Of a stretch of 64,000 nt of DNA, positions 1 through 64,000 are shown one piece after another (the first letter of the stretch is position 1; every line of letters begins with the position of its first letter). Origin of the DNA: Alphaproteobacteria bacterium PA4 (lineage in GTDB: Bacteria; Pseudomonadota; Alphaproteobacteria; Sphingomonadales; Sphingomonadaceae); NCBI GenBank assembly GCA_002256005.1, contig NKIQ01000009.1, positions 1 to 64,000 on the forward strand. Reading direction: 5' to 3'. A program made the translations under genes and the position numbers. A model generated the notes under the pieces. That model was not told the DNA's origin. It did not search any database and saw nothing but the letters and a program-made list of their open reading frames with translations.

Positions 1-388
1 CCCGCGCCAGCGGCCCCAGCGACGCCGGCAGCAGCGCCTCCAGCCGGCCGCGCAGCGCCCGCGCCAGGCTGGCGCTCGCCCCACCGGTCGACACCGCCAC
101 CACCACCGGCGAGCGGTCGATGATCGCCCCCATCAGAAAATCGCTCAGCGCCGGCCGATCGACGACATTGACCAGCAAGCCCCGCCGGCGCAGCGCCACG
201 GCCGCCGCCTGCGCGTCGCCCTCGTCATCCAGCGCGACGAACGCCAGCGCCGCGTCCGCCGCCGGGTCGCCGGTCACGACACCCCCCGCCGCCGTCACCA
301 GCCGCGCCTTCGCCGCCGCGGCCTCGCCCTCGCCGATGATGATGACGGCGCGGTCCTTCAGGTTCAGGAAGATCGGCAACTGGTCCAT
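1..388 (-). CDS. cysG: Siroheme synthase N-terminal domain (precorrin-2 dehydrogenase / sirohydrochlorin ferrochelatase), partial
   Basis: The gene runs off the left edge of the window, so only the first 129 residues are seen. The protein begins MDQLPIFLNLKDRAVIIIGE, which is the usual start of the Rossmann domain that oxidises precorrin-2 and inserts iron to make siroheme for sulfite and nitrite reductases. The segment near residues 95-105 (VVVAVSTGGASASLAR) matches the conserved part of this family. The glycine-rich NAD loop is I-I-G-E-G-E-A, slightly degenerate. The C-terminal methyltransferase half, if present, lies outside the window, so CysG (fused) and a single-domain Met8/CysG-N protein cannot be told apart. 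Confidence 0.8.
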   Translation of the reverse strand, partial: MDQLPIFLNLKDRAVIIIGEGEAAAAKARLVTAAGGVVTGDPAADAALAFVALDDEGDAQAAAVALRRRGLLVNVVDRPALSDFLMGAIIDRSPVVVAVSTGGASASLARALRGRLEALLPASLGPLAR

Positions 389-441
389 GTGCGACCTGTG
401 CCGATCCCGGCGTTCCGACGCAAGCATGGCGCGCGCCGGAA

Positions 442-553
442 CCTGGGCCGTATCGACATTCAACCTTTCAGCTTTGCTGAACGTTGATTGCGAAGAACAT
501 AGAGCCTCCGGCGGCTGGGGCCTCTCGAAACTTGAATGTCGATACAGCCTAGG
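442..553. repeat. Palindromic intergenic element R1 (deleted copy with inverted-repeat ends)
   Basis: The ends are imperfect inverted repeats of 22 bp (442-463 and 532-553; 20 of 22 positions pair). Inside is one copy of the arm GCCTCCGGCGGCTGGGGCC that occurs in the larger element at 46527-46748, flanked by the same GATTGCGAAGAA and CTCTCGAAA sequences. Compared with that copy, this one lacks the loop and the second arm. The TAG stop codon of the neighbouring AI-2E gene (549-551) lies inside the right end. Confidence 0.75.
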
Positions 554-1589
554 CCACGCCTGGTTTCGGCGGCAGCGACGCCTTCAGCAGCACGACGCCC
601 ACGACGGTCAGCGGCACGGCGAGCACGGCGCCGAGCGCGCCCATCAGCACGGCGGCGCCGATCAGGCTGAAGATGGTCAGCGCTGGCGGCAGGTCGGCGA
701 ACTTGCCCTGCGCCATCGGGGTGACAACATTGCCCTGCAACTGCTGAACGACGACCAGGGCGACGATGGTCAGGATGCCGGTCTGCACGCCCATGCCGAA
801 GCCGATGACAACGGCGGGCACGCTGACCAGGATGACGCCGAGATAGGGCACGAATTCGCACAGGCCGGCGACAAGGCCGATGGCGATGGCCGACGGCAGC
901 CCGACCAGCGACAGGCCGATGGCGGTGCCAATGGCGACAAAGGCCATGCCGACGGCCTGCCCCTTCAGCCAGGCCATCAGCGCGGTGTGGATGGCGGCGA
1001 GGGTCTGGCGAGTGCGCGACAGGCCGGCACGCTCGGCGAGGTTGATCATGCCCTCGACATAAAGCTCCGGCTGCGCGGCCAGATAGATGCCGCCGACCAG
1101 CACCACGGCGAGGCCCGACAGGCCCGAGCCGAGATTGGCCAGCATTGACTGGGCGAAGCGCATCACCGTGCCGACTTCCGGGGCATAGCCATCCAGCCCG
1201 GCGATGATCTCGCGCCCGGTCTGGGTGCCGGCCAGCCAGGCCTTGATCGCGGCCAGCGCCGCCGGCCATTGCGCCGCCAGTGCCATGAACTGGCCGACCA
1301 TCAGATTGCCGAACAGGCCGAAGATGATCAGCACGGCGATCAGCGGCACCAGCACCGCCACCGCCAGCGCGGCGCCGAACGGCAGCCGCAGCCAGCGTTG
1401 CAGTACCACGGCAAGGCCATGGAACATGATCGCCGCCAGCGCACTGGCGAACAGCAGCAGCAAAAGGTCGAGCAGCCGCCAGCTGATCAGCGCCAGCGCG
1501 ACCGCCGCCATGGCCAGCAGGGTCTTGCGGAACACCTGCGCTGGCGATGACGGTGATAGCGTTGGCGGGGCAGGGGGCGGTGCGGACAT
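549..1589 (-). CDS. AI-2E / PerM family transporter
   Basis: This is a 346-residue polytopic inner-membrane protein of the AI-2E transporter (formerly UPF0118, PerM/TqsA-like) family. The N-terminus is Pro/Ser-rich and followed by paired hydrophobic helices (about 25-75) and a third near 80-105. The family's C-terminal block is recognisable around EFVPYLGVILVSVPAVVIGF and in the Val-rich helix after it. Members export small molecules or, in some bacteria, exchange Na+ for H+, so the substrate cannot be assigned here. The gene is divergent from the MFS gene at 1787. Its stop codon lies inside the right end of repeat R1. Confidence 0.88.
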   Translation of the reverse strand: MSAPPPAPPTLSPSSPAQVFRKTLLAMAAVALALISWRLLDLLLLLFASALAAIMFHGLAVVLQRWLRLPFGAALAVAVLVPLIAVLIIFGLFGNLMVGQFMALAAQWPAALAAIKAWLAGTQTGREIIAGLDGYAPEVGTVMRFAQSMLANLGSGLSGLAVVLVGGIYLAAQPELYVEGMINLAERAGLSRTRQTLAAIHTALMAWLKGQAVGMAFVAIGTAIGLSLVGLPSAIAIGLVAGLCEFVPYLGVILVSVPAVVIGFGMGVQTGILTIVALVVVQQLQGNVVTPMAQGKFADLPPALTIFSLIGAAVLMGALGAVLAVPLTVVGVVLLKASLPPKPGVA

Positions 1590-1786
1590 CGGTTCGGGGC
1601 CTTTCTCTGACGCGCCGGTAATGCGTGAGGTATAATCCGGTTGCCCGCCGATGAAAAATGCCCGGGCGCCATGGCCTTTGGCGGCATGTTTACGTATGCA
1701 CCGCCGCGCATCACGGCTTGCGCGGCGCCACCAATACGGCTTGTGTCGTGTCAGCGCACGCGATGCTGCGCAGGGGGAAAGCGATC

Positions 1787-3061
1787 ATGGCCATCACGCA
1801 TGCAACCGCCACGTCGGATGGCGATGCCGCTGGCGCCGATGTGCCGCAGCTGCGTGTCTTCGTGTTCGCGCTGTTCTTCATCTTTGGCGGCATCACCTCG
1901 CTGAACGATGTCATCATCCCCAAGCTGAAATCGCTGTTCACGCTGAATTTCACCGAGGCGATGCTGGTACAGTTCTGCTTCTTCACCGCCTATGCGGTGA
2001 TCGGCATTCCCGGCGCCCGGCTCGTCAAGCGCATCGGTTATCTGCGCGGTGCCGCCGCCGGCCTTGTCATCATGATGATCGGCTGCCTGTTGTTCATACC
2101 GGCGTCCGAAACCGCCAGCTATCCGGTGTTCCTGTTCGCGCTGTTCGTGCTGGCCAGCGGCGTCGTCGTCGTCCAGGTCGTCGCCAATCCGCTGATCTCG
2201 ATGCTCGGCCCGCCGCGCACTGCGCCCAGCCGGCTCACCTTTGCCCAGGCCTTCAATTCGCTCGGCACGACGATCTTTCCGATTTTCGGGGCGATCCTGA
2301 TCCTCGGCAGCCTCGCCACAGTCGACCCGGCGACGCTGACCGGCGCCGCCGCGGATGCCTATCGCACCGCCGAAAGCCAGGCGATCGTCCATGGCTATCT
2401 GGGGCTGGCCGCGGCGCTGGCCGTGGTGGCGCTGGTCGTCTGGCTGTTCCGCAATCGCCTGCCCGCCGAAAGCCATGAGGCCGCCAAGGGGCTGGCCGGG
2501 CTCGATCTGCTGCGCCGGCCGCGCTTCGGCTGGGGCGCGCTGTGCATCTTCCTCTATGTGGGGGCGGAGGTTTCGATCGGATCGATGATCGTCAGCTATC
2601 TGATGCAGCCACAGGTGCTGGCGCTGGCCCAGCAGGACGCTGGCAAGCTGATCGGGCTCTATTGGGGCGGTGCCATGGTCGGGCGCTTCATCGGATCGGC
2701 GGCGTTGCGCGTCATCAGCCCTGGCAAGGCGCTGGCCGGCGTCGCCATCGGCGCCATCGCGCTCATCGCCCTGTCGGTGTCCACCACCGGCACGGTGTCC
2801 GGCTATGCCCTGCTTGCCATCGGCCTGACGAACGCCATCATGTTCCCGACGATCTTCACGCTCGCCTGCGAAGGGCTGGGGCCGCGCGCCGCCGATGGCT
2901 CCGGCATCATCAATGTCGCGATTTTCGGTGGTGCGGTCGTCCCGCTGCTCACCGGGCTCATTGCCGATGGCAGCGGCAGCCTCGCCATGGCGTTGCTGCT
3001 GCCCGCTGCCTGTTATGCCGTGATTGCCGGCTTCGGCTGGTCGGCGCGGCGTCCGGTGTAG
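1787..3061 (+). CDS. Sugar MFS transporter, FucP / glucose-galactose type
   Basis: The product is a 424-residue transporter with 12 predicted membrane segments, resembling the FucP/GluP group of H+/sugar symporters. Recognisable blocks are FFIFGGITSLNDVIIPKLK in helix 1, QFCFFTAYAVIGIPGARLVKRIGY spread over helices 2-3, and GLYWGGAMVGRFIGSA in the second half. I chose the ATG at 1787 because it follows the purine-rich AGGGGGAAAG and precedes a plausible short cytoplasmic tail. An upstream in-frame ATG at 1658 would add 43 residues that do not look like transporter sequence. The gene is divergent from the AI-2E gene and convergent with accA. The exact sugar is unknown. Confidence 0.88.
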   Translation: MAITHATATSDGDAAGADVPQLRVFVFALFFIFGGITSLNDVIIPKLKSLFTLNFTEAMLVQFCFFTAYAVIGIPGARLVKRIGYLRGAAAGLVIMMIGCLLFIPASETASYPVFLFALFVLASGVVVVQVVANPLISMLGPPRTAPSRLTFAQAFNSLGTTIFPIFGAILILGSLATVDPATLTGAAADAYRTAESQAIVHGYLGLAAALAVVALVVWLFRNRLPAESHEAAKGLAGLDLLRRPRFGWGALCIFLYVGAEVSIGSMIVSYLMQPQVLALAQQDAGKLIGLYWGGAMVGRFIGSAALRVISPGKALAGVAIGAIALIALSVSTTGTVSGYALLAIGLTNAIMFPTIFTLACEGLGPRAADGSGIINVAIFGGAVVPLLTGLIADGSGSLAMALLLPAACYAVIAGFGWSARRPV

Positions 3062-3073
3062 AAAAATGCGGAC

Positions 3074-3102
3074 GTGCGGGGGGCGCGGCCCGGTGCCCGC
3101 AC
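3074..3102. terminator. Hairpin between convergent genes
   Basis: GTGCGGG (3074-3080) pairs perfectly with CCCGCAC (3096-3102) in the short gap between the convergent MFS and accA genes. It has no clear T-run on either side, so it is at best a weak intrinsic or Rho-assisted terminator. Confidence 0.4.
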
Positions 3103-3115
3103 AGCGCGATCACAT

Positions 3116-4072
3116 CTACAGCAGCCGGCCCATTTCGACGAATTTGTTGCGGCGGGCCTGGCGCAAGGCCTTTGGCTCCATGGCCAGCAGCGGCGTCAGT
3201 TCGGCCGCGATGGCCATGGTCAGCGAGGCGATGGCGGCGCCGGGGTCACGATGCGCGCCACCCAGCGGCTCGGTGATGATCGCATCGATGACGCCCAGTT
3301 GCTTCAGGTCGCCGGCGGTGACACGCATCGCTTCGGCGGCTTCCGGGGCATGGCTGTTGCCGCCGGGCCCGGCGGTGCGCCACAGGATGGAGGCGCAGCC
3401 TTCCGGCGAGATCACCGCATAGACGGCGTGTTCGAACATGATGACCTTGTCGGCCGCGGCGAGCGCGACGGCGCCGCCGGAGCCGCCTTCGCCGGTGATG
3501 GCGGCGATGATCGGCACGGGCGCGGCGAGGCAGGCTTCGGTGGCGCGGGCGATGGCTTCGGCCTGGCCGCGTTCTTCGGCATCAAGGCCGGGAAAGGCGC
3601 CGGCGGTATCGACGAGCGTGACGACCGGTACGTTGAAGCGGCCGGCGAGCTCGATCAGGCGGATCGCCTTGCGATAGCCCTCGGGCCTGCCCATGCCGAA
3701 ATTGTGCTTCACGCGGCTCGCGGTGTCGTTGCCCTTTTCATGGCCGATGACCATGACCGGCACATTCTGGCCGCGCAGCCGGCCAAGCCCGCCGATGATG
3801 GCATGATCTTCACCAAAGGCCCGGTCGCCGGCCAGCGGCATGAAATCCTCGACCAGCGCCTTGACCATGTCGGTGAAGTGCGGCCGCGCCGGGTGGCGGG
3901 CGACCTGGGTCTTCTGCCAGGGCGTCAGCCGCGCATAGGTTTCGGCAAGCAGGCGGCGGGCGGCACCCTCGGCATGCTTGGCGCCGGCTTCATCGCCGGC
4001 GGCGCGATAGTCCGCCGCGCGCGCCTGGATGGTCTGGACCGGCTTTTCGAAGTCGAGATAGGCTATGCTCAC
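3116..4072 (-). CDS. accA: Acetyl-CoA carboxylase carboxyltransferase subunit alpha
   Basis: The 318-residue product is the alpha subunit of the carboxyltransferase. With AccD it moves the carboxyl group from biotinyl-AccB to acetyl-CoA, giving malonyl-CoA for fatty-acid synthesis in the cytoplasm. The start [19 protein letters not shown] is typical of AccA. The crotonase-fold core is seen in [20 protein letters not shown] (residues about 95-115), in [21 protein letters not shown], and in the glycine-rich oxyanion segment [16 protein letters not shown]. The length is normal for alphaproteobacteria. It follows the glycosyltransferase gene by 31 bp on the same strand and could be cotranscribed with it. 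Confidence 0.97.
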
Positions 4073-4103
4073 GCTATCCGCCTAGAGCGGTGCGCGGCTG
4101 CGG

Positions 4104-5285
4104 TCAATCGAGCCGCAGCGCCTGCGCCATGTCTCGGGCGAGGCGCTGTGTCGCAGCCTGGGGGTCATGCCCGGCCAATGTGGCGGCCATGGCGCGGGCG
4201 GCGGCGCGTTCCGGCGCGTCGGATTGCACCATCGCATCGAGCAGGTCGCCCAGTGTCGCCGCATCCCAGGCGGGGGCGATGTGGCCCAGGCCCTGCGCCG
4301 CCAGCCGCCAGGCGTGGCATTGCGCCTCCTGCCGGTCGGGCAGCAGCAGCTGCGGGCAGCCGGCGGTGAGGGCGTCGAGCGCCAGGCCATGGCCGCCGCG
4401 CGTCACCGCCAGCACCGAATCGGCCAGCACCAGCGCCGGATCGAGCGGTTCGCGTTCATGGGCGATGGTACCGGGGAGCGGGAAGGTCGGTGCGCTGCTG
4501 CACATCCAGATGACCGGCCAGCCCCGTGTCGCCAATGCCTGCGCCAGCGGTGCCGCCATCGGCCGATCGAAGGGGATATAGACGAAGATGCGGGGGCCGG
4601 GGGTGTCGGGCCATTCCGCCACAGCCGCCGCGCCGATCCCGGACAGGGGGCCGTAGAAGGCCGTATCGCGGCGCCCGTCGGGCGATTCGAGGGCGGGCAG
4701 GCTGGCAAGGAAGGCCGGCGCGCGATCGAGCAATTCCCACAGGCCGCCCAGCACAGGCGCGCCGTAGTGACGGCAGACGGCGCGGATCACCCGGTCGGCT
4801 ACCGCATCGGCGGCAGCGCGCTCCGCCACCGACAGCGTGGCATCGGGCATCAGCGCCGGCATCGGCCGCGACGCCGGCGGGCAGGTGAAGGGCGTGCCGA
4901 TCCGCGCCGCCGGCAGCCCGGCGACATGCGCGGCCAGCAGTGCCGCCGGGGCATGCTCGGTATAGATGGCGCCGGGGCCGATCAGCTCGAACAGCGCCAG
5001 CCAGCCGCCGACCAGCGCGACCAGCGCCTCGTCATCGGCGAAGCCGCCGTCGGCATAGACCTGGCCCAGCGTCAGGGCCGGCAGGGTCAGCCGGCTGCCG
5101 AGCCAGATCGGCGCCTGTAGGGTGCGTGCAAAGGGTTGACAGGGCAGGGCTTTTGCCGCCGCCAGGTCGCGGACGGCCAGCCAGCTGTCATGGCCCAGCA
5201 CCGACAGGGCGCCCGCCACCGGCGCCAGCATGTTGAGGTGCCCGAGGCCGAGCCCCAGTTCCTGACAGGCGAGCAGCCGGGTCAT
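4104..5285 (-). CDS. GT-B fold glycosyltransferase, MGT-like
   Basis: The 393-residue product looks like a UDP-glycosyltransferase/MGT-type (GT1/GT28-like) enzyme. The N-terminus, MTRLLACQELGLGLGHLNML, has the Gly-His-rich loop common at the acceptor side of these enzymes. The C-terminal nucleotide-sugar region reads TRGGHGLALDALTAGCPQLL and then LPDRQEAQCHAWRL, matching the GG-G-E/D-G-P-DQ pattern of the family. I placed the start at the ATG at 5285; a longer in-frame start at 5399 would overlap trmB. It lies between trmB and accA on the same strand. Donor and acceptor are unknown, and no cell-envelope or antibiotic gene cluster surrounds it. Confidence 0.75.
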   Translation of the reverse strand: MTRLLACQELGLGLGHLNMLAPVAGALSVLGHDSWLAVRDLAAAKALPCQPFARTLQAPIWLGSRLTLPALTLGQVYADGGFADDEALVALVGGWLALFELIGPGAIYTEHAPAALLAAHVAGLPAARIGTPFTCPPASRPMPALMPDATLSVAERAAADAVADRVIRAVCRHYGAPVLGGLWELLDRAPAFLASLPALESPDGRRDTAFYGPLSGIGAAAVAEWPDTPGPRIFVYIPFDRPMAAPLAQALATRGWPVIWMCSSAPTFPLPGTIAHEREPLDPALVLADSVLAVTRGGHGLALDALTAGCPQLLLPDRQEAQCHAWRLAAQGLGHIAPAWDAATLGDLLDAMVQSDAPERAAARAMAATLAGHDPQAATQRLARDMAQALRLD

Positions 5286-5337
5286 CGGCGGGGGATTTCG
5301 GGCGAAAAAGGGGCCGCCAGGGATGCAGGCATCAACG

Positions 5338-6021
5338 CTAGACCCGCCGATAGCGGAAGTACCAAACCTCGTGCCCCAGCCGCCGCGCCTTGGCTTCATA
5401 ACGGGTCTGCGGCCAGTCGTCGGGGCGGTGCTGCCAGTCGGCCGGGGTTTCGGCCAGCCATTCGAAATCGTGGCGCTGGCCCATCTGCATCAGCGCCCAG
5501 CGGCAATAGACGGGGTGATCGGTGCCGAGCCGGAACTCGCCGCCGGGCTTCAGCGCGCGGGCGACAAGGTCGAGCGGGCCGGGGTTGGCGAAGCGGCGCT
5601 TGGCATGGCGCGCCTTGGGCCAGGGGTCGGGGTGCAGCAGGAACACCCGGTCGAGGCTGGCCGGCGGCAGGCGATCGAGAATGTCGAGCGCGTCGCCATT
5701 GTGCAGGCGGATGTTGCCGAGGCTGCGCTGCTCGACCTCCAGCAGCGCGCCGACGACGCCATCGAGGAACGGCTCGGCGCCGATGATGCCGACGTGCGGG
5801 TTGGCTTCCGCCTGCGCCCCCATATGCTCGCCGCGGCCGAAGCCGATTTCCAGCCACAGCGGCCGATCGGCGCCGAACAGGCCGGCGGCGGTCAGGTCGC
5901 CGGTCGCCGGCACCGCCAGCTGCGGCAGCAGGGTTTCGACGAGCGCCGCCTGGCCTACCCGCAATTTGTGACCGGTGCGGCGACCATAGAGCCGGCGTAT
6001 GGTGGCAGGATCGGATGTCAT
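5338..6021 (-). CDS. trmB: tRNA (guanine-N7-)-methyltransferase
   Basis: TrmB methylates G46 in the variable loop of tRNA using S-adenosylmethionine. The 227-residue form starting at the ATG at 6021 (MTSDPATIRRLYGRRTGHKL) matches the usual N-terminus; 16 extra residues would come from the ATG at 6069. The SAM-binding and catalytic blocks are visible as LWLEIGFGRGEHMGAQAE, VGIIGAEPFLDGVV and the signature VFLLHPDPWPKARHAKRR. The C-terminal FRLGTDHPVYCRWAL is also typical. In many alphaproteobacteria trmB follows lnt and metK; here those two lie 1.7 kb away, separated by a monooxygenase gene on the opposite strand. Confidence 0.96.
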   Translation of the reverse strand: MTSDPATIRRLYGRRTGHKLRVGQAALVETLLPQLAVPATGDLTAAGLFGADRPLWLEIGFGRGEHMGAQAEANPHVGIIGAEPFLDGVVGALLEVEQRSLGNIRLHNGDALDILDRLPPASLDRVFLLHPDPWPKARHAKRRFANPGPLDLVARALKPGGEFRLGTDHPVYCRWALMQMGQRHDFEWLAETPADWQHRPDDWPQTRYEAKARRLGHEVWYFRYRRV

Positions 6022-6068
6022 GGCGCTGCCTTTGCCGCAATTGCCGACAACAGGAAAGCGCCGGCGCA

Positions 6069-6082
6069 TTGATCGGGATCAA
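6069..6082. promoter_or_regulatory. FNR/FixK-type binding box
   Basis: The 14-bp sequence TTGATCGGGATCAA is a perfect match to the FNR/FixK consensus TTGAT-N4-ATCAA. It sits in the 125-bp gap between the divergent trmB and monooxygenase genes, centred about 71 bp before the monooxygenase start codon and about 55 bp before trmB. Control by an FNR-family regulator is inferred from the sequence match alone. Confidence 0.55.
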
Positions 6083-6146
6083 GGCCGATGGCGGCGATTC
6101 CGGCAGGATCGCCTGAAAACAGGGCCAGAACAGGGGAATACGGCAG

Positions 6147-7667
6147 ATGAGCACAGGCCAGACCACGGCAGCAACCGGCTGCGAGCATGTCGATGTGCTG
6201 GTCGTCGGCGCCGGCATTTCCGGCATCGGCGCCGCCTGGCACATGACGCACCAGCGCCCCGAAACCAGCTTTGTCGTGCTGGAGGCGGAAGGCAGCTATG
6301 GCGGCACCTGGCTGACGCATAATTTTCCCGGCATCCGCTCCGATTCCGATCTCTACACCTTCGGCTATCGCTTCAAGCCCTGGGTCGGCCCGCCGATTGC
6401 CACCGCCGCCGAAATCCAGGCCTATCTGGGCGCGGTCATCGACGAGAACGATCTGGGCCGCCACATCCGCTACGGCCATCGCATCACCACGGCGAACTGG
6501 GACAGCGCGGCGCAATGCTGGACGGTGACGGCGGTGCGCACCGACACCGGCGAACAGCTGCGCTTCACCGCCAATTTCCTCTGGATGTGCCAGGGCTATT
6601 ACCGCCACCGCCAGGGCTTCATGCCGGAATGGCCGGGCATGGCGGACTATCAGGGCACGATCGCCCATACCGAGGAATGGGACGACAGCCTCGATTATGC
6701 CGGCAAGCAGGTGCTGGTCATCGGCTCCGGCGCCACCGCCGCCACCGTGGTGCCGGAAATGGCCAAGACCGCCGGCCATGTCACCATGCTGCAACGCTCC
6801 CCCACCTATTTCATCCCGGGGCGCAACGCCGTCGACATTGCCGACACGCTGCGGCTGTTGCAGGTCGATGAAAACTGGATCCACGAGATCGTCCGCCGCC
6901 AGCGCAATTTCGAAGGCGCCGAAATCACCCGCCGCTGCTTCGAGGAGCCGGACGCGGTGCGCGCCGAACTGCTGGAAGGCGTGCGCGCGCTGCTGCCGCC
7001 CGATTACGACATGCGGCACTTCACACCCAATTATCTGCCTTGGCGGCAGCGCATCGCCTTCGTGCCGGATGGCGACCTGTTCGCCGGCATCTGCGCCGGC
7101 AAGGCCAGTGTCGTCACCGATGAAATCGCGCATTTCACGCCCACCGGCGTCGCGCTGAAATCCGGCGCCAGCATCGATGCCGATGTCATCGTCGCCGCCA
7201 CCGGCTTCAACCTGCTGCCGCTGGGCGGCATCGATTTCAGCATCGATGGCGTGGCGCTGGATTTCCCGAACAGCGTCACCTGGCGCGGCATGATGTTCAC
7301 CGGCGTCCCCAACCTCATCTGGGTGTTCGGCTATTTCCGCGCCAGTTGGACGCTGCGCGCCGATCTGATCGGCGATTTCATGATCCGGCTGCTCAACGAC
7401 ATGGCCGCCCGCGGTGCGACCTCGGTGGTGCCGGTGCTGCGCCCGCACGAGGCCGGGCTGGAACGCCTGCCGTGGATCGCGCCGGAAAACATGAACTCCG
7501 GCTATCTGCAGCGCGGCATGCACCTGCTGCCGCGCCGGCTCGACACGCCGGAATGGCAGCACAGCCAGGATTACTGGCTGGAAAAGGACGTGTTCCCGAC
7601 CATCGATCTCGACGATGGCACGCTGCACTTTGCCGGACCGAAGCCGCAGGCGCTGGCAGCGGAGTAG
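6147..7667 (+). CDS. Flavin-containing (Baeyer-Villiger type) monooxygenase
   Basis: The 506-residue product is a class B flavoprotein monooxygenase that uses FAD, NADPH and O2 to insert oxygen into ketones or to oxidise N/S atoms, like EthA and related BVMOs. The first Rossmann motif, GAGISGIG, starts at residue 21, and a second, VIGSGATAAT, lies near residue 191. The BVMO fingerprint (F-x-G-x3-H-x3-W-P/D) appears as YQGTIAHTEEWD at residues 168-179, with Tyr for the first Phe. The gene is transcribed away from trmB and towards metK, and an FNR-like box lies in its promoter region. The substrate is not predictable. Confidence 0.88.
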   Translation: MSTGQTTAATGCEHVDVLVVGAGISGIGAAWHMTHQRPETSFVVLEAEGSYGGTWLTHNFPGIRSDSDLYTFGYRFKPWVGPPIATAAEIQAYLGAVIDENDLGRHIRYGHRITTANWDSAAQCWTVTAVRTDTGEQLRFTANFLWMCQGYYRHRQGFMPEWPGMADYQGTIAHTEEWDDSLDYAGKQVLVIGSGATAATVVPEMAKTAGHVTMLQRSPTYFIPGRNAVDIADTLRLLQVDENWIHEIVRRQRNFEGAEITRRCFEEPDAVRAELLEGVRALLPPDYDMRHFTPNYLPWRQRIAFVPDGDLFAGICAGKASVVTDEIAHFTPTGVALKSGASIDADVIVAATGFNLLPLGGIDFSIDGVALDFPNSVTWRGMMFTGVPNLIWVFGYFRASWTLRADLIGDFMIRLLNDMAARGATSVVPVLRPHEAGLERLPWIAPENMNSGYLQRGMHLLPRRLDTPEWQHSQDYWLEKDVFPTIDLDDGTLHFAGPKPQALAAE

Positions 7668-7674
7668 CAAAGGC

Positions 7675-7703
7675 GCCCGGCGGTCACGGCACGACCGCCG
7701 GGC
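7675..7703. terminator. Bidirectional hairpin between the monooxygenase gene and metK
   Basis: A perfect 11-bp stem, GCCCGGCGGTC (7675-7685) with GACCGCCGGGC (7693-7703), encloses a 7-base loop between two convergent genes. It lacks a long T-run, so termination may be Rho-assisted. Confidence 0.65.
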
Positions 7704-7719
7704 TGTTCGTGGCTGGCGA

Positions 7720-8943
7720 TCAGGCCAGCGCCGCTTTCAGTGCGTCGACCAGGTCGGTCTTTTCCCAGCTGAAGCCGCCGTCGGCATCGGGCGTGCGGCC
7801 GAAATGGCCATAGGCGGCGGTGCGCTGATAGATCGGCTTGTTGAGGCCCAGATGGGTGCGGATGCCGCGCGGTGTCAGCCGGACGAGCTGCGGCAGCACC
7901 GCCTCCAGCTTCGCTTCGTCAACAGTGCCGGTGCCGTGCAGGTCGACATAGACCGACAGCGGCTCGGCGACGCCGATGGCATAGCTCAGCTGGATGGTGC
8001 AGCGGCGGGCGAGGCCGGCGGCGACGACATTCTTGGCAAGATAGCGGGTGATATAGGCCGCCGAACGATCGACCTTGGTCGGGTCCTTGCCGGAAAAGGC
8101 GCCGCCGCCGTGCGGGCTGGCACCGCCATAGGTGTCGACGATGATCTTGCGCCCGGTCAGGCCGGCGTCGCCATCCGGGCCGCCGATTTCGAAACGGCCG
8201 GTCGGGTTGACGTGGATCACCGTTTCGTCGGTGATGAAACCGGCGGGCAGCACATCATGAAACACGCCCATGACATAGTCGCGCAGCTGCTGATATTTGG
8301 CCGGGTCGCCTTCGCCATTGTGCCAGAAATAGCCGGGCGCATGCTGGGTGGAGACGACGAGCGCGGTGGCACGCACCGGCACTTCGTTTTCATAGGCGAG
8401 CGTCACCTGGCTCTTGGCATCGGGTTCGAGGAACGACACCACGCCGGCGCGGCGATCGGCGGCCATGCGCTCGAGGATCTTGTGCGAATAATAGAGCGTC
8501 GCCGGCATCAGCCCCTGGGTTTCATCGGTGGCATAGCCGAACATGATGCCCTGGTCGCCGGCGCCCTCGTCCTTGTTGCCGGTCGAATCGACGCCCTGGG
8601 CGATATGGTCGGACTGGCCGTGCAGATTGTTTTCGAAGCGGAAGCTTTCCCAGTGGAAGCCCGATTGTGCATAGCCGATGCGCTTTACCGTGGCGCGCAC
8701 CGTCGCTTCGATTTCGGCCAGCGCGCCCGGCGCCCATTCGTTGTTTTCATAGACGCCCTTGCAGCGGATTTCGCCGGCCAGCACGACCAGCTGGGTGGTG
8801 GTCAGTGTTTCGCAGGCGATGCGGGCTTCCGGGTCCTTGGACAGGAACAGGTCGACAATGGCGTCGGAAATCTGGTCGGCAACCTTGTCGGGATGGCCTT
8901 CGGAAACGGATTCGCTGGTGAACAGAAACGCGGAACGCGGCAT
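7720..8943 (-). CDS. metK: S-adenosylmethionine synthetase
   Basis: MetK makes S-adenosylmethionine from methionine and ATP. The 407-residue form from the ATG at 8943 starts [20 protein letters not shown], the invariant opening of the family, and an upstream ATG at 9009 would add 22 unlikely residues. Signature 1, [12 protein letters not shown], and the P-loop-like signature 2, [19 protein letters not shown], are intact. It lies 99 bp downstream of lnt on the same strand, and the gap contains a strong hairpin in what would be the metK leader. Confidence 0.98.
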
Positions 8944-8971
8944 TGCGGGGCTATCCTGAACGCTGGTGCCT

Positions 8972-9000
8972 GACGGCAGTGGGGGATACGCCCCGCCGTC
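8972..9000 (-). promoter_or_regulatory. Strong hairpin in the metK leader
   Basis: GACGGC (8972-8977) pairs with GCCGTC (8995-9000), and GGGG (8981-8984) pairs with CCCC (8991-8994), with a 3-base bulge between. The hairpin ends 28 bp before the metK start. It does not match a SAM riboswitch that I can recognise. It could be a leader structure or simply the end of the lnt transcript. Confidence 0.4.
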
Positions 9001-9042
9001 TAGGTGCACGCCCGGCTGCGCGCAAGGGGTATAAAGAAAGCT

Positions 9043-10770
9043 TTATATGCGACGCTGGTCGCGCCGCCCGTCGCGGCCGGTGCCGGTCGTCAGGCCGATC
9101 AGCAATAGCAACAGGCCCAGCACGGCGCTGGTCTGATGGCCATAGATGCCGAACAGGGTCTGCGGCAGCGGCGGCGGCAGCGTGGCCCCGATCGTGCCGC
9201 GACCACCGGCGGGCTGCGACGCCACGACATTGCCGTGCGCATCGATGATGGCGCTGATGCCGGTCGGCGTGGCGCGGACGATGGGCAGCCCTTCCTCGAT
9301 GGCGCGCAGCCGCGCCTGCGCCAGATGCTGGGGTGGCCCGCTCGGCCCGAACCAGGCATCGTTGGAGATGTTGGCAATCCAGGCCGGGCGCTGACGCTGG
9401 TTGATCACGGCATGCGGAAAAATGATTTCATAGCAGATCATCGGCGCCACCGCCGGCGCGCCGGGCAGGGCAAGCGTGCGCGGGCCGGGGCCGGGGCGAA
9501 AATCGAGATCGCCGGGGGCGAGCCGGGCCAGGCCCAGCGCGGTCATCAGCGTGCGCGCCGGCACATATTCGCCCAGCGGCACCAGATGCGCCTTGTCATA
9601 CCGCCCGACGATTCGCGCCCGGGCATCCAGCACGAACAGGCTGTTGGTCAGTTCGGTGACATTGCCGGCCGCATCGCGCACGGCGGCGACACCGCCGAAC
9701 AGCAGCAGGTCGCGCGGACGCAGGGCCGAGGCCAGTTGCCGACGCAGGGCGGCATCTTCCTCGACCAGGCCGAACACCGCGGATTCGGACCAGACGACCA
9801 GCGTCGAGGCGCTTTCCACCCTGTCGCCGAAATCACTATCGACGCCGGCGGCCTTCACGGCATCGGTGGCACCGCCCATGCTGTCGAGGATCGGCGCCTC
9901 CTCGACAGGGCGGCCGGCATTGGCGGGCAACGCATCGGGCGCCGTGGCGCCATCGGACGACAGGTTGCCGTTTGGCGCTTCCGCCGATCCATCATCACCG
10001 GCCTCGGCCAGGCCGGCGCGCGTCAGGTCGATATAGGCCTGCAGATGCGCCGCTTCGGCGCCCGGTACATATTTCACGTCCTGGCCGATATCGGGCTGCA
10101 CGACGAGCACGGCGGGATTGTCGGCAAAGAAGGTTTCGCCGTCCTGGCCGTTGCCGATGACGGCGCCCATGAGCAGCGCCAGCATCATGCCGCCGGCGGC
10201 CAGGCGCTGGGTCAGCGCCACGGCCGGCTGCGCGATCAACCACAGCGCTGCCCCGGCGATGACCATCAGGCCCGACAGGCCGAGCGCGCCGATGAATTCC
10301 GCCAGCAGCGGCAGGCCCGGCACGTTCAGCCAGGCGGCCCCCAGCGGGTTCCAGGCAAAGCCGCTCAGCAGCACGCCGCGCAGCCATTCCGCCAGCATCC
10401 AGCTGGCGCCAAAGCCCAGGGCCCGGCTGGTCGACGACCAGGGCAGGGCGCGGGCCAGCGCCGCCGCCAGCGCCACATAGAGCGCGAGAAACATGGCGAG
10501 GCCGACGACGGCGACCCAGCCCAGCGCTGCCGGCATCTTGGCTTGAAAGGTGAAGGCCGTGGCGATCCAGGTCAGGCCGGTCGTGAAATGGCCGACACCC
10601 CAGGCCCAGCCGAGCCATGCCGCCGTCCGCCGCCCTGGCGCGGCATCGACGAGCGCGAACAGCACGCCGATGCCCAGCACCGTCAACGGCCAGAGCCCCC
10701 AGGGTTCGAACCCCAGGGCTGCCGCCGCACCGGCGACAAGAGAAAGCAGCAGCGATACAGGCAAGGTCAT
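9043..10770 (-). CDS. lnt: Apolipoprotein N-acyltransferase
   Basis: Lnt adds the third acyl chain to the N-terminal cysteine of lipoproteins at the periplasmic face of the inner membrane. The 575-residue protein has about six N-terminal membrane helices (5-210), a nitrilase-like domain (about 220-530) and a C-terminal helix (545-562). The catalytic triad is visible as Glu329 (VVWSES), Lys393 (YDKAHLVPLGEYVP) and Cys446 (MICYEIIFP). Between residues 257 and 322 there is an acidic, low-complexity insertion of about 60 residues before the Glu segment, and WSES replaces the more usual WPE. It is divergent from the osmoprotectant ABC genes and upstream of metK. Confidence 0.95.
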   Translation of the reverse strand: MTLPVSLLLSLVAGAAAALGFEPWGLWPLTVLGIGVLFALVDAAPGRRTAAWLGWAWGVGHFTTGLTWIATAFTFQAKMPAALGWVAVVGLAMFLALYVALAAALARALPWSSTSRALGFGASWMLAEWLRGVLLSGFAWNPLGAAWLNVPGLPLLAEFIGALGLSGLMVIAGAALWLIAQPAVALTQRLAAGGMMLALLMGAVIGNGQDGETFFADNPAVLVVQPDIGQDVKYVPGAEAAHLQAYIDLTRAGLAEAGDDGSAEAPNGNLSSDGATAPDALPANAGRPVEEAPILDSMGGATDAVKAAGVDSDFGDRVESASTLVVWSESAVFGLVEEDAALRRQLASALRPRDLLLFGGVAAVRDAAGNVTELTNSLFVLDARARIVGRYDKAHLVPLGEYVPARTLMTALGLARLAPGDLDFRPGPGPRTLALPGAPAVAPMICYEIIFPHAVINQRQRPAWIANISNDAWFGPSGPPQHLAQARLRAIEEGLPIVRATPTGISAIIDAHGNVVASQPAGGRGTIGATLPPPLPQTLFGIYGHQTSAVLGLLLLLIGLTTGTGRDGRRDQRRI

Positions 10771-10873
10771 CGGCCGACAGGGTTAGCGACAAGTGAAGCG
10801 CGACACCAGTGCCACGCGAAAACGTCATGGCTGCCCTTGCCCGCCAGCGCCGGCGCGGCCAAGGTCGGTGCCG

Positions 10874-11653
10874 ATGCCGGCCGCTGACACCCGCCCCCAA
10901 TCGCTGGTCGCCTATGCGGGCGTCTCGGTGCGGCGTGGCGACAATCGCGTGCTGGCCAATGTGACGCTGGCGGTGCCGGCCGGGGCGTTCGTGGCGCTGA
11001 CCGGGGCCTCCGGCGCCGGCAAGACGACGCTGCTGCGCCTCGCCAACCGGCTGGTGGCCGCCGATGCCGGCACGGTGCGCTTCGCCGGCCAGGATGTCGC
11101 CGCGGTCGATCCCGTCTGGCTGCGCCGCCAGATCGGTTATGCCATCCAGGGCATCGGCCTGTTTCCGCACTGGACAGTGGCCGAAAACATCGCGGCGGTG
11201 CCCTGGCTGCTCGGCTGGGATAGCGCCCGCCGGGCGGCGCGGGTGCGGACGCTTCTCGATCTGGTCGAGCTGCCGCAGGGCTTTGCCGATCGCTATCCGC
11301 GCCAGCTGTCGGGCGGGCAGGCGAGCCGTGTCGGCCTGGCCCGGGCGCTGGCGGCGGAGCCGCGCCTGCTGCTGCTCGACGAACCCTTTGGCGCGCTCGA
11401 TCCCGAAACGCGCGCCAGCCTTGCCGACCGGCTGGGCGTCCTCCACCGCGACCAGCAACTGACCGTCCTGCTCGTCACCCATGACCTTGCCGATGCGCTG
11501 ACCCGGGCGGAACGGGTGGTGGTGCTCGATGCCGGGCGCGTGGTCGCCGATGGCACGCCGTCGCAACTGGTGGCCAGCGCGCACCCGGCGGTGCAGGCGC
11601 TGATCGCGTCGCCCATCGATCAGGCGCGGCGGCTGGCGGCGCTCGTCGCATGA
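10874..11653 (+). CDS. Osmoprotectant/quaternary-amine ABC transporter, ATP-binding protein
   Basis: The product is a 259-residue ATPase of the OpuCA/YehX type that powers uptake of glycine betaine, choline or related compounds. Walker A is GASGAGKTT, the ABC signature is LSGGQASRVGLARAL, and Walker B with the D-loop is LLLLDEPFGALD. The CBS pair found at the C-terminus of some OpuCA proteins is absent. I used the ATG at 10874; an in-frame ATG at 10793 would add 27 Arg/Pro-rich residues. The stop overlaps the next start by four bases (ATGA), which indicates translational coupling with the permease/binding-protein gene. Confidence 0.9.
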   Translation: MPAADTRPQSLVAYAGVSVRRGDNRVLANVTLAVPAGAFVALTGASGAGKTTLLRLANRLVAADAGTVRFAGQDVAAVDPVWLRRQIGYAIQGIGLFPHWTVAENIAAVPWLLGWDSARRAARVRTLLDLVELPQGFADRYPRQLSGGQASRVGLARALAAEPRLLLLDEPFGALDPETRASLADRLGVLHRDQQLTVLLVTHDLADALTRAERVVVLDAGRVVADGTPSQLVASAHPAVQALIASPIDQARRLAALVA

Positions 11654-13200
11654 CGGAGCACTGGCAGCGCGCCATCGCCATGCTGCCCGATCGGCTGGCG
11701 GCACATCTGGGTGTCAGTGCCGCGGCGCTGGCGCTGGCCATTGTCGTGGCGGCGCCGCTGGTGCTGCTGATGGTTGGCCGGCCGCGGCTGCGCGGCGGCG
11801 TGCTGGCGGTGGCGGCGGTCATCCAGACGGTGCCGGCGCTGGCGCTGCTGGCGCTGTTCTACCCGCTGCTGCTGGCGGTGGGGCAGCTGACGCAGCGGCT
11901 GGCCGGCTTTGGCGTGCCGGCGCTGGGGCTGTTGCCGTCGCTGCTGGCGCTGGCGCTCTATGCGCTGCTGCCGCTGTTGCGCGGCGGCGCCGATGGCCTG
12001 GCCAGCGTGCCGCCCGAAACGCTCGATGCCGCCGATGGCATGGGCATGACGCGGCGGCAGCGGCTGTTGCAGGTCGAATTGCCGCTGGCCGCGCCCATCG
12101 TCATGGGCGGGCTGCGGGTGGCAGCGGTATGGACCATCGGCGCCGCGACGCTGGCGACGACCGTTGGCCAGAAGAGTCTGGGCGACCTGATCTTCGCCGG
12201 CTTGCAGATCGAGGATTGGGCGCTGGTGATGACCGGCTGCCTCGCCAGCGCCGCGCTTGCCATCATCACCGACATGGCGCTGTGGCGCGCCGAAACCGGG
12301 CTGGGCGAGCGGCGCTGGGGCAAGGCGCTGCTCGGGCTGGCCATGCTGGTGGCGCTGGTGGCCGGCGTCGTCGGCTGGTATACGGCGACGCGGCCCCCGG
12401 CGGCGGCCGGGCGGCCCATCGTTGTCGGTGCCAAATCCTTTGCCGAACAATATATCCTCGCCGAACTGATCGCCGACCGGCTGCGCGCCCAGGGCCTGTC
12501 GGTGACCATCCGTTCGGGGCTCGGCTCGGCGGTGGCGTTCCGGGCGCTCGCGGCCGGCGATATCGATGTCTATGTCGATTATTCCGGCACGCTCTGGGAC
12601 AATGCGCTCGACCGCCAGACCCCGGCGCCGCGCGCCGTCATGCTGGCGACGCTGCGCCGGGAACTGCCGCGCCGCCATGGTGTGCGGGTCGCCGCGTCGC
12701 TCGGCTTCGAAAATGCCTATGCCCTGGCGATGCCGCGTGCGGAGGCCGAACGGCTCGGCATCGTCAGCCTCGCCGATCTGGCCGTGCGCGCGCCGAACCT
12801 GCGGCTGGCGACGGATACGGAGTTCCAGTCCCGTGCCGAATGGGCGGCACTGCAGGCCGGCTATGGCCTGCGCTTCCGGCGCATGACCGCCTATACCCCG
12901 ACGCTGATGGTGCGGGCGCTGACCGGCGGTGACGCCGATGTCATCACCGCCTTTTCGAGCGACGGCCGCATCGCCGCCGATGACCTGCAACTGCTCACCG
13001 ATCCGCGCGGCGCGCTGCCGGCCTATGATGCGCTGCTGCTGGTCGGCCCGCGCCGGCCGGACCTGGCGCAGCGGCTGGCCGGCCTCGATGGCCGCATCAA
13101 GGTCGAGGCGATGCGCGAGGCCAATTGGCAGGTCGACCGCGACCGCGACAAGCGCACACCGGGCCAGGCCGCAGCCTGGCTGGCCAAGCGGATCAACTGA
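11650..13200 (+). CDS. Osmoprotectant ABC transporter, permease fused to substrate-binding protein
   Basis: The 516-residue product combines two transporter parts. Residues 1 to about 245 form a BPD-type permease with five or six membrane helices and the EAA-like loop near TLDAADGMGMTRRQRLLQVE, shown here starting one residue in. After a membrane segment, residues 255-516 form an OpuAC-type binding domain beginning IVVGAKSFAEQYILAELIAD, with the ligand-cage region DVYVDYSGTLWDNAL. The binding domain would therefore be tethered at the periplasmic face. Fusions of this kind are known in the OpuC/ProW-ProX family. The substrate is likely a quaternary amine, by family only. Confidence 0.9.
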   Translation: MTEHWQRAIAMLPDRLAAHLGVSAAALALAIVVAAPLVLLMVGRPRLRGGVLAVAAVIQTVPALALLALFYPLLLAVGQLTQRLAGFGVPALGLLPSLLALALYALLPLLRGGADGLASVPPETLDAADGMGMTRRQRLLQVELPLAAPIVMGGLRVAAVWTIGAATLATTVGQKSLGDLIFAGLQIEDWALVMTGCLASAALAIITDMALWRAETGLGERRWGKALLGLAMLVALVAGVVGWYTATRPPAAAGRPIVVGAKSFAEQYILAELIADRLRAQGLSVTIRSGLGSAVAFRALAAGDIDVYVDYSGTLWDNALDRQTPAPRAVMLATLRRELPRRHGVRVAASLGFENAYALAMPRAEAERLGIVSLADLAVRAPNLRLATDTEFQSRAEWAALQAGYGLRFRRMTAYTPTLMVRALTGGDADVITAFSSDGRIAADDLQLLTDPRGALPAYDALLLVGPRRPDLAQRLAGLDGRIKVEAMREANWQVDRDRDKRTPGQAAAWLAKRIN

Positions 13201-13260
13201 CCCTTCTCCCCTCCCGTTGGCCTACGGCCGCCTTCGGCTCAGGGGAGGGGAGCCGTCGCC

Positions 13261-13638
13261 TCACCGCACCAGCATCGGCCCCAGCGGCTTGCCGCCGAAC
13301 AGGTGGACGTGCAAATGCGGCACCTCCTGATGCGCATCCAGCCCGGCGTTGGCGAGCAGGCGATAGCCCGGCGCCTCCAGCCCCAGCGCCCGCGCCACCG
13401 TGCCGACGGCGCGGACAAAGCCGGCAATCTCGGCATCCGAGCCCCCAGCCGAAAAATCCGCCCAGCTGCGCCAGCGGCCGCGCGGGATCACCAGCACATG
13501 CACCGGCGCCTGGGGGTTGATGTCATGAAAGGCGATCGCCCAGTCATCCTCATGCACCCGTTTCGACGGGATCTCGCCACGCAGGATGCGGGCAAAGATG
13601 TTGCTGTCGTCATAGTCCCCGGTCGCTGCAACGGCCAT
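13261..13638 (-). CDS. HIT (histidine triad) family nucleotide-binding protein
   Basis: The 125-residue protein belongs to the HINT branch of the HIT superfamily, which hydrolyses AMP-lysine and other nucleoside phosphoramidates. It carries DDSNIFARILRGEIPSKRV at the N-terminus and the histidine triad VPHLHVHLFGG near residue 103, with the downstream Gly-rich loop. The start codon at 13638 follows GAGGGG by five bases, a strong ribosome-binding site. A promoter-like TTGTCA/TAACTA pair lies just upstream. The physiological substrate is not known for most bacterial members. Confidence 0.93.
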   Translation of the reverse strand: MAVAATGDYDDSNIFARILRGEIPSKRVHEDDWAIAFHDINPQAPVHVLVIPRGRWRSWADFSAGGSDAEIAGFVRAVGTVARALGLEAPGYRLLANAGLDAHQEVPHLHVHLFGGKPLGPMLVR

Positions 13639-13992
13639 GCTTACCCCTCAAAATAGTTAACCGAAATTTACAAATTGACAAAGTTGCCAGTTTGAACCCG
13701 TTTCCGGTCCCGCCACCGTCCCCGTCACGGCGCGGATCCATCCCCATGGCTGATCCGTAGCAAATGCCGCCGCTGTAGGACAGGGTGGCACCACCACGAC
13801 CATGGCGTTGCCGTCCGTTGCCGCCCGACTTTCCTGGTGTCAGCCGGACCAGGGCCGCGTCCCCTCTTGCTGTTGGCTTCGCAATAGAAGCGCGCACCTC
13901 GTCAGTAATCAGTGAACAACCGAAATTCAGCGACAAGAACGCCAGAATGATCTTGGATAATTCCAGCCATGCTCTAGTCTGATTCCAAGCGA
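13639..13992. other. Intergenic region between the divergent HIT and TonB-C genes
   Basis: This 354-bp gap holds no credible gene. Its left end is unusually AT-rich for this window and carries the candidate HIT promoter. The rest has no hairpin or repeat that I could identify. It must also contain the promoter of the gene starting at 13993, but no clear -35/-10 pair is visible for it. Confidence 0.6.
13654..13681 (-). promoter_or_regulatory. Candidate sigma-70 promoter of the HIT gene
   Basis: On the minus strand TTGTCA (13681-13676) is followed after 16 bases by TAACTA (13659-13654), in a locally AT-rich stretch. The start codon lies only 15 bases beyond the -10, so the 5' leader would be very short. 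Confidence 0.4.
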
Positions 13993-16038
13993 ATGAAAGT
14001 GTCGAGCGTGAAGCGTGATTTTGTCTTGTATGGCCTGATTGCCGCCCTGCTCGCCGCAGGCCCGGTGGCGGCCGCCACCATCCAGCAGGATTTCGATGCC
14101 GCGCAGGCGTTGCTCGATGCGGGCAAGGGGACGGAGGCGCGCGAAGCCTTTGCCAACTTGTTGACGCGCTTTGCGCCGGGATCGCGCGGTGTTGCCGCCA
14201 GTCTGGTCCGGGCGCGCCTTGGTGATTCTCTGCTTGCGACCGGAGATGCCGAGGCCGCCGAACCAATGCTGGTGGCCGCGATTGCCGGCCTGAAGGGCGA
14301 CAATATGATCGTCGACAGAAATGTGGCGATCTACAATCTGGCGAGAGCGCAGGAGGAGCAGGGGCGTTTCGGCGCTGCGGCAGCGACCTATGCCGAAGTT
14401 CGCAACAGCAAGATCTTTGCACCCAATAGCCTCGACGATATCGGTCTGCGCGCGGCACTGGCCCGCGCGCAAATCTGGTCGAATCCGAAAGAGGCCCGCC
14501 GGCTGCTCGATGAACTGCTGGCGCTGCCGAAGGACGTTTTCACCGACATGCCCGACACAAAGGCGCTGTTGCAAAGCCTGCGGGGTCGCATCGAGCTGAA
14601 TGACAACAAGCCCGCCGAGGCCCGACGCTGGTTTACCATGGCGACGACCACGGCCGGTGGTCGTTACACCCGCGGTGTCAATGTTGCCGATATTCGCGTG
14701 CGCAACGACCTGGCGCTGGCCAATTACAAATTGGGGCACATGGATGAGGTGCAGAAGGCCACGGCCTATTCCGGCGCTGGAAGTCTTTCGACCGAGGGGC
14801 TGACAATGGCGCGCGGCAAGCCGTTACCGGCGTGCGCACCCGTAACCGGGCTGGCCCCCGATGCGATGGCGGTGGTGGAATTCGCGCTGGGTGAAAATGG
14901 TCGCGTCATCAGTGCCAGGACGATCTATGCCGACCGTGGCAGCGGTGCCGCTCCTGGCGCTGATGCCGGGCCGGAGACCGTGTTCGCCCAGGCCGTGCGG
15001 CGCTGGATCTGGGCAGCCGATGATGCGGCCAAACTCGATAGCTTCTGGCGGCAGTCGGTGCGCGTCGAACTGCGCTGTTCCACCGAGCGGTCCAACGCCG
15101 ATCCCGTCGTCACGTCCTTTGCGCTCGATATCGCGCGGTGGAGTCAGGCAGCCGGCCTGGTGCCGATGATCGCTCTACCCGCCAATGATGCCGAGGCACT
15201 GCCGCTCATCCGGGCGGAACTGGCGCGCCGTACGACGTCCCATGGCGCAGCATCGCGACAATTGCTGTCACCGCTCTATGCCCTGGCGCAGAATGACGCC
15301 GTCCCGAAGACCGACAGGGAAGCCGCCACCCTACAGATTGTCGCCTTGCTGAGTGCCGCCCAGGCGCCGGGCGAAGTGCTGGATCTGGCCCGCATCGAGG
15401 CGATCCGGGTCGCCGCATTGGCGGCGCCGGACAAGTCCCGCTATGATCAGATCAGGATGGAACAACTGGTGGCGCTGCTGGCGAACCAGACAGAAGCCGG
15501 CCGGGGTAGCAAGCGGATCGCCATGGCAACGCGGCTGGCATTGGGCCAGGCCTATCTTGACGCCAAAGCCGATGCAGAGGCGCGATCGCAATTCGACGTC
15601 ATTGCGGCAGCGCCGCTCGCTGTGTTGTCGGATGCCGATCCGATCCGCATCAAGGCGTTGCTGTACTTGTCCAATATCGCGGCGGCGTCGCGCGATACTG
15701 CGGTGGCCGCAAAGGCACTGGCCGCCACCGGCCTGTCTTCCGAGCAATGTTCCCTTGTCGATGTGAAACCCCAGCCGATCAACCGGGTCCTCAGCAGTTC
15801 CATGTTTCCCGCCGCTGCCCTGGCGTGGCGCACGCAAGGTTTTGTCCGCATCGGTTATGACATCACCGCCGCGGGCCAAACCATCAATATCCGCACGCTG
15901 ATCGCGTCGCCGCCGTTCATCTTTGGCCCACCGACAGAAAGGATCGTGGCAAAATTCCGGTTTCAACCGGTATTTCGACCCGACAATGCCATAGGCTGCA
16001 GCGGATCCTCGACGGATGTGAACTTCAGGATTTATTAG
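13993..16038 (+). CDS. Exported protein with helical repeats and TonB C-terminal-like domains
   Basis: The 681-residue product starts with a signal peptide (hydrophobic residues about 10-27, ending AAGPVAAA). Residues 28-270 are Ala-rich helical repeats resembling TPR units (for example DFDAAQALLDAGKGTEAREA). A region at about 285-365 (MAVVEFALGENGRVISARTI) and the C-terminal 75 residues (FVRIGYDITAAGQTINIRTL and KFRFQPVF) both resemble the TonB C-terminal fold. No TonB transmembrane or Pro-rich spacer is present, so this is not a classical energiser. Proteins with TPR plus TonB-C domains are common in sphingomonads, and their role is unclear. The start has no obvious Shine-Dalgarno sequence. 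Confidence 0.65.
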   Translation: MKVSSVKRDFVLYGLIAALLAAGPVAAATIQQDFDAAQALLDAGKGTEAREAFANLLTRFAPGSRGVAASLVRARLGDSLLATGDAEAAEPMLVAAIAGLKGDNMIVDRNVAIYNLARAQEEQGRFGAAAATYAEVRNSKIFAPNSLDDIGLRAALARAQIWSNPKEARRLLDELLALPKDVFTDMPDTKALLQSLRGRIELNDNKPAEARRWFTMATTTAGGRYTRGVNVADIRVRNDLALANYKLGHMDEVQKATAYSGAGSLSTEGLTMARGKPLPACAPVTGLAPDAMAVVEFALGENGRVISARTIYADRGSGAAPGADAGPETVFAQAVRRWIWAADDAAKLDSFWRQSVRVELRCSTERSNADPVVTSFALDIARWSQAAGLVPMIALPANDAEALPLIRAELARRTTSHGAASRQLLSPLYALAQNDAVPKTDREAATLQIVALLSAAQAPGEVLDLARIEAIRVAALAAPDKSRYDQIRMEQLVALLANQTEAGRGSKRIAMATRLALGQAYLDAKADAEARSQFDVIAAAPLAVLSDADPIRIKALLYLSNIAAASRDTAVAAKALAATGLSSEQCSLVDVKPQPINRVLSSSMFPAAALAWRTQGFVRIGYDITAAGQTINIRTLIASPPFIFGPPTERIVAKFRFQPVFRPDNAIGCSGSSTDVNFRIY

Positions 16039-16215
16039 GGTTGCTGCTTTGCAACGCCGCCTTCACAGGCCGCTTGACCCCGCCCCGCCGCCGCCCTATT
16101 TCCAGCCCACCGCGCCGGTCCTCGTGCGCGGCTTGCTCGTCCCGCCATCGCTGGTTCCTGAAACCCCCGACAGCGCCCGAAAACCGTCTGACGACGCTCA
16201 ACTGAAAAGACCCCC

Positions 16216-17472
<1,257 letters not shown>

Positions 17473-17509
17473 CGAAGCCGCGCGCGCGCTGGACCGGCGC
17501 AGCCGGGAA

Positions 17510-17600
17510 GCGCGCCGACAGGCGCAGCGGTCGGCCAGCGGGGCGCCGGGGCCTTCCCCCGGCGAACCCGTCTGACGTCGGCGCGGGCTTTGCCCGCGCC
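17510..17600 (+). terminator. Double-hairpin element downstream of rho (copy A)
   Basis: The element has two hairpins. GCCGGGG/CCCCGGC (17545-17551 and 17557-17563) encloses CCTTC, and a perfect GGCGCGGGC/GCCCGCGCC stem (17580-17588 and 17592-17600) encloses TTT and is followed by CCCTTCTTC. A closely similar sequence lies in reverse orientation at 53555-53639, just after tRNA-Gly. It probably ends the rho transcript. Confidence 0.7.
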
Positions 17601-17714
17601 CCCTTCTTCACAGTGTTTCGCTGAAATCCACGTCGCGCATGACACCACGGCCGGGTACACCCTCACCCGGCGCTGGCGCGCGTCTCGCCTCTCTTGGCTG
17701 CGGGAGAGGGAAAA

Positions 17715-18275
17715 TCACAGCTGCTTCGTCACCTCGCCCGACGACCAGCGCAGCGTGCCGGCGACGCGCCAGACTTCCTTGCCCTGCTCGTCATAGAGGA
17801 TCGACATCGGCAGGCCCTTGGCGCCCAGACGCTCTGCGAAGCTGCCGGGCTGGTCGAGATAGGGTAGCAGCGTGTGGAATCTGTCGGTGGTGAAGAACTT
17901 GTTCACTGCCTGCCAGCCTTCGATATCCTGCGACAGCGGGATCACCGTCAGCCAGTCGGTGCGGCCGGCGGCCATGGCGTCGAGCTCGGGCATTTCGGCG
18001 ACGCAGGGCGCGCACCAGGTCGCCCAGAGGTTGACCAGCACGCGCTTGCCCTTGAAATCGGCGAGCGTCGTCTTGTCACCGCCACGGGCTTCAAAGACCA
18101 GGTCGGGCGCCGGCGTGCCGGCATGGCTGCGATCGATCTTGTTGAGCGCGACGGGCGGCGGCTTGACGGCGGCCACCTTGGGCGGCGCGACGACGGTCGG
18201 GTCCTTGGCATCGCAGCCGGTCAGCGCCATGCTGCCGGCCAGCAGGGGAAGCAACAGGAATCGCGTGATGGTCAT
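17715..18275 (-). CDS. TlpA-family thioredoxin-like lipoprotein
   Basis: The 186-residue product is a membrane-anchored periplasmic thiol-disulfide protein. Its signal peptide ends in the lipobox LTGC with Cys21. The thioredoxin fold begins near residue 55 (APDLVFEARGGDKTTLADFK) and holds the redox motif W-C-A-P-C (Cys88 and Cys91). The cis-Pro segment is GAKGLPMSILYDEQGK. TlpA-like proteins reduce cytochrome c or Cu-site cysteines in the periplasm. The ATG at 18275 was chosen because a signal peptide follows it directly. The gene is divergent from argH, an arrangement seen in other alphaproteobacteria. Confidence 0.9.
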   Translation of the reverse strand: MTITRFLLLPLLAGSMALTGCDAKDPTVVAPPKVAAVKPPPVALNKIDRSHAGTPAPDLVFEARGGDKTTLADFKGKRVLVNLWATWCAPCVAEMPELDAMAAGRTDWLTVIPLSQDIEGWQAVNKFFTTDRFHTLLPYLDQPGSFAERLGAKGLPMSILYDEQGKEVWRVAGTLRWSSGEVTKQL

Positions 18276-18360
18276 GGCAAGGCCCCCGGTGTTCATGGCA
18301 TGATGCTGCGGTGCAGCAGATAGCCGCCGGATGCGGCATCGACAAGCGGGGGAACAGGCA

Positions 18361-19929
18361 ATGACGGTATCACGGCGGGAGGCGCTGCAATTGGCCGCGC
18401 TGGGCGGGGCGATGGCACTGCCGGGGGCAGCGGCGGCGGCCGAAGGTGGCGGTGTTGCTTGCGGGCCGGGCGCGATTCCCCTATCGCCCGCGACGACAGC
18501 CAGCCAAGGGAGCAGGACGATCAGCAGCGGCAGCGAAAGCAGCGGCACCGGTGCCGCCAACAGCCTGTGGGGCGGTCGCTTCGGCGCCGGTCCCTCGGCC
18601 GTCATGCGCGAGATCAACGCCTCCATCGGTGTCGACAAGCGGTTGTGGCGCCAGGACATCGCCGGCAGCCGCGCCCATGTCGCGATGCTGGGCGCCAGGG
18701 GCATCGTCTCGCCGGCCGATGTCGCCGCCATCGACAAGGGCCTGCAGCAGATTGCCGAGGAATATGCCGCCGGCAAGCTGGTCGAGGATCTGGCGCTGGA
18801 GGATATCCACCTCCATGTCGAAACGCGGCTGAAGGCGATCATCGGCCCCGCCGCCGGCCGGCTGCACACCGCGCGCAGCCGCAACGACCAGGTGGCCGTC
18901 GATTTCCGGCTGTGGGTGAAGGCCGCCTGTGCCGAGGCCGATGCCGCACTGGCCGGGCTGATCGACGCCCTGCTGACCCGCGCCGAACAGCATGCCGACA
19001 CCATCATGCCGGGCTTCACCCACCTGCAGGTGGCGCAGCCGGTGACGCTGGGCCATCACCTGATGGCTTATGTCGAAATGCTGGGCCGTGACCGCGGCCG
19101 CTTCGCCGATGCGGCAAGGCGCATGGACGAATGCCCGCTGGGCGCCGCCGCGCTCGCCGGCACCAGCTTCCCGATCGACCGGGCGATGACGGCGAAGGCG
19201 CTGGGGTTCTCGGGCCCGACGCGCAACAGCCTCGATTCGGTGTCCGACCGTGATTTCGCGCTGGAATATCTGTCGGCGACCCACATGACCGGGCTGCACC
19301 TGTCGCGCCTGGCCGAGGAAATGATTATCTGGGCCTCGCAACCCTATGGCTTCGTCACGCTGCCCGACGCCTGGAGTACCGGCAGCAGCATCATGCCGCA
19401 AAAGCGCAACCCCGATGCCGCCGAGCTGGTGCGCGCCAAGGCGGCGCATTTCCTCGGCGCCTTCACCCGCCTGTCGGTGGTGATGAAGGGGCTGCCCTTG
19501 GCCTATTCCAAGGACATGCAGGACGACAAGGTGACGGTGTTCGCCGCGCATGACGATCTCGGCCTCTGCCTTGCCGCCATGAACGGCATGGTCGCCTCGA
19601 TCACCTTCAACCCGGCCCGCATGCGCGCCGCCGCCAACAGCGGCTTTTCCACCGCCACCGATCTTGCCGACTGGCTGGTCCGCGTCGCCAATGTGCCGTT
19701 CCGCGAGGCGCATGAAATCACCGGCCATTGCGTGCGTGCCGCCGAAGCCAAGGGCAGTGACCTCAACGGCCTGACCGATGCCGAGCTCAGCGCCATCGAC
19801 CGCCGCATCACGCCGGCGGTGCGCGACGTGCTCTCCGTCGAAGCCAGCGTCGCCAGCCGCACCAGCTTTGGCGGCACCGCCCCCGCCAATGTCCGCGCTG
19901 CCATCAAGGCGGCGCGCGCCCGCGCATGA
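18361..19929 (+). CDS. argH: Argininosuccinate lyase, with unusual N-terminus
   Basis: ArgH splits argininosuccinate into arginine and fumarate. The conserved body begins [20 protein letters not shown], and the fumarase-superfamily signature [11 protein letters not shown] lies at residues 341-351 when counted from the ATG at 18361. That start gives 522 residues, about 55 more than usual. The extra part opens with [20 protein letters not shown], which looks like a Tat signal peptide, followed by a Ser/Gly-rich linker. No ATG, GTG or TTG lies close to the normal start. However, an in-frame ATC at 18520, seven bases after AAGGGAG, would give a standard 469-residue enzyme. The family call is secure; the start is not. 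It overlaps the next gene by four bases. Confidence 0.93.
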
Positions 19930-20171
19930 AGCGCCTGCCGCTCCTCGCCCTGCTGCTGCTTGCCGCCTGTGGCAAGCAGGGCCAGCTGACGCCGGTGCCG
20001 CCGCGCCCGGCGCCGGTGCAGGCCGCCGACACGCCCAAGGCGCCCACCGCCGAACAGATGCTGGTGCTGCCGCCGCAATCGGCGCCGGCCCGCGTCGACG
20101 ATCCGGTGCAGAAATCGCAGGATCGGCCGGATGACCGGTTCAACCTGCCGCCGAATGCGCGAGCGCGCTAG
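19926..20171 (+). CDS. lptM: Small LptM-like lipoprotein
   Basis: The 81-residue product is a short lipoprotein. Its signal peptide [20 protein letters not shown] carries the lipobox LAAC (Cys15), followed by a Pro/Ala-rich tail. Small lipoproteins of the LptM/YifL type are often encoded between argH and lysA or next to dapF. LptM in E. coli binds the LPS translocon LptDE; that function is inferred here only from size, motif and position. Its start overlaps the argH stop (ATGA), and lysA follows 50 bp later. Confidence 0.75.
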
Positions 20172-20221
20172 GGTCGCCCGCGGCCTGCTTCTTCTTTTCC
20201 ACATTCGAGACCAGCCGACAC

Positions 20222-21487
20222 ATGGACCATTTCGACATCAGGGACGGCGTCATGCATGCCGAAGGCGTCAGCCTGGCAGCCTTGGCGGCTGCGGTCGGCA
20301 CGCCCTTCTACTGCTACAGCAGCGCCACCATCCGCCGCCATTATCAGGTGTTTGCCGATGCGGTGGCGGGGCTGGGTGATGGCGATCCGCTGGTGGCCTT
20401 TGCGGTGAAGGCCAATCCCAATCTGTCGGTGCTGGCGACGCTGGCGGCGCTGGGCGCGGGCGCGGATGTCGTGTCGGGCGGCGAGTTGGCGCGCGCGCTG
20501 GCGGCGGGCATTCCCGCCGATCGCATCGTGTTTTCGGGCGTCGGCAAGCAGGTGCATGAACTGGAGGCGGGGGTCGAGGCCGGCATCCTGCAGTTCAATG
20601 TGGAATCGGAAGCCGAGATCGACATGCTCGGCGCGGTGGCGGCGCGGCTGGGCCGGGTGGTGGAGATCAGCATCCGCATCAATCCGGCCGTCGACCCCAG
20701 GACGCATGGCAAGATCAGCACCGGCGGCGCCGATGCCAAGTTCGGCATCCCCTGGGATCGCGTGCCGGCCGCCTTCGCTCAGGCCGCGGCACATCCCGGG
20801 CTGCGGCCGATCGGCCTCGCCGCCCATATCGGCAGCCAGCTGTTCGACCTGGGCCCGGTCGAGGACACCATCCGCCGGCTGGGCACGCTGGCGCAGGAGA
20901 TGACTGCGGCCGGCCACACCATCAAGCGCATCGATTGCGGCGGCGGCCTCGGCGTGCCCTATCGCCCCGACCAGCCGCTGCCGCCCAGCCCGGCCGATTA
21001 TGCCGCGATGGTGGCGCGGGTGACGGCGGGCTGGCCGTGGCGGCTGATGTTCGAGCCGGGGCGGATGATCGTCGGCAACGCCGGCGTGCTGGTATCGTCG
21101 GTGATCCTGACCAAGGACGGCGCGTCGAAGCATTTCATCGTCGTCGATGCCGCGATGAACGATCTGCTGCGCCCCTCGCTCTACAATGCTTGGCATGATT
21201 TCCGGGCGCTGGCGCCAAGGGCCGAGCGCCGGGTTGCCACCATCGTCGGGCCGATCTGCGAAACCGGTGATACCTTTGCCGAGGATCGCGAAGTCGAGGC
21301 GGTGGGCGCCGGCGACCTGGTGGCGTTCATGACCGCGGGCGCCTATGGCGCGACCATGGCCAGCACCTACAATTCGCGGCCGCTGGTGCCGGAAGTGATG
21401 GTGAATGGCGATGCCTGGGCGATCGTTTCGCAACGCAACCAGCCCGCTGCCATGCTGGCGCTGGACGCGCGCGCGGCCTGGCTGTGA
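20222..21487 (+). CDS. lysA: Diaminopimelate decarboxylase
   Basis: LysA removes CO2 from meso-diaminopimelate to make lysine, using PLP. The 421-residue protein has the PLP lysine in VAFAVKANPNLSV (Lys63), the HIGSQL motif, the glycine loop IDCGGGLGVPY, the phosphate-binding EPGRMIVGNAG and the catalytic Cys region GPICETGDTFAEDR. All are intact and the length is standard for this family. It is the last gene of the argH-lptM-lysA unit. Confidence 0.97.
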   Translation: MDHFDIRDGVMHAEGVSLAALAAAVGTPFYCYSSATIRRHYQVFADAVAGLGDGDPLVAFAVKANPNLSVLATLAALGAGADVVSGGELARALAAGIPADRIVFSGVGKQVHELEAGVEAGILQFNVESEAEIDMLGAVAARLGRVVEISIRINPAVDPRTHGKISTGGADAKFGIPWDRVPAAFAQAAAHPGLRPIGLAAHIGSQLFDLGPVEDTIRRLGTLAQEMTAAGHTIKRIDCGGGLGVPYRPDQPLPPSPADYAAMVARVTAGWPWRLMFEPGRMIVGNAGVLVSSVILTKDGASKHFIVVDAAMNDLLRPSLYNAWHDFRALAPRAERRVATIVGPICETGDTFAEDREVEAVGAGDLVAFMTAGAYGATMASTYNSRPLVPEVMVNGDAWAIVSQRNQPAAMLALDARAAWL

Positions 21488-21574
21488 ACGCATCGCCGTT
21501 TCGCCGGTTGTCGTAAACAAAATCGTAATCTCTGCCGGGCAAGGGGGTTCGGCAGCAAGAAGGGACAGGGCATA

Positions 21575-22453
21575 GTGACGATCAGGCCGGTCAAGACAGC
21601 GGTATTCCCGGTCGGGGGCCAGGGCACGCGGTTTCTGCCCGCGACCAAGGCGGTGCCCAAGGAATTGCTGCCGGTCGTCGATCGCCCGCTGCTGCAATAT
21701 GCCGTGGATGAGGCGCTGGCCGCCGGTATCGAACGGATGGTCTTCGTCACGGCACGCGGCAAGAATGCGCTCGAGGATTATTTCGACGTTGCCGGCGAAC
21801 TCGTCGCCAGCCTGAAGGCCAAGGGCAAGACCGCGGAACTGGCGGTGCTCGAAACCACCCAGCTCAGCCCCGGTCAGATCGCCTATGTCCGCCAGCAGGA
21901 ACCGGCCGGCCTCGGCCATGCCGTGTGGTGCGCCCGGCACATTGTTGGCGACGATGCCTTTGCCGTGCTGCTGCCCGATGAACTGCTGTGGAACCCGGCC
22001 AACCCGGCGCTGGCGGCAATGCACGATGTCTACCGGCAGCGCGGCGGCAATGTCATTTCGGTGCTGGAAGTGCCGGACGAACACACCAACCGCTATGGCA
22101 TCGTCACGCCGGGCGCCATCGACGGCCTGGTCACCGAGGTGAAGGGCTTGGTCGAAAAGCCCAAGGCGGGCACGGCGCCATCGCGGCTTGCCGCCATCGG
22201 CCGCTACATCCTGCAACCCGAAGTGATGACCATCCTGTCCGCCGGCAAGCGCGGCGCCGGCAATGAAATCCAGCTGACCGATGCGATGGCCGAGCTGATC
22301 GGCGTCCAGCCCTTCCACGCCCTGACCTTCACCGGCACCCGCTTCGATTGCGGCGACAAGGCCGGGCATATCACCGCGAACATCGCCCTGGCACTGGAAC
22401 GCGACGATGTCGGGCCGGCGGTCAGGGAATGGCTGAAGGCGCAGGTGATCTGA
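21575..22453 (+). CDS. galU: UTP-glucose-1-phosphate uridylyltransferase
   Basis: GalU makes UDP-glucose, the donor for exopolysaccharide, LPS and osmoregulated glucans. The 292-residue product begins MTIRPVKTAVFPVGGQGTRF from a GTG codon at 21575, after AAGAAGGGACAGG. The nucleotidyltransferase loop GGQGTRFLPATKAVPKELLP is complete, and the downstream VEKPKAG and IQLTDAM blocks are present. It is separated from lysA by 87 bp that includes an AT-rich stretch, so it probably has its own promoter. Confidence 0.97.
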   Translation: MTIRPVKTAVFPVGGQGTRFLPATKAVPKELLPVVDRPLLQYAVDEALAAGIERMVFVTARGKNALEDYFDVAGELVASLKAKGKTAELAVLETTQLSPGQIAYVRQQEPAGLGHAVWCARHIVGDDAFAVLLPDELLWNPANPALAAMHDVYRQRGGNVISVLEVPDEHTNRYGIVTPGAIDGLVTEVKGLVEKPKAGTAPSRLAAIGRYILQPEVMTILSAGKRGAGNEIQLTDAMAELIGVQPFHALTFTGTRFDCGDKAGHITANIALALERDDVGPAVREWLKAQVI

Positions 22454-22463
22454 AGGCAGGCGG

Positions 22464-22493
22464 TCGGCGGCGACCGCAACCCGTCGCCGCCGA
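22464..22493. terminator. Bidirectional hairpin between galU and the PEPxxWA-CTERM gene
   Basis: A perfect 11-bp stem, TCGGCGGCGAC (22464-22474) with GTCGCCGCCGA (22483-22493), has an 8-base loop and lies between two convergent genes. It is followed by no T-run. Confidence 0.6.
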
Positions 22494-22502
22494 TGGCCGT
22501 GG

Positions 22503-23225
22503 TCAGGCGGCAATCATGCGCGCCCGGCGGCGGCGCATGGTGGCGCCGGTCATGCCGAAGCCCGTGATGAGCAGGGCCCAGCTGGCCGGTTCCGGAACGC
22601 CGGCAATGCCGGGGCCATCGAATTGCCCGAGGAAGACAAAGTTGCCAGCACCATCATTGATCAGAAACAGATCGCTACGCGTGTAGCCGAACGCCGCACG
22701 GTTCATCCCCTGAAAGGTCGGCGCGAGGTTATCGAGCACCAATTGGCAGACAAAGGCGCCGCCACCGGGAATCAGGCAGGAATCCATGCCTAGAAAATTG
22801 CCATTGTGAAACAGCAGAGTCGGCCCGGTTGGAAACTCCAGACCATTGGCCGCGATGCAGGCAGCGTTCTGAAAACAGAGCTGGTTGGACAGATCGAAAC
22901 GCAGGGCCCCGATCGTCAGTGACGCGGCGTTGACCGGATTGCCATTCCCCAGGCCATAGGCCGTCAGGCCGGAAACCGGCTCGCCAAGAAAGGTGCGCGC
23001 CGGCGCCGGCGTATAGCCATCGGCGTCATCATAGGTGGCCGAAAAATGGATGGTGTCACCAACGGCAACGCCGGGAATGCTGGTCACGCCGCCGGGATTG
23101 GGGCCGGGGCTGGTGATGCGCTGCACGACGCTGCCTGTACGCGTGATGGTCTGGACGGCGGCGCTTGCGCCTGTTGTGGCCAGCAGCAGCGCGGCCGCGG
23201 CAAGAACGATGGATCGGATCATCAT
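22503..23225 (-). CDS. PEPxxWA-CTERM sorting domain-containing exported protein
   Basis: The 240-residue protein has an N-terminal signal peptide (MMIRSIVLAAAALLLATTGA) and a C-terminal sorting tail. The tail contains PEPASWALLITGFGMTGATM followed by the basic cluster RRRRAR. This is the PEPxxWA-CTERM type, which is processed by an exosortase at the inner membrane and exported to the surface or matrix. The middle part (Gly/Asn/Thr-rich, with two Cys) is not a family I recognise. The exosortase gene is not in this window. It is transcribed divergently from a CadC-like regulator. Confidence 0.85.
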   Translation of the reverse strand: MMIRSIVLAAAALLLATTGASAAVQTITRTGSVVQRITSPGPNPGGVTSIPGVAVGDTIHFSATYDDADGYTPAPARTFLGEPVSGLTAYGLGNGNPVNAASLTIGALRFDLSNQLCFQNAACIAANGLEFPTGPTLLFHNGNFLGMDSCLIPGGGAFVCQLVLDNLAPTFQGMNRAAFGYTRSDLFLINDGAGNFVFLGQFDGPGIAGVPEPASWALLITGFGMTGATMRRRRARMIAA

Positions 23226-23323
23226 GTATCTCCCAGTTTGGCCGATGCCCCCTGTGGCCGCGGCACGCCTTCAAGCGCGTCGCCATGCTGGCCGGCGAAG
23301 GGTGGAACCGACAGGACATCCAT

Positions 23324-23356
23324 CCGATGATTGTCCGATGAAACCCCGATGATTGC
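23324..23356. promoter_or_regulatory. Three 11-bp direct repeats (CCGATGA-N4)
   Basis: The motif CCGATGA starts at 23324, 23335 and 23346, giving three consecutive 11-bp units (CCGATGAttgt, CCGATGAaacc, CCGATGAttgc). Repeats at one helical turn are typical of sites bound by OmpR/PhoB-type winged helices. The repeats lie 83-115 bp before the start of the adjacent winged-helix regulator and about 100 bp before the divergent PEPxxWA-CTERM gene. Confidence 0.55.
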
Positions 23357-23438
23357 CTGGAAGCAGCGATAGAATTGCATGGTTTCGTCAGGCTCTGCCC
23401 TTTAGACTCCCCATCGGACAAAGCCGGAGGAACGAGCA

Positions 23439-25340
23439 GTGGAGGACCGCGATCAGATCGATCTGGCGCGGGTCGCGCCGTTTCAATTGGGACGGTTGCA
23501 CATCGTGCCCGCGCTGCGGCAGGTCGCGTCTCCGGGTCTCGCATCCGAAACGCTCGAACCGCGGGTCATGCAGGTGTTCGTCGCGCTGGCATCGGCAAAT
23601 GGCAATGTGGTGCCACGCGACGATCTGATCCGCCGTTGCTGGGAAGGCCGCATCGTCGGCGAGGACAGCATCAGCCGGACGATCGCGCGCCTGCGCAAAC
23701 TGGCCGATGATCATGGCGATGCCGGCTTTCGGATCGAAACAATCACCAAGGTCGGGTATCGCCTGACGGGCGCTGCGGTGGTGGCCGAGGCCCTGCCCGT
23801 GCCAGGGACACTGACGGCAGCGCCGGCCAGGGCACCGGCGGGCACCTCACGCACAGTCTGGCCGCTTCTCCTGTTCGCCCTTGTCGTTGCCGCCGTGCTG
23901 GCCCTGGTCTGGCGGGCCATGCCTTCCGACCCCGGGCACCTTGGCTCAGTCCTGCGGATCGGCGCATTCAACGCCTTGTCCGAAACCGTGCCGCAAAACC
24001 TGCCGACGACCCTGCAGACCGAATTTCAGCTTCAGAACAGCAGCCTGACCAATCCCTGGATCACGATCACCCGCTCACCCCCCGCCGACCCTGCACAGGC
24101 CTATGTCGTGACAGGCACGCTTCGGCAGACCGGCACCATTTTGCATGTCATCGTGAACCTTGTGCATGAAGCCAGCGGCGAAATCCTGCTGTCGCAGACG
24201 TTCGACCAACCGGCGGACGCGAGCGAAGCGGCAATTCACGATTTCGTCGCCAAGGCGACGACCAATGTGCAATGTGCGCTGACCTACAGCGTTCAGGGCC
24301 GCACCTCGGCATTGCCGCTGACGACACAGCGCCTGCTGGCACAATGGTGCCAGGCCAACAACGCGCCCGAGCCGAACCCGGCCTTCGAGGTCGCGACAAT
24401 CCGCGCCATGATCAGGACCAGCCCGGACTTCGCCCTTGGCCATGCCATGCTGGCCGGCGCTCTGGCGGGAGGCATGTCCGATCAGGACAAGACAATCGGG
24501 CGATCGGCCTATGACGAGGCATCGGCGGCATTGGCGATGGCCGAACGGCTGGGCCCGCCCAGTTATCTGCTTGAAATGAGCCGGGCGCGCTTGTTGCCAT
24601 CCCGTGATCATGCGGCACGCGAGGTGATTCTGCGCGCGTCTGCGGAGCGTTTCAGCACCGAAACCGGCGGCTTTGCGGCCTATACCTATGGCAATTTTCT
24701 GTTCAATGTCGGGCGCATCGGGGAAGCGACAAGTCAGCAGTTGCTGGCGTTGAAGCTCAATCCTGGCCGCCCGGCATGGCGGGTTCGCCTTGTTGACCTG
24801 CGGCTTGCCGCGGGACAGGTCGACGAGGCCGATGCGCTGCTCGCGAAGCTTATGGCCGAAGCCCAGGACCCCGACACCGCGCTCGATACACGGATCGCCG
24901 AAGCCTTGCGGCGCGGCCGATACGACGCGGCCGAAACGTTGATTGCCGCATCGGTTCGGGTTCACCCCGCGCTCAAGGCCGGCATGGCGCAGGCCATCGC
25001 CGCCATGAAGAGCGGTAATGCCGCGACCAGGGATGCAGCCGCGCGGCAACTGGTCTTGGTGAGCCAGTCACCCGGCATGCGGACCCGATTCCTGGTGTCG
25101 GCACTGGTCGCGCTCGGTCATGATGCCGAAGCCTTGCAGCTTGCCGAAGGCCTGACGGCCGGGGCGCAGGTGCCGGCAACCCAGCTGCTCTTCCAGCCGG
25201 CACTCGCCCGCGCGCGCGCGTTGCCGGCCTTTGCCGCGCTTGCCGGCCGCCTGGGTCTTGCCGACTTCTGGCGCAAATCGCGCCACCAGCCGGATTTCTG
25301 TGTGGTCGCTGCCGCGCCACCAATTTGTGCGCAGCTGTAG
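23439..25340 (+). CDS. CadC-like winged-helix regulator with membrane segment and TPR-like periplasmic domain
   Basis: The 633-residue product has an OmpR/CadC-type winged helix at residues 10-105, with RVMQVFVALASANGNVVPRD, the recognition-helix region EDSISRTIARLRKL and the wing ITKVGYRLTG. One membrane helix follows (WPLLLFALVVAAVLALVW, about 145-162). The rest is an Ala-rich helical repeat domain that would lie in the periplasm. The arrangement is that of CadC/ToxR one-component membrane regulators. The GTG start at 23439 is supported by CGGAGGAAC seven bases earlier. Three 11-bp direct repeats lie upstream, so autoregulation and control of the divergent PEPxxWA-CTERM gene are likely. Confidence 0.82.
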   Translation: MEDRDQIDLARVAPFQLGRLHIVPALRQVASPGLASETLEPRVMQVFVALASANGNVVPRDDLIRRCWEGRIVGEDSISRTIARLRKLADDHGDAGFRIETITKVGYRLTGAAVVAEALPVPGTLTAAPARAPAGTSRTVWPLLLFALVVAAVLALVWRAMPSDPGHLGSVLRIGAFNALSETVPQNLPTTLQTEFQLQNSSLTNPWITITRSPPADPAQAYVVTGTLRQTGTILHVIVNLVHEASGEILLSQTFDQPADASEAAIHDFVAKATTNVQCALTYSVQGRTSALPLTTQRLLAQWCQANNAPEPNPAFEVATIRAMIRTSPDFALGHAMLAGALAGGMSDQDKTIGRSAYDEASAALAMAERLGPPSYLLEMSRARLLPSRDHAAREVILRASAERFSTETGGFAAYTYGNFLFNVGRIGEATSQQLLALKLNPGRPAWRVRLVDLRLAAGQVDEADALLAKLMAEAQDPDTALDTRIAEALRRGRYDAAETLIAASVRVHPALKAGMAQAIAAMKSGNAATRDAAARQLVLVSQSPGMRTRFLVSALVALGHDAEALQLAEGLTAGAQVPATQLLFQPALARARALPAFAALAGRLGLADFWRKSRHQPDFCVVAAAPPICAQL

Positions 25341-25364
25341 GGGACTGGCCGGCGTTGCGTCTTC

Positions 25365-25379
25365 GGGTCCGGACCCTAT
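25365..25379. repeat. Short palindrome GGGTCCGGACCC at the bolA stop codon
   Basis: The perfect 12-bp palindrome GGGTCCGGACCC is followed by TAT. The TAG stop codon of bolA, read on the minus strand (25378-25376), lies in its right end. The same palindrome occurs at 40166-40177, and related ends flank the element at 63161-63263. Confidence 0.6.
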
Positions 25380-25651
25380 ACCTCCCCCGGCGCCTTGGCC
25401 CTGATCACCAGCGCGTGCACGCCGCCCGGCGCCAGCAGGTCGCCCAGCGCCGCATAGACCAGCCGCTGCCGCGCCACCCGGGACTGGCCGGCGAACGCCG
25501 CTGCGGTGATATCCACGGTGAAATGGCTTTCGCCGGCGCCGTCATGGCCGGCATGGCCGCGGTGCTGTTCGCTGTCGTCGTGGATGGCGAGGGCGAGGGG
25601 GCTGAGTGCGGCACGCAGCCGCCCCTCCATTTCCGTGGCACGCATTCCCAT
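25376..25651 (-). CDS. bolA: BolA family protein
   Basis: The 91-residue product has the BolA fold. BolA proteins pair with monothiol glutaredoxins in iron-sulfur trafficking and also affect cell shape. The N-terminus MGMRATEMEGRLRAALSPLA and the class-II KH-like core HFTVDITAAAFAGQSRVARQ are clear, with the conserved His in the centre and RLVYAALGDLL after it. The ATG at 25651 follows AAAGGG. The gene is divergent from the dnaJ-like gene, and only about 34-65 bp separate their starts, depending on which start the dnaJ-like gene uses. Confidence 0.92.
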   Translation of the reverse strand: MGMRATEMEGRLRAALSPLALAIHDDSEQHRGHAGHDGAGESHFTVDITAAAFAGQSRVARQRLVYAALGDLLAPGGVHALVIRAKAPGEV

Positions 25652-25685
25652 ATTGACCCTTTCATGGCTGTTGTGCCGTCTATAG

Positions 25686-26294
25686 TTGGAACGACGCCAA
25701 TCCCAAGGACCGATCATCGCTGCCCAATCCTCCGAAGCGCCGAAACGCCCCCAGCGCCTGCATGGCCGCATCGAACGCCCGGACCCGGCGCGCTGCGAAC
25801 ATCCGGGCTGCGTCGCCGCGGGCGAATTCCGCGCGCCGAAATCGAACCGGGTGCCGGGCAGCGAGGGCGGCTGGCAGTTCCTCTGCCTCGATCATGTCCG
25901 CGCCTTCAACGCCGGCTACAACTTCTTCGACGGCCTCAACCCCGACGAGATTCGCGAGGCGCAGTCGCCGCTGGCCGGCTGGGAGCAGACGACGACGCCC
26001 AAGGGCCGCATGGCGTTCAATTTCGGCGACGCGCACGATCTGTTCAGCGCCGATCGCAAACCCCGGCCGGCGCCGAAGCGCTGGTCCGGGTTCGGCGATG
26101 CCCAGGCGTTGATGGCGCTGGGGCTGACCGATGCCGCCAGTGCCGATGACGTGCGCCGCGCCTACAAACGCCTCGTCCGCCGCTACCACCCTGACAGCAA
26201 TGGGGGGGACCGCGGGCAAGAAGGAAAGTTGCAGGCCGTCGTCAACGCCTATACGCACCTGAAATCCGCCCCCGCCTTTCAATCGGAGTCCTGA
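25686..26294 (+). CDS. DnaJ-domain protein upstream of cobS
   Basis: The product of up to 202 residues ends in a J domain (about 130-195: [20 protein letters not shown], then the HPD motif in RRYHPDSN). Upstream is a conserved segment with two Cys ([15 protein letters not shown] and [17 protein letters not shown]) that might bind a metal. Such proteins regularly sit between bolA and cobS in alphaproteobacteria, and their function is not established. The only standard in-frame start before the conserved part is a TTG at 25686, which overlaps a TATAGT hexamer. AAGGA (25705-25709) lies six bases before an in-frame ATC at 25716, which would give a natural N-terminus. The true start is uncertain. 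Confidence 0.8.
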
Positions 26295-26299
26295 CACCC

Positions 26300-27295
26300 G
26301 TGGCCACAGCAATGCCTTCCTCCACCACTGCCCTGCAGGCCCCCGATATCAGCGTCGATGCCCGCGAAGTGTTCGGCGTCGACATCGACATGGCGGTCCC
26401 GGCCTTTTCCATCGCCGATGAGCGCGTGCCCGATCTCGACCCCTCCTATGTCTTCGATCCGGACACGACGCTCGCCATCCTCGCCGGCTTCACCCACAAC
26501 CGCCGCGTGATGATCCAGGGCTATCACGGCACCGGCAAGTCGACGCATATCGAGCAGGTGGCGGCGCGGCTGAACTGGCCGTGCATCCGCATCAACCTCG
26601 ACAGCCACATCAGCCGCATCGACCTCATCGGCAAGGATGCCATCGTGCTGCGCGACGGCCAGCAGGTGACCGAATTCCGCGAAGGCCTGCTGCCCTGGGC
26701 GTTGCAGACGCCGACCGCGCTGGTGTTCGACGAATATGACGCCGGCCGCCCCGATGTGATGTTCGTCATCCAGCGCGTGCTGGAGGTGGAGGGCAAGCTG
26801 ACCCTGCTCGACCAGAATCGCGTCATCCGGCCGAACCCCTATTTCCGGCTGTTCGCCACCGCCAACACGGTGGGTCTCGGCGATACCAGCGGGCTCTATC
26901 ATGGCACCCAGCAGATCAACCAGGGGCAGATGGACCGCTGGAACATCGTCACCACGCTGAATTACCTGCCGCACCACACCGAAACCGCGATCGTCATTGC
27001 CAAGGTCAAGGCCTTCGACACCGACGCCGGCCGCAAGCAGGTGGCCAACATGGTGAAGGTCGCCGACATGACGCGCGCCGGCTTCATCGGCGGCGACATC
27101 TCGACGGTGATGAGCCCGCGCACGGTGATCACCTGGGCGCAGAACGCCCAGATCTTCAACAACATCGGCTTCGCCTTCCGGCTCTCGTTCCTCAACAAGT
27201 GCGACGAGGCGGAACGCAGCATCGTCGCCGAATATTACCAGCGGGTGTTCGGCGAAGAACTGCCGGAAAGCGTGGCGGTGAAAGCGCGGAAGTAA
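26300..27295 (+). CDS. cobS: Cobaltochelatase CobS-type AAA+ ATPase
   Basis: The 331-residue protein is the CobS AAA+ ATPase. In the aerobic B12 pathway it works with CobT and CobN to insert cobalt into hydrogenobyrinate a,c-diamide. Walker A is GYHGTGKST (residues 74-82), Walker B is [14 protein letters not shown], and sensor regions follow in [20 protein letters not shown]. The start is a GTG at 26300 preceded by CGGAG. It lies 5 bp after the dnaJ-like gene and 45 bp before cobT. No cobN or other B12 gene is in the window, so a role outside B12 synthesis is possible. Confidence 0.93.
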
Positions 27296-27301
27296 CCTCT
27301 C

Positions 27302-27322
27302 GCCTCTCCCGGCGGGAGAGGC
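27302..27322 (+). terminator. Intercistronic hairpin between cobS and cobT
   Basis: GCCTCTCCC (27302-27310) and GGGAGAGGC (27314-27322) form a perfect 9-bp stem with a 3-base loop, 18 bp before the cobT start. With no T-run and an operon context it may set the cobS/cobT ratio or protect an mRNA end rather than terminate fully. Confidence 0.5.
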
Positions 27323-27340
27323 GTCAACGAGCATTTGACA

Positions 27341-29191
27341 ATGCCCCAGCCTGAAAACCCCATCGAAGACTTCCGCCAGGCCGTGGGTGCCGCCCTGCGC
27401 GCCATGGGCCATGCGCCGGATCTCGAGCTGGCCTATACCGCCGACAAGCCGTCGTGCTTCGGCGATCAGGCGCGGGTGCCGCAGCCGGGGCGGGCGCTGC
27501 CACCGGAACAGGTGGCGGAGGTGCGCGGCTGGGCCGACAGTTTCGCGCTGCGCCGGCGCCTGCACGATGCGAAGCTGCACGCCCAGGACCAGCCCGATGC
27601 CGGCCTGGCCCGCGATATCTGGAATGCCGTCGAACAGGCGCGGGTGGAGGCCATCGGCAGCAGCGAGATGCTCGGCGTCGCGCAGAATCTCGACCGCATG
27701 ACCGAAATGCGCGTCCGCGCCGATCCGATCGTGCGCGCCCGCAGCGCCGAGGAGGTACCGCTGGCCACCGCGCTCGGCCTGATGGTGCGCGAGCGGCTGA
27801 CCGGCGCGCCGGTGCCGCGCATCGCCGAAGCCGCGATGGACCTGGTCCGTGACGGCATCGAGGAGCGCGCCGGGCCGCATCTCGATGCGCTCGCCGACGC
27901 CATCGACGATCAGGCGGCGTTCGCGCAGCTGATGCGGCGCGTGCTGTCCGATCTCGGCCTTGGCGCCGATCCGGACGAGAATGCCGAGGAAAGCGGCGAC
28001 AGCGAGGAACAGCAGGACGAGGAGCAGCCCGGCGACGAAGGCGAGGAGCAGGAGCAGGACGGCGGCGGCCAGGACCAATCCACCGAAACCCGTGCCGAGG
28101 ACAGCGCCGACGATCCCGACGCGTCCGAAACTCGGGAAACGGAAATGGACACCGACATGGTGTCCGACGCCGAAATGGGTGAGGACGGGCAGGAGGGCAT
28201 GATGCCCTGGCGGCCCAACATGCCCATGTCGGACCTGCCGCCCGATTTCGACTACAAACCCTATACCCGCGCCCATGACGAGGTCGTCGGCGCCGAGGAT
28301 CTGTGCGACGCCGAGGAGCTGACCCGGCTGCGCGGCTATCTCGACCAGCAGCTGATCCCGCTGCAATCGGCGGTGACCAAGCTCGCCAACCGTTTGCAGC
28401 GCCGGCTGATGGCGCAGCAGAACCGCAGCTGGGATTTCGACCAGGAGGAAGGGCTGCTCGATGCCGCTCGCCTCGTCCGCATCGTCACCAACCCCAGCTA
28501 TGCGATGAGCTACAAGGTCGAGCGCGACACCGAATTCCGCGATACGGTGGTGACGCTGCTCATCGACAATTCCGGCTCGATGCGTGGCCGGCCGATCTCC
28601 ATCGCCGCCATCTGCGCCGATATCCTCGCCCGCACGCTCGAACGCTGCGCGGTGAAGACGGAGATTCTGGGCTTCACCACCCGCGCCTGGAAGGGCGGCC
28701 TTGCCCGCGAGAAATGGCTGGCCGATGGCCGCCCGGTGAAGCCCGGCCGGCTCAACGACCTGAGGCACATCGTCTACAAGCCCGCCGATGCGCCGTGGCG
28801 GCGGGCGCGCAAGAATTTGGGCCTGATGATGCGCGAAGGCCTGTTGAAGGAAAATATCGACGGTGAGGCTTTGCTCTGGGCGCACGACCGGCTGATGGCG
28901 CGGCGCGAGGATCGCCGCATCCTGATGGTGATTTCCGACGGTGCGCCGGTCGATGACTCAACCCTCAGCGTCAACACCGGCAATTATCTGGAACGCCACC
29001 TGCGCCAGGTCATCAAGCATATCGAGGGCAAATCGCCCGTCGAACTGATCGCCATCGGCATCGGCCATGACGTCACCCGCTATTATGCCAAGGCGGTGAC
29101 GATCATGGATGTCGAGCAACTGGGCGGCACCATCATCGACCAGCTCGCCGGGCTGTTCGAGGCGAAGACGGGCGCGCGCGGGCGGCGGTAG
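27341..29191 (+). CDS. cobT: Cobaltochelatase CobT-type VWA protein
   Basis: The 616-residue protein is the CobT partner of CobS. An N-terminal domain (1-210) is followed by a long acidic Glu/Asp-rich linker (about 210-290). A C-terminal von Willebrand factor A domain carries the MIDAS motif DNSGSM at residues 409-414 and later the [13 protein letters not shown] segment. I chose the ATG at 27341; a TTG two codons earlier is also possible. AAA+/VWA pairs of this type act as metal-chelatase motors or, like MoxR/VWA systems, as maturation chaperones. It is the last gene of the bolA-linked cluster. Confidence 0.93.
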
Positions 29192-29232
29192 CCTCTCCCT
29201 CCCCGTTGACGCTTCGCGTCGCCTACGGCTGC

Positions 29233-29335
29233 GGGGAGGGCGACTCACCGAAGGTGAGCGGGGTGGGGGTTACGCCTTCGGTGGCAGCAGGCGGGTTCCC
29301 CCACCCCGCTCGGCTGGCGCCGAGTCGCCCTCCCC
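29233..29335. terminator. Large imperfect inverted repeat between convergent cobT and amidohydrolase genes
   Basis: Arms at 29233-29269 and 29298-29335 pair over GGGGAGGGCGACTC with GAGTCGCCCTCCCC, and over AGCGGGGTGGGGG with CCCCCACCCCGCT, with a non-pairing bulge between. The RNA from either strand would fold into a long hairpin that can close both convergent transcripts. Similar CTCCCCTCCC/GGGGAGGGGAG pairs flank the intergenic gap at 13205-13252. Confidence 0.6.
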
Positions 29336-29356
29336 GCAAGGGGGGAGGGAGTGGCC

Positions 29357-30040
29357 CTATCGCCCGCGAAACCAGTCCACCACCTCGGCCACCGGCACCA
29401 CATCGGCATATTTCAGCTGCAGATCGGTCAAATTCGCCCAGTGGTAGCTGGCCAGCTTGTCGGCGGTGGTTTCGATGGGGACGATGGTGCGATAGCCGCG
29501 GGATAGCGCATCGACAGCGGTGGCGCGCACGCAGCCGGAGGTGCTGCCGCCGGTGACGACAACGGTGTCGACACGGTGCCAGACCAGCAGCGATTGCAGC
29601 GGCGTTTCGTGAAAGGCCGAGGGCATGCGCTTGGTGAATTGCGTATCGTCGGGGTGGATGTCGCAGCGTTCGTCATAGGCGTGGCGGTCGCTGCCATATT
29701 TGATGTTCTGCAGGCTGTCGGGCGTGTCGGTACGGGTGCCCCAGACGCCGGCATCGCTGGCGTCCGCGGCATAGCCGACGCGGCTCCACACCACCGGCAT
29801 GCCGGCGGCGCGGGCCAGCGCCGAAATGCTGTTCACATGCTCGATCTGGCGCGGATCGGTTTCATAGGCGGTCTTGTAGCGATCGATGCGGGTATAGGCG
29901 TTCTGGAAATCGACATTGATGATGGCGAGGCGTTCGCCAAAGCCGAAGCGGGCGCGGGCCGGATTGGCCATGACATCGTCGAAGATCTGTTTCGCGGTGC
30001 GGCCGTCATCGGCCATACGGGTGCCGACGATATCGGTCAT
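29357..30040 (-). CDS. Isochorismatase-family cysteine hydrolase (N-carbamoylsarcosine amidase-like)
   Basis: The 227-residue product has the catalytic Asp, Lys and Cys of the cysteine hydrolase superfamily. Asp is in AIINVDFQNAY, Lys in TQFTKRMPSAF, and the nucleophile Cys in VVTGGSTSGCVRATAVDALS. The overall pattern is closest to N-carbamoylsarcosine amidohydrolases and related amidases. The start ATG at 30040 overlaps the stop of the upstream M20 peptidase gene (ATGA), so the two are coupled. The substrate is unknown. Confidence 0.85.
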   Translation of the reverse strand: MTDIVGTRMADDGRTAKQIFDDVMANPARARFGFGERLAIINVDFQNAYTRIDRYKTAYETDPRQIEHVNSISALARAAGMPVVWSRVGYAADASDAGVWGTRTDTPDSLQNIKYGSDRHAYDERCDIHPDDTQFTKRMPSAFHETPLQSLLVWHRVDTVVVTGGSTSGCVRATAVDALSRGYRTIVPIETTADKLASYHWANLTDLQLKYADVVPVAEVVDWFRGR

Positions 30041-31410
30041 TTGGCCAGCTCCGTCAGCAGCGTGTGCCAATGCACCAGCGCCGGCGCGATGGCGGCGACG
30101 GGAATGCGCTCGTTGAGGCCATGGATGAACACATCGCTCTCCTTCATGAACAGGCCGGAGGTGCCGTAGGACGGGATGCCGAGGGCGCGGTAGTAGACGC
30201 TGTCGCTGGCACCGGCGTCCATCGCCGGGGTGACCTTGACGCCGGGCCGGGCGGCGGTCACCGCTTTCGTCACCGCCGCCACCACATCGGCGCGCAGCGG
30301 TGAGGCCGGGGTCGACACCCATTCCTGGCCGGTCGTCACCTTGACCAGCGGGTCGGCGACGACGCGCTCCAGCTCGGCGCGCACCGCCTCGGTGGCGACG
30401 CCGGGGAAGATGCGGCAATTGACGGTCAGCACCGCCTTTTGCGGCAGGGCATTGGGGGCGTGGCCGCCGGTGACCAGCGTCGGCACGCAGGTGGTGCCAA
30501 TGAGGCCGATGGCGCCGGGGTCAGCGCGCAGCGTGGCGATGGCGGCGGCATCGGCCGGGTTGGCGACAAAGGCCAGCATGGCGGCGCCGAGCGCACCACC
30601 GCTGCGCTGGCCCATGGCGGTCAGCTCACCGCGGGTGATCTCGTTGATCTGCGGGGTGAAGCGCCAGGCGCCGATGCGCGCCGTCGCCGCTGCCAGCCGC
30701 ACGATGGCATTCTCGTCGACCGGCCGGCTGCTGTGGCCGCCGGGGTTGGTGACGGTGATCTGATAATCGGCATAGGTCTTTTCCGCGGCCGACAGCGCAT
30801 AGCCAAGCGGCATGCCATCCGGCCCCAGCGCGCCGCCGCCGGCATCGCAGTTGAGCAGGAATTCGACACCGGCGGCCTTGGCCTGCTTCGCCTGCAGGGC
30901 GGCGGTGACGCCTTCGGTTTCCTCATCGCCCGACAGGAACAGATGGATATCGCGCGCCGGCTTGAACCCTTGCGATTTCAGCGCGATCAGGGTGGAGACC
31001 ACCATCGTCACATCGAACTTGTTGTCACCGGCGCCGCGGCCGAAGACATAGCCGTCCTCCTCGACGGCCTTGAACGGATCGCGCACCCAGTCCTTGGGAT
31101 CGGCCTCGACCACGTCCATATGCCCGGCGATGGCGATCGGCGGGCGCTTGCCGCTGCCCTTCCACACCAGGTGCAGATTGGCCATTTCGCCGACCGGCTC
31201 GATGGCGATGGCCGCGGCATCGAACCCGCCCTTGACCAGCGCATCCTTCAGGAACGCCGCATAGGCCGGCACCTTGCCACGCCCCTTGACCGTGTCGAAG
31301 CCGACGCCGGCCTTCAGCAGAGCCTTGGCGGCATCGGCGTCGCCGGGGGCGGCATGGGCGGTGCCGGCCAGCAGCAGGGACAGGGCGAGGACACGGATGG
31401 GGAGCTTCAT
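30037..31410 (-). CDS. M20 family metallopeptidase, exported
   Basis: The 457-residue protein starts with a clear signal peptide (MKLPIRVLALSLLLAGTAHA), so it acts outside the cytoplasm. The two-metal M20 site is visible: His and Asp in IAGHMDVVEAD, the bridging Asp in GRGAGDNKFD, and the Glu pair in SGDEETEG. The dimerisation domain lies in the middle around TNPGGHSSRPVDENAIVR. M20 enzymes cleave small peptides or N-acyl amino acids. It is coupled to the downstream amidase gene and divergent from a DAACS symporter, which suggests a scavenging unit for amino-acid derivatives. Confidence 0.92.
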   Translation of the reverse strand: MKLPIRVLALSLLLAGTAHAAPGDADAAKALLKAGVGFDTVKGRGKVPAYAAFLKDALVKGGFDAAAIAIEPVGEMANLHLVWKGSGKRPPIAIAGHMDVVEADPKDWVRDPFKAVEEDGYVFGRGAGDNKFDVTMVVSTLIALKSQGFKPARDIHLFLSGDEETEGVTAALQAKQAKAAGVEFLLNCDAGGGALGPDGMPLGYALSAAEKTYADYQITVTNPGGHSSRPVDENAIVRLAAATARIGAWRFTPQINEITRGELTAMGQRSGGALGAAMLAFVANPADAAAIATLRADPGAIGLIGTTCVPTLVTGGHAPNALPQKAVLTVNCRIFPGVATEAVRAELERVVADPLVKVTTGQEWVSTPASPLRADVVAAVTKAVTAARPGVKVTPAMDAGASDSVYYRALGIPSYGTSGLFMKESDVFIHGLNERIPVAAIAPALVHWHTLLTELAK

Positions 31411-31517
31411 GGCGACGGGTGTAAGCCGGTTCGCGGCGGTGGTGAACCGGAATTTGTCACTCCCGGCGCTGCAAAAGCGCTTGACCCGGCGGCATCGCCC
31501 CATGATGCCTTGGCGCC

Positions 31518-32774
31518 ATGACCAGCAATCGCCTGACCCGCTACATCCTCGTCGCGCTCGTGACCGGCATCGCCACCGGCTATGTCATCAACGTCAGCGT
31601 CACGCCCGAACAGGCCAAGGACGCGGCCTATTATTTCTCCATTGTCACCGGCGTGTTCCTGCAGCTGATCAAGATGATCATCGCGCCGCTGGTGCTGTCG
31701 ACGCTGATCGTCGGTGTCGCGCACATGGGCAGCGGCGGCGCTGTCGGGCGGACGTTCGTGCGCACACTCGCCTGGTTCATCACCGCTTCGGTGGTGTCGC
31801 TGTCGCTCGGCATATTGATGGTCAATCTGCTGGCGCCCGGCGTCGGCGTCGGCCTGCCGCTGCCACCGGCGGACGCGGCCACCGGCCTGGCCAAAAAGGC
31901 CTTCGACCTCAAGGCGTTCGTCCTTCACATCTTCCCCAAGTCGATCTTCGAGGCGATGGCGACCAACGAGGTGTTGCAGATCGTCGTCTTCTCGCTGTTC
32001 GCCGGCGTCGGCCTGATCGCCATCGGGGATGAGGGCAAGCCCATCGTCCGCGGCCTCGACGCGCTGATGGCGCTGATGCTGACGGTGACCGGCTATGTCA
32101 TGAAGGTGGCGCCGTTTGCGGTGTTCGCCGCGGTCGCCTCGTCGATCGCGGTCGAAGGGCTGGGCATCCTCATCGTCTTTGGCAAGTTCATCGGCGGCTT
32201 CTACCTGGCCCTCGCCCTGCTCTGGGCCGTGCTGCTCGGCGCCGGCGCGGTGGTGCTGGGGTTCCCGGCCATCCGCCGCCTGGTGCGCGACATCCGCGAG
32301 CCCTTCCTCATCACCTTCGCCACCGCGTCATCGGAAGCGGCCTATCCCAAGATGCTGGAGGCGCTGGAACGCTTCGGCGTGCCCAACCGTATCGCCAGCT
32401 TCGTGCTGCCATTGGGCTACAGCTTCAATCTCGATGGCTCGATGATGTACTGCGCCTTTGCCAGCATCTTCATCGCCCAGGCCTATGGCATCGACCTGTC
32501 GCTCAGCCAGGAGATCTTCATGCTCGGCCTGCTGATGATCACGTCCAAGGGCATTGCCGGCGTGCCGCGCGCCTCGCTGGTCGTCATCGCGGCGACGTTG
32601 CCCTATTTCAACATCCCGGAAGCCGGTCTGCTGCTCATCCTTGCCGTCGATCACTTCCTCGACATGGGACGCAGCGCGACCAACGTCATCGGCAATGCCG
32701 TCGCGACGGCCGTGGTGGCGAAATGGGACACGAGCGGGGACGAAGCGGCGGCGCTGGTGGCGGCGACGGAATAA
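31518..32774 (+). CDS. Dicarboxylate/amino acid:cation symporter (DAACS family)
   Basis: The 418-residue membrane protein belongs to the GltP/DctA family that takes up glutamate, aspartate or C4-dicarboxylates with Na+ or H+. The first Ser-rich re-entrant loop is seen in FATASSEAAYPKMLEALERF, the helix-7 motif is in GYSFNLDGSMMYCAFASIFI, and the substrate site follows in AVDHFLDMGRSATNVIGNAV. The family body is complete. It is divergent from the M20 peptidase and convergent with the efflux operon, with only 18 bp between the stops. Confidence 0.93.
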   Translation: MTSNRLTRYILVALVTGIATGYVINVSVTPEQAKDAAYYFSIVTGVFLQLIKMIIAPLVLSTLIVGVAHMGSGGAVGRTFVRTLAWFITASVVSLSLGILMVNLLAPGVGVGLPLPPADAATGLAKKAFDLKAFVLHIFPKSIFEAMATNEVLQIVVFSLFAGVGLIAIGDEGKPIVRGLDALMALMLTVTGYVMKVAPFAVFAAVASSIAVEGLGILIVFGKFIGGFYLALALLWAVLLGAGAVVLGFPAIRRLVRDIREPFLITFATASSEAAYPKMLEALERFGVPNRIASFVLPLGYSFNLDGSMMYCAFASIFIAQAYGIDLSLSQEIFMLGLLMITSKGIAGVPRASLVVIAATLPYFNIPEAGLLLILAVDHFLDMGRSATNVIGNAVATAVVAKWDTSGDEAAALVAATE

Positions 32775-32792
32775 GGTCGGGCGCGCGCCGCG

Positions 32793-34208
32793 CTACTTCG
32801 CCGTCGCCGGCAGCGCTTCCCAGCCACCACCCAGCGCCTTGAACACCGCAATCTGGTTGGTCGTCAGCGTCGCCTCGCCCTGCGCCAGTTGCGCATCGGC
32901 GGTGGCCAGCGTGCGTTCGGCATCGAGCACGGCGAGGAAATTCTCGGCGCCGGCGGCGTAGCGCAGGCGGACGATGCGGGCAGCCTCGGCGCTCTGATCG
33001 CGCGCGGCCGTCAGCGCGCGGTTGCGATCGAGCGTGGCGGCATAGTCGCTGAGCGCCGTCTCGGTGTCGCGCAGCGCGCCGAGCACGGTGCCGTCGAAAG
33101 TGGCCAGCGCCGCCTCGGTGCTCGCCTTGGCCTGGGCGATGCGGGCGCGGGCGACGGTGATATTGGGGAAGGACCAGCTGATCGCGGGGCCAAGGCTGAA
33201 GCCGAAGCCCTGGTTGCTGAAGGCAGCGCCCGGCGTGGTGCCCTGGGCGCTGGCCGCGGCGCCGAGCGTGATGCGTGGGAACAGGTCGGCGGTCGCCACC
33301 CCGATGCGGGCGGTCGCGGCGGCGAGGCGGCGGTCGGCCTCGCGAATGTCGGGGCGGCGGCGCAGCAGGGCGGTGCCGTCGCCGACCGGGATCGGCTGGC
33401 TGAGTTGCGGCGGTGCGGTGCAGGCGGCGGCGCGCGGGTCGATCTCGGACGGTGGTTTGCCGGTCAGAACAGCGAGGCGGAACAGCGCCGACTGACGCGC
33501 GCTTGCAAAGCCCGGCAGGCTGGCGCGGGTCGATTCGAGCTGGGCGCGGGCGCGGGCGGCATCCAGCGGCGAATCACGGCCGGCGGCGACGCGGCGCTCG
33601 GTCAGGTCGAAACTGTCGCTTTGCAGTTTCAGGCTGCGTTCGGCCACGGCGAGCTGGCGCGCGGCGGAACAGGCATCGGCATAGGCGCGCGCGGTTTCGG
33701 CGGCGACGCTGATCGCCACGGTGTTGCGCGCTGCGGCCTGTGCCTCGGCATCGGCGCGGGCGGCCTGGATGCCGCGGCCGACGCGGCCATACAGGTCGAT
33801 TTCATAGCTGGCATCGAAACCGGCGCGGTAGAATTCGCTTTCGAACGGCACCGGGCCGGCGGGCGTGGCGACCGTCTGCCGGGCCTCGCCGGCGCTGGCG
33901 CTGACCGTCGTCGCCGGCAGCCGGGCGCTGCGGCTTTCCGACAGCAATGCGCGGGCGCGGCGCAGATTGGCGGTGGCGACGCGTAGATCGCTGTTGGCCG
34001 CGAACGCCTGGCCGATCAGATCGTCGAGCACCGGATCGGCATAGAGCCGCCACCAGGCATCGGGCGTCGCCGCGTCGCTGGCGATGGCCGGCGTTGCCGC
34101 AACGAAGCTGCCATTGGCCGCCACCGGGGTCGCCGCCGGGTGATAATCCGGCCCCAGCATGCAGGCCGAGAGCAGCAGCAGCGGCGCGAGAGCGAGGGCG
34201 CGGGTCAT
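32793..34208 (-). CDS. RND efflux outer-membrane lipoprotein (NodT/OprM family)
   Basis: The 471-residue product is the outer-membrane channel of the tripartite pump. It is a lipoprotein with lipobox LSAC in MTRALALAPLLLLSACMLGP. Two repeats of the outer-membrane efflux domain (about 60-250 and 280-465) are present, with RRPDIREADRRLAAATARIG in the second. Its start overlaps the permease stop by four bases. It is the last gene of the adaptor-permease-channel operon. Confidence 0.93.
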   Translation of the reverse strand: MTRALALAPLLLLSACMLGPDYHPAATPVAANGSFVAATPAIASDAATPDAWWRLYADPVLDDLIGQAFAANSDLRVATANLRRARALLSESRSARLPATTVSASAGEARQTVATPAGPVPFESEFYRAGFDASYEIDLYGRVGRGIQAARADAEAQAAARNTVAISVAAETARAYADACSAARQLAVAERSLKLQSDSFDLTERRVAAGRDSPLDAARARAQLESTRASLPGFASARQSALFRLAVLTGKPPSEIDPRAAACTAPPQLSQPIPVGDGTALLRRRPDIREADRRLAAATARIGVATADLFPRITLGAAASAQGTTPGAAFSNQGFGFSLGPAISWSFPNITVARARIAQAKASTEAALATFDGTVLGALRDTETALSDYAATLDRNRALTAARDQSAEAARIVRLRYAAGAENFLAVLDAERTLATADAQLAQGEATLTTNQIAVFKALGGGWEALPATAK

Positions 34209-37200
34209 GCCACCGGCTCCGCAACCGGCGGTTTGGGCAGGCGGTTGCGCCCGCGCACCCGCGCCAGCCGTTCACCGGCCCAGCTGGCGATGACATAGAA
34301 GACCGGCGTGAAAATCAGCCCGAAGATGGTGACGCCGATCATGCCGAAGAACACCGCCGTGCCCAGCGCCTGGCGCATTTCGGCACCGGGGCCGGTGGCG
34401 ATCACCAGCGGCACGACGCCCAGGATGAAGGCAAAGCTCGTCATCAGGATCGGCCGCAACCGGGTGCGCGCCGCGGCTTCGGCGGCGGCGTGGCGTTCGA
34501 GCCCGCGCTCCTCCGCCTGCTTGGCGAATTCGACGATCAGGATGGCGTTCTTGGCGGCGAGGCCGACGAGGACGACCAGGCCGATCTGCGTCAGGATATT
34601 GTTGTCGAAGCCGCGCAGATTGACGCCGAGGATGGCGGCGAGCAGGCACATCGGCACGATGAGGATGACGGCGAGCGGCAGCACCAGCGATTCATATTGC
34701 GCCGCCAGCAGCAGGAAGACGAAGACGACGGCAAGGATGAACACGGCGATGGCGGTGTTGCCCTGGGTCTTCTCCTGATAGGCGAGCTCCGTCCATTCAT
34801 AGCTGAAGCCGGCCGGCAGGGTGCGCGCCGCCAGCGCCTCCATGGCGCCGAGCGCCTGACCCGACGAGAAGCCGGGCACCCGGTCGCCCTGCAGTTCCGC
34901 CGCCGGATAGAGGTTGTGGCGGACGACGCGATAGGGGCCGGAACTGTCTTGCAGCGTGGCGACGGAGCCGAGCGGCACCATCGCGCCGCTGGCGGAGCGG
35001 ACCTTCAGATTGGTGATGTCGGTCGGGCTGCCGCGGAACGGCGCATCGGCCTGGGCGGTGACGCGATAGGTGCGGCCGAACAGGTTGAAGTCGTTGATAT
35101 AGCTGGAGCCGAGATAGACCTGCAGCGTCTGGAAGACATCGGCCGGGTTGACGCCGAGCAGCTGCGCCTTGTCGCGGTCGATATCGGCGAAGATGCGCGG
35201 CGTGCCGGTGTTGTAGAGGCTGAAGACGCTGGTCAGGCCCGGGGTCTGGTTGGCCTGCATCATCATGGCAAAGGTCGCCTGCTCCAGCGCGCCATAGCCC
35301 TTGCCGCCGCGATCCTGGATCATCATCTTGAAGCCGCCACCGGTGCCGACACCGCGCACCGGCGGTGGCGGGATGACGAGGATATTGGCCTTGTCGATGG
35401 CCATCACCCGCTTGCGCAGGTCGCCGAGGATCGAATCGCCGCTCAGGCCCTTGGCGGCGCGCACCGGATAATCGTCCAGCGCCACGAACAGCGTGCCGGC
35501 ATTGGGGGCATTGGAGAAGCTGGCGCCATCGAGGCCGGCGATGGCGACGACATGGTCGACGCCCGGCGTGGCGCGGGCGACCTTGACCGTGTCGAGCACG
35601 ACATTGTCGGTGCGTTCGAGGCTGGCCCCCGGCGGCATCTGCACGACGGCGATCAGATAGCCCTGATCCTGCGCCGGGATGAAGCCGCCGGGCGTGGCGG
35701 CAAAGCGCCAGCCGGCCAGCGCCAGCAGCCCGGCATAGACGATCAGCACGACGGCGATCATCCGCACCGCCCGCGCCGCGATGCGGCCATAGCGGTCCGA
35801 CAGCCAGTCGAAGCCGCGGTTGAAGGCATCGGCCGCGCGCTGCGGATAGCGCCGCCAGCCGGTGGCGACATGGTGGGGATCATGGGGTTTCAGCAGCAGT
35901 GCCGCCAGCGCCGGCGACAGCGTCAGCGAGACGAGGCAGGATATCAGCGTCGCCGCCGAGATGGTCAGCGCGAACTGCTTGTAGAATTGCCCGGAAATGC
36001 CGCTGATGAAGGCGGTCGGCACGAACACCGCGCACAGCGTCAGCGCGATGGCGATCAGCGCGCCGCCGACCTCGTCCATCGTCATATAGGCGGCATCGCG
36101 CGGGCTATGGCCGGCCTTCAGCTCGCGCTCGACATTCTCGACCACGACAATGGCATCATCGACGACGATGCCGATGGCCAGCACCAGCCCGAACAGCGAC
36201 AGATTGTTGAGGCTGTAGCCAAAGCCCGCCATGATGGCGAAGGTGCCGACCAGCGACACCGGGATGGCCAGCACCGGGATGATCGCCGCCCGCCAGCTCT
36301 GCAGGAAAATGAGCACGACGAGCACGACCAGCGCGATCGCCTCGACCAGCGTCTGCTGCACGCTGTCGATGGAGGCGCGCACATATTCGGTGGGGTTGTA
36401 GGGGATCGAATAGGCGATGTCGGCGGGGAAATCCTTCTTTGCCGTTTCCATCGTCGCGATGATGGCATCGGCGGTGGCCAGCGCGTTGGAGCCGGGCCGC
36501 TGGCTGATGCCCATGCCGACGCCGGCGACGCCGTTGACATACATGTTGGTGCCATAATCCTGGGCACCGACCTCGACGCGGGCGACATCGCTGACGCGCG
36601 TCACCCGCTCGCCATCGGCCTTGATGACGACAGCGCCGAACTCCTCGGGCGTCGTCAGCCGGCCTTTCGACTGCACCGACAGCTCGAAACCGGAGCCGCC
36701 GCGATCGAAGGGCGGTGCACCGATGCTGCCGGCGGCGACCTGGACATTCTGGGCGCGCAGCGCCGCGACGATCTCCCCGGCGTTCAGGCCGCGCGCCGCC
36801 GCCTTGTCGGGATCGATCCAGATGCGCATCGCATAATCGCGCACGCCGAAGACGTTGATGCCGCCAACCCCATCCAGCCGCGCCAGCTTGTCGCGCAGCT
36901 GCAGCGTCGCATAGTTCGAGACATAGTCGGTGCCGTAACTGCCCTTGGGCGATTGCAGGAACACCACCATCAGGATGTCGGGCGAGTTCTTGCGCGTGGT
37001 GACGCCGAGCTGGCGGACGGAATCGGGCAGCCGCGGTTCCGCCGAGGCGACGCGGTTCTGCACCAGCACCTGGGCGTTATCGAGGTCGGTGCCCAGCTTG
37101 AAGACGATATTGAGCGTGACGCGGCCATCGCCGGTCGACGACGAGGTCATGTAGATCATGTCCTCGACGCCGTTGATTTCCTGCTCCAGCGGCGCCGCCA

Positions 37201-37387
37201 CCGTATCGGCGAGCACCTCGGCGGAGGCGCCGGGATAGCTGGCGGTAACGGTGATCGTCGGCGGCGCGATTTCGGGATATTGCGCCACCGGCAGCGTCGG
37301 ATAGGCGACGATGCCGACCAGCACGATCAGGATCGCGATGACGCTGGCAAAGATCGGCCGGTCGATGAAGAAGCGCGAGAAGCGCAT
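34205..37387 (-). CDS. RND efflux permease, HAE1 (AcrB/MexF) family
   Basis: The 1060-residue inner-membrane protein is the proton-driven pump subunit. It opens MRFSRFFIDRPIFASVIAIL, and the membrane-embedded proton-relay segment GIVVDDAIVVVENVERELKA has the Asp-Asp pair. The two large periplasmic loops and the duplicated six-helix bundles are complete. The length and motifs are those of hydrophobe/amphiphile exporters, not metal exporters. It overlaps the adaptor stop by one base (TGATG) and the channel start by four. Confidence 0.97.
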   Translation of the reverse strand: MRFSRFFIDRPIFASVIAILIVLVGIVAYPTLPVAQYPEIAPPTITVTASYPGASAEVLADTVAAPLEQEINGVEDMIYMTSSSTGDGRVTLNIVFKLGTDLDNAQVLVQNRVASAEPRLPDSVRQLGVTTRKNSPDILMVVFLQSPKGSYGTDYVSNYATLQLRDKLARLDGVGGINVFGVRDYAMRIWIDPDKAAARGLNAGEIVAALRAQNVQVAAGSIGAPPFDRGGSGFELSVQSKGRLTTPEEFGAVVIKADGERVTRVSDVARVEVGAQDYGTNMYVNGVAGVGMGISQRPGSNALATADAIIATMETAKKDFPADIAYSIPYNPTEYVRASIDSVQQTLVEAIALVVLVVLIFLQSWRAAIIPVLAIPVSLVGTFAIMAGFGYSLNNLSLFGLVLAIGIVVDDAIVVVENVERELKAGHSPRDAAYMTMDEVGGALIAIALTLCAVFVPTAFISGISGQFYKQFALTISAATLISCLVSLTLSPALAALLLKPHDPHHVATGWRRYPQRAADAFNRGFDWLSDRYGRIAARAVRMIAVVLIVYAGLLALAGWRFAATPGGFIPAQDQGYLIAVVQMPPGASLERTDNVVLDTVKVARATPGVDHVVAIAGLDGASFSNAPNAGTLFVALDDYPVRAAKGLSGDSILGDLRKRVMAIDKANILVIPPPPVRGVGTGGGFKMMIQDRGGKGYGALEQATFAMMMQANQTPGLTSVFSLYNTGTPRIFADIDRDKAQLLGVNPADVFQTLQVYLGSSYINDFNLFGRTYRVTAQADAPFRGSPTDITNLKVRSASGAMVPLGSVATLQDSSGPYRVVRHNLYPAAELQGDRVPGFSSGQALGAMEALAARTLPAGFSYEWTELAYQEKTQGNTAIAVFILAVVFVFLLLAAQYESLVLPLAVILIVPMCLLAAILGVNLRGFDNNILTQIGLVVLVGLAAKNAILIVEFAKQAEERGLERHAAAEAAARTRLRPILMTSFAFILGVVPLVIATGPGAEMRQALGTAVFFGMIGVTIFGLIFTPVFYVIASWAGERLARVRGRNRLPKPPVAEPVA

Positions 37388-38607
37388 CAGCGCGCCACCG
37401 TCGTTGCATCGGACGCCGATGTCGCCGGTGCCTCGATGATCGGTGGCGGCGTCGGGCCGGTGCCGGGGGCGGGCGGCACGATCCTGCCATCCTTGGGCGC
37501 CACCTTGCTGCCGGGGCGGGCGCGCTGCACGCCTTCGATGATCACGCGATCATCGGCCTTCAGCCCGGAGCGCACGACGCGCAGGCCATCGACGAGCGGG
37601 CCGAGCTGGACCACGCGCGGGCTGACCATGCCATCGGCGCCGACGACCAGCGCCACCTTGCGGGTCTGGTCGGTCACCACTGCGTCCTCGGGGATCAGCA
37701 TGCCGTTATAGCTGCCCGATCCGATCAGCCGCATATGGCCGAACATGCCGGGGGTGAGGAAACCGGTGGGATTGGCGACAACGGCACGGCCGCGGATGGT
37801 GCCGGAGCCCTGGTCGATGGCATTGTCGACGAAATCCATGCGGCCGCGCCAGCGATAGTCGGTCTCGTCGGCCAGCCTGATCTCGACCGGGTTGGGGGCG
37901 ACGCGCGACGAGGGGCGGGTGCCGGCCTGGTTGGCGCGCTGATATTTGAGGTAGACGGCTTCCGACCCGGTGAAGACGAAATGGATGGGGTCGAGCGTCA
38001 CCACCGTCGTCATCGGCGTGGTGCCGGCGGTGACGAACGCGCCGACATCGACACGGCGATCCGACAGGCGGCCGGAAATTGGTGCGGTGACGCGGGTGAA
38101 GCCGACATCGAGGGCGCGCGACTGCACGGTGGCTTCGGCGGCGGCGAGCGAGGCCTGGGCCTGGGCCAGCGTCGCCTTTGCCGTGTCGAACTCCTCGCGG
38201 CTGACGGCGTTCTGGCCGAGCAGGGTTTCGGTGCGGGCAAACTGGCTGCGGGCGAGGTCTGCCGTGGCGCGCGCCCGCTGCGCGTCGGCCTTCGCCTGGT
38301 TCAGCGCCGCCTGGAACGGCCGCGGATCGATTTCGAACAGCAGGTCGCCGGCGCGGGCGAATTCGCCGTCGCGAAAGGCCAGGCGCGAGACATAGCCCGA
38401 CACACGCGGGCGCACCTCCACGCTCTGCTTCGCTTCGAATCGGCCGATGTAATCATCCCAATCGACGATCGGCTTGACGAGTGGCCGAGCGACGGTGACC
38501 GGCGGCGGCGGGCCGCCGAAGCCGCCGGGGCCGGCAGCGCCACCATCCTGTTTTTCACCACAGGCGGCCACCAGCAGTAGCGCCATCACGGGCCAATGCG
38601 ACCGCAT
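37387..38607 (-). CDS. RND efflux periplasmic adaptor (membrane fusion protein)
   Basis: The 406-residue adaptor begins MRSHWPVMALLLVAACGEKQ with lipobox VAAC and so is lipid-anchored in the inner membrane. The barrel-sandwich segment VEVRPRVSGYVSRLAFRDGE, the coiled-coil hairpin (about 100-170, rich in Ala, Gln and Glu) and the beta-barrel are recognisable. AGGGG lies nine bases before the ATG at 38607. Another ATG at 38616 directly abuts it, so the shorter start is preferred. It is the first gene of the efflux operon. No dedicated regulator gene lies beside it. Confidence 0.93.
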   Translation of the reverse strand: MRSHWPVMALLLVAACGEKQDGGAAGPGGFGGPPPPVTVARPLVKPIVDWDDYIGRFEAKQSVEVRPRVSGYVSRLAFRDGEFARAGDLLFEIDPRPFQAALNQAKADAQRARATADLARSQFARTETLLGQNAVSREEFDTAKATLAQAQASLAAAEATVQSRALDVGFTRVTAPISGRLSDRRVDVGAFVTAGTTPMTTVVTLDPIHFVFTGSEAVYLKYQRANQAGTRPSSRVAPNPVEIRLADETDYRWRGRMDFVDNAIDQGSGTIRGRAVVANPTGFLTPGMFGHMRLIGSGSYNGMLIPEDAVVTDQTRKVALVVGADGMVSPRVVQLGPLVDGLRVVRSGLKADDRVIIEGVQRARPGSKVAPKDGRIVPPAPGTGPTPPPIIEAPATSASDATTVAR

Positions 38608-38657
38608 CACCAACATCCCCTTTTCGAGTCGCGCTCAAAGCTAAGGTCGAACATTCG

Positions 38658-38677
38658 GCCTGTCTATCGTGACAGGC
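38658..38677. promoter_or_regulatory. Inverted repeat upstream of the efflux operon
   Basis: GCCTGTC (38658-38664) and GACAGGC (38671-38677) are perfect 7-bp inverted repeats with a 6-bp spacer, 50 bp before the adaptor start. The geometry suits a TetR- or MarR-type operator or a short hairpin. A second pair, TGTGTTC (38729-38735) and GAACACA (38754-38760), lies in the same gap nearer the MFS gene. Confidence 0.4.
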
Positions 38678-38821
38678 AAAAGGATTTCTTTAGCGCTCGT
38701 AACCCCGGCGAAACGCTGCAAATGCCAATGTGTTCCGTGCTGGCCATGAAAATGAACACAAGTCGTGCGTCGGCTTGTTTCAAGGCTTGGCAAGCGCGCC
38801 TGCCTCCCCCATGCAGCGGCC

Positions 38822-40159
38822 ATGCGCTTTGCCATGCCTCGCCGTGAATTCGCCGTGCTGTTTGCGGTGCTGCTGACCGTCGCCGCCGGCAATACCGCGC
38901 TGCAGACGGTGCTGCCGGCCATTGCCCGCGTCATCCACATTCCCGACATGCTGGTGGCGATCATCTTCTCCTTTTCGGCGCTGCTGTGGACGTTCAGCGC
39001 GCCTTATTGGGCGCGCCAGTCCGATATCCGCGGTCGCCGCCGGCTGATGGAGGTGGGCATCATCGGTTTCGGCGTGTCGATGCTCGGCTGCGGCATCGTC
39101 ATCTTCGCCGGGCTGAAGGGGCTGCTGGTGCCGGTGGCGACCTTTGCGCTGTTCGCCTCGCTGCGCTCCCTGTTCGGCATCTTCGGCTCCGCCTCCAACC
39201 CCGCCGCCCAGGCCTATGTCGCCGCGCGCACCAGCGAGGGTGAACGCACCAACGCGCTGTCCAGCCTGTCGTCGGCCTTCGGGCTGGGCACCATCATCGG
39301 CCCGGCGGTGGCGCCCCTGTTCATCATCGGCGCCGTTGGTCTCGCCGGGCCGCTGTTCGCCTTTGCCACCATTGCCGTCCTCGTCTTGCTCGCCGTGCGG
39401 CGCTGGCTGCCGGATGATGATCCGACGCATTTCCCCGGCGTCATCGGTGCCGCCGCCGATGCCACGGCCGTGCCCGGTCGCGCCCATGGCGCCCCGGCCA
39501 GCGAGCCGACCGTCAGCGGCGGCGCGACTGGTGCCAGCCTGCAGGCGGCATCCGCCGGCCGGGCGCCGCGCCTGTCCTGGCGCGATCCCCGCATCCTGCC
39601 GTTCATGATCTTCGGCTTTTGTTCGGGCTCCATCCAGGCCGCCACCGGCCAGGCGCTGGGCTTTCTGGTCATCGACACGCTGGGCGGCAGTGCGCTCGAC
39701 AGCCAGCAGGAAATCGCCATCATCTTCATGGGCGGTGCCTGCGCCACCTTGCTGGTGCAATGGGGCCTGATTCCGCTGTTCCGCATGACGCCACCACTGC
39801 TGATGCGCTGGGGTACCTTCATCGCCGCGCTTGGCACCATCGGCATCGCGCTGGCGCCGGATTTCCACGCGCTGGTCGTGGCTTATGCGCTGGCCTCGAT
39901 GGGCTATGGCTTTGCCCGGCCGGGCTTCACCGCCGGGGCCAGCCTCGCGGTCGGTCGCGCCGAACAGGGTGGCGTGGCCGGCGCCGTCACTTCGATCAAC
40001 GGCTCCTGCTTCGTCTTTGCCCCCGCTGTCGGCATCGGCCTCTACCAGCTCGGTGCGATGCTGCCCTATCTGCTGGGCGGCGCCGCGCTTGTCCTGCTGT
40101 TCGTCTATGCCTCGCGGTCAAGGCCCTTGAATGCCGAGCCGCATCCGCACGACGAATAG
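38822..40159 (+). CDS. MFS transporter (drug:H+ antiporter-like)
   Basis: The 445-residue protein has 12 predicted membrane helices. The motif-A region is in YWARQSDIRGRRRLMEVGII between helices 2 and 3, close to the tetracycline/multidrug antiporter pattern, and motif C-like LGTIIGPAVAPLFI lies in helix 5. A Gly/Ala-rich cytoplasmic loop of about 50 residues (215-265) joins the halves. The ATG at 38822 was chosen, though the next ATG at 38834 is also possible. It is divergent from the RND operon. The substrate is unknown. Confidence 0.85.
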   Translation: MRFAMPRREFAVLFAVLLTVAAGNTALQTVLPAIARVIHIPDMLVAIIFSFSALLWTFSAPYWARQSDIRGRRRLMEVGIIGFGVSMLGCGIVIFAGLKGLLVPVATFALFASLRSLFGIFGSASNPAAQAYVAARTSEGERTNALSSLSSAFGLGTIIGPAVAPLFIIGAVGLAGPLFAFATIAVLVLLAVRRWLPDDDPTHFPGVIGAAADATAVPGRAHGAPASEPTVSGGATGASLQAASAGRAPRLSWRDPRILPFMIFGFCSGSIQAATGQALGFLVIDTLGGSALDSQQEIAIIFMGGACATLLVQWGLIPLFRMTPPLLMRWGTFIAALGTIGIALAPDFHALVVAYALASMGYGFARPGFTAGASLAVGRAEQGGVAGAVTSINGSCFVFAPAVGIGLYQLGAMLPYLLGGAALVLLFVYASRSRPLNAEPHPHDE

Positions 40160-40163
40160 GGCC

Positions 40164-40178
40164 TAGGGTCCGGACCCT
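40164..40178. repeat. Short palindrome GGGTCCGGACCC downstream of the MFS gene
   Basis: TAGGGTCCGGACCCT lies 5 bp after the TAG stop of the MFS gene. It contains the same 12-bp palindrome (40166-40177) as at the end of bolA. Confidence 0.6.
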
Positions 40179-40294
40179 GAGCCGGCGCCCGCTGACGCCA
40201 TCGCCATCCCGGCGGAGCCGCCCTCTCACTTCCGCCCGTCGCTCCCCGCGCCCGCCCGGCGCATCCTGCCGCCAACGCAATCCAGGGCGAACCC

Positions 40295-41371
40295 ATGAAT
40301 TTTGAACTGAACGAGGATCAGGCGCTGCTGAAGGCGGCGGTGGAGCGTTTTGTCGATAATGCCTATGGCGGCGATCTGACGGCGCGGCGGGCGGCGCGCC
40401 TGGCAACGCCGGGCTTTGCCGCGGCGCATTGGGCGCGGCTGGCGGACACCGGCCTGCTGGGGCTGGCGGTGTCGGCGACGAACGGCGGGCTGGGCGGCGG
40501 CCGCATCGAGCTGATGGCGACGCTGGAGGCGCTGGGCCGCGGGCTGGTGGCGGAGCCGGTGCTGGAGGCTGCGGTGATTCCGGGGCTGCTGCTCGATGCC
40601 GGTGCCGGCGCCGCGGCATTGCCGGGGCTGATCGACGGCACGAGGCTGTTTGCGCTGGCGCATCTGGAGCGGGAGGCGCGCCATAATCTGGCGCGTGTCG
40701 GGACCACAGCCCGCGCCGATGGCGATGGCATCATCCTCGATGGCACGAAAATCGCGGTGACACCGGGGCTAGCCGACCAGCTGATCGTCTCCGCCAAGGG
40801 ACCGGACGGTATCGGCCTCTATCTGGTGGCGGCCGATGCGCCGGGGGTCGATCTGCGGACCTATCGCCTCGCCGATGGCGCGGTGGCGGCGGAAATCACC
40901 CTGCGCGGCGCGCGCGCCGGGGCGCGTATCGGCGATCTTGCCACGCTGCTCGCCGTGGTGCCGCTGGTGCGGCTGGCGGCGACGGCGGAGATATTGGGGC
41001 TGATGGCCCTGCTGTTTGACACGACGCTCGCCTATGTGAAGACGCGGCAGCAGTTCGGCCAGCCGCTCGGCCGCTTCCAGGTCATCCAGCACCGGATGAC
41101 CGACGCCTATGTGCTGGTCGAACAGGCGCGCTCGCAACTGCTGCGCGCCGTGCTGGCGCCGGAGGCCGATTTCGCCCGCGCCGCCGCAGGCGCCAAGAGC
41201 TTCGTCGCCGAAGCCGCGCTGAGCGTCGGCCATACCGCCGTCCAGATGCATGGCGGCATGGGGCTGACCGACGAGCTGGTCATCGGCCATGCCCTGAAGC
41301 GGGTGCGCGTGCTGGCGCTGTGCCTCGGCGATAGTGCCGCCGCGCTCACCGATTATGCCGCTGCGGCCTGA
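40295..41371 (+). CDS. Acyl-CoA dehydrogenase, small-subunit type
   Basis: The 358-residue flavoprotein is an acyl-CoA dehydrogenase. The N-terminal helical domain begins MNFELNEDQALLKAAVERFV, the middle beta domain is short, and the C-terminal domain ends with QMHGGMGLTDELVIGHALKR. It pairs with the next gene, as in PimC/PimD-type or other heteromeric acyl-CoA dehydrogenases where one chain has lost part of the active site. The second gene starts only 11 bp after it. The acyl substrate cannot be told from sequence alone. Confidence 0.87.
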   Translation: MNFELNEDQALLKAAVERFVDNAYGGDLTARRAARLATPGFAAAHWARLADTGLLGLAVSATNGGLGGGRIELMATLEALGRGLVAEPVLEAAVIPGLLLDAGAGAAALPGLIDGTRLFALAHLEREARHNLARVGTTARADGDGIILDGTKIAVTPGLADQLIVSAKGPDGIGLYLVAADAPGVDLRTYRLADGAVAAEITLRGARAGARIGDLATLLAVVPLVRLAATAEILGLMALLFDTTLAYVKTRQQFGQPLGRFQVIQHRMTDAYVLVEQARSQLLRAVLAPEADFARAAAGAKSFVAEAALSVGHTAVQMHGGMGLTDELVIGHALKRVRVLALCLGDSAAALTDYAAAA

Positions 41372-41382
41372 AGGAACAGCCG

Positions 41383-42591
41383 ATGGACATGGACTTCACT
41401 GCCGCCGACCTCGCCTTTCGGGACGAGGTGCGCGCCTTTCTTGCCGCCGAACTGCCGCAGCGTCTGCGCGACGGCATGACCGGCACACCATCGGTGTTCG
41501 TCGAGCCGGACATCGGCCTCGAATGGCAGCGCATCCTGCACGCCAAAGGCTGGCTCGCCTATCATTGGCCGGAGGCGGTGGGCGGCACCGGCTGGAGCCC
41601 GGTGCAACGCTATATCTTCGAAAAGGAATGTGCTCTCGCCGACGCACCGTCGCTGTCGGTGCTCGGCCTGCGCCTCGTCGGCCCGGTCATCGCCGAATAT
41701 GGCACGCCGGACCAGAAGGCGCGCTTCCTCAACCGCATCCTCACTGCCGAGGATCTGTGGTGCCAGGGCTATTCGGAGCCTGGCGCTGGCTCCGACCTCG
41801 CCAATCTGAAGACGCGGGCGGTGCGCGACGGCGACCGTTATCGCGTCACCGGCTCGAAGATCTGGACGACGCATGCGCATTATGCCGACTGGATGTTCTG
41901 CCTCGCCCGCACCGATCCGGACGTGAAGCCGCAGGCCGGCATTTCCTTCCTGCTGCTGCGCATGAAACAGCCGGGCGTGACGGTGCGGCCGATCATCACC
42001 ATGGCCGGCGATCATGAGGTCAACCAGGTCTTTCTCGACGATGCCGAGGCTTTGGTCTGCGACCGCATCGGGGAGGAAGGCCAGGGCTGGACCATCGCCA
42101 AATTCCTGCTGGAGAACGAGCGCGGCGGCGGCAGCGCGGCACCGCGGCTGATCGCCGAGGTCGAGCGGCTGCAACGGCTGGCGGCGAACCAGCCCGATGG
42201 TTTCGGCGGCAGGCTTGGCGATGACCGCGCCACCATGGAGCGGCTGGCGCGGCTGAAGCTGGAGGCCGAAGCGCTGGAGATCACCGAATTGCGCATCCTC
42301 GCCGAACTGGCGGCCGGCAAGAAGCCCGGCCCGCAGACCTCGCTGGTCAAGCTCGTCACCTCGACGCTGCGCCAGCATATCGACGAGGCCGCGGTCGACC
42401 TGTTCGGGCAGGACGGGTTGCAACTCGCCACCGAACGGCCGCTTTATGGCAATGAAAGCCCGGAACCCATCGGCAGCAAGGCAGCCCAGATGGTGATGCC
42501 GACCTATCTCAACAGCCGGGCCTGGACCATCTTCGGCGGCTCGAACGAGGTGCAGAAGAACATCATCGCGAAGACGGTTTTGGGGTTGTGA
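41383..42591 (+). CDS. Acyl-CoA dehydrogenase, large-subunit type
   Basis: The 402-residue product is the larger partner. It begins MDMDFTAADLAFRDEVRAFL, has the FAD/substrate segment LWCQGYSEPGAGSDLANLKT followed by YRVTGSKIWTTHAHYADWM, and ends in AWTIFGGSNEVQKNIIAKTV. These are the features of PimC-like (pimeloyl-CoA dehydrogenase large subunit) proteins. The two genes form a simple operon that probably oxidises an acyl-CoA during lipid, dicarboxylate or terpenoid breakdown. Confidence 0.88.
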   Translation: MDMDFTAADLAFRDEVRAFLAAELPQRLRDGMTGTPSVFVEPDIGLEWQRILHAKGWLAYHWPEAVGGTGWSPVQRYIFEKECALADAPSLSVLGLRLVGPVIAEYGTPDQKARFLNRILTAEDLWCQGYSEPGAGSDLANLKTRAVRDGDRYRVTGSKIWTTHAHYADWMFCLARTDPDVKPQAGISFLLLRMKQPGVTVRPIITMAGDHEVNQVFLDDAEALVCDRIGEEGQGWTIAKFLLENERGGGSAAPRLIAEVERLQRLAANQPDGFGGRLGDDRATMERLARLKLEAEALEITELRILAELAAGKKPGPQTSLVKLVTSTLRQHIDEAAVDLFGQDGLQLATERPLYGNESPEPIGSKAAQMVMPTYLNSRAWTIFGGSNEVQKNIIAKTVLGL

Positions 42592-42603
42592 AAGGGTTGT
42601 AGA

Positions 42604-42715
42604 GCCTCCGGCGGCTGGGGCCTTAGGCCCCAGACCCCCAGTCGTTGTTTTCGGCACTCGTGTCGCAGTTTTGGTCCCACCCATCAAAATGGGGTCTGGG
42701 GCCTAAGGCCTCAGC
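42604..42715. repeat. Palindromic intergenic element R4 (degenerate)
   Basis: The left arm GCCTCCGGCGGCTGGGGCC continues to the CCCCAGACCCC stretch (42604-42638), and the right arm AATGGGGTCTGGGGCCTAAG (42689-42708) is partly decayed. The pair occupies the gap between two convergent genes. It is directly followed by a CCCCGGACTTGATCCGGGG hairpin (42722-42740), a palindrome that is common in alphaproteobacteria. Confidence 0.7.
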
Positions 42716-42767
42716 CTGTCACCCCGGACTTGATCCGGGGCGGAGGCCCTTCCTTCCGTGGCGACCC

Positions 42768-44207
42768 TCACGGTACCCGGTCGCCGCCCTTCACCGTGAA
42801 CAACAGCGCGAGGCCGACGGCGAGCATGCCGACGATCGGCGCCATGCCCCAGGCCTGGGTGCCGCCGTAGCGGGTGGCGAGTTCGACGAGCAGCGGCCCC
42901 AGCCACATGGTGGCGGTGCCGGCCATGGCATAAAGGCCGAAGAACACGCCCATCTTGTCCGGCGGAGCGACGCGGGTGAGGAGGGTGCGGGACGAGGCAT
43001 AGGCGCCGCTGACGCCGACGGCCATGCCGCAGCCGAGGGCGAGGAACACCAGCTCCGGCGTGGTGGTGAACATCGGACCGTCCCACAGCCGTTCGCCGGC
43101 CCAGGGCTGCCAGAACAGCCGGTCGCGGCCCAGCCCCAGCAGCAGCGTCTGGAAAAGGATCGACAGGCTGATCTGCAGCTTCACCGCCGTCTTGGGGCCG
43201 AGGCTGTGGTCGAGCTGGCCGGCGAGCAGCCCGCCGATGACCGCGGCCAGCGACAGGATGATGCCATAGCCGAGCATTTCCAGCGTCGCCCAGTGCATGG
43301 TGCCGGCGGCATAGAGGCCGCCGAAGACGAGGATGCCGGTCAGCCCGTCGGTATAGATCATGCGCGCGGCGAGATAGGTCAGCGCGTTGCGATGGCCGCG
43401 CGCCTCGCGGAACAGCACCGCGAGGTCGCCGGCGCCGGCGCGCACCGCATCCGCGACGCTCGCCCGGCTGCGCGGCATGTCGGGCACCAGCCGGAACAGC
43501 GGGATGGCACCCAGCGCCATGACGATGGCGACGAGCGGCCCGGTGATGCGGTCGGTCTGCCCGGCGGCGGGATCGAGGCCGAACAGCGGCGTCGCCGGAA
43601 TGAAGTGCCAGTCGACCTTGCCGGGCAGTGCGAAGGCGATGAGCACGCCGACCAGCATCAGCACCGAAAAGGCATTGCCGCCGGCCAGTGCCAGCCCCGA
43701 GGCGCGCCCGGCCCCGGCCATGCCGGCGGCGGGCAGCAGCAGGGCATTGTGCAGGAAATCATGCCAGGAGACGAGCGCCGTCAGCATGGCAAGGATGACC
43801 ATGGTGGCGCCGATCGGCAGGCCGGCGCCGCCCGGCCGCACGAACCACAACAGCGCGCAGCAGATGACCATCAGCGCGGTGACGCCGGCCAGCCAGGGCT
43901 TGCGCGGCCCCAGCCTGTCGATGACCGCGCCGAACAATGGCGCGGTCAGCGCCACCGTCCAGCCGCCCCATTTGGCGGCGCTGGCGACGAGCGTCTGGCC
44001 CGCGACCGGATCGCCGACGACGCGCGTCACGAAATAGGGCGCGAAGATGTAGATGGAGATCAGGATGACATAGGGGTCGCGCGTCGCCTGGGCGAGCGCC
44101 CAGGCCCTGGCGGAGCGGGCGCTGGGCCCATGACCTGCGGGCGTCGCCGCGCCTGTGCTGGTGATAGCGACCTCCCACCCCAAAACCGCCCGATGCTGTG
44201 GCCGCAT
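42768..44207 (-). CDS. MFS transporter, Atg22/UMF1-like
   Basis: The roughly 465-479-residue membrane protein resembles the Atg22/UMF1 branch of the MFS. Recognisable parts are RAWALAQATRDPYVILISIY at the first helix, a helix-10/11 block with PPDKMGVFFGLYAMAGTATM, and about 12 membrane segments. The start is unclear. The ATG at 44207 has no Shine-Dalgarno sequence, and a TTG lies at 44183. GGAGG (44175-44171) precedes an in-frame ATC at 44165 by five bases, which would give the natural-looking N-terminus (M)TSTGAATPAGHGPSARS. The gene is divergent from the ModE-like/edd operon. The substrate is unknown. Confidence 0.75.
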   Translation of the reverse strand: MRPQHRAVLGWEVAITSTGAATPAGHGPSARSARAWALAQATRDPYVILISIYIFAPYFVTRVVGDPVAGQTLVASAAKWGGWTVALTAPLFGAVIDRLGPRKPWLAGVTALMVICCALLWFVRPGGAGLPIGATMVILAMLTALVSWHDFLHNALLLPAAGMAGAGRASGLALAGGNAFSVLMLVGVLIAFALPGKVDWHFIPATPLFGLDPAAGQTDRITGPLVAIVMALGAIPLFRLVPDMPRSRASVADAVRAGAGDLAVLFREARGHRNALTYLAARMIYTDGLTGILVFGGLYAAGTMHWATLEMLGYGIILSLAAVIGGLLAGQLDHSLGPKTAVKLQISLSILFQTLLLGLGRDRLFWQPWAGERLWDGPMFTTTPELVFLALGCGMAVGVSGAYASSRTLLTRVAPPDKMGVFFGLYAMAGTATMWLGPLLVELATRYGGTQAWGMAPIVGMLAVGLALLFTVKGGDRVP

Positions 44208-44354
44208 CGCTGGGGTTGCATCATGGCCGAAACCGCGCGGCGTGCAACTGGCGATGCGGGCAGGATGGTGGCCGGCGAAATACGTATGCAATTCGCACGC
44301 GCCCCGGCAATTCCCGGCTGCCAATCTGCCGCCACCGCGCGTAAACAGGCGGGC

Positions 44355-44719
44355 ATGATGGACGCGCACTTGGGGCTGACGCTGCGGCTGCACGCCGATG
44401 GTGCGATTGCGCTTGGGCCGGGCAAGGCGGATCTGCTGGCGGCCATTGCGGCCAGCGGCTCGATCGCCGCGGCGGCCCGGGCGCTGGGGCTGAGCTATCG
44501 CCGGGCCTGGGCGATGGTCGAAACCATGAATCATGCCTTTGCGGCGCCGCTGGTGGCGGCGAGCAAGGGCGGCGGCGGTGGCGGCGGCACGGTGCTGACC
44601 GACGCCGGTGCCGCCGTGCTGGCGCGCTACCGCGCCATGGTCGCCGCCGCCGCTGCTGCCGCGCGACCCGATGCCGATGCCCTGCTGGCGCAATTGCGCC
44701 CGATGAATGGAGAGACACG

Positions 44720-44723
<4 letters not shown>
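44355..44723 (+). CDS. ModE-like winged-helix regulator (DNA-binding domain only)
   Basis: The 122-residue product matches the LysR-type winged helix of ModE. It has [20 protein letters not shown], the recognition helix [14 protein letters not shown], and the Gly-rich turn before [17 protein letters not shown]. The molybdate-binding (Mop) domains of full ModE are absent, as in the short ModE-like proteins of many alphaproteobacteria. Its stop overlaps the edd start (ATGA), so the two are coupled. A link between molybdate sensing and sugar breakdown is only a suggestion from that overlap. Confidence 0.8.
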
Positions 44724-46526
<1,803 letters not shown>

Positions 46527-46531
<5 letters not shown>

Positions 46532-46748
46532 GCCCTATCGATATTCAGCCTTTCAGCCGTGCCGAACGCTGATTGCGAAGAAAGTAGAGCCTCCGGCGGC
46601 TGGGGCCGAGGGCCCCAGACCCCATTTCGCTTTGGTCTGACGTGAAAAACCGCCTGTAGTGCCATGCGGCAGTCAATAAATGGGGTCTGGGGCCCTCGGC
46701 CCCAGCCGCCGGAGGCCTCTCGAAACGTGAATGTCTATACGCGCTAGG
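46527..46748. repeat. Palindromic intergenic element R2 (full copy, perfect 39-bp inverted repeat)
   Basis: Two 39-bp arms (46589-46627 and 46678-46716) are exact reverse complements and enclose a 50-bp loop. Outside them lie GATTGCGAAGAA and CTCTCGAAA segments, and then outer ends related to those of R1 (TAGGCCCTATCGATATTCAG on the left; GTGAATGTCTATACGCGCTA on the right). The element fills the gap between edd and the S9 peptidase gene, and the edd TAG stop is within its left end. Confidence 0.8.
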
Positions 46749-46755
46749 GACACCG

Positions 46756-48738
46756 TCAGCGCGCCGGCGCAGCCGGCGCCGATGCGGCCGCTGTGGCCAC
46801 CGGATTATGCTTTTCGATGAAGGTCACCACGGCGTTCAGCATGGCGATGCGGGTGGCGGGGCGCGACAGATAATGATCCTCGCCGGGCAGTGTGACCAGC
46901 TCGACCTGGGCGCCGGCCTGGCGCAGCGCGCGCTCCATGGTCGTGCTCTGGTCAAAGCGCACGACAGTGTCGTCCTTGCCATGGACAAGCAGCACCGGCA
47001 CCTTGACGCGCGCAGCGAGCCGGGCCGGTGAAATCGCATCCAGTGCCGGATCGTCGCTGGATTTGGCACCCATGAAGCGCTGCCAATAGCGCAGCGTGTC
47101 ATTCTTGCGGCTGCCATTCTGGTCGCTGATTTCGCTTTGCAGCATGCGGCGCAGGTCGGACACGCCGGCGACGGCCGCGGCACAGCGATAGATGCCGGGG
47201 TCGAGTGTCGGCCCGGCCAGCGCTGCATAGCCGCCATAGCTGGCGCCGACGATGCAGACCCGCGCCGGATCGATCTGGCCATCCGCTGCCAGCTTGCGCA
47301 CCCCGTCCGACAGGTCGGTCTGCATCTTGCGGCCCCATTCGCCAAAGCCGGCCTCGCGGTGGGCGGCGCCAAAGCCGGTGGAGCCGCGGAACTGCGGTTG
47401 CAGCACGGCATAGCCGCGGCTGGCCATCGCCTGCGCCCACCAGTCGAAACCGGGCGTGTCATGGTCTTCCGGGCCGCCATGCGGGAACACCACCAGGGGC
47501 AGTTTGCGGGCCGCTGCCATGTCCTTGATGCCGGGCGGCAGCGTCAGATAGGCGGGAATTTCGAGGCCATCGGCGGCCTTGTAGCGGAAGGGGACGACGG
47601 TATTGACGGCGTCCGCCGGGATGCCCGGATAGCGATCGGCAAGAAAGTCGGCGGTCCGGCGCTTGCGATCGATGACATAGATGGCATCGCCGGTTTTGGG
47701 GCCATCGACTTCGACGATGATGGTCTGGCGGTCGTCGCTCCAGGATTCGAGCGTGACGATCGCGCCGGGAAAGGCGGCGGAAATGCCTTTCCACAGCTTC
47801 TGATCGGCGGGATTGAAGAAGCTGTAGGTGATCGATTCGAAGCCATAATCGACGGTGCCGATCGGGCGCCGGCTGACCGGGTCGAACAGCGCGGCGTCGC
47901 TGTCGAATTCCGGCTTGGCTTCGGACCAGCTGCCATCGCCGAGATTGACCTCATGCACCGCCCAGTCGCCAGAGCGGTGGGTGACGACCAGAGCGGTGTT
48001 GGCGGTCTGGCCGAAGGCGTAGAGGTCGGGCGTGTCGATGGGCGCGGTTTCGGTGTAGATCCGCTGCCAATTGCCGCTGGCCTTGCTGAACAGCCGCCAG
48101 CTGCCCTCCTTGGGCACATAATCGGCGCGTGCGATCGGCTTGCCATCAGTGCCGATCAGCCAGTCACGGGTCAGTTCATTGCCCAGCTCGATGCGGAACG
48201 CGCGCCCGGATTCGAGATTGACGCGATAGAGGGTGGAAACACCCATCGTATCCGGAAAGCTGATGCCGGGCACGACAACCATCGGCTTGCCGGCGTCGAA
48301 ATAGATGGTCGGCGACCCGGACGTGACGTTCATCGCGTTCTCGATACCGGATAGCAGGCCGCGCCATTTGCGCTTTGCCAGGTCATAGTCGGACAGCATC
48401 GTCCATTCGCGCTTTGCCGCGTCGAGGCCGGGCACCTCATAGGCTGTCGAAGTGGTCAACAGCAGGTGACCGGAACCGGCCCAGCGTACATCCCGCACCT
48501 TGGCGCGCTGGGCGGGGGCTGCCGTGATCAGCGTGCGGTCGGCAAGGTTGCGAATCTGCACTTCGGCATGATTGTCATCCCCCAGGATGGCCGCCATCAT
48601 CGTGCCATCGGGCGAAACCGAGACGTCGGAAATGCCCGGTAGCTGCGCATAGGCGCTCAGCGGTGGCGGTGCCGCCTCTACTGCCGCCGACATCAATATC
48701 AATGCGGCACTGAAACGCCGCAACGCCACAAACGACAC
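46756..48738 (-). CDS. S9 family prolyl oligopeptidase-type peptidase, exported
   Basis: The 660-residue product has a signal peptide (MSFVALRRFSAALILMSAAV), a beta-propeller region (about 30-390) and a C-terminal alpha/beta-hydrolase domain. The catalytic Ser is in IVGASYGGYAALAG, the Asp in LLVHGKDDTVVRFDQS and the His in LPGEDHYLSRPATR. This is the S9 (acylaminoacyl/dipeptidyl peptidase-like) fold acting in the periplasm or outside the cell. It is a single gene between repeat R2 and mmsB. Confidence 0.92.
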   Translation of the reverse strand: MSFVALRRFSAALILMSAAVEAAPPPLSAYAQLPGISDVSVSPDGTMMAAILGDDNHAEVQIRNLADRTLITAAPAQRAKVRDVRWAGSGHLLLTTSTAYEVPGLDAAKREWTMLSDYDLAKRKWRGLLSGIENAMNVTSGSPTIYFDAGKPMVVVPGISFPDTMGVSTLYRVNLESGRAFRIELGNELTRDWLIGTDGKPIARADYVPKEGSWRLFSKASGNWQRIYTETAPIDTPDLYAFGQTANTALVVTHRSGDWAVHEVNLGDGSWSEAKPEFDSDAALFDPVSRRPIGTVDYGFESITYSFFNPADQKLWKGISAAFPGAIVTLESWSDDRQTIIVEVDGPKTGDAIYVIDRKRRTADFLADRYPGIPADAVNTVVPFRYKAADGLEIPAYLTLPPGIKDMAAARKLPLVVFPHGGPEDHDTPGFDWWAQAMASRGYAVLQPQFRGSTGFGAAHREAGFGEWGRKMQTDLSDGVRKLAADGQIDPARVCIVGASYGGYAALAGPTLDPGIYRCAAAVAGVSDLRRMLQSEISDQNGSRKNDTLRYWQRFMGAKSSDDPALDAISPARLAARVKVPVLLVHGKDDTVVRFDQSTTMERALRQAGAQVELVTLPGEDHYLSRPATRIAMLNAVVTFIEKHNPVATAAASAPAAPAR

Positions 48739-48808
48739 GAAACTGTCCCCCGTTGTTGGAGGACAATATCATTGCCGTTGGTACAGCGATGTCAATATGA
48801 CTGTCGGA

Positions 48809-49699
48809 TCATGGCGCAATACCGCCGCGCAACAGACGAACAATAGCCGAAAAATCCTTTTCGCTGCCACCATTGTTGGCAAACAACTGGTACAATGCTT
48901 CGGCCTGTGCGCCCATCGGCACGCTGGCACCGGCGGTGGTGGCGGCGGCCATGGCCAGTTTCAGGTCCTTCAGCATCAGCGCGCTGGCAAAGCCGCCCTG
49001 ATAGTCGCGGTTGGCCGGGCTGGTCGGCACCGGGCCGGGGACGGGGCAATAGCTGGTCATGCTCCAGCTCTGCCCGCTCGCTTTCGAGCTGATGTCGAAG
49101 AAGGTCTGGGCATCGAGGCCGAGTTTTTCGGCGAGCACGAACGCTTCGGCGGTGGCGACCATGGTGGCGCCCAGGATCATGTTGTTGCAGATCTTGGCGG
49201 CCTGGCCCATGCCGGCGCTGCCGGCGTGGATCACCGCCTTGCCCATCGCCTGCAGATAGGGCTCGGCGCGGGCAAAGGCCGCCGCCGGGCCACCGACCAT
49301 GAAGGTGAGCGTGCCGGCATCGGCGGCCGCCGTGCCGCCCGAAACCGGCGCATCGACCATGGCGAGGCCCTTTTCCGCCGCGGCTTCGCCAACGCTGCGC
49401 GCCGTTGCCACATCGATCGTCGAACAATCGATCAGGATGGCGTCCACGCTGGCGGCGGCGAACAGCGCGTCCTTATAGGCAGTGGCGACATGGCTGCCGG
49501 CCGGCAGCATGGTGATGATGGCATCGGCGCCGGATGCGGCGGCGCGCGCCGAACTGGCGGCCGTGCAGCCATGGCTGACGGCGCGGGCGACGGCGGCGTC
49601 TGCCAGGTCAAAGGCACGGACTTCATGCCCGGCGCGGACCAGATTGGCGGCCATGCCGCCGCCCATGTTGCCGACGCCGATGAAACCGATGATGGGCAT
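48809..49699 (-). CDS. mmsB: 3-hydroxyisobutyrate dehydrogenase
   Basis: MmsB oxidises 3-hydroxyisobutyrate to methylmalonate semialdehyde in valine breakdown, using NAD+. The 296-residue protein has the family signature GFIGVGNMGGGMAANLVRAG at the N-terminus, the substrate-binding DAPVSGGTAAADAGTLTFMV segment, and the catalytic Lys in GQAAKICNNMILG. The length is standard. It lies downstream of the enoyl-CoA hydratase, separated from it by a REP-like palindrome. Confidence 0.95.
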   Translation of the reverse strand: MPIIGFIGVGNMGGGMAANLVRAGHEVRAFDLADAAVARAVSHGCTAASSARAAASGADAIITMLPAGSHVATAYKDALFAAASVDAILIDCSTIDVATARSVGEAAAEKGLAMVDAPVSGGTAAADAGTLTFMVGGPAAAFARAEPYLQAMGKAVIHAGSAGMGQAAKICNNMILGATMVATAEAFVLAEKLGLDAQTFFDISSKASGQSWSMTSYCPVPGPVPTSPANRDYQGGFASALMLKDLKLAMAAATTAGASVPMGAQAEALYQLFANNGGSEKDFSAIVRLLRGGIAP

Positions 49700-49710
49700 A
49701 TGCTCTTCCT

Positions 49711-49794
49711 TGTCATCCCGGGCTTGATCCGGGACCCAATTGTTCTTGCCGCGTTCCGCAGAAAATGGGGTCCCGGGTCAAGCGCGGCATGACA
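49711..49794. repeat. REP-like palindrome between enoyl-CoA hydratase and mmsB
   Basis: Arms TGTCATCCCGGGCTTGATCC and the complementary GGTCCCGGGTCAAGCGCGGC followed by ATGACA lie at the two ends of an 84-bp stretch. The CCGGGCTTGATCCGGG core is a widespread alphaproteobacterial intergenic palindrome. Related cores occur at 42722-42740 and 63200-63234. Confidence 0.75.
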
Positions 49795-49813
49795 GTTTTC
49801 TGTGGTTAAATGA

Positions 49814-50587
49814 TTATCTGCCGGTCCAGTTGCCGGGGCGCTTCTCGATGAAGGCCGCCATGCCCTCGCTCTGGTCGGCGCTGCCGAACAGGCCATGGAA
49901 CAGCCGGCGCTCGAAATTGACCCCCTGCGCCAGCGGCATTTCGAAACTGGCGTTGATGGCTTCCTTGGCGGCGATGGCGGCGAGCGGCGGCATCGCGGCG
50001 ATGGCGGCAGCCGTCTTCAGCGCTTCATCGACAAGCTCGGCCGCCGGCACGACGCGGGCGGCGAGGCCGGCCGCCTCCGCCTCGACCGCACCCATCATGC
50101 GGCCGGTCAGGCACATCTCCATGGCCTTGGCCTTGCCGATGGCGCGGATCAGCCGCTGCGAACCGCCCATGCCGGGGATGACGCCCAACTTGATCTCGGG
50201 CTGGCCGAACTTGGCAGTGTCACCACAGAGCAGGACGTCGGCCATCATGGCCAGCTCGCAGCCGCCGCCCAGCGCAAAGCCGTTGACCGCGGCGATCCAC
50301 GGCTTGCGGGTGGCAGTGACGCGCTCATAACCGGCAAAGAAGTTGCTGCCGTACATGTCGGCGAACGATTGTTCCGCCATTTCCTTGATGTCGGCGCCGG
50401 CGGCAAAGGCCTTTTCACTGCCGGTGAGGACGAGACAGCGCTGCGATGGATCGGCGTCATAGGCGGCGAAGGCGGCGATCAGGTCGGCGAGCACTGCCGA
50501 GTTGAGCGCGTTCAGCGCCTGCGGGCGGTTGAGGCGGACGAGAGTGACCGCGTCATGCTGTTCGATGAGGATGGTTTCAAAAGACAT
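49814..50587 (-). CDS. Enoyl-CoA hydratase
   Basis: The 257-residue crotonase-fold enzyme adds water across 2-enoyl-CoA. Both catalytic Glu residues are visible: in [14 protein letters not shown] and in [19 protein letters not shown]. The oxyanion-hole segment [10 protein letters not shown] is intact. Starting [20 protein letters not shown], it is of normal length. In the valine pathway it would act on methacrylyl-CoA, which fits mmsA and mmsB nearby. It follows the VOC gene by 14 bp. Confidence 0.92.
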
Positions 50588-50601
50588 CGCTGTTTCCCGT
50601 T

Positions 50602-50988
50602 TCAGGACTGACCGGGACCGACAAGGTCCCAGGGGTTGCCGTACAAATCTTCGAAGACTGCCACCATGCCATAGGCTTCCCGGCGGGGTTGTTCCCGGAA
50701 ATACACGCCTCTGCTGCACAATTCCGCATGGCGGGTGGCGAAGTCATCCGTGTGGAGGAAAAAGGCAACCCGGCCACCGGCGGCCTTGCCGATTGCGGCG
50801 ACCTGCTCCGCACCCACGGCGCGGGCCAGCAGCAGGCCCGCGGTATCGGGCGTCGGCGTGACCCGAACCCAGCGCTTGCCGCCACCCAGGTCACTGTCTT
50901 CGGCGATGTGGAAACCCAGCTTCGTCGTGAAAAATTCGATGGCTTCGTCATAGTCACGAACCAGCAGCGTGGCGGCATGCAGGCGCAT
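50602..50988 (-). CDS. VOC family (glyoxalase-like) protein
   Basis: The 128-residue protein has the vicinal-oxygen-chelate fold, with [20 protein letters not shown] at the start and a second half ending [17 protein letters not shown]. The conserved N-P-W-D/E ending and Glu/Asp metal ligands are typical. Its start overlaps the mmsA stop by one base (TGATG), so it is translated with mmsA. Its reaction is unknown; it occupies the place where many valine clusters carry an acyl-CoA dehydrogenase. Confidence 0.85.
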
Positions 50989-52487
50989 CACCCCATCGTC
51001 GGAATGACAAAGGCGCTGCCGGTTTCGCCGACCCCGCCATCCGGCCAACGCCCGGTCATCGTCTTGCGCTTCGTCCAGAACTGCACGCCTTCCATGCCAT
51101 GCTGGCCGATGTCGCCAAAGGCGCTGCGCTTCCAGCCGCCGAAGCTGTGATAGGCGACCGGCACCGGGATCGGCACATTGATGCCGACCATGCCGACATT
51201 GACCCGCGCCGCGAACTCGCGCGCCGCATGGCCGTTGCGCGTGAAGATGGCGACGCCATTGCCGTACTGATGCTCGGATGGCAGCCGCAGCGCTTCCTCG
51301 AAATCGGCCGCGCGGACGATCTGCAACACCGGACCGAAAATCTCCTCCTCATAGGATCTCATGCCCTGCTTCACATGGTCGAACAGCGTCGGCCCGACGA
51401 ACCAGCCGCCTTCATGGCCCTGCAGGGTGTAGCCGCGGCCATCGACGACCAGCTCGGCACCCTCGGCGACGCCCATGGCGATATAATCCTCGATGCGCGC
51501 CTTGTGCGCGGCGCTGACCACCGGGCCGTAATCGGCCTCGGGGTCGGTCGACACGCCCAGCCGCAATTTGGCGATCGCCGGCAACAGCCTGGCGCGCAGC
51601 GCCTCGGCGGTGGCCTCGCCGACCGGCACCACCACCGGCAGCGCCATGCAGCGTTCGCCGGCCGAGCCAAAGGCCGCACCGGCGAGATCGCGGACCACGG
51701 CATCGAGATCGGCATCGGGCATGACGACGGCGTGGTTCTTGGCGCCGCCCATCGCCTGCACGCGCTTGCCGTTGGCGGTGCCCTGGCCATAGATGTATTG
51801 CGCGATATCGGACGAGCCGACGAAACTGATCGCAGCGATATCGGGATGGGCGATGATGGCATCGACCATCTCCTTGTCGCCATTGACGACGGCGAAGATG
51901 CCATCCGGCAGCCCGGCGCGCTTGAACAGGTCACCCAGCCGCACCGGCAGGGTCGGGTCGCGCTCGCTGGGTTTGAGGATGAAGGCATTGCCGGTGGCGA
52001 TGGCGACGCCGGCCATCCACATCGGGATCATCGCCGGGAAATTGAATGGTGTGATGCCGGCGCCGATGCCGATGGGCAGGCGGTGCGCCCAGATGTCGAT
52101 GCCGGGGCCGGCGCCATGGGTGAACTCACCCTTCAGCACATGCGGGATACCGCAGCAGAATTCGATGACCTCCAGCCCGCGCTGGATATCGCCCTTCGAA
52201 TCGGCGAGCACCTTGCCATGCTCGCTGGACAGGATGCGGGCGAGATCGTCGATCTCGGCCTCGACCAGCTCCTTGAACTTGAACATCACCCGGGCGCGGC
52301 GCTGCGGATTGGTCGCCGCCCAGGCCGGCTGCGCAGCGCGGGCGGCCGCGACCGCCTGTTCCAGCGTGGCGGCGTCGCCCAGCCGGACTTCGGCCTGCAC
52401 GATGCCGGCGTTGGGATCGAACACCGGGCTGGTGCGGCTGCCGGAGACGACACTCTGGCCGCCGATATAATGGTCGATGTTGCGCAT
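50988..52487 (-). CDS. mmsA: CoA-acylating methylmalonate-semialdehyde dehydrogenase
   Basis: MmsA converts methylmalonate semialdehyde to propionyl-CoA with NAD+ and CoA. The 499-residue aldehyde dehydrogenase begins MRNIDHYIGGQSVVSGSRTS, and the catalytic Cys lies in AAFGSAGERCMALPVVVPVG, the form typical of MmsA. NAD-binding blocks around TPFNFPAMIPMWM and AISFVGSSDIAQYIYGQG are intact. It is the first gene of the mmsA-VOC-hydratase-mmsB run. Confidence 0.95.
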   Translation of the reverse strand: MRNIDHYIGGQSVVSGSRTSPVFDPNAGIVQAEVRLGDAATLEQAVAAARAAQPAWAATNPQRRARVMFKFKELVEAEIDDLARILSSEHGKVLADSKGDIQRGLEVIEFCCGIPHVLKGEFTHGAGPGIDIWAHRLPIGIGAGITPFNFPAMIPMWMAGVAIATGNAFILKPSERDPTLPVRLGDLFKRAGLPDGIFAVVNGDKEMVDAIIAHPDIAAISFVGSSDIAQYIYGQGTANGKRVQAMGGAKNHAVVMPDADLDAVVRDLAGAAFGSAGERCMALPVVVPVGEATAEALRARLLPAIAKLRLGVSTDPEADYGPVVSAAHKARIEDYIAMGVAEGAELVVDGRGYTLQGHEGGWFVGPTLFDHVKQGMRSYEEEIFGPVLQIVRAADFEEALRLPSEHQYGNGVAIFTRNGHAAREFAARVNVGMVGINVPIPVPVAYHSFGGWKRSAFGDIGQHGMEGVQFWTKRKTMTGRWPDGGVGETGSAFVIPTMG

Positions 52488-52541
52488 GGCGCCTATTAGG
52501 CGCGAGGAGGCGCGGCTGTCACCCGCCTTGATTGGGGGGTA

Positions 52542-53456
52542 TCAGGCGCAGGCCTGCGCGCCGCAGTCCGCCGCCCCCAGCTCGACCTGGATGGTCGCAT
52601 GGCCGATGCCGAAGCGGTGATCGAGGTCATGGGTCAGCGCCGTCAGCGCATCGTCGCCGGGATGGCCGCCGGGCATCACCATATGCACGGTCAGCGCCGT
52701 TTCGCTGGTGCCCATCGCCCAGATGTGCAGGTCATGCACGGCCGTGACGCCGGGGCGGCTGGCGAGAAACGCCGTCACCGCTGCCGTGTCGATCGATTCG
52801 GGCACGGCGTCCAATGCCAGTGCCACCGATTCCTTCAGCAGCGCCCAGGTGCCCTTCACGATGACGGCGACGACGATCAGGCTGAGCGCCGGATCGAGCC
52901 AGTAGAGCTGCGTCTTCAGAATCAGGAAGCCCGAGACGACCACCGCCGCCGACACGCCGGCATCGGCGAGCATGTGAAGATAGGCGCCGCGGATATTGAT
53001 ATCACCGCGCTGGCCGCGGGCGAACAGCCAGGCGGTGATGCCGTTGACGAGGATACCGCCGGTGGCCACCGCCATCACCAGCCCGCCGGGCACCGGCTGC
53101 GGATCGCCGAGGCGCTGCAGCGCTTCCGCGACGATCGCCCCGCAGGCGAGCAGCAGCAGCACGGCATTGGCGAGCGCCGCCAGGATGCCGCTGCGCTTCA
53201 GGCCATAGGTATAGCGCGCCGAGGCCGGCCGCGCCGCCAGCCGCAGCCCGCCCCAGGCCAGCGCCAGGCCGAGCACATCCGACAGATTGTGGCCGGCGTC
53301 GGCCAGCAGCGCCATGGAGCCGGACCAGAGCCCGGCGCCGGCTTCGACGGCGACATAGGCCAGGTTCAGCACGATACCGATGGCGAAGGCGCGGCCGAAG
53401 CCATCCGCAGCGGAGGGGCCATGGTGGTGATGATGATCGTGGGAATGGCCGGCCAT
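52542..53456 (-). CDS. Cation diffusion facilitator family transporter
   Basis: The 304-residue protein exports divalent cations such as Zn2+ from the cytoplasm, by family. It has a His-rich N-terminus (MAGHSHDHHHHHG), six membrane helices, metal-site motifs SMALLADAGHNLSDVLGLAL (helix 2) and AYLHMLADAGVSAAVVVSG (helix 5), and a C-terminal cytoplasmic domain with HDLHIWAMGTSETALTVHMV. The motif pattern is that of CzcD/ZitB-like proteins. The ATG at 53456 is used; an upstream in-frame ATG at 53492 is possible. Confidence 0.92.
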   Translation of the reverse strand: MAGHSHDHHHHHGPSAADGFGRAFAIGIVLNLAYVAVEAGAGLWSGSMALLADAGHNLSDVLGLALAWGGLRLAARPASARYTYGLKRSGILAALANAVLLLLACGAIVAEALQRLGDPQPVPGGLVMAVATGGILVNGITAWLFARGQRGDINIRGAYLHMLADAGVSAAVVVSGFLILKTQLYWLDPALSLIVVAVIVKGTWALLKESVALALDAVPESIDTAAVTAFLASRPGVTAVHDLHIWAMGTSETALTVHMVMPGGHPGDDALTALTHDLDHRFGIGHATIQVELGAADCGAQACA

Positions 53457-53554
53457 GTTCGGCGGTGTATCAGATTCGCAGGTGGGCGCCATGCGGCACA
53501 GCCGGCGGCGGAGCCGCCGAGTCTGTTGGGGTGGGAGAAGGAAGAAAGGAAAGT

Positions 53555-53639
53555 TGCGGGCAAAGCCCGCGCGTCGGACGGGTTCGCCGGTGGAAGGCAC
53601 CGGCGCCCCGCCGGCCGGTCTTGCGCCTGTCGGCGCGCG
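53555..53639 (-). terminator. Double-hairpin element downstream of tRNA-Gly (copy B)
   Basis: On the minus strand this is closely similar to the element after rho at 17510-17600. One hairpin is CACCGGC/GCCGGTG (read on the plus strand as 53586-53592 with 53598-53604), and the second is GCGGGC/GCCCGC (53556-53561 with 53565-53570). It starts 24 bp after the tRNA 3' end and is followed on the minus strand by a pyrimidine-rich tract, so it likely terminates the tRNA transcript. Confidence 0.65.
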
Positions 53640-53662
53640 TCCCGCGCGCTTGCGGCGCGGCG

Positions 53663-53737
53663 ACTGGAGCGGGCGAAGGGATTCGAACCCTCGACTTCAA
53701 CCTTGGCAAGGTTGCGCTCTACCCCTGAGCTACGCCC
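53663..53737 (-). tRNA. tRNA-Gly (anticodon GCC)
   Basis: A complete 75-nt cloverleaf is on the minus strand. The acceptor stem is GCGGGCG with CGCCCGC, discriminator T, and CCA is encoded (53665-53663). The D-arm GCTCAGGGGTAGAGC and the T-arm GAGGGTTCGAATCCCTT are normal. The anticodon arm CTTGCCAAG gives anticodon GCC. No other tRNA is adjacent. Confidence 0.97.
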
Positions 53738-53859
53738 GCTCGACCGCTGGGAGCCGCTTGGCACCCCGTGGCGAGCGGCGCGGTTAGCACCGGGTGCTGG
53801 CGGGATGCAAGCGGAAATGCGCAAAAATCGCCTGCGGCATCACCGGGCTTGGCAAAATC

Positions 53860-54822
53860 ATGCCCGACACCCCATATGGCGACCAACAGACTCAGCCAGA
53901 CAATGGGATCATGACCTTGGCCAGCCTTGCCACCGCCGCCAGCGACAAAGCCAGCTTCGACGCCTTTCGCCGCGATGTCATCGATGCATCGAAGGATGCG
54001 CTGGTGCTCGTCGATTTCTGGGCCGAATGGTGCGGACCGTGCAAGACGCTGGGGCCGCTGCTCGAACGCGTCACCGCCGCCAACGCGCCGCGCGTCAAGC
54101 TGGTCAAGATCGATGTCGACAAGAATCAGGCGCTGGCCAGCCAGTTCCGCATCCAGTCGATTCCCACCGTCTATGCGTTCCTGAAGGGGCAGCCGGTCGA
54201 TGGCTTCCAGGGCTCGCTCGGCGAACGCGAGCTGAAGGCCTTTGTCGAACGCCTGCTCGCCGGCGCGCCGTTGCCGCCCGATGCCGCCGATGCCGAGGCT
54301 CAAATCGCCGCGCTGATCGAATCGGCGGAAGCCGCGTCGGCCGAAGGCGAACATGCCGAAGCCGCCGCCATTCTGCGTGCGCTGGTGCAGGAACTGCCGG
54401 AACGCGACAATCTCGTCGGCAAATATGCGCTGGTGCTGATCGCAGCCGGTGACGTCTCGGGCGCCAATGATGCGCTGATGACGGTTGCCGGTGATTCGAA
54501 GGATCCGGACGTCGTCCGCGCCCGCGCCGCGCTCGCCGTGGCCAGGGATGCCGTGCCGGTCGACGATCTTGCCGGGCTGATGGCGCAGGTGGCCGCCGAT
54601 CCCGACAATCATGCGCTGCGCTTCGAACTGGCGGGCGGCCTGCTGGCGCGTGGTGATCGCGATGCCGCGGCGGATGCGCTGCTCACCATCATCGGCGCCG
54701 ATCGCGGCTGGAATGACAGTGCCGCCCAGCAGACCCTGTTGAAGATGTTCGAGGCGACGGGGCTGGCCGACCCGTGGAGCATCAAGACGCGGGCCCGCCT
54801 GCGCTCCATCCTGTTTGCATGA
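53860..54822 (+). CDS. Thioredoxin-TPR co-chaperone, YbbN/CnoX-like
   Basis: The 320-residue protein has a thioredoxin domain (about 30-130) with the active site W-C-G-P-C in VDFWAEWCGPCKTLGPLLER, followed by TPR-like helices (about 150-320) that include AEGEHAEAAAILRALVQELP. CnoX/YbbN proteins protect chaperone clients from oxidation. The start is either the ATG at 53860 or the ATG at 53911; the latter has GGGAT before it. Its stop overlaps the start of the next gene, so the three genes to 55668 form one unit. Confidence 0.88.
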   Translation: MPDTPYGDQQTQPDNGIMTLASLATAASDKASFDAFRRDVIDASKDALVLVDFWAEWCGPCKTLGPLLERVTAANAPRVKLVKIDVDKNQALASQFRIQSIPTVYAFLKGQPVDGFQGSLGERELKAFVERLLAGAPLPPDAADAEAQIAALIESAEAASAEGEHAEAAAILRALVQELPERDNLVGKYALVLIAAGDVSGANDALMTVAGDSKDPDVVRARAALAVARDAVPVDDLAGLMAQVAADPDNHALRFELAGGLLARGDRDAAADALLTIIGADRGWNDSAAQQTLLKMFEATGLADPWSIKTRARLRSILFA

Positions 54823-55478
54823 CCAGCCACGAACCCCTGCCGAGCGCCGTGCCGGTGTTTCCGCTGACGGGGGCCGTGCTGCTGCCGCGGGGCCTGTTGC
54901 CGCTCAACATCTTCGAACCACGCTATCTCGCCATGGTCCGCGATGCGATGGCGGCTGCGGGCGCCGCCAACCGCATCATCGGCATCATCCAGCCGCGTTT
55001 CGATGGCGATCCGCCGCCGCTCTATCAGGTCGGCTGCCTTGGCCGCATCAGCGACTATCGCGAGACCGATGATGGCCGCATCCTCATCGCGCTGACCGGC
55101 ATCACCCGCTTCCGCGTCGCGGCCGAGCTCGACCGGCCGACGCTCTATCGCCAGGTCCTCACCGATTATGACGGCTTCGGCGATGACCGCGAGGATCCCG
55201 AACCGCTGGCCGCCGTCGCCCGCGCCGGGCTGGAGGATGTGCTGAAAGTCTATCTCGACGCCCAGGGCCTAAGTGCCGATTGGGACGCGGTGAAGGCTGC
55301 CGATGACGAAGCGCTGGTGACGACACTCGCCAGTGTCTGCCCCTTCCATCCGCCGGAAAAACAGGCGTTGCTGGAGGCGGAGACGCTGCCCGAACGCGCC
55401 GCGACGCTGACGGCGCTGATGACCTTTGCCCAGGGCATGGGCGGGCGCCGCGACAGCGACCGGCCGACGCTGCAATAG
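54819..55478 (+). CDS. Lon N-terminal (LAN) domain protein
   Basis: The 219-residue product consists of the substrate-binding N-terminal domain of Lon protease without ATPase or protease parts. It has [20 protein letters not shown] and [14 protein letters not shown] at the start, and [18 protein letters not shown] in the middle. Stand-alone LAN proteins are common in proteobacteria and their role is unsettled. The ATG overlaps the upstream thioredoxin-TPR stop. Trm112 follows 10 bp later. Confidence 0.92.
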
Positions 55479-55488
55479 CGCACAGCCG

Positions 55489-55668
55489 ATGGCGCTCGAT
55501 CCCAGGCTGCTCGCCATTCTGGTCTGCCCGATGACGCGGACGCCGCTGCGCCTCGATGAACAGGCGCAGGAACTGGTCGCCGACCGCGCCGGCCTCGCCT
55601 ATCCGATTCGCGACGGCGTGCCGATCCTGCTCGTTGAAGCAGCGCGGGAGTTTCCGCCGGTCGATTGA
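55489..55668 (+). CDS. Trm112 family protein (UPF0434/YcaR-like)
   Basis: The 59-residue protein has [20 protein letters not shown] at the start and [17 protein letters not shown] at the end, the pattern of the small Trm112/UPF0434 family. One of the Cys residues seen in zinc-binding members is present (CPMT). The bacterial proteins have no agreed function; eukaryotic Trm112 activates methyltransferases. It is the last gene of the thioredoxin-TPR/LAN/Trm112 unit, which is conserved in alphaproteobacteria. Confidence 0.88.
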
Positions 55669-55703
55669 TGCCAAATCCCGTGGAAGCAAGCCCATGGGAA
55701 AGT

Positions 55704-55832
55704 GCCTCCGGCGGCTGGGGCCGCGGGTCCCAGACCCCATTTCGCCTTTGTTTCGGCCTGGAAGACTGCCTGCGGTGCCGCGCGGTCGCCAGTCAATGGG
55801 GTCTGGGGCCTGAGGCCCCAGCCGCCGGAGGC
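55704..55832. repeat. Palindromic intergenic element R3
   Basis: Arms at 55704-55741 and 55795-55832 are reverse complements with about four mismatches, and the loop resembles that of R2 (TTTCGC at the left; CAGTCAAT at the right). The outer ends seen in R1 and R2 are not obvious here. It lies between the convergent trm112 and ubiH-like genes. A smaller hairpin GGGTCA/TGACCC (55862-55881) follows, next to the TAG stop of the ubiH-like gene. Confidence 0.75.
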
Positions 55833-55882
55833 TCTGATGCTTGTTATCGAGTCATCATCGCCGGGGTCAAAAGTTTCTGACC

Positions 55883-57100
55883 CTAGACCAGCTCGCCCTT
55901 CAGCAGCGCCGGAAGCTGCCCGGTTTCGCCGCGGGCTTCCGCCATGAAGCGCGCCTTCAGCGGCGGCAGCCGCTCGACACCGGCGAGGCCGAAGCGGCGC
56001 ACGGCGGCGGGCAGGCGGCCGGGCAGGCCGAACAGGCGGTGCAGGCCATCGGTGACGGCGCCGACCATGGCATTGTCGAGCCGGCGCCAGGCCGAATAGC
56101 GGGCGAGCACGGCGGGTGCGCCCAGGTCCTGCCCGGTGCGCGCCGCCTCGACCAGCACCTCCGCCAGTGCCGCCACGTCGCGGAAGCCCATGTTGAGACC
56201 CTGGCCGGCGATGGGGTGGATGCCGTGCGCGGCGTCGCCGATCAGCAGCAGCCGTTCGGCGGAATAGCTGGCGGCATGGTGATAGCCGAGCGGCCAGACG
56301 ACCTGTGGCGCGATGATCTCGACGTCGCCGAGCGTGCCGTCGATGCGGGAGGCCAGCTCGGCTGCCAGCGCCTTCGGCCCCAGCTTGCGGGCGCCGGCGG
56401 CGGCATCGGCCTTCACTGTCCAGACGATGGCGGAGCGGGGGCGGCCATCGGCGGTGTCTGTCATCGGCAGCAGCGCCAGCGGGCCGCTGGGATAGAACAG
56501 CTCGCAGGCGACGCCGCCGTGCGGCACGCTGTGCGCCACCATCGTCACCAGCGCGGCATTGGGATAGGACCAGCCGGTCAGCCGGATGCCGGCGGCCTCC
56601 CGCGTTTGCGAGCGGCGACCATCGGCGGCGATGGCCAGCGGCGCGGTGAACACCCGGCCATCGGCCAGCGTCAGCGTCGCTGTGGTCGCGTCGCGCTGCA
56701 GCGCCGCCACCTTGGCCGGCGCCACCAGCGTCACCAGCGGGTGGGCGCGGACGGCGCGCAGCAGCGCGATGCGCAACAGCCGGTTTTCCAGCATGATGCC
56801 GAGCGGATCGCCATCGACACCGGCATCGAAGTGCAGGAATTGCGGCGCGACGCCATCGGTGACGCGGATTTCGCGGATGGCGCAGCCTTCGCTGTCGAAC
56901 AATTCGCCCAGCCCGAGCGCCCGCAGCATGCGCGCCGAGGCGCTGGCAATGGCGCTGGCCCGGCGATCGAAGGCCGGCAGCGTGGTTGCATCCAGGTCCT
57001 GCGCGTCGACAACGATGCTGGAAACCTCGTGCCGGGCGAGAGCCAGGGCGAGCGTGGAGCCGATGAGGCCGCCACCGATGATGATGACATCTGCGTGCAT
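55883..57100 (-). CDS. UbiH/UbiF/VisC/COQ6-family FAD-dependent hydroxylase
   Basis: The 405-residue flavoprotein hydroxylates the benzoquinone ring during ubiquinone synthesis, by family. It has the FAD-binding GxGxxG in VIIIGGGLIGSTLALALARH, the middle DG motif PLAIAADGRRSQTREAAGI, and the ribityl-binding LLIGDAAHGIHPIAGQGLNM, followed by GFRDVAALAEVL. Which ring position it acts on (UbiH, UbiF, UbiI or the alphaproteobacterial UbiL/UbiM types) cannot be told here. It is divergent from ftsK. Confidence 0.9.
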   Translation of the reverse strand: MHADVIIIGGGLIGSTLALALARHEVSSIVVDAQDLDATTLPAFDRRASAIASASARMLRALGLGELFDSEGCAIREIRVTDGVAPQFLHFDAGVDGDPLGIMLENRLLRIALLRAVRAHPLVTLVAPAKVAALQRDATTATLTLADGRVFTAPLAIAADGRRSQTREAAGIRLTGWSYPNAALVTMVAHSVPHGGVACELFYPSGPLALLPMTDTADGRPRSAIVWTVKADAAAGARKLGPKALAAELASRIDGTLGDVEIIAPQVVWPLGYHHAASYSAERLLLIGDAAHGIHPIAGQGLNMGFRDVAALAEVLVEAARTGQDLGAPAVLARYSAWRRLDNAMVGAVTDGLHRLFGLPGRLPAAVRRFGLAGVERLPPLKARFMAEARGETGQLPALLKGELV

Positions 57101-57262
57101 GGCACAGGCCTAGCGCAATCCCGCCGCCGACCCAAGCGGACATGATGACACGACGCCATGACACGGTGCCGAACCGGGCGTCGAACCTTGACCGGCGAGT
57201 CCGGCTGCGTCATCGTCGCCCGACGGGTTCAAAGCGTGAACACGGCAAAGGGTGCAAGCGTC

Positions 57263-59677
57263 ATGGCCAGCCGCGCCGCAAGAGGATCAGCAAAGCCACC
57301 CGCCCCCGGCAACGGCCGGTTGGCGCGGGCGGGTGCCGCCGCGCGCGCCGCGGTCAATCGCCTGCTCGTGCTCGGTGCGGCGCTCGCCCTGCTGCTGCTG
57401 GCGCTGGCCCTGCTGCTGGCGCTGCTCACCTGGTCGCCGCTCGATCCCTCCTTCAACAGCGCCACCGGGCGGGTGGCGAGCAATGCGCTGGGCGGTATCG
57501 GCAGCCATGTCTCCGACCTGTTGCTGCAACTGGCCGGCTGGCCGACGCTGGTGCTGGCCGTGCCGATCGCCGTCGCCGGCCTGCGCCTGGCGCAGGGGGC
57601 GGATGTTCCGCTGCGCCGCTGCACGCTGGCGACCGGCGGCGGCATCCTGCTCGCCGCCATGGCAGCCGGCGGCTATGGCCTGCCCGATCTCGGTGCGCCG
57701 GCGGGCTTCGGCGGCCTGTTCGGGCGGCTGGGGCAGGGCATCGCCATGGCGCTGGGCGATCTGCCGGCGCTGGCCGATGTGCCGGTCGATACGATCCTCG
57801 CCGTGCTGCTGACGGCGCCGGCGCTCGCCCTCATCGCCTGGGGCTCGGGGCTGGGTCTTGCCGATCTCGGCGCGCTCGCCGGCCTGTCGGGGCGCGTCGC
57901 GGCGCTGCTGCCGGACCGCGACGCGGCCGACGAGAGCATCCCGGTGCGCGCCCGCCCGGCGCGGGCCGAACGCCAGCCGGCCGTGCGCGACGCAGCGCCC
58001 GAGGCACTGGACGACCAGCCATCGGCACCCCGCACCGTCGTCGTCGAGCCACAGCGCGGCGCCGCGCCCGGCAAGCGCCTGCAGCGCGAACGGCAGTCGG
58101 CGCTCGATCTCGGCGATGCCGCCATTTTGCCCAGCCTGTCGTTGCTGAAGCCGCCGCCGAGCGGCCCGGCCCGGCGCATCGACGCCGCCAGCCTCGAACA
58201 GAATGCCCGGCTGCTGGAAGGCGTGCTGGAGGATTTCGGCGTGCGCGGCCGCATCGGCGAAGTGCGCCCCGGCCCGGTCGTCACCATGTACGAGCTGGAG
58301 CCGGCGCCGGGCATCAAGGCGTCGCGCGTCATCGGCCTTGCCGACGACATTGCCCGCTCGATGTCGGCGCTGTCGGCGCGCGTCGCCGTGGTGCCGGGCA
58401 AGAATGTCATCGGCATCGAACTGCCCAACCAGACCCGCGAGATGGTCAGCCTGTCGGAACTGCTCGGCAGCCGCGCCTTCGAGGATCGGGCGGCGGTGCT
58501 GCCGCTGGTGCTGGGCAAGGACATCTCCGGCGACCCGGTGATCGCCGATCTGGCGCCGATGCCGCACCTGCTCATCGCCGGCACCACCGGCTCCGGCAAG
58601 TCGGTCGGGCTCAACGCCATGATCCTGTCCCTGCTCTACCGGCTGGGGCCGGCGGACTGCCGGATGATCATGATCGATCCCAAGATGCTGGAGCTGAAGA
58701 CCTATGACGGGATTCCGCATCTGCTGGCGCCGGTCGTCACCGATCCGCCCAAGGCGATTCGCGCGCTGAAATGGGCGGTGGAGCAGATGGAGGATCGCTA
58801 TCGCCAGATGTCGGCGATCAACGTCCGCAGCCTCGCCAATTTCAACCAGAAGGTTGCCGATGCCAAGGCGAGCGGCAAGCCGTTCGTGCGCAGCGTGCAG
58901 ACCGGCTGGGACCCCGACACCCAGGAACCGATCATCGAGGAGGAAGTGCTCGATTTCGAGAAGCTGCCGCTGATCGTCGTGGTGGTCGACGAGCTCGCCG
59001 ACCTGATGATGACGGCGGGCAAGGAGGTCGAGTTCCTCATCCAGCGGCTGGCGCAAAAGGCGCGCGCCGCGGGCATCCACCTGATCATGGCGACGCAGCG
59101 GCCCTCGGTCGATGTCATCACCGGCGTCATCAAGGCCAATCTGCCGACGCGCATCAGCTTCCAGGTCACCTCGAAGATCGACAGCCGCACCATCCTCGGC
59201 GAACAGGGCGCCGAGCAGCTGCTGGGCAAGGGCGACATGCTGTGGATGTCGGGCGGCAAGCAGCTGATCCGCGTCCATGGCCCCTTCGTCACCGATGACG
59301 AGGTGGAGGCCGTCGCCGACCATTGGCGCCGCCAGGGCATGCCGGCCTATGTCGGCGCCGTCACCGAAGACCCGGGCGAGGACGATGACAGCGGGCCGTT
59401 CAGCGGCGGCGATGACGATGGGGGCCGACCGCGCGGTGGCGGTGGTGGCCGCGGTGGTGGCGGCGGCGACGAGGAAGCCGATGTCTATGCCCGCGCCATC
59501 GAGATCGTCGCCATCGCGCAAAAGGCCAGCACCAGTTACCTGCAGCGGCAATTGCGCGTCGGCTACAACAATGCCGCGCGGCTGATCGAGCAGATGGAGG
59601 CCGATGGCTTCGTCTCCCGCCCCGATCATGTCGGCCGCCGCGAGGTGCTGATCGACGAAAACGGCCAGCGGCGCTAG
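57263..59677 (+). CDS. ftsK: DNA translocase FtsK
   Basis: FtsK pumps chromosome ends through the septum and aids dimer resolution. The 804-residue form from the ATG at 57263 has four membrane helices (about 30-180), a short linker, the alpha/beta RecA-like motor with Walker [11 protein letters not shown] (near residue 440) and Walker [14 protein letters not shown] Gly/Asp-rich hinge ([11 protein letters not shown]) precedes the C-terminal gamma winged helix ([18 protein letters not shown]). In-frame starts further upstream (GTG 57237, ATG 57158) exist. The linker is short compared with E. coli FtsK. Confidence 0.95.
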
Positions 59678-60574
59678 ATGCAGATGTCGGGATCGCCCCT
59701 GCATCGCCCGCACCATCTGGGTGTGCTGGCAGCCACCGCCGCAACCGGCCTCGGCGTGCTGGTGATAGCGGCGGCCGGTGCGCCCAGGGCCTATCTGGTG
59801 ATCAATCTGGCGGCGCTGGTCATCGGCATGGCGCTGCTGGCCATCGTGCAGCGCACGCGATTGGCCCCGGCGTCGGCCGGGTGGCTGGCACTGGCGGCAG
59901 CGGCCGCCCTGCTGGCCACCGCCCTGCTTGGCAGCAGCATCGAAGGTGCGATACGCTGGGTGCGGATCGGCACTGTCTCGGTCCAGCCGAGCCTGATGCT
60001 GCTGCCGTTGCTCGTGCTGGCCTTTGCCCGTGTTCGCGATTCGGCAACGACTCTGGCCATGCTGGTGAGCGCCCTGGCGCTGGCGTTGCAGCCCGACCGG
60101 GCCATGGCCGGCGCGCTGGTCGCGGGGCTTGCCGCGTTGGCGGCAACGGCGCGGGACAGGCGGGTGCTGCTGGCGCTGGCGGCGGCGCTCGGCGGCTTTG
60201 TGGTCACGCTGGCGCGTCCCGACCGGCTGCCGCCAACGGCCTTTGTCGAACAGGTCTATGCCGGCGCCTTCGGCTTTTCGCTGCTGGCCGGACTGGCGCT
60301 GCTGGTTGGATCGGCGTTGCTGCTGCTGCCCCTGCTGGCACTGGACCGCACCATCGGCATGGTCTTCGCCGCCGTGTGGCTGGCCATTCTGGCGGCGGCG
60401 GTCCTTGGCAATTATCCAACGCCGCTGCTGGGTTATGGCGGCAGTGGCATCATCGGCTATCTGCTGGGCCTGGCCGCCTTGCCGCATCCGGGCCGGCGCC
60501 AGCTTCGGGTGTCGGTGTCGGCAACCGCTGATGCGGATCGCACGACCGTCGGCGATCTTTTCGCCGCCCGCTGA
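59678..60574 (+). CDS. Divergent SEDS (FtsW/RodA-like) membrane protein, possibly inactive
   Basis: The 298-residue protein is almost all membrane helices (about eight or nine). Several blocks resemble SEDS peptidoglycan polymerases. GAIRWVRIGTVSVQPSLMLL (90-109) looks like the FtsW segment around RWIGLGPLSFQPSE, LALALQPDRAMAGALV (133-148) like LQPDLGTA, and PTPLLGYGGSGIIGYL (247-262) like the P-x-x-SYGGSS segment. The stretch PTAFVEQVYAGAFGF (186-200) aligns with HTDFIFAIIGEELGY, so the essential Asp would be Ala188. It is about 100 residues shorter than FtsW. Its ATG directly follows the ftsK stop. The call rests on motif comparison by eye. Confidence 0.55.
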   Translation: MQMSGSPLHRPHHLGVLAATAATGLGVLVIAAAGAPRAYLVINLAALVIGMALLAIVQRTRLAPASAGWLALAAAAALLATALLGSSIEGAIRWVRIGTVSVQPSLMLLPLLVLAFARVRDSATTLAMLVSALALALQPDRAMAGALVAGLAALAATARDRRVLLALAAALGGFVVTLARPDRLPPTAFVEQVYAGAFGFSLLAGLALLVGSALLLLPLLALDRTIGMVFAAVWLAILAAAVLGNYPTPLLGYGGSGIIGYLLGLAALPHPGRRQLRVSVSATADADRTTVGDLFAAR

Positions 60575-60577
60575 CGC

Positions 60578-61240
60578 TCAGCGCGGCTGCACCAGCGCCG
60601 CAATCTGGCGCTCGACAAGGCGGCAAAGGTCGGCGGCCAGATCGGCGCCCGGTGGCAACAGGCGATCGATGGCGGCGCGGCCGCTGGCGAAGGCGGTGAG
60701 GCCGGAGATGAGATGTATGGCCTCCAGCCGCGCCGGGCCGGCGCCGGGGGTGCTGCGGGCGGCACTGATCAGCTGGCCGACCAGCTCGACGCCGGGGCGC
60801 CACAGCTGTTCGAACAGGATGTCGAAACCGGCGCCGGGGTCGGCGAGCTCGCGCTGGATGAACAGCGCCGCGCCCTGTGCGTCGCCCGTGCGCATCAGGA
60901 ACTGCGCCAGTGCCAGCATGACATCGGACAGGCTTTGCCGTGCCGCCGCGGCATCGCCCCCGCTGAGCACCGTTTCGGCAGCACGGCTGGTCGGCAGCGC
61001 GGCGGCAACATAGCGATCGACGATATGGCCGGCGCAGGCGCGGTACAGCCCCTGCTTGCTGCCGAAATAATATTGAATGGCGGGCAGATTGACCCGGGCG
61101 GCCTCGGCAATCTCGCGGGTCGAGACCGCGTCAAAGCCCCTGAGGCCGAAAGCCGACAGCGCCACGGCCAGGATGCGCTCGCGCGTTTCGGCGCCGCGGC
61201 GATAGCCCGTGCGGGCAGGCTGGGGGGCGGATGCCGTCAT
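60578..61240 (-). CDS. TetR/AcrR family transcriptional regulator
   Basis: The 220-residue repressor has the TetR helix-turn-helix at residues 17-65 (RERILAVALSAFGLRGFDAV, then STREIAEAARVNLPAIQYYF). The ligand domain resembles the CerR/DUF1956-like C-terminal type (FIQRELADPGAGFDILFEQ). It is divergent from the MpaB-type oxygenase gene. An AT-rich nested palindrome lies between them, so it probably represses both genes. It is convergent with the SEDS-like gene, with stops 3 bp apart. Confidence 0.92.
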   Translation of the reverse strand: MTASAPQPARTGYRRGAETRERILAVALSAFGLRGFDAVSTREIAEAARVNLPAIQYYFGSKQGLYRACAGHIVDRYVAAALPTSRAAETVLSGGDAAAARQSLSDVMLALAQFLMRTGDAQGAALFIQRELADPGAGFDILFEQLWRPGVELVGQLISAARSTPGAGPARLEAIHLISGLTAFASGRAAIDRLLPPGADLAADLCRLVERQIAALVQPR

Positions 61241-61282
61241 GCCGGCATCAAGCGGCGGCGGCGGGCCCGGGTCAAGAGTCGC

Positions 61283-61314
61283 TTGACTTCAAAAAATATC
61301 AATTGATAGATATT
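61283..61314 (+). promoter_or_regulatory. Promoter and operator between tetR and the MpaB-type gene
   Basis: TTGACT (61283-61288) is followed after 18 bases by TAGATA (61307-61312). The perfect palindrome TATCAATTGATA (61297-61308) and an outer inverted repeat AATATC/GATATT (61295-61300 and 61309-61314) overlap the spacer and the -10. This is the position expected for a TetR-type operator that blocks transcription of the oxygenase gene. Confidence 0.6.
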
Positions 61315-61335
61315 GCCAGTAACGAAAGGTCGGCC

Positions 61336-62691
61336 ATGACGCGCGCAGCCATCGACAATCGCAGCATCTGGGATGCGGTGCTGGCCCAGCGCGAGGCGGT
61401 GCCGGCGCTGTGGGCGCATTTCGATTTCGAGGCGCCGGCCGAGCGGTTCACGACCGAGCCGGGGATCAAATCGACCCTGCCGGCGGCGCATGCCGACAAG
61501 CGCGACGCCATCCTCGCCGATACCGAGCTGGTCGAGCGCCTGCGCGCCTATTCGATGATGGGCGATGTGACGGCGGATCGCTACGCCGCGCTGATGGCGA
61601 CGCGCAAGTTTCGCGAGCTGATCGACCTGCTGACGCTGGCCTGTGATGAGGGCATTGCCGCCGTGCCCGATGCCCCGCCGGAACTCGCCGCCTTCATCGC
61701 CGATCTGGAAGACCGGCCCGACTGGCTCGACATGGCGCTGGTCGAGCGCGGCGCCGCCATCGAGCGCAACCCGACTGCGCATATCTCGCCCTTTGCCGTG
61801 CGCGGCGCCTTCATCGCCACCTTCATGAACGAATATGCGGCGCTGCCGATGGCGCTGACCGGCACGCTGTCCGACACTGCCGCGGCGCGGCGCGTCAAGG
61901 AAACCGCGAACTTCTTTGCCGTCACCACGCTGCCCGGCGCGCTCGATCGCTTCGGCCCCGGCTTCAAGGCGGCGGCGATGGTGCGGCTGATGCATTCGAT
62001 GGTCCGCACTAACATCGCGCGCCGTCCGCAGCTCTGGGACCGGGCGAAATACGGCTTTCCCATTCCCCAGGTCGACCAGATGCCGGCCGGGCTGATCGGC
62101 ATCTTCCTCACCTCCTATCGCCTGATCGCCGAGGGCCGCAGCACCTTCACCGCCGACGAGCGCGCCCAGGTCGAGTTCGCCCGCTATCGCTGTCGCTTGC
62201 GCGGCCTGCCCGAAGCGCTGTTGCCGACGACGCCGCAGGGTATCGTCGACATCATGAACATGCGCGCAGCAACACTGCGTGCCAGCTTCGACGACCGGAT
62301 CTGCGGCACGCTGGTGCGCGCCACCATGGCGGCGACGCTGTGGGAGGGGGAGAGCCTGCGGATGCGCATCTTCCGCCGGGTCGAACAGAGCTTTTCCCGC
62401 GTGTTCTTCCTCAGGAATTTCATGAACAACGACCGCGCGGCGGCGGCAAAGGTGGGCGTCGCCATCAGCGCCGGCGATCTGATGCTGTTCGGTGCCGCGC
62501 TGCTGTGGATTAGCGGCAAGATGGCGGCCTATCGGCTGGCGGCGCTTGTGCCGGGGCTGGCAGGCCTTGCCGACCGGCGGCTGATCGCCAAGATCGGCGC
62601 GCTGCTCAAACATTATGGCCATGCCGAGTTCGTCGTTTACGAACAGCGCGCCGGCCCGGCGCCGGCGGCTGTGCAGGCACAGGCCGCCTGA
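61336..62691 (+). CDS. Oxygenase MpaB family protein (DUF2236)
   Basis: The 451-residue protein matches the MpaB/DUF2236 family, which includes the rubber oxygenase Lcp and the fungal MpaB cleavage oxygenase. Conserved parts include AAAMVRLMHSMVRTNIARRP with its His and Arg residues, and AGLIGIFLTSYRLIAEGRST. Family members bind heme b and cleave C-C or oxidise terpenoid and polyketide chains; the substrate here is unknown. The ATG at 61336 follows AAAGG. The gene is divergent from its probable TetR repressor. Confidence 0.85.
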   Translation: MTRAAIDNRSIWDAVLAQREAVPALWAHFDFEAPAERFTTEPGIKSTLPAAHADKRDAILADTELVERLRAYSMMGDVTADRYAALMATRKFRELIDLLTLACDEGIAAVPDAPPELAAFIADLEDRPDWLDMALVERGAAIERNPTAHISPFAVRGAFIATFMNEYAALPMALTGTLSDTAAARRVKETANFFAVTTLPGALDRFGPGFKAAAMVRLMHSMVRTNIARRPQLWDRAKYGFPIPQVDQMPAGLIGIFLTSYRLIAEGRSTFTADERAQVEFARYRCRLRGLPEALLPTTPQGIVDIMNMRAATLRASFDDRICGTLVRATMAATLWEGESLRMRIFRRVEQSFSRVFFLRNFMNNDRAAAAKVGVAISAGDLMLFGAALLWISGKMAAYRLAALVPGLAGLADRRLIAKIGALLKHYGHAEFVVYEQRAGPAPAAVQAQAA

Positions 62692-62697
62692 CGCGAC

Positions 62698-63087
62698 TCA
62701 ATCGACCGGCGGCTGGCCGGGCGGATAGTGCGAAACCTCGACCCGCAGCCCGTCCGGATCGGGCAGGAATACAGCCGTCGTCCCATCGGCGAAATGCTGC
62801 AGACGCGCCTCGAAACCGCCCGCCGTCATGGTTTCGGCGAGGCGCGCGACAAAGGCGGCGTCAGGCGCCGTAAAACCCAGATGATTGAGGCCGGGACCAT
62901 GGCGTTCATAGTCGCGGGTGTCTGGCTTCGCCGTCTTGAACTGGACATAGAGGCCGGTGGCGCTTTTCCAGATGCCGGGCTTCACGGCAGTGAAGCCGAG
63001 TTCGGGCAGCAGCAGCGCATAGAAGCGATGCGCAGCCTCGGCATCCCGCGACAATATCGTCAGATGGTCGAGAGGCAACGGCGTCAT
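62698..63087 (-). CDS. VOC family protein (glyoxalase/bleomycin-resistance fold)
   Basis: The 129-residue protein begins MTPLPLDHLTILSRDAEAAH and ends with FLPDPDGLRVEVSHYPPGQ. The His in LDHL, the His in LNHLGF and the Glu in VEVSHY are the usual metal ligands of single-repeat VOC proteins. It is a short stand-alone gene convergent with the MpaB-type gene, with stops 6 bp apart. The substrate is unknown. Confidence 0.88.
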   Translation of the reverse strand: MTPLPLDHLTILSRDAEAAHRFYALLLPELGFTAVKPGIWKSATGLYVQFKTAKPDTRDYERHGPGLNHLGFTAPDAAFVARLAETMTAGGFEARLQHFADGTTAVFLPDPDGLRVEVSHYPPGQPPVD

Positions 63088-63160
63088 GGGGCTGTCTTCG
63101 CGTGCGGCACCACAACAGTTACACGCCGAAATGCGGTAACGCCACGGTCCGCGCCCCGGG

Positions 63161-63263
63161 GTCCGGAACCTGGGCTGAATCGACATTCGAGGTTGCAGCG
63201 GCCTCCGCCCCGGACTTGATCCGGGGCGGAGGCCTCGCAAACGTTGAAGGCCGATGGACCCTA
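63161..63263. repeat. Palindromic intergenic element R5 with nested hairpin
   Basis: The left end GTCCGGAACCTGGGC and the following ATCGACATTC match the left end of R1 (19 of 22 positions over 63169-63190). The centre is a perfect 15-bp stem (63200-63214 with 63220-63234) around CTTGA, the common alphaproteobacterial palindrome. The right end TTGAAGGCCGATGGACCCTA (63244-63263) resembles the R1 right end and contains the TAG stop of the TauE/SafE gene. Confidence 0.7.
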
Positions 63264-63995
63264 ATCCCGCAGGAACAGCCCGATCGTCAGCGCCGTGCCG
63301 ATGATGATGACGCCGATTTTCAGCGCGCGTTCCGGCATGCGTTTCAGCGCATGGGCGCCGAGATAGCCGCCGAGCATGGCGCCGGCGCCGACGATCGCGG
63401 CCTCCCGCCAGGCGACGGCGCCAGAGACGGCGAAGATCAGTGCCGCCGAGAGGTTGGACAGGCCGATGAGGACATTCTTGGTGCCGCCGGCGTTGCGCAC
63501 CGGCAGCCGGGCCAGCGTCAGCGAGGCGAGGGTGAGGATGCCGGCACCGCCGCCGAAAAAGCCGCTGTAGAGCGCGATGCTGCTTTGCGTCAGCACCGTC
63601 ACCCAGGCCGGTGGCGGCGCACTCGCGGCGCTGCGCTTCGGGCCGAAGCTGCTCCAGGCGAACAGCGCGGTGGCGATCAGCACCAGCCAGGGCACCATGG
63701 CGGCAAAGGCGCGCACCGGCGTGGCGATGAGCAGGAAGGCGCCGGCGATGCCGCCGGTGAGGCTGATCAGCGCCAGGGTGCGGAACGACAGCCGTTCGGC
63801 GCCCGAAACCAGCGAGCGCCCGGCCCAGCCGGTGGTGATCTGGCCGGGAAACAGCGCCATGGTCGAGGTGATGTTGGCGAGTTTCGGGTCCAGCCCCGCG
63901 GCGATCAGCGCCGGCAGCGTGATGAACGAGCCGCCGCCGGCGAGGGCGTTCTGCGCCCCCGCCCACAGCCCGGCGACAAACAGGAGCAGCAGCAT
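63261..63995 (-). CDS. Sulfite exporter TauE/SafE family permease
   Basis: The 244-residue protein has about eight membrane helices and the duplicated family motifs. AGGGSFITLPALIAAGLDPK in the first half and FFGGGAGILTLASLTLARLP in the second match the TauE/SafE pattern, and AGGTKNVLIGLSNLSAALIF follows. Members export sulfite, sulfoacetate or other anions, and the substrate is not predictable. The ATG at 63995 is near the right edge, so a start beyond the window cannot be excluded. Its stop lies in repeat R5. Confidence 0.9.
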   Translation of the reverse strand: MLLLLFVAGLWAGAQNALAGGGSFITLPALIAAGLDPKLANITSTMALFPGQITTGWAGRSLVSGAERLSFRTLALISLTGGIAGAFLLIATPVRAFAAMVPWLVLIATALFAWSSFGPKRSAASAPPPAWVTVLTQSSIALYSGFFGGGAGILTLASLTLARLPVRNAGGTKNVLIGLSNLSAALIFAVSGAVAWREAAIVGAGAMLGGYLGAHALKRMPERALKIGVIIIGTALTIGLFLRD

Positions 63996-64000
63996 CGTCA

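Follow-up and report, generated by a model that had tools for sequence, protein, structure and literature searches.

What kind of protein is encoded by the short open reading frame that lies directly behind ftsK in the 64,000-nucleotide stretch of DNA analysed here (the window), and is its position informative about its role? A preliminary description of the locus regarded the product as an FtsW-like protein without polymerase activity that would be made together with FtsK and be its partner at the division site. The 298-residue open reading frame at 59678-60574 on the plus strand was confirmed as described, and so was the abutting start codon: the TAG of ftsK ends at 59677 and the ATG of the SEDS-like gene begins at 59678, with zero overlap. 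The features concerned are as follows.

57158..59677, plus strand: ftsK, given with the start of the ORF list, which may be upstream of the true one
59471-59653, within ftsK: FtsK_gamma domain, located by a domain match
59678..60574, plus strand: gene for the compact SEDS-like protein P0001 (298 aa), placed by the ORF list, Pfam/NCBIfam, the family profile and a structural model

On the minus strand, a 1066-aa open frame (57287-60487 of the window) lies opposite ftsK and the SEDS-like gene and is probably a high-GC artefact. Downstream (60578-63995), several genes, including that of a TetR-like regulator, separate the SEDS-like gene from a TauE/SafE-like gene, both being recognized by eye; in genome G021 of the same genus, unlike in the window, a TauE/SafE-like gene immediately follows the SEDS-like gene.

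The SEDS family (PF01098, CAZy GT119) has a GT-C type membrane fold, characterized by about ten transmembrane helices and a beta hairpin in loop 2. Similarity of the window protein to this family above the level of chance was confirmed, being weak for the single protein and firm when its relatives were included. The single protein matched PF01098 with 19.7 bits (E = 4.6e-4), below the curated cut-off of 26.4 bits, and the NCBIfam RodA model at E = 3.8e-5; phmmer gave zero matches among PDB sequences at E<=10. To represent the relatives, 113 loci were gathered, five of which were dropped as the frame ended before the match. The remaining 108 loci included 7 duplicates (the row L041, for example, covers only the C-terminal part, and its duplicate L068 is complete), and 83 rows were chosen from them for the family alignment, with duplicates, short rows and very similar rows left out. 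The 83-row profile matched RodA (MrdB) 8tj3 (E = 1.4e-10), RodA 6bar (1.6e-6) and FtsW entries (8.9e-5) in the PDB, always within the N-terminal half, and PF01098 was matched at E<=1 by 76 of the 83 family members. As SEDS comparison rows, 26 loci were examined, of which 9 passed a first motif filter and 25 passed a profile filter. The hhalign probability was 97.5%, in the N-terminal half only, when the comparison set was nine SEDS proteins from this and related genomes, and 99.3% in the global alignment with the 25 SEDS rows.

The structure prediction suggested earlier as a check was run, and the AlphaFold model of the window protein gave the SEDS fold (pLDDT 90.9, pTM 0.89). By our count, it contains nine helical segments of at least 15 residues, one of 12 and a low-confidence C-terminal helix, together with a loop-2 beta hairpin at residues 86-102. 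Foldseek returned six matches at E<=0.001, all of which were FtsW or RodA entries, with moderate TM-scores (0.51-0.60 by query length; rmsd 5.9-7.7) that we count against the best explanation given below. The SEDS-like identity proposed for the protein was thus borne out by the 83-row profile and by these six matches.

The same genome carries two further SEDS genes above the Pfam cut-off, namely RodA (locus L001; QTDFIF; 371 aa) and FtsW (HTDYIF), the latter located elsewhere in the genome in a mur-type cluster between murD and murG, as recognized by eye from the flanks. The available evidence supports the window gene as a third SEDS-fold paralogue beside these two and not as an FtsW orthologue. 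The protein is indeed shorter than SEDS proteins, but its deficit relative to the 371-aa RodA is 73 residues and not the approximately 100 that had been estimated. The codons of the motifs compared below are located as follows.

59954..59959, plus strand: Arg93-Trp94, SEDS loop-2 motif (R in 83/83 rows, W in 82/83)
60089..60097, plus strand: Gln138-Pro139-Asp140, the QPD motif (83, 82 and 83 of 83 rows)
60215..60253, plus strand: codons 180-192, a short loop in place of SEDS extracellular loop 4 (model and alignment)
60416..60445, plus strand: Pro247-Ser256 (PTPLLGYGGS), loop-5 motif (alignment)

Kept and lost positions were determined in a joint alignment of the 83 family rows and the 25 SEDS rows. 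The landmarks VQPS, LQPD and P-LLGYGGSG, on which the original assignment had been based, do match SEDS motifs in it. Conservation within the family was 65/83 for Q103, 83/83 for P247, 77/83 for G254 and 73/83 for S256, and R-W, QPD, the acidic position discussed below and P-YGGS were kept in rows from several phyla. The Glu and Lys of QPSExxK, present in 25/25 SEDS rows, were found at the aligned columns in 0/83 family rows, and the window protein has L106 and L109 there. In the model, the loop of codons 180-192 joins the helices 161-179 and 193-214. Six highly conserved glycine columns of loop 4, as well as the F217, E274 and N324 columns, were gaps in all 83 family rows; the SEDS-invariant loop-4 Arg aligned with R180, and Arg occupied this column in 51 of the 83. 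Counted by alignment column, position 191 lies 51 residues after the QPD Asp in 70/83 rows (range 47-54); in the SEDS rows, the spacing between the Asp residues of QPD and TDF was 95-103 in the 19 of 25 that showed both motifs. Compared with SEDS proteins, 44-52 residues are missing, mostly from loop 4. Because loop 4 is gone, the window protein is, as judged from its sequence, probably not a peptidoglycan polymerase.

Mutational data on E. coli FtsW bear on these positions. According to PMC8765783, complementation is abolished by changes of K133, A135, R137, W138, Q147, P196, L198, G199, D297, G371, Y379, G380 and G381 and of the loop-4 residues Y242, R243 and R246, and E150A, H295A, T296A, P368A and S378A are tolerated; we infer which of these residue numbers belong to which motif. 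SEDS proteins are also described, in PMC10920833, as having an essential Asp and a conserved Arg that aligns with the phosphate-binding Arg of O-antigen ligase. The loop-4 Arg opposite R180 would be this O-antigen-ligase-like residue.

The position of the catalytic Asp required separate consideration, as the catalytic Asp297 of E. coli FtsW had been reported to appear as Ala188 in the window protein. Two codons, separated by two others, compete for this place.

60239..60241, plus strand: Ala188, the counterpart of the catalytic Asp in the preliminary description (family alignment)
60248..60250, plus strand: Glu191, more likely than Ala188 to correspond to the catalytic Asp of SEDS proteins (acidic in 83/83 rows)

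Position 188 of the 83 rows was occupied by P in 58, A in 11, D in 5 and other residues in 9, so that Pro predominates. At position 191, D (47) and E (36) accounted for all 83, and a loose V/I/A/T-[DE] pattern within the last 170 residues was present in 98 of 98 rows tested. In three sets of joint MAFFT runs, D265 of the genome's own RodA was placed opposite E191 in 7/8, 18/24 and 37/40 runs, and opposite A188 in 1/8, 4/24 and 3/40, respectively, with a gap in 2/24 of the second set; since the runs share sequences, they are not independent tests. E191 was likewise paired with D265 by hhalign with the 25 SEDS rows in the global setting; with the local setting the alignment stopped at residue 179, and with the remaining one this stretch was unpaired. 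The A188 register was obtained in the second, low-scoring segment of the hmmsearch against the PDB (0.3 bits) and in a weak C-terminal part of the global hhalign with nine SEDS rows. In the structural model of the window protein a helix starts at 193, and in the RodA control model it starts at D265, which is nearer to the E191 register; as the mean pLDDT of the control was a modest 76.9, and less than 60 around the Asp, its helix start is only a weak hint. From these alignments, Glu191 is likelier than Ala188 to stand opposite the catalytic Asp, and Ala188 is a possible but less favoured counterpart. Loss of catalysis by Asp-to-Ala replacement was rejected as a defining trait, the register being uncertain with Glu191 favoured. 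Of the proposed polymerase-dead SEDS-like protein, the probable lack of polymerase activity thus stood on account of the missing loop 4, and its Asp-to-Ala basis was unsupported.

We also investigated how widely this compact protein occurs. Among 60 genomes (own included), 31 gave a match at E<=0.01, most of them weak and partial, as canonical SEDS proteins would give. Strong matches were the window's own protein and those of G008 (69%), G021 (60%) and the other-genus genome G035 (52%); a more distant match was found in G024 (34%, E = 9e-17). The genus was represented by 24 genomes, own included, of which 3 had a strong match; three of the 24 were less than 85% complete, and the genus genome G018 reached only E = 2.5e-4, at a canonical SEDS gene with TDYIF. 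An order-wide search using the first, five-row profile gave matches at E<=1e-8 in 100 of 396 genomes (own included), and 79 loci came from the named genomes scanned (best 80 of 90), which belong to Alphaproteobacteria, Clostridia, Bacteroidota, Myxococcota and others. When the 83-row profile was applied to 398 Pseudomonadota genomes, with at most five candidates being scored in each, 333 matched at E<=1e-8, and a full-length match of at least 125 bits was present in 10 of the 398; the next-best match fell to 58 bits, with coverage of the N-terminal half in frames as long as those of SEDS proteins. As full-length matches are few and SEDS-like partial ones many, the compact family is patchy. A plasmid search gave no result.

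The neighbourhood of the gene was then compared among the relatives. Both G008 and G021 have the compact gene directly behind ftsK. The FtsK_gamma domain was found in 22 of the 24 genus genomes; the search motif was not found at two of these ftsK loci, which were not evaluable, and the compact gene followed ftsK in 3 of the other 20. Among the 108 loci, ftsK preceded the gene at L004, L005, L006 and L087 (a duplicate of L005), and thus in no genome beyond these three. The proposed survey of the gene after ftsK therefore turned against the partnership that it was to examine, many other members lying behind padR, pth or an lpd-like gene instead. In particular, pth is upstream of the PadR-less L052, L123 and L141, a gene for a pyridine nucleotide-disulphide oxidoreductase, probably lpd, is upstream of L061, L062, L063, L064, L065 and L121, and a 2-oxoacid dehydrogenase E2 gene is upstream of L066. 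These neighbours were obtained by a rough greedy choice of ORFs, and only those identified by Pfam are named. The repeated occurrence of compact SEDS-like genes behind such housekeeping genes looks like insertion after essential operons. Partnership with FtsK was rejected as a conserved trait, ftsK being upstream in three genomes only among the 108 loci, and the FtsK neighbourhood of the window gene looks like a local accident.

A PadR-like ORF, detected with a model grown from the PadR of G035, was present upstream on the same strand within approximately 1 kb at 54 of the 108 loci, a share that is not that of a random sample because the locus-gathering profile already held a PadR-linked row; at one further locus, L126, it lies farther off. 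In G035 itself, the compact gene follows a PadR gene (PF03551, 45.4 bits) and its protein has an N-terminal extension. A model derived from the PadR-linked rows themselves, including one misread row (L041), detected such an N-terminal domain at 53 of the 54 loci with PadR and at 0 of the 54 others. When half of the PadR-linked rows were held out among 101 distinct loci, the domain was recovered in 25, 25, 23 and 24 of 25 PadR-linked loci and each time in 0 of 51 others, one of which (L142) is without upstream sequence; the misses were one for L040, whose N-terminal domain and SEDS core (about 1100-1560) do not share a reading frame, and two for L069. None of the four N-terminal domains scanned was matched by any Pfam model, including HAAS, and one of four compared with NCBIfam, L069, matched NF038403 (permease prefix domain 1). 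L069 (4662-5897), in which this prefix domain is fused to the compact SEDS part, is from a Gemmatimonadetes MAG, and its SEDS part clusters among alphaproteobacterial rows, a possible transfer or binning error. At the loci of the window clade (L004-L006), neither a PadR-like ORF nor an N-terminal domain was found, and the one PadR match of the window's own genome sits on another contig.

A tree was constructed from 88 of the 108 rows, leaving out the 7 duplicates and 13 rows shorter than 230 aa (L041 and L068 are both absent from it). The three ftsK-linked rows formed one group with a support of 100, inside a 53-row group composed of 42 PadR-linked rows, 8 rows without PadR and the ftsK-linked trio (SH-aLRT 80, quick tree). 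PadR-less members recurred in several parts of the tree, and PadR and the N-terminal domain changed together in 8 or 9 of 9 independent tree pairs (starred branches; median p = 0.004). The simplest reading of this arrangement is that the ancestor of the window clade lost both PadR and the N-terminal domain. The dN/dS values among the three ftsK-linked genes were 0.36-0.42, compared with 0.15-0.17 for the adjoining ftsK segment.

The explanation that we prefer, and to which we would give an even chance, is that the window gene encodes a compact SEDS-like protein without loop 4 that binds a precursor without polymerising it, and that its relatives act as PadR-coupled sensors. The cavity would still accept an undecaprenyl-(pyro)phosphate-linked wall precursor, and the absence of the loop-4 lid and of the partner-docking surface would preclude peptidoglycan polymerisation. 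In the PadR-linked relatives, the N-terminal domain may relay ligand occupancy to PadR, by analogy with the proposal for HAAS-PadR pairs. In the window clade, the membrane part would persist alone, probably being translated behind ftsK by virtue of its position and not as a partner of FtsK. A broader version is possible but doubtful: a SEDS branch would have shed both loop 4 and its dependence on a class B PBP to become a receptor for undecaprenyl-linked precursors or a stand-alone transferase, often signalling to PadR by means of a detachable N-terminal domain, and the window clade would have been rewired to be made with FtsK. The partnership with FtsK at the division site proposed at the outset is very improbable. 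The abutting genes, the SEDS fold and the appearance of Ala188 in some alignments speak for it, but the last is likely a register error with Glu191 favoured, and the presence of ftsK upstream in only three genomes, with pth, an lpd-like gene or padR in that place in many others, is contrary to it.

Two further explanations take the conserved residues and the lost partners, respectively, as their starting points. The protein could be an active compact glycosyltransferase that uses Glu191 as the catalytic base and needs no class B PBP for the transfer of a lipid-linked sugar; position 191 is acidic throughout the family, Asp in 47 of 83 rows, the R, W, QPD and P-YGGS residues are conserved in several phyla, and a helix of the model starts near E191, as one does at D265 in the low-confidence RodA model. 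We consider this unlikely, since loop 4 is missing, the loop-4 Arg column has R in only 51/83 rows, the QPSExxK Lys and Glu occur in none, and substitutions of the loop-4 residues Y242, R243 and R246 of E. coli FtsW fail to complement (PMC8765783). Alternatively, the gene could be a slowly decaying leftover, a formerly PadR-linked sensor deprived of its regulator and N-terminal domain and hitching behind an essential gene. The absence of both partners, the restriction of strong matches to 3 of 24 genus genomes and the higher dN/dS relative to the ftsK segment are in line with such decay; nevertheless, all three frames are open, family-invariant residues are kept at 60-69% identity, dN/dS is below 1, and PadR-less members are found in several parts of the tree, and we regard decay as quite improbable.

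If lipid-linked precursors are bound, the family would represent a natural cell-wall sensor built from a polymerase fold. It also reveals the particular SEDS positions that remain fixed without the loop-4 lid, which bears on the role of the cavity residues. For the window, the lesson is a modest one: adjacency to ftsK is no evidence of a division role.

Finally, we compared the window protein with known systems. It resembles FtsW and RodA in its fold, in the R-W, Q(P)S, QPD and P-YGGS motifs and in the acidic residue that probably occupies the catalytic position, and differs from them in the absence of the loop-4 lid and of the QPSExxK Glu and Lys, in Glu in place of Asp, and in its score below the Pfam cut-off. 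In the literature searched, no paper on SEDS pseudoenzymes or non-catalytic SEDS paralogues was found, and among papers on SEDS with ECL4, PadR or sensor, on SEDS subfamilies, and on PadR with FtsW and Sphingomonas, no title indicated this family. The closest described case is Lmo0421 of Listeria, a PadR-controlled, non-canonical FtsW/RodA homologue in the LstR/sigC operon that, according to PMC6624303, is unable to replace FtsW1 or the RodA proteins. The same paper reports no antibiotic or wall-ultrastructure phenotype for it, which we count against the best explanation; a length of 416 aa is given in PMC6686043. HAAS-PadR pairs have been proposed as alternatives to two-component systems and include FtsW/RodA-type fusions such as CAC98500.1, according to PMC11237479, and we read Lmo0421 as being CAC98500.1, that is, a HAAS fusion.

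Like Lmo0421, many relatives of the window protein are SEDS homologues tied to PadR, whereas the window gene has neither PadR nor the N-terminal domain. The likeness to HAAS-PadR pairs lies in the co-occurrence of an N-terminal domain and a PadR-like gene in the compact relatives; the N-terminal domains of the four proteins scanned, however, match no HAAS model, and the one match, in L069, is to NF038403. In Clostridium lacusfryxellense (L126), a PadR-like ORF (2917-3336), a full-length SEDS gene (3315-4613) and a compact gene (4977-5624) stand in a row. The full-length SEDS protein, P0002, has an N-terminal extension of approximately 88 residues, retains both loop 4 and HTDFIF, and matches PF01098 with 155.6 bits from residue 89, with no other Pfam match at E<=1e-4; the compact-family profile did not match it at E<=1e-3. 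Filing the compact family with the Lmo0421 type was rejected because P0002, taken as representing that architecture, keeps loop 4 and escapes the compact profile. Judging from the arrangement in L126, the compact family therefore looks like a different SEDS branch that has met the same kind of signalling partner.
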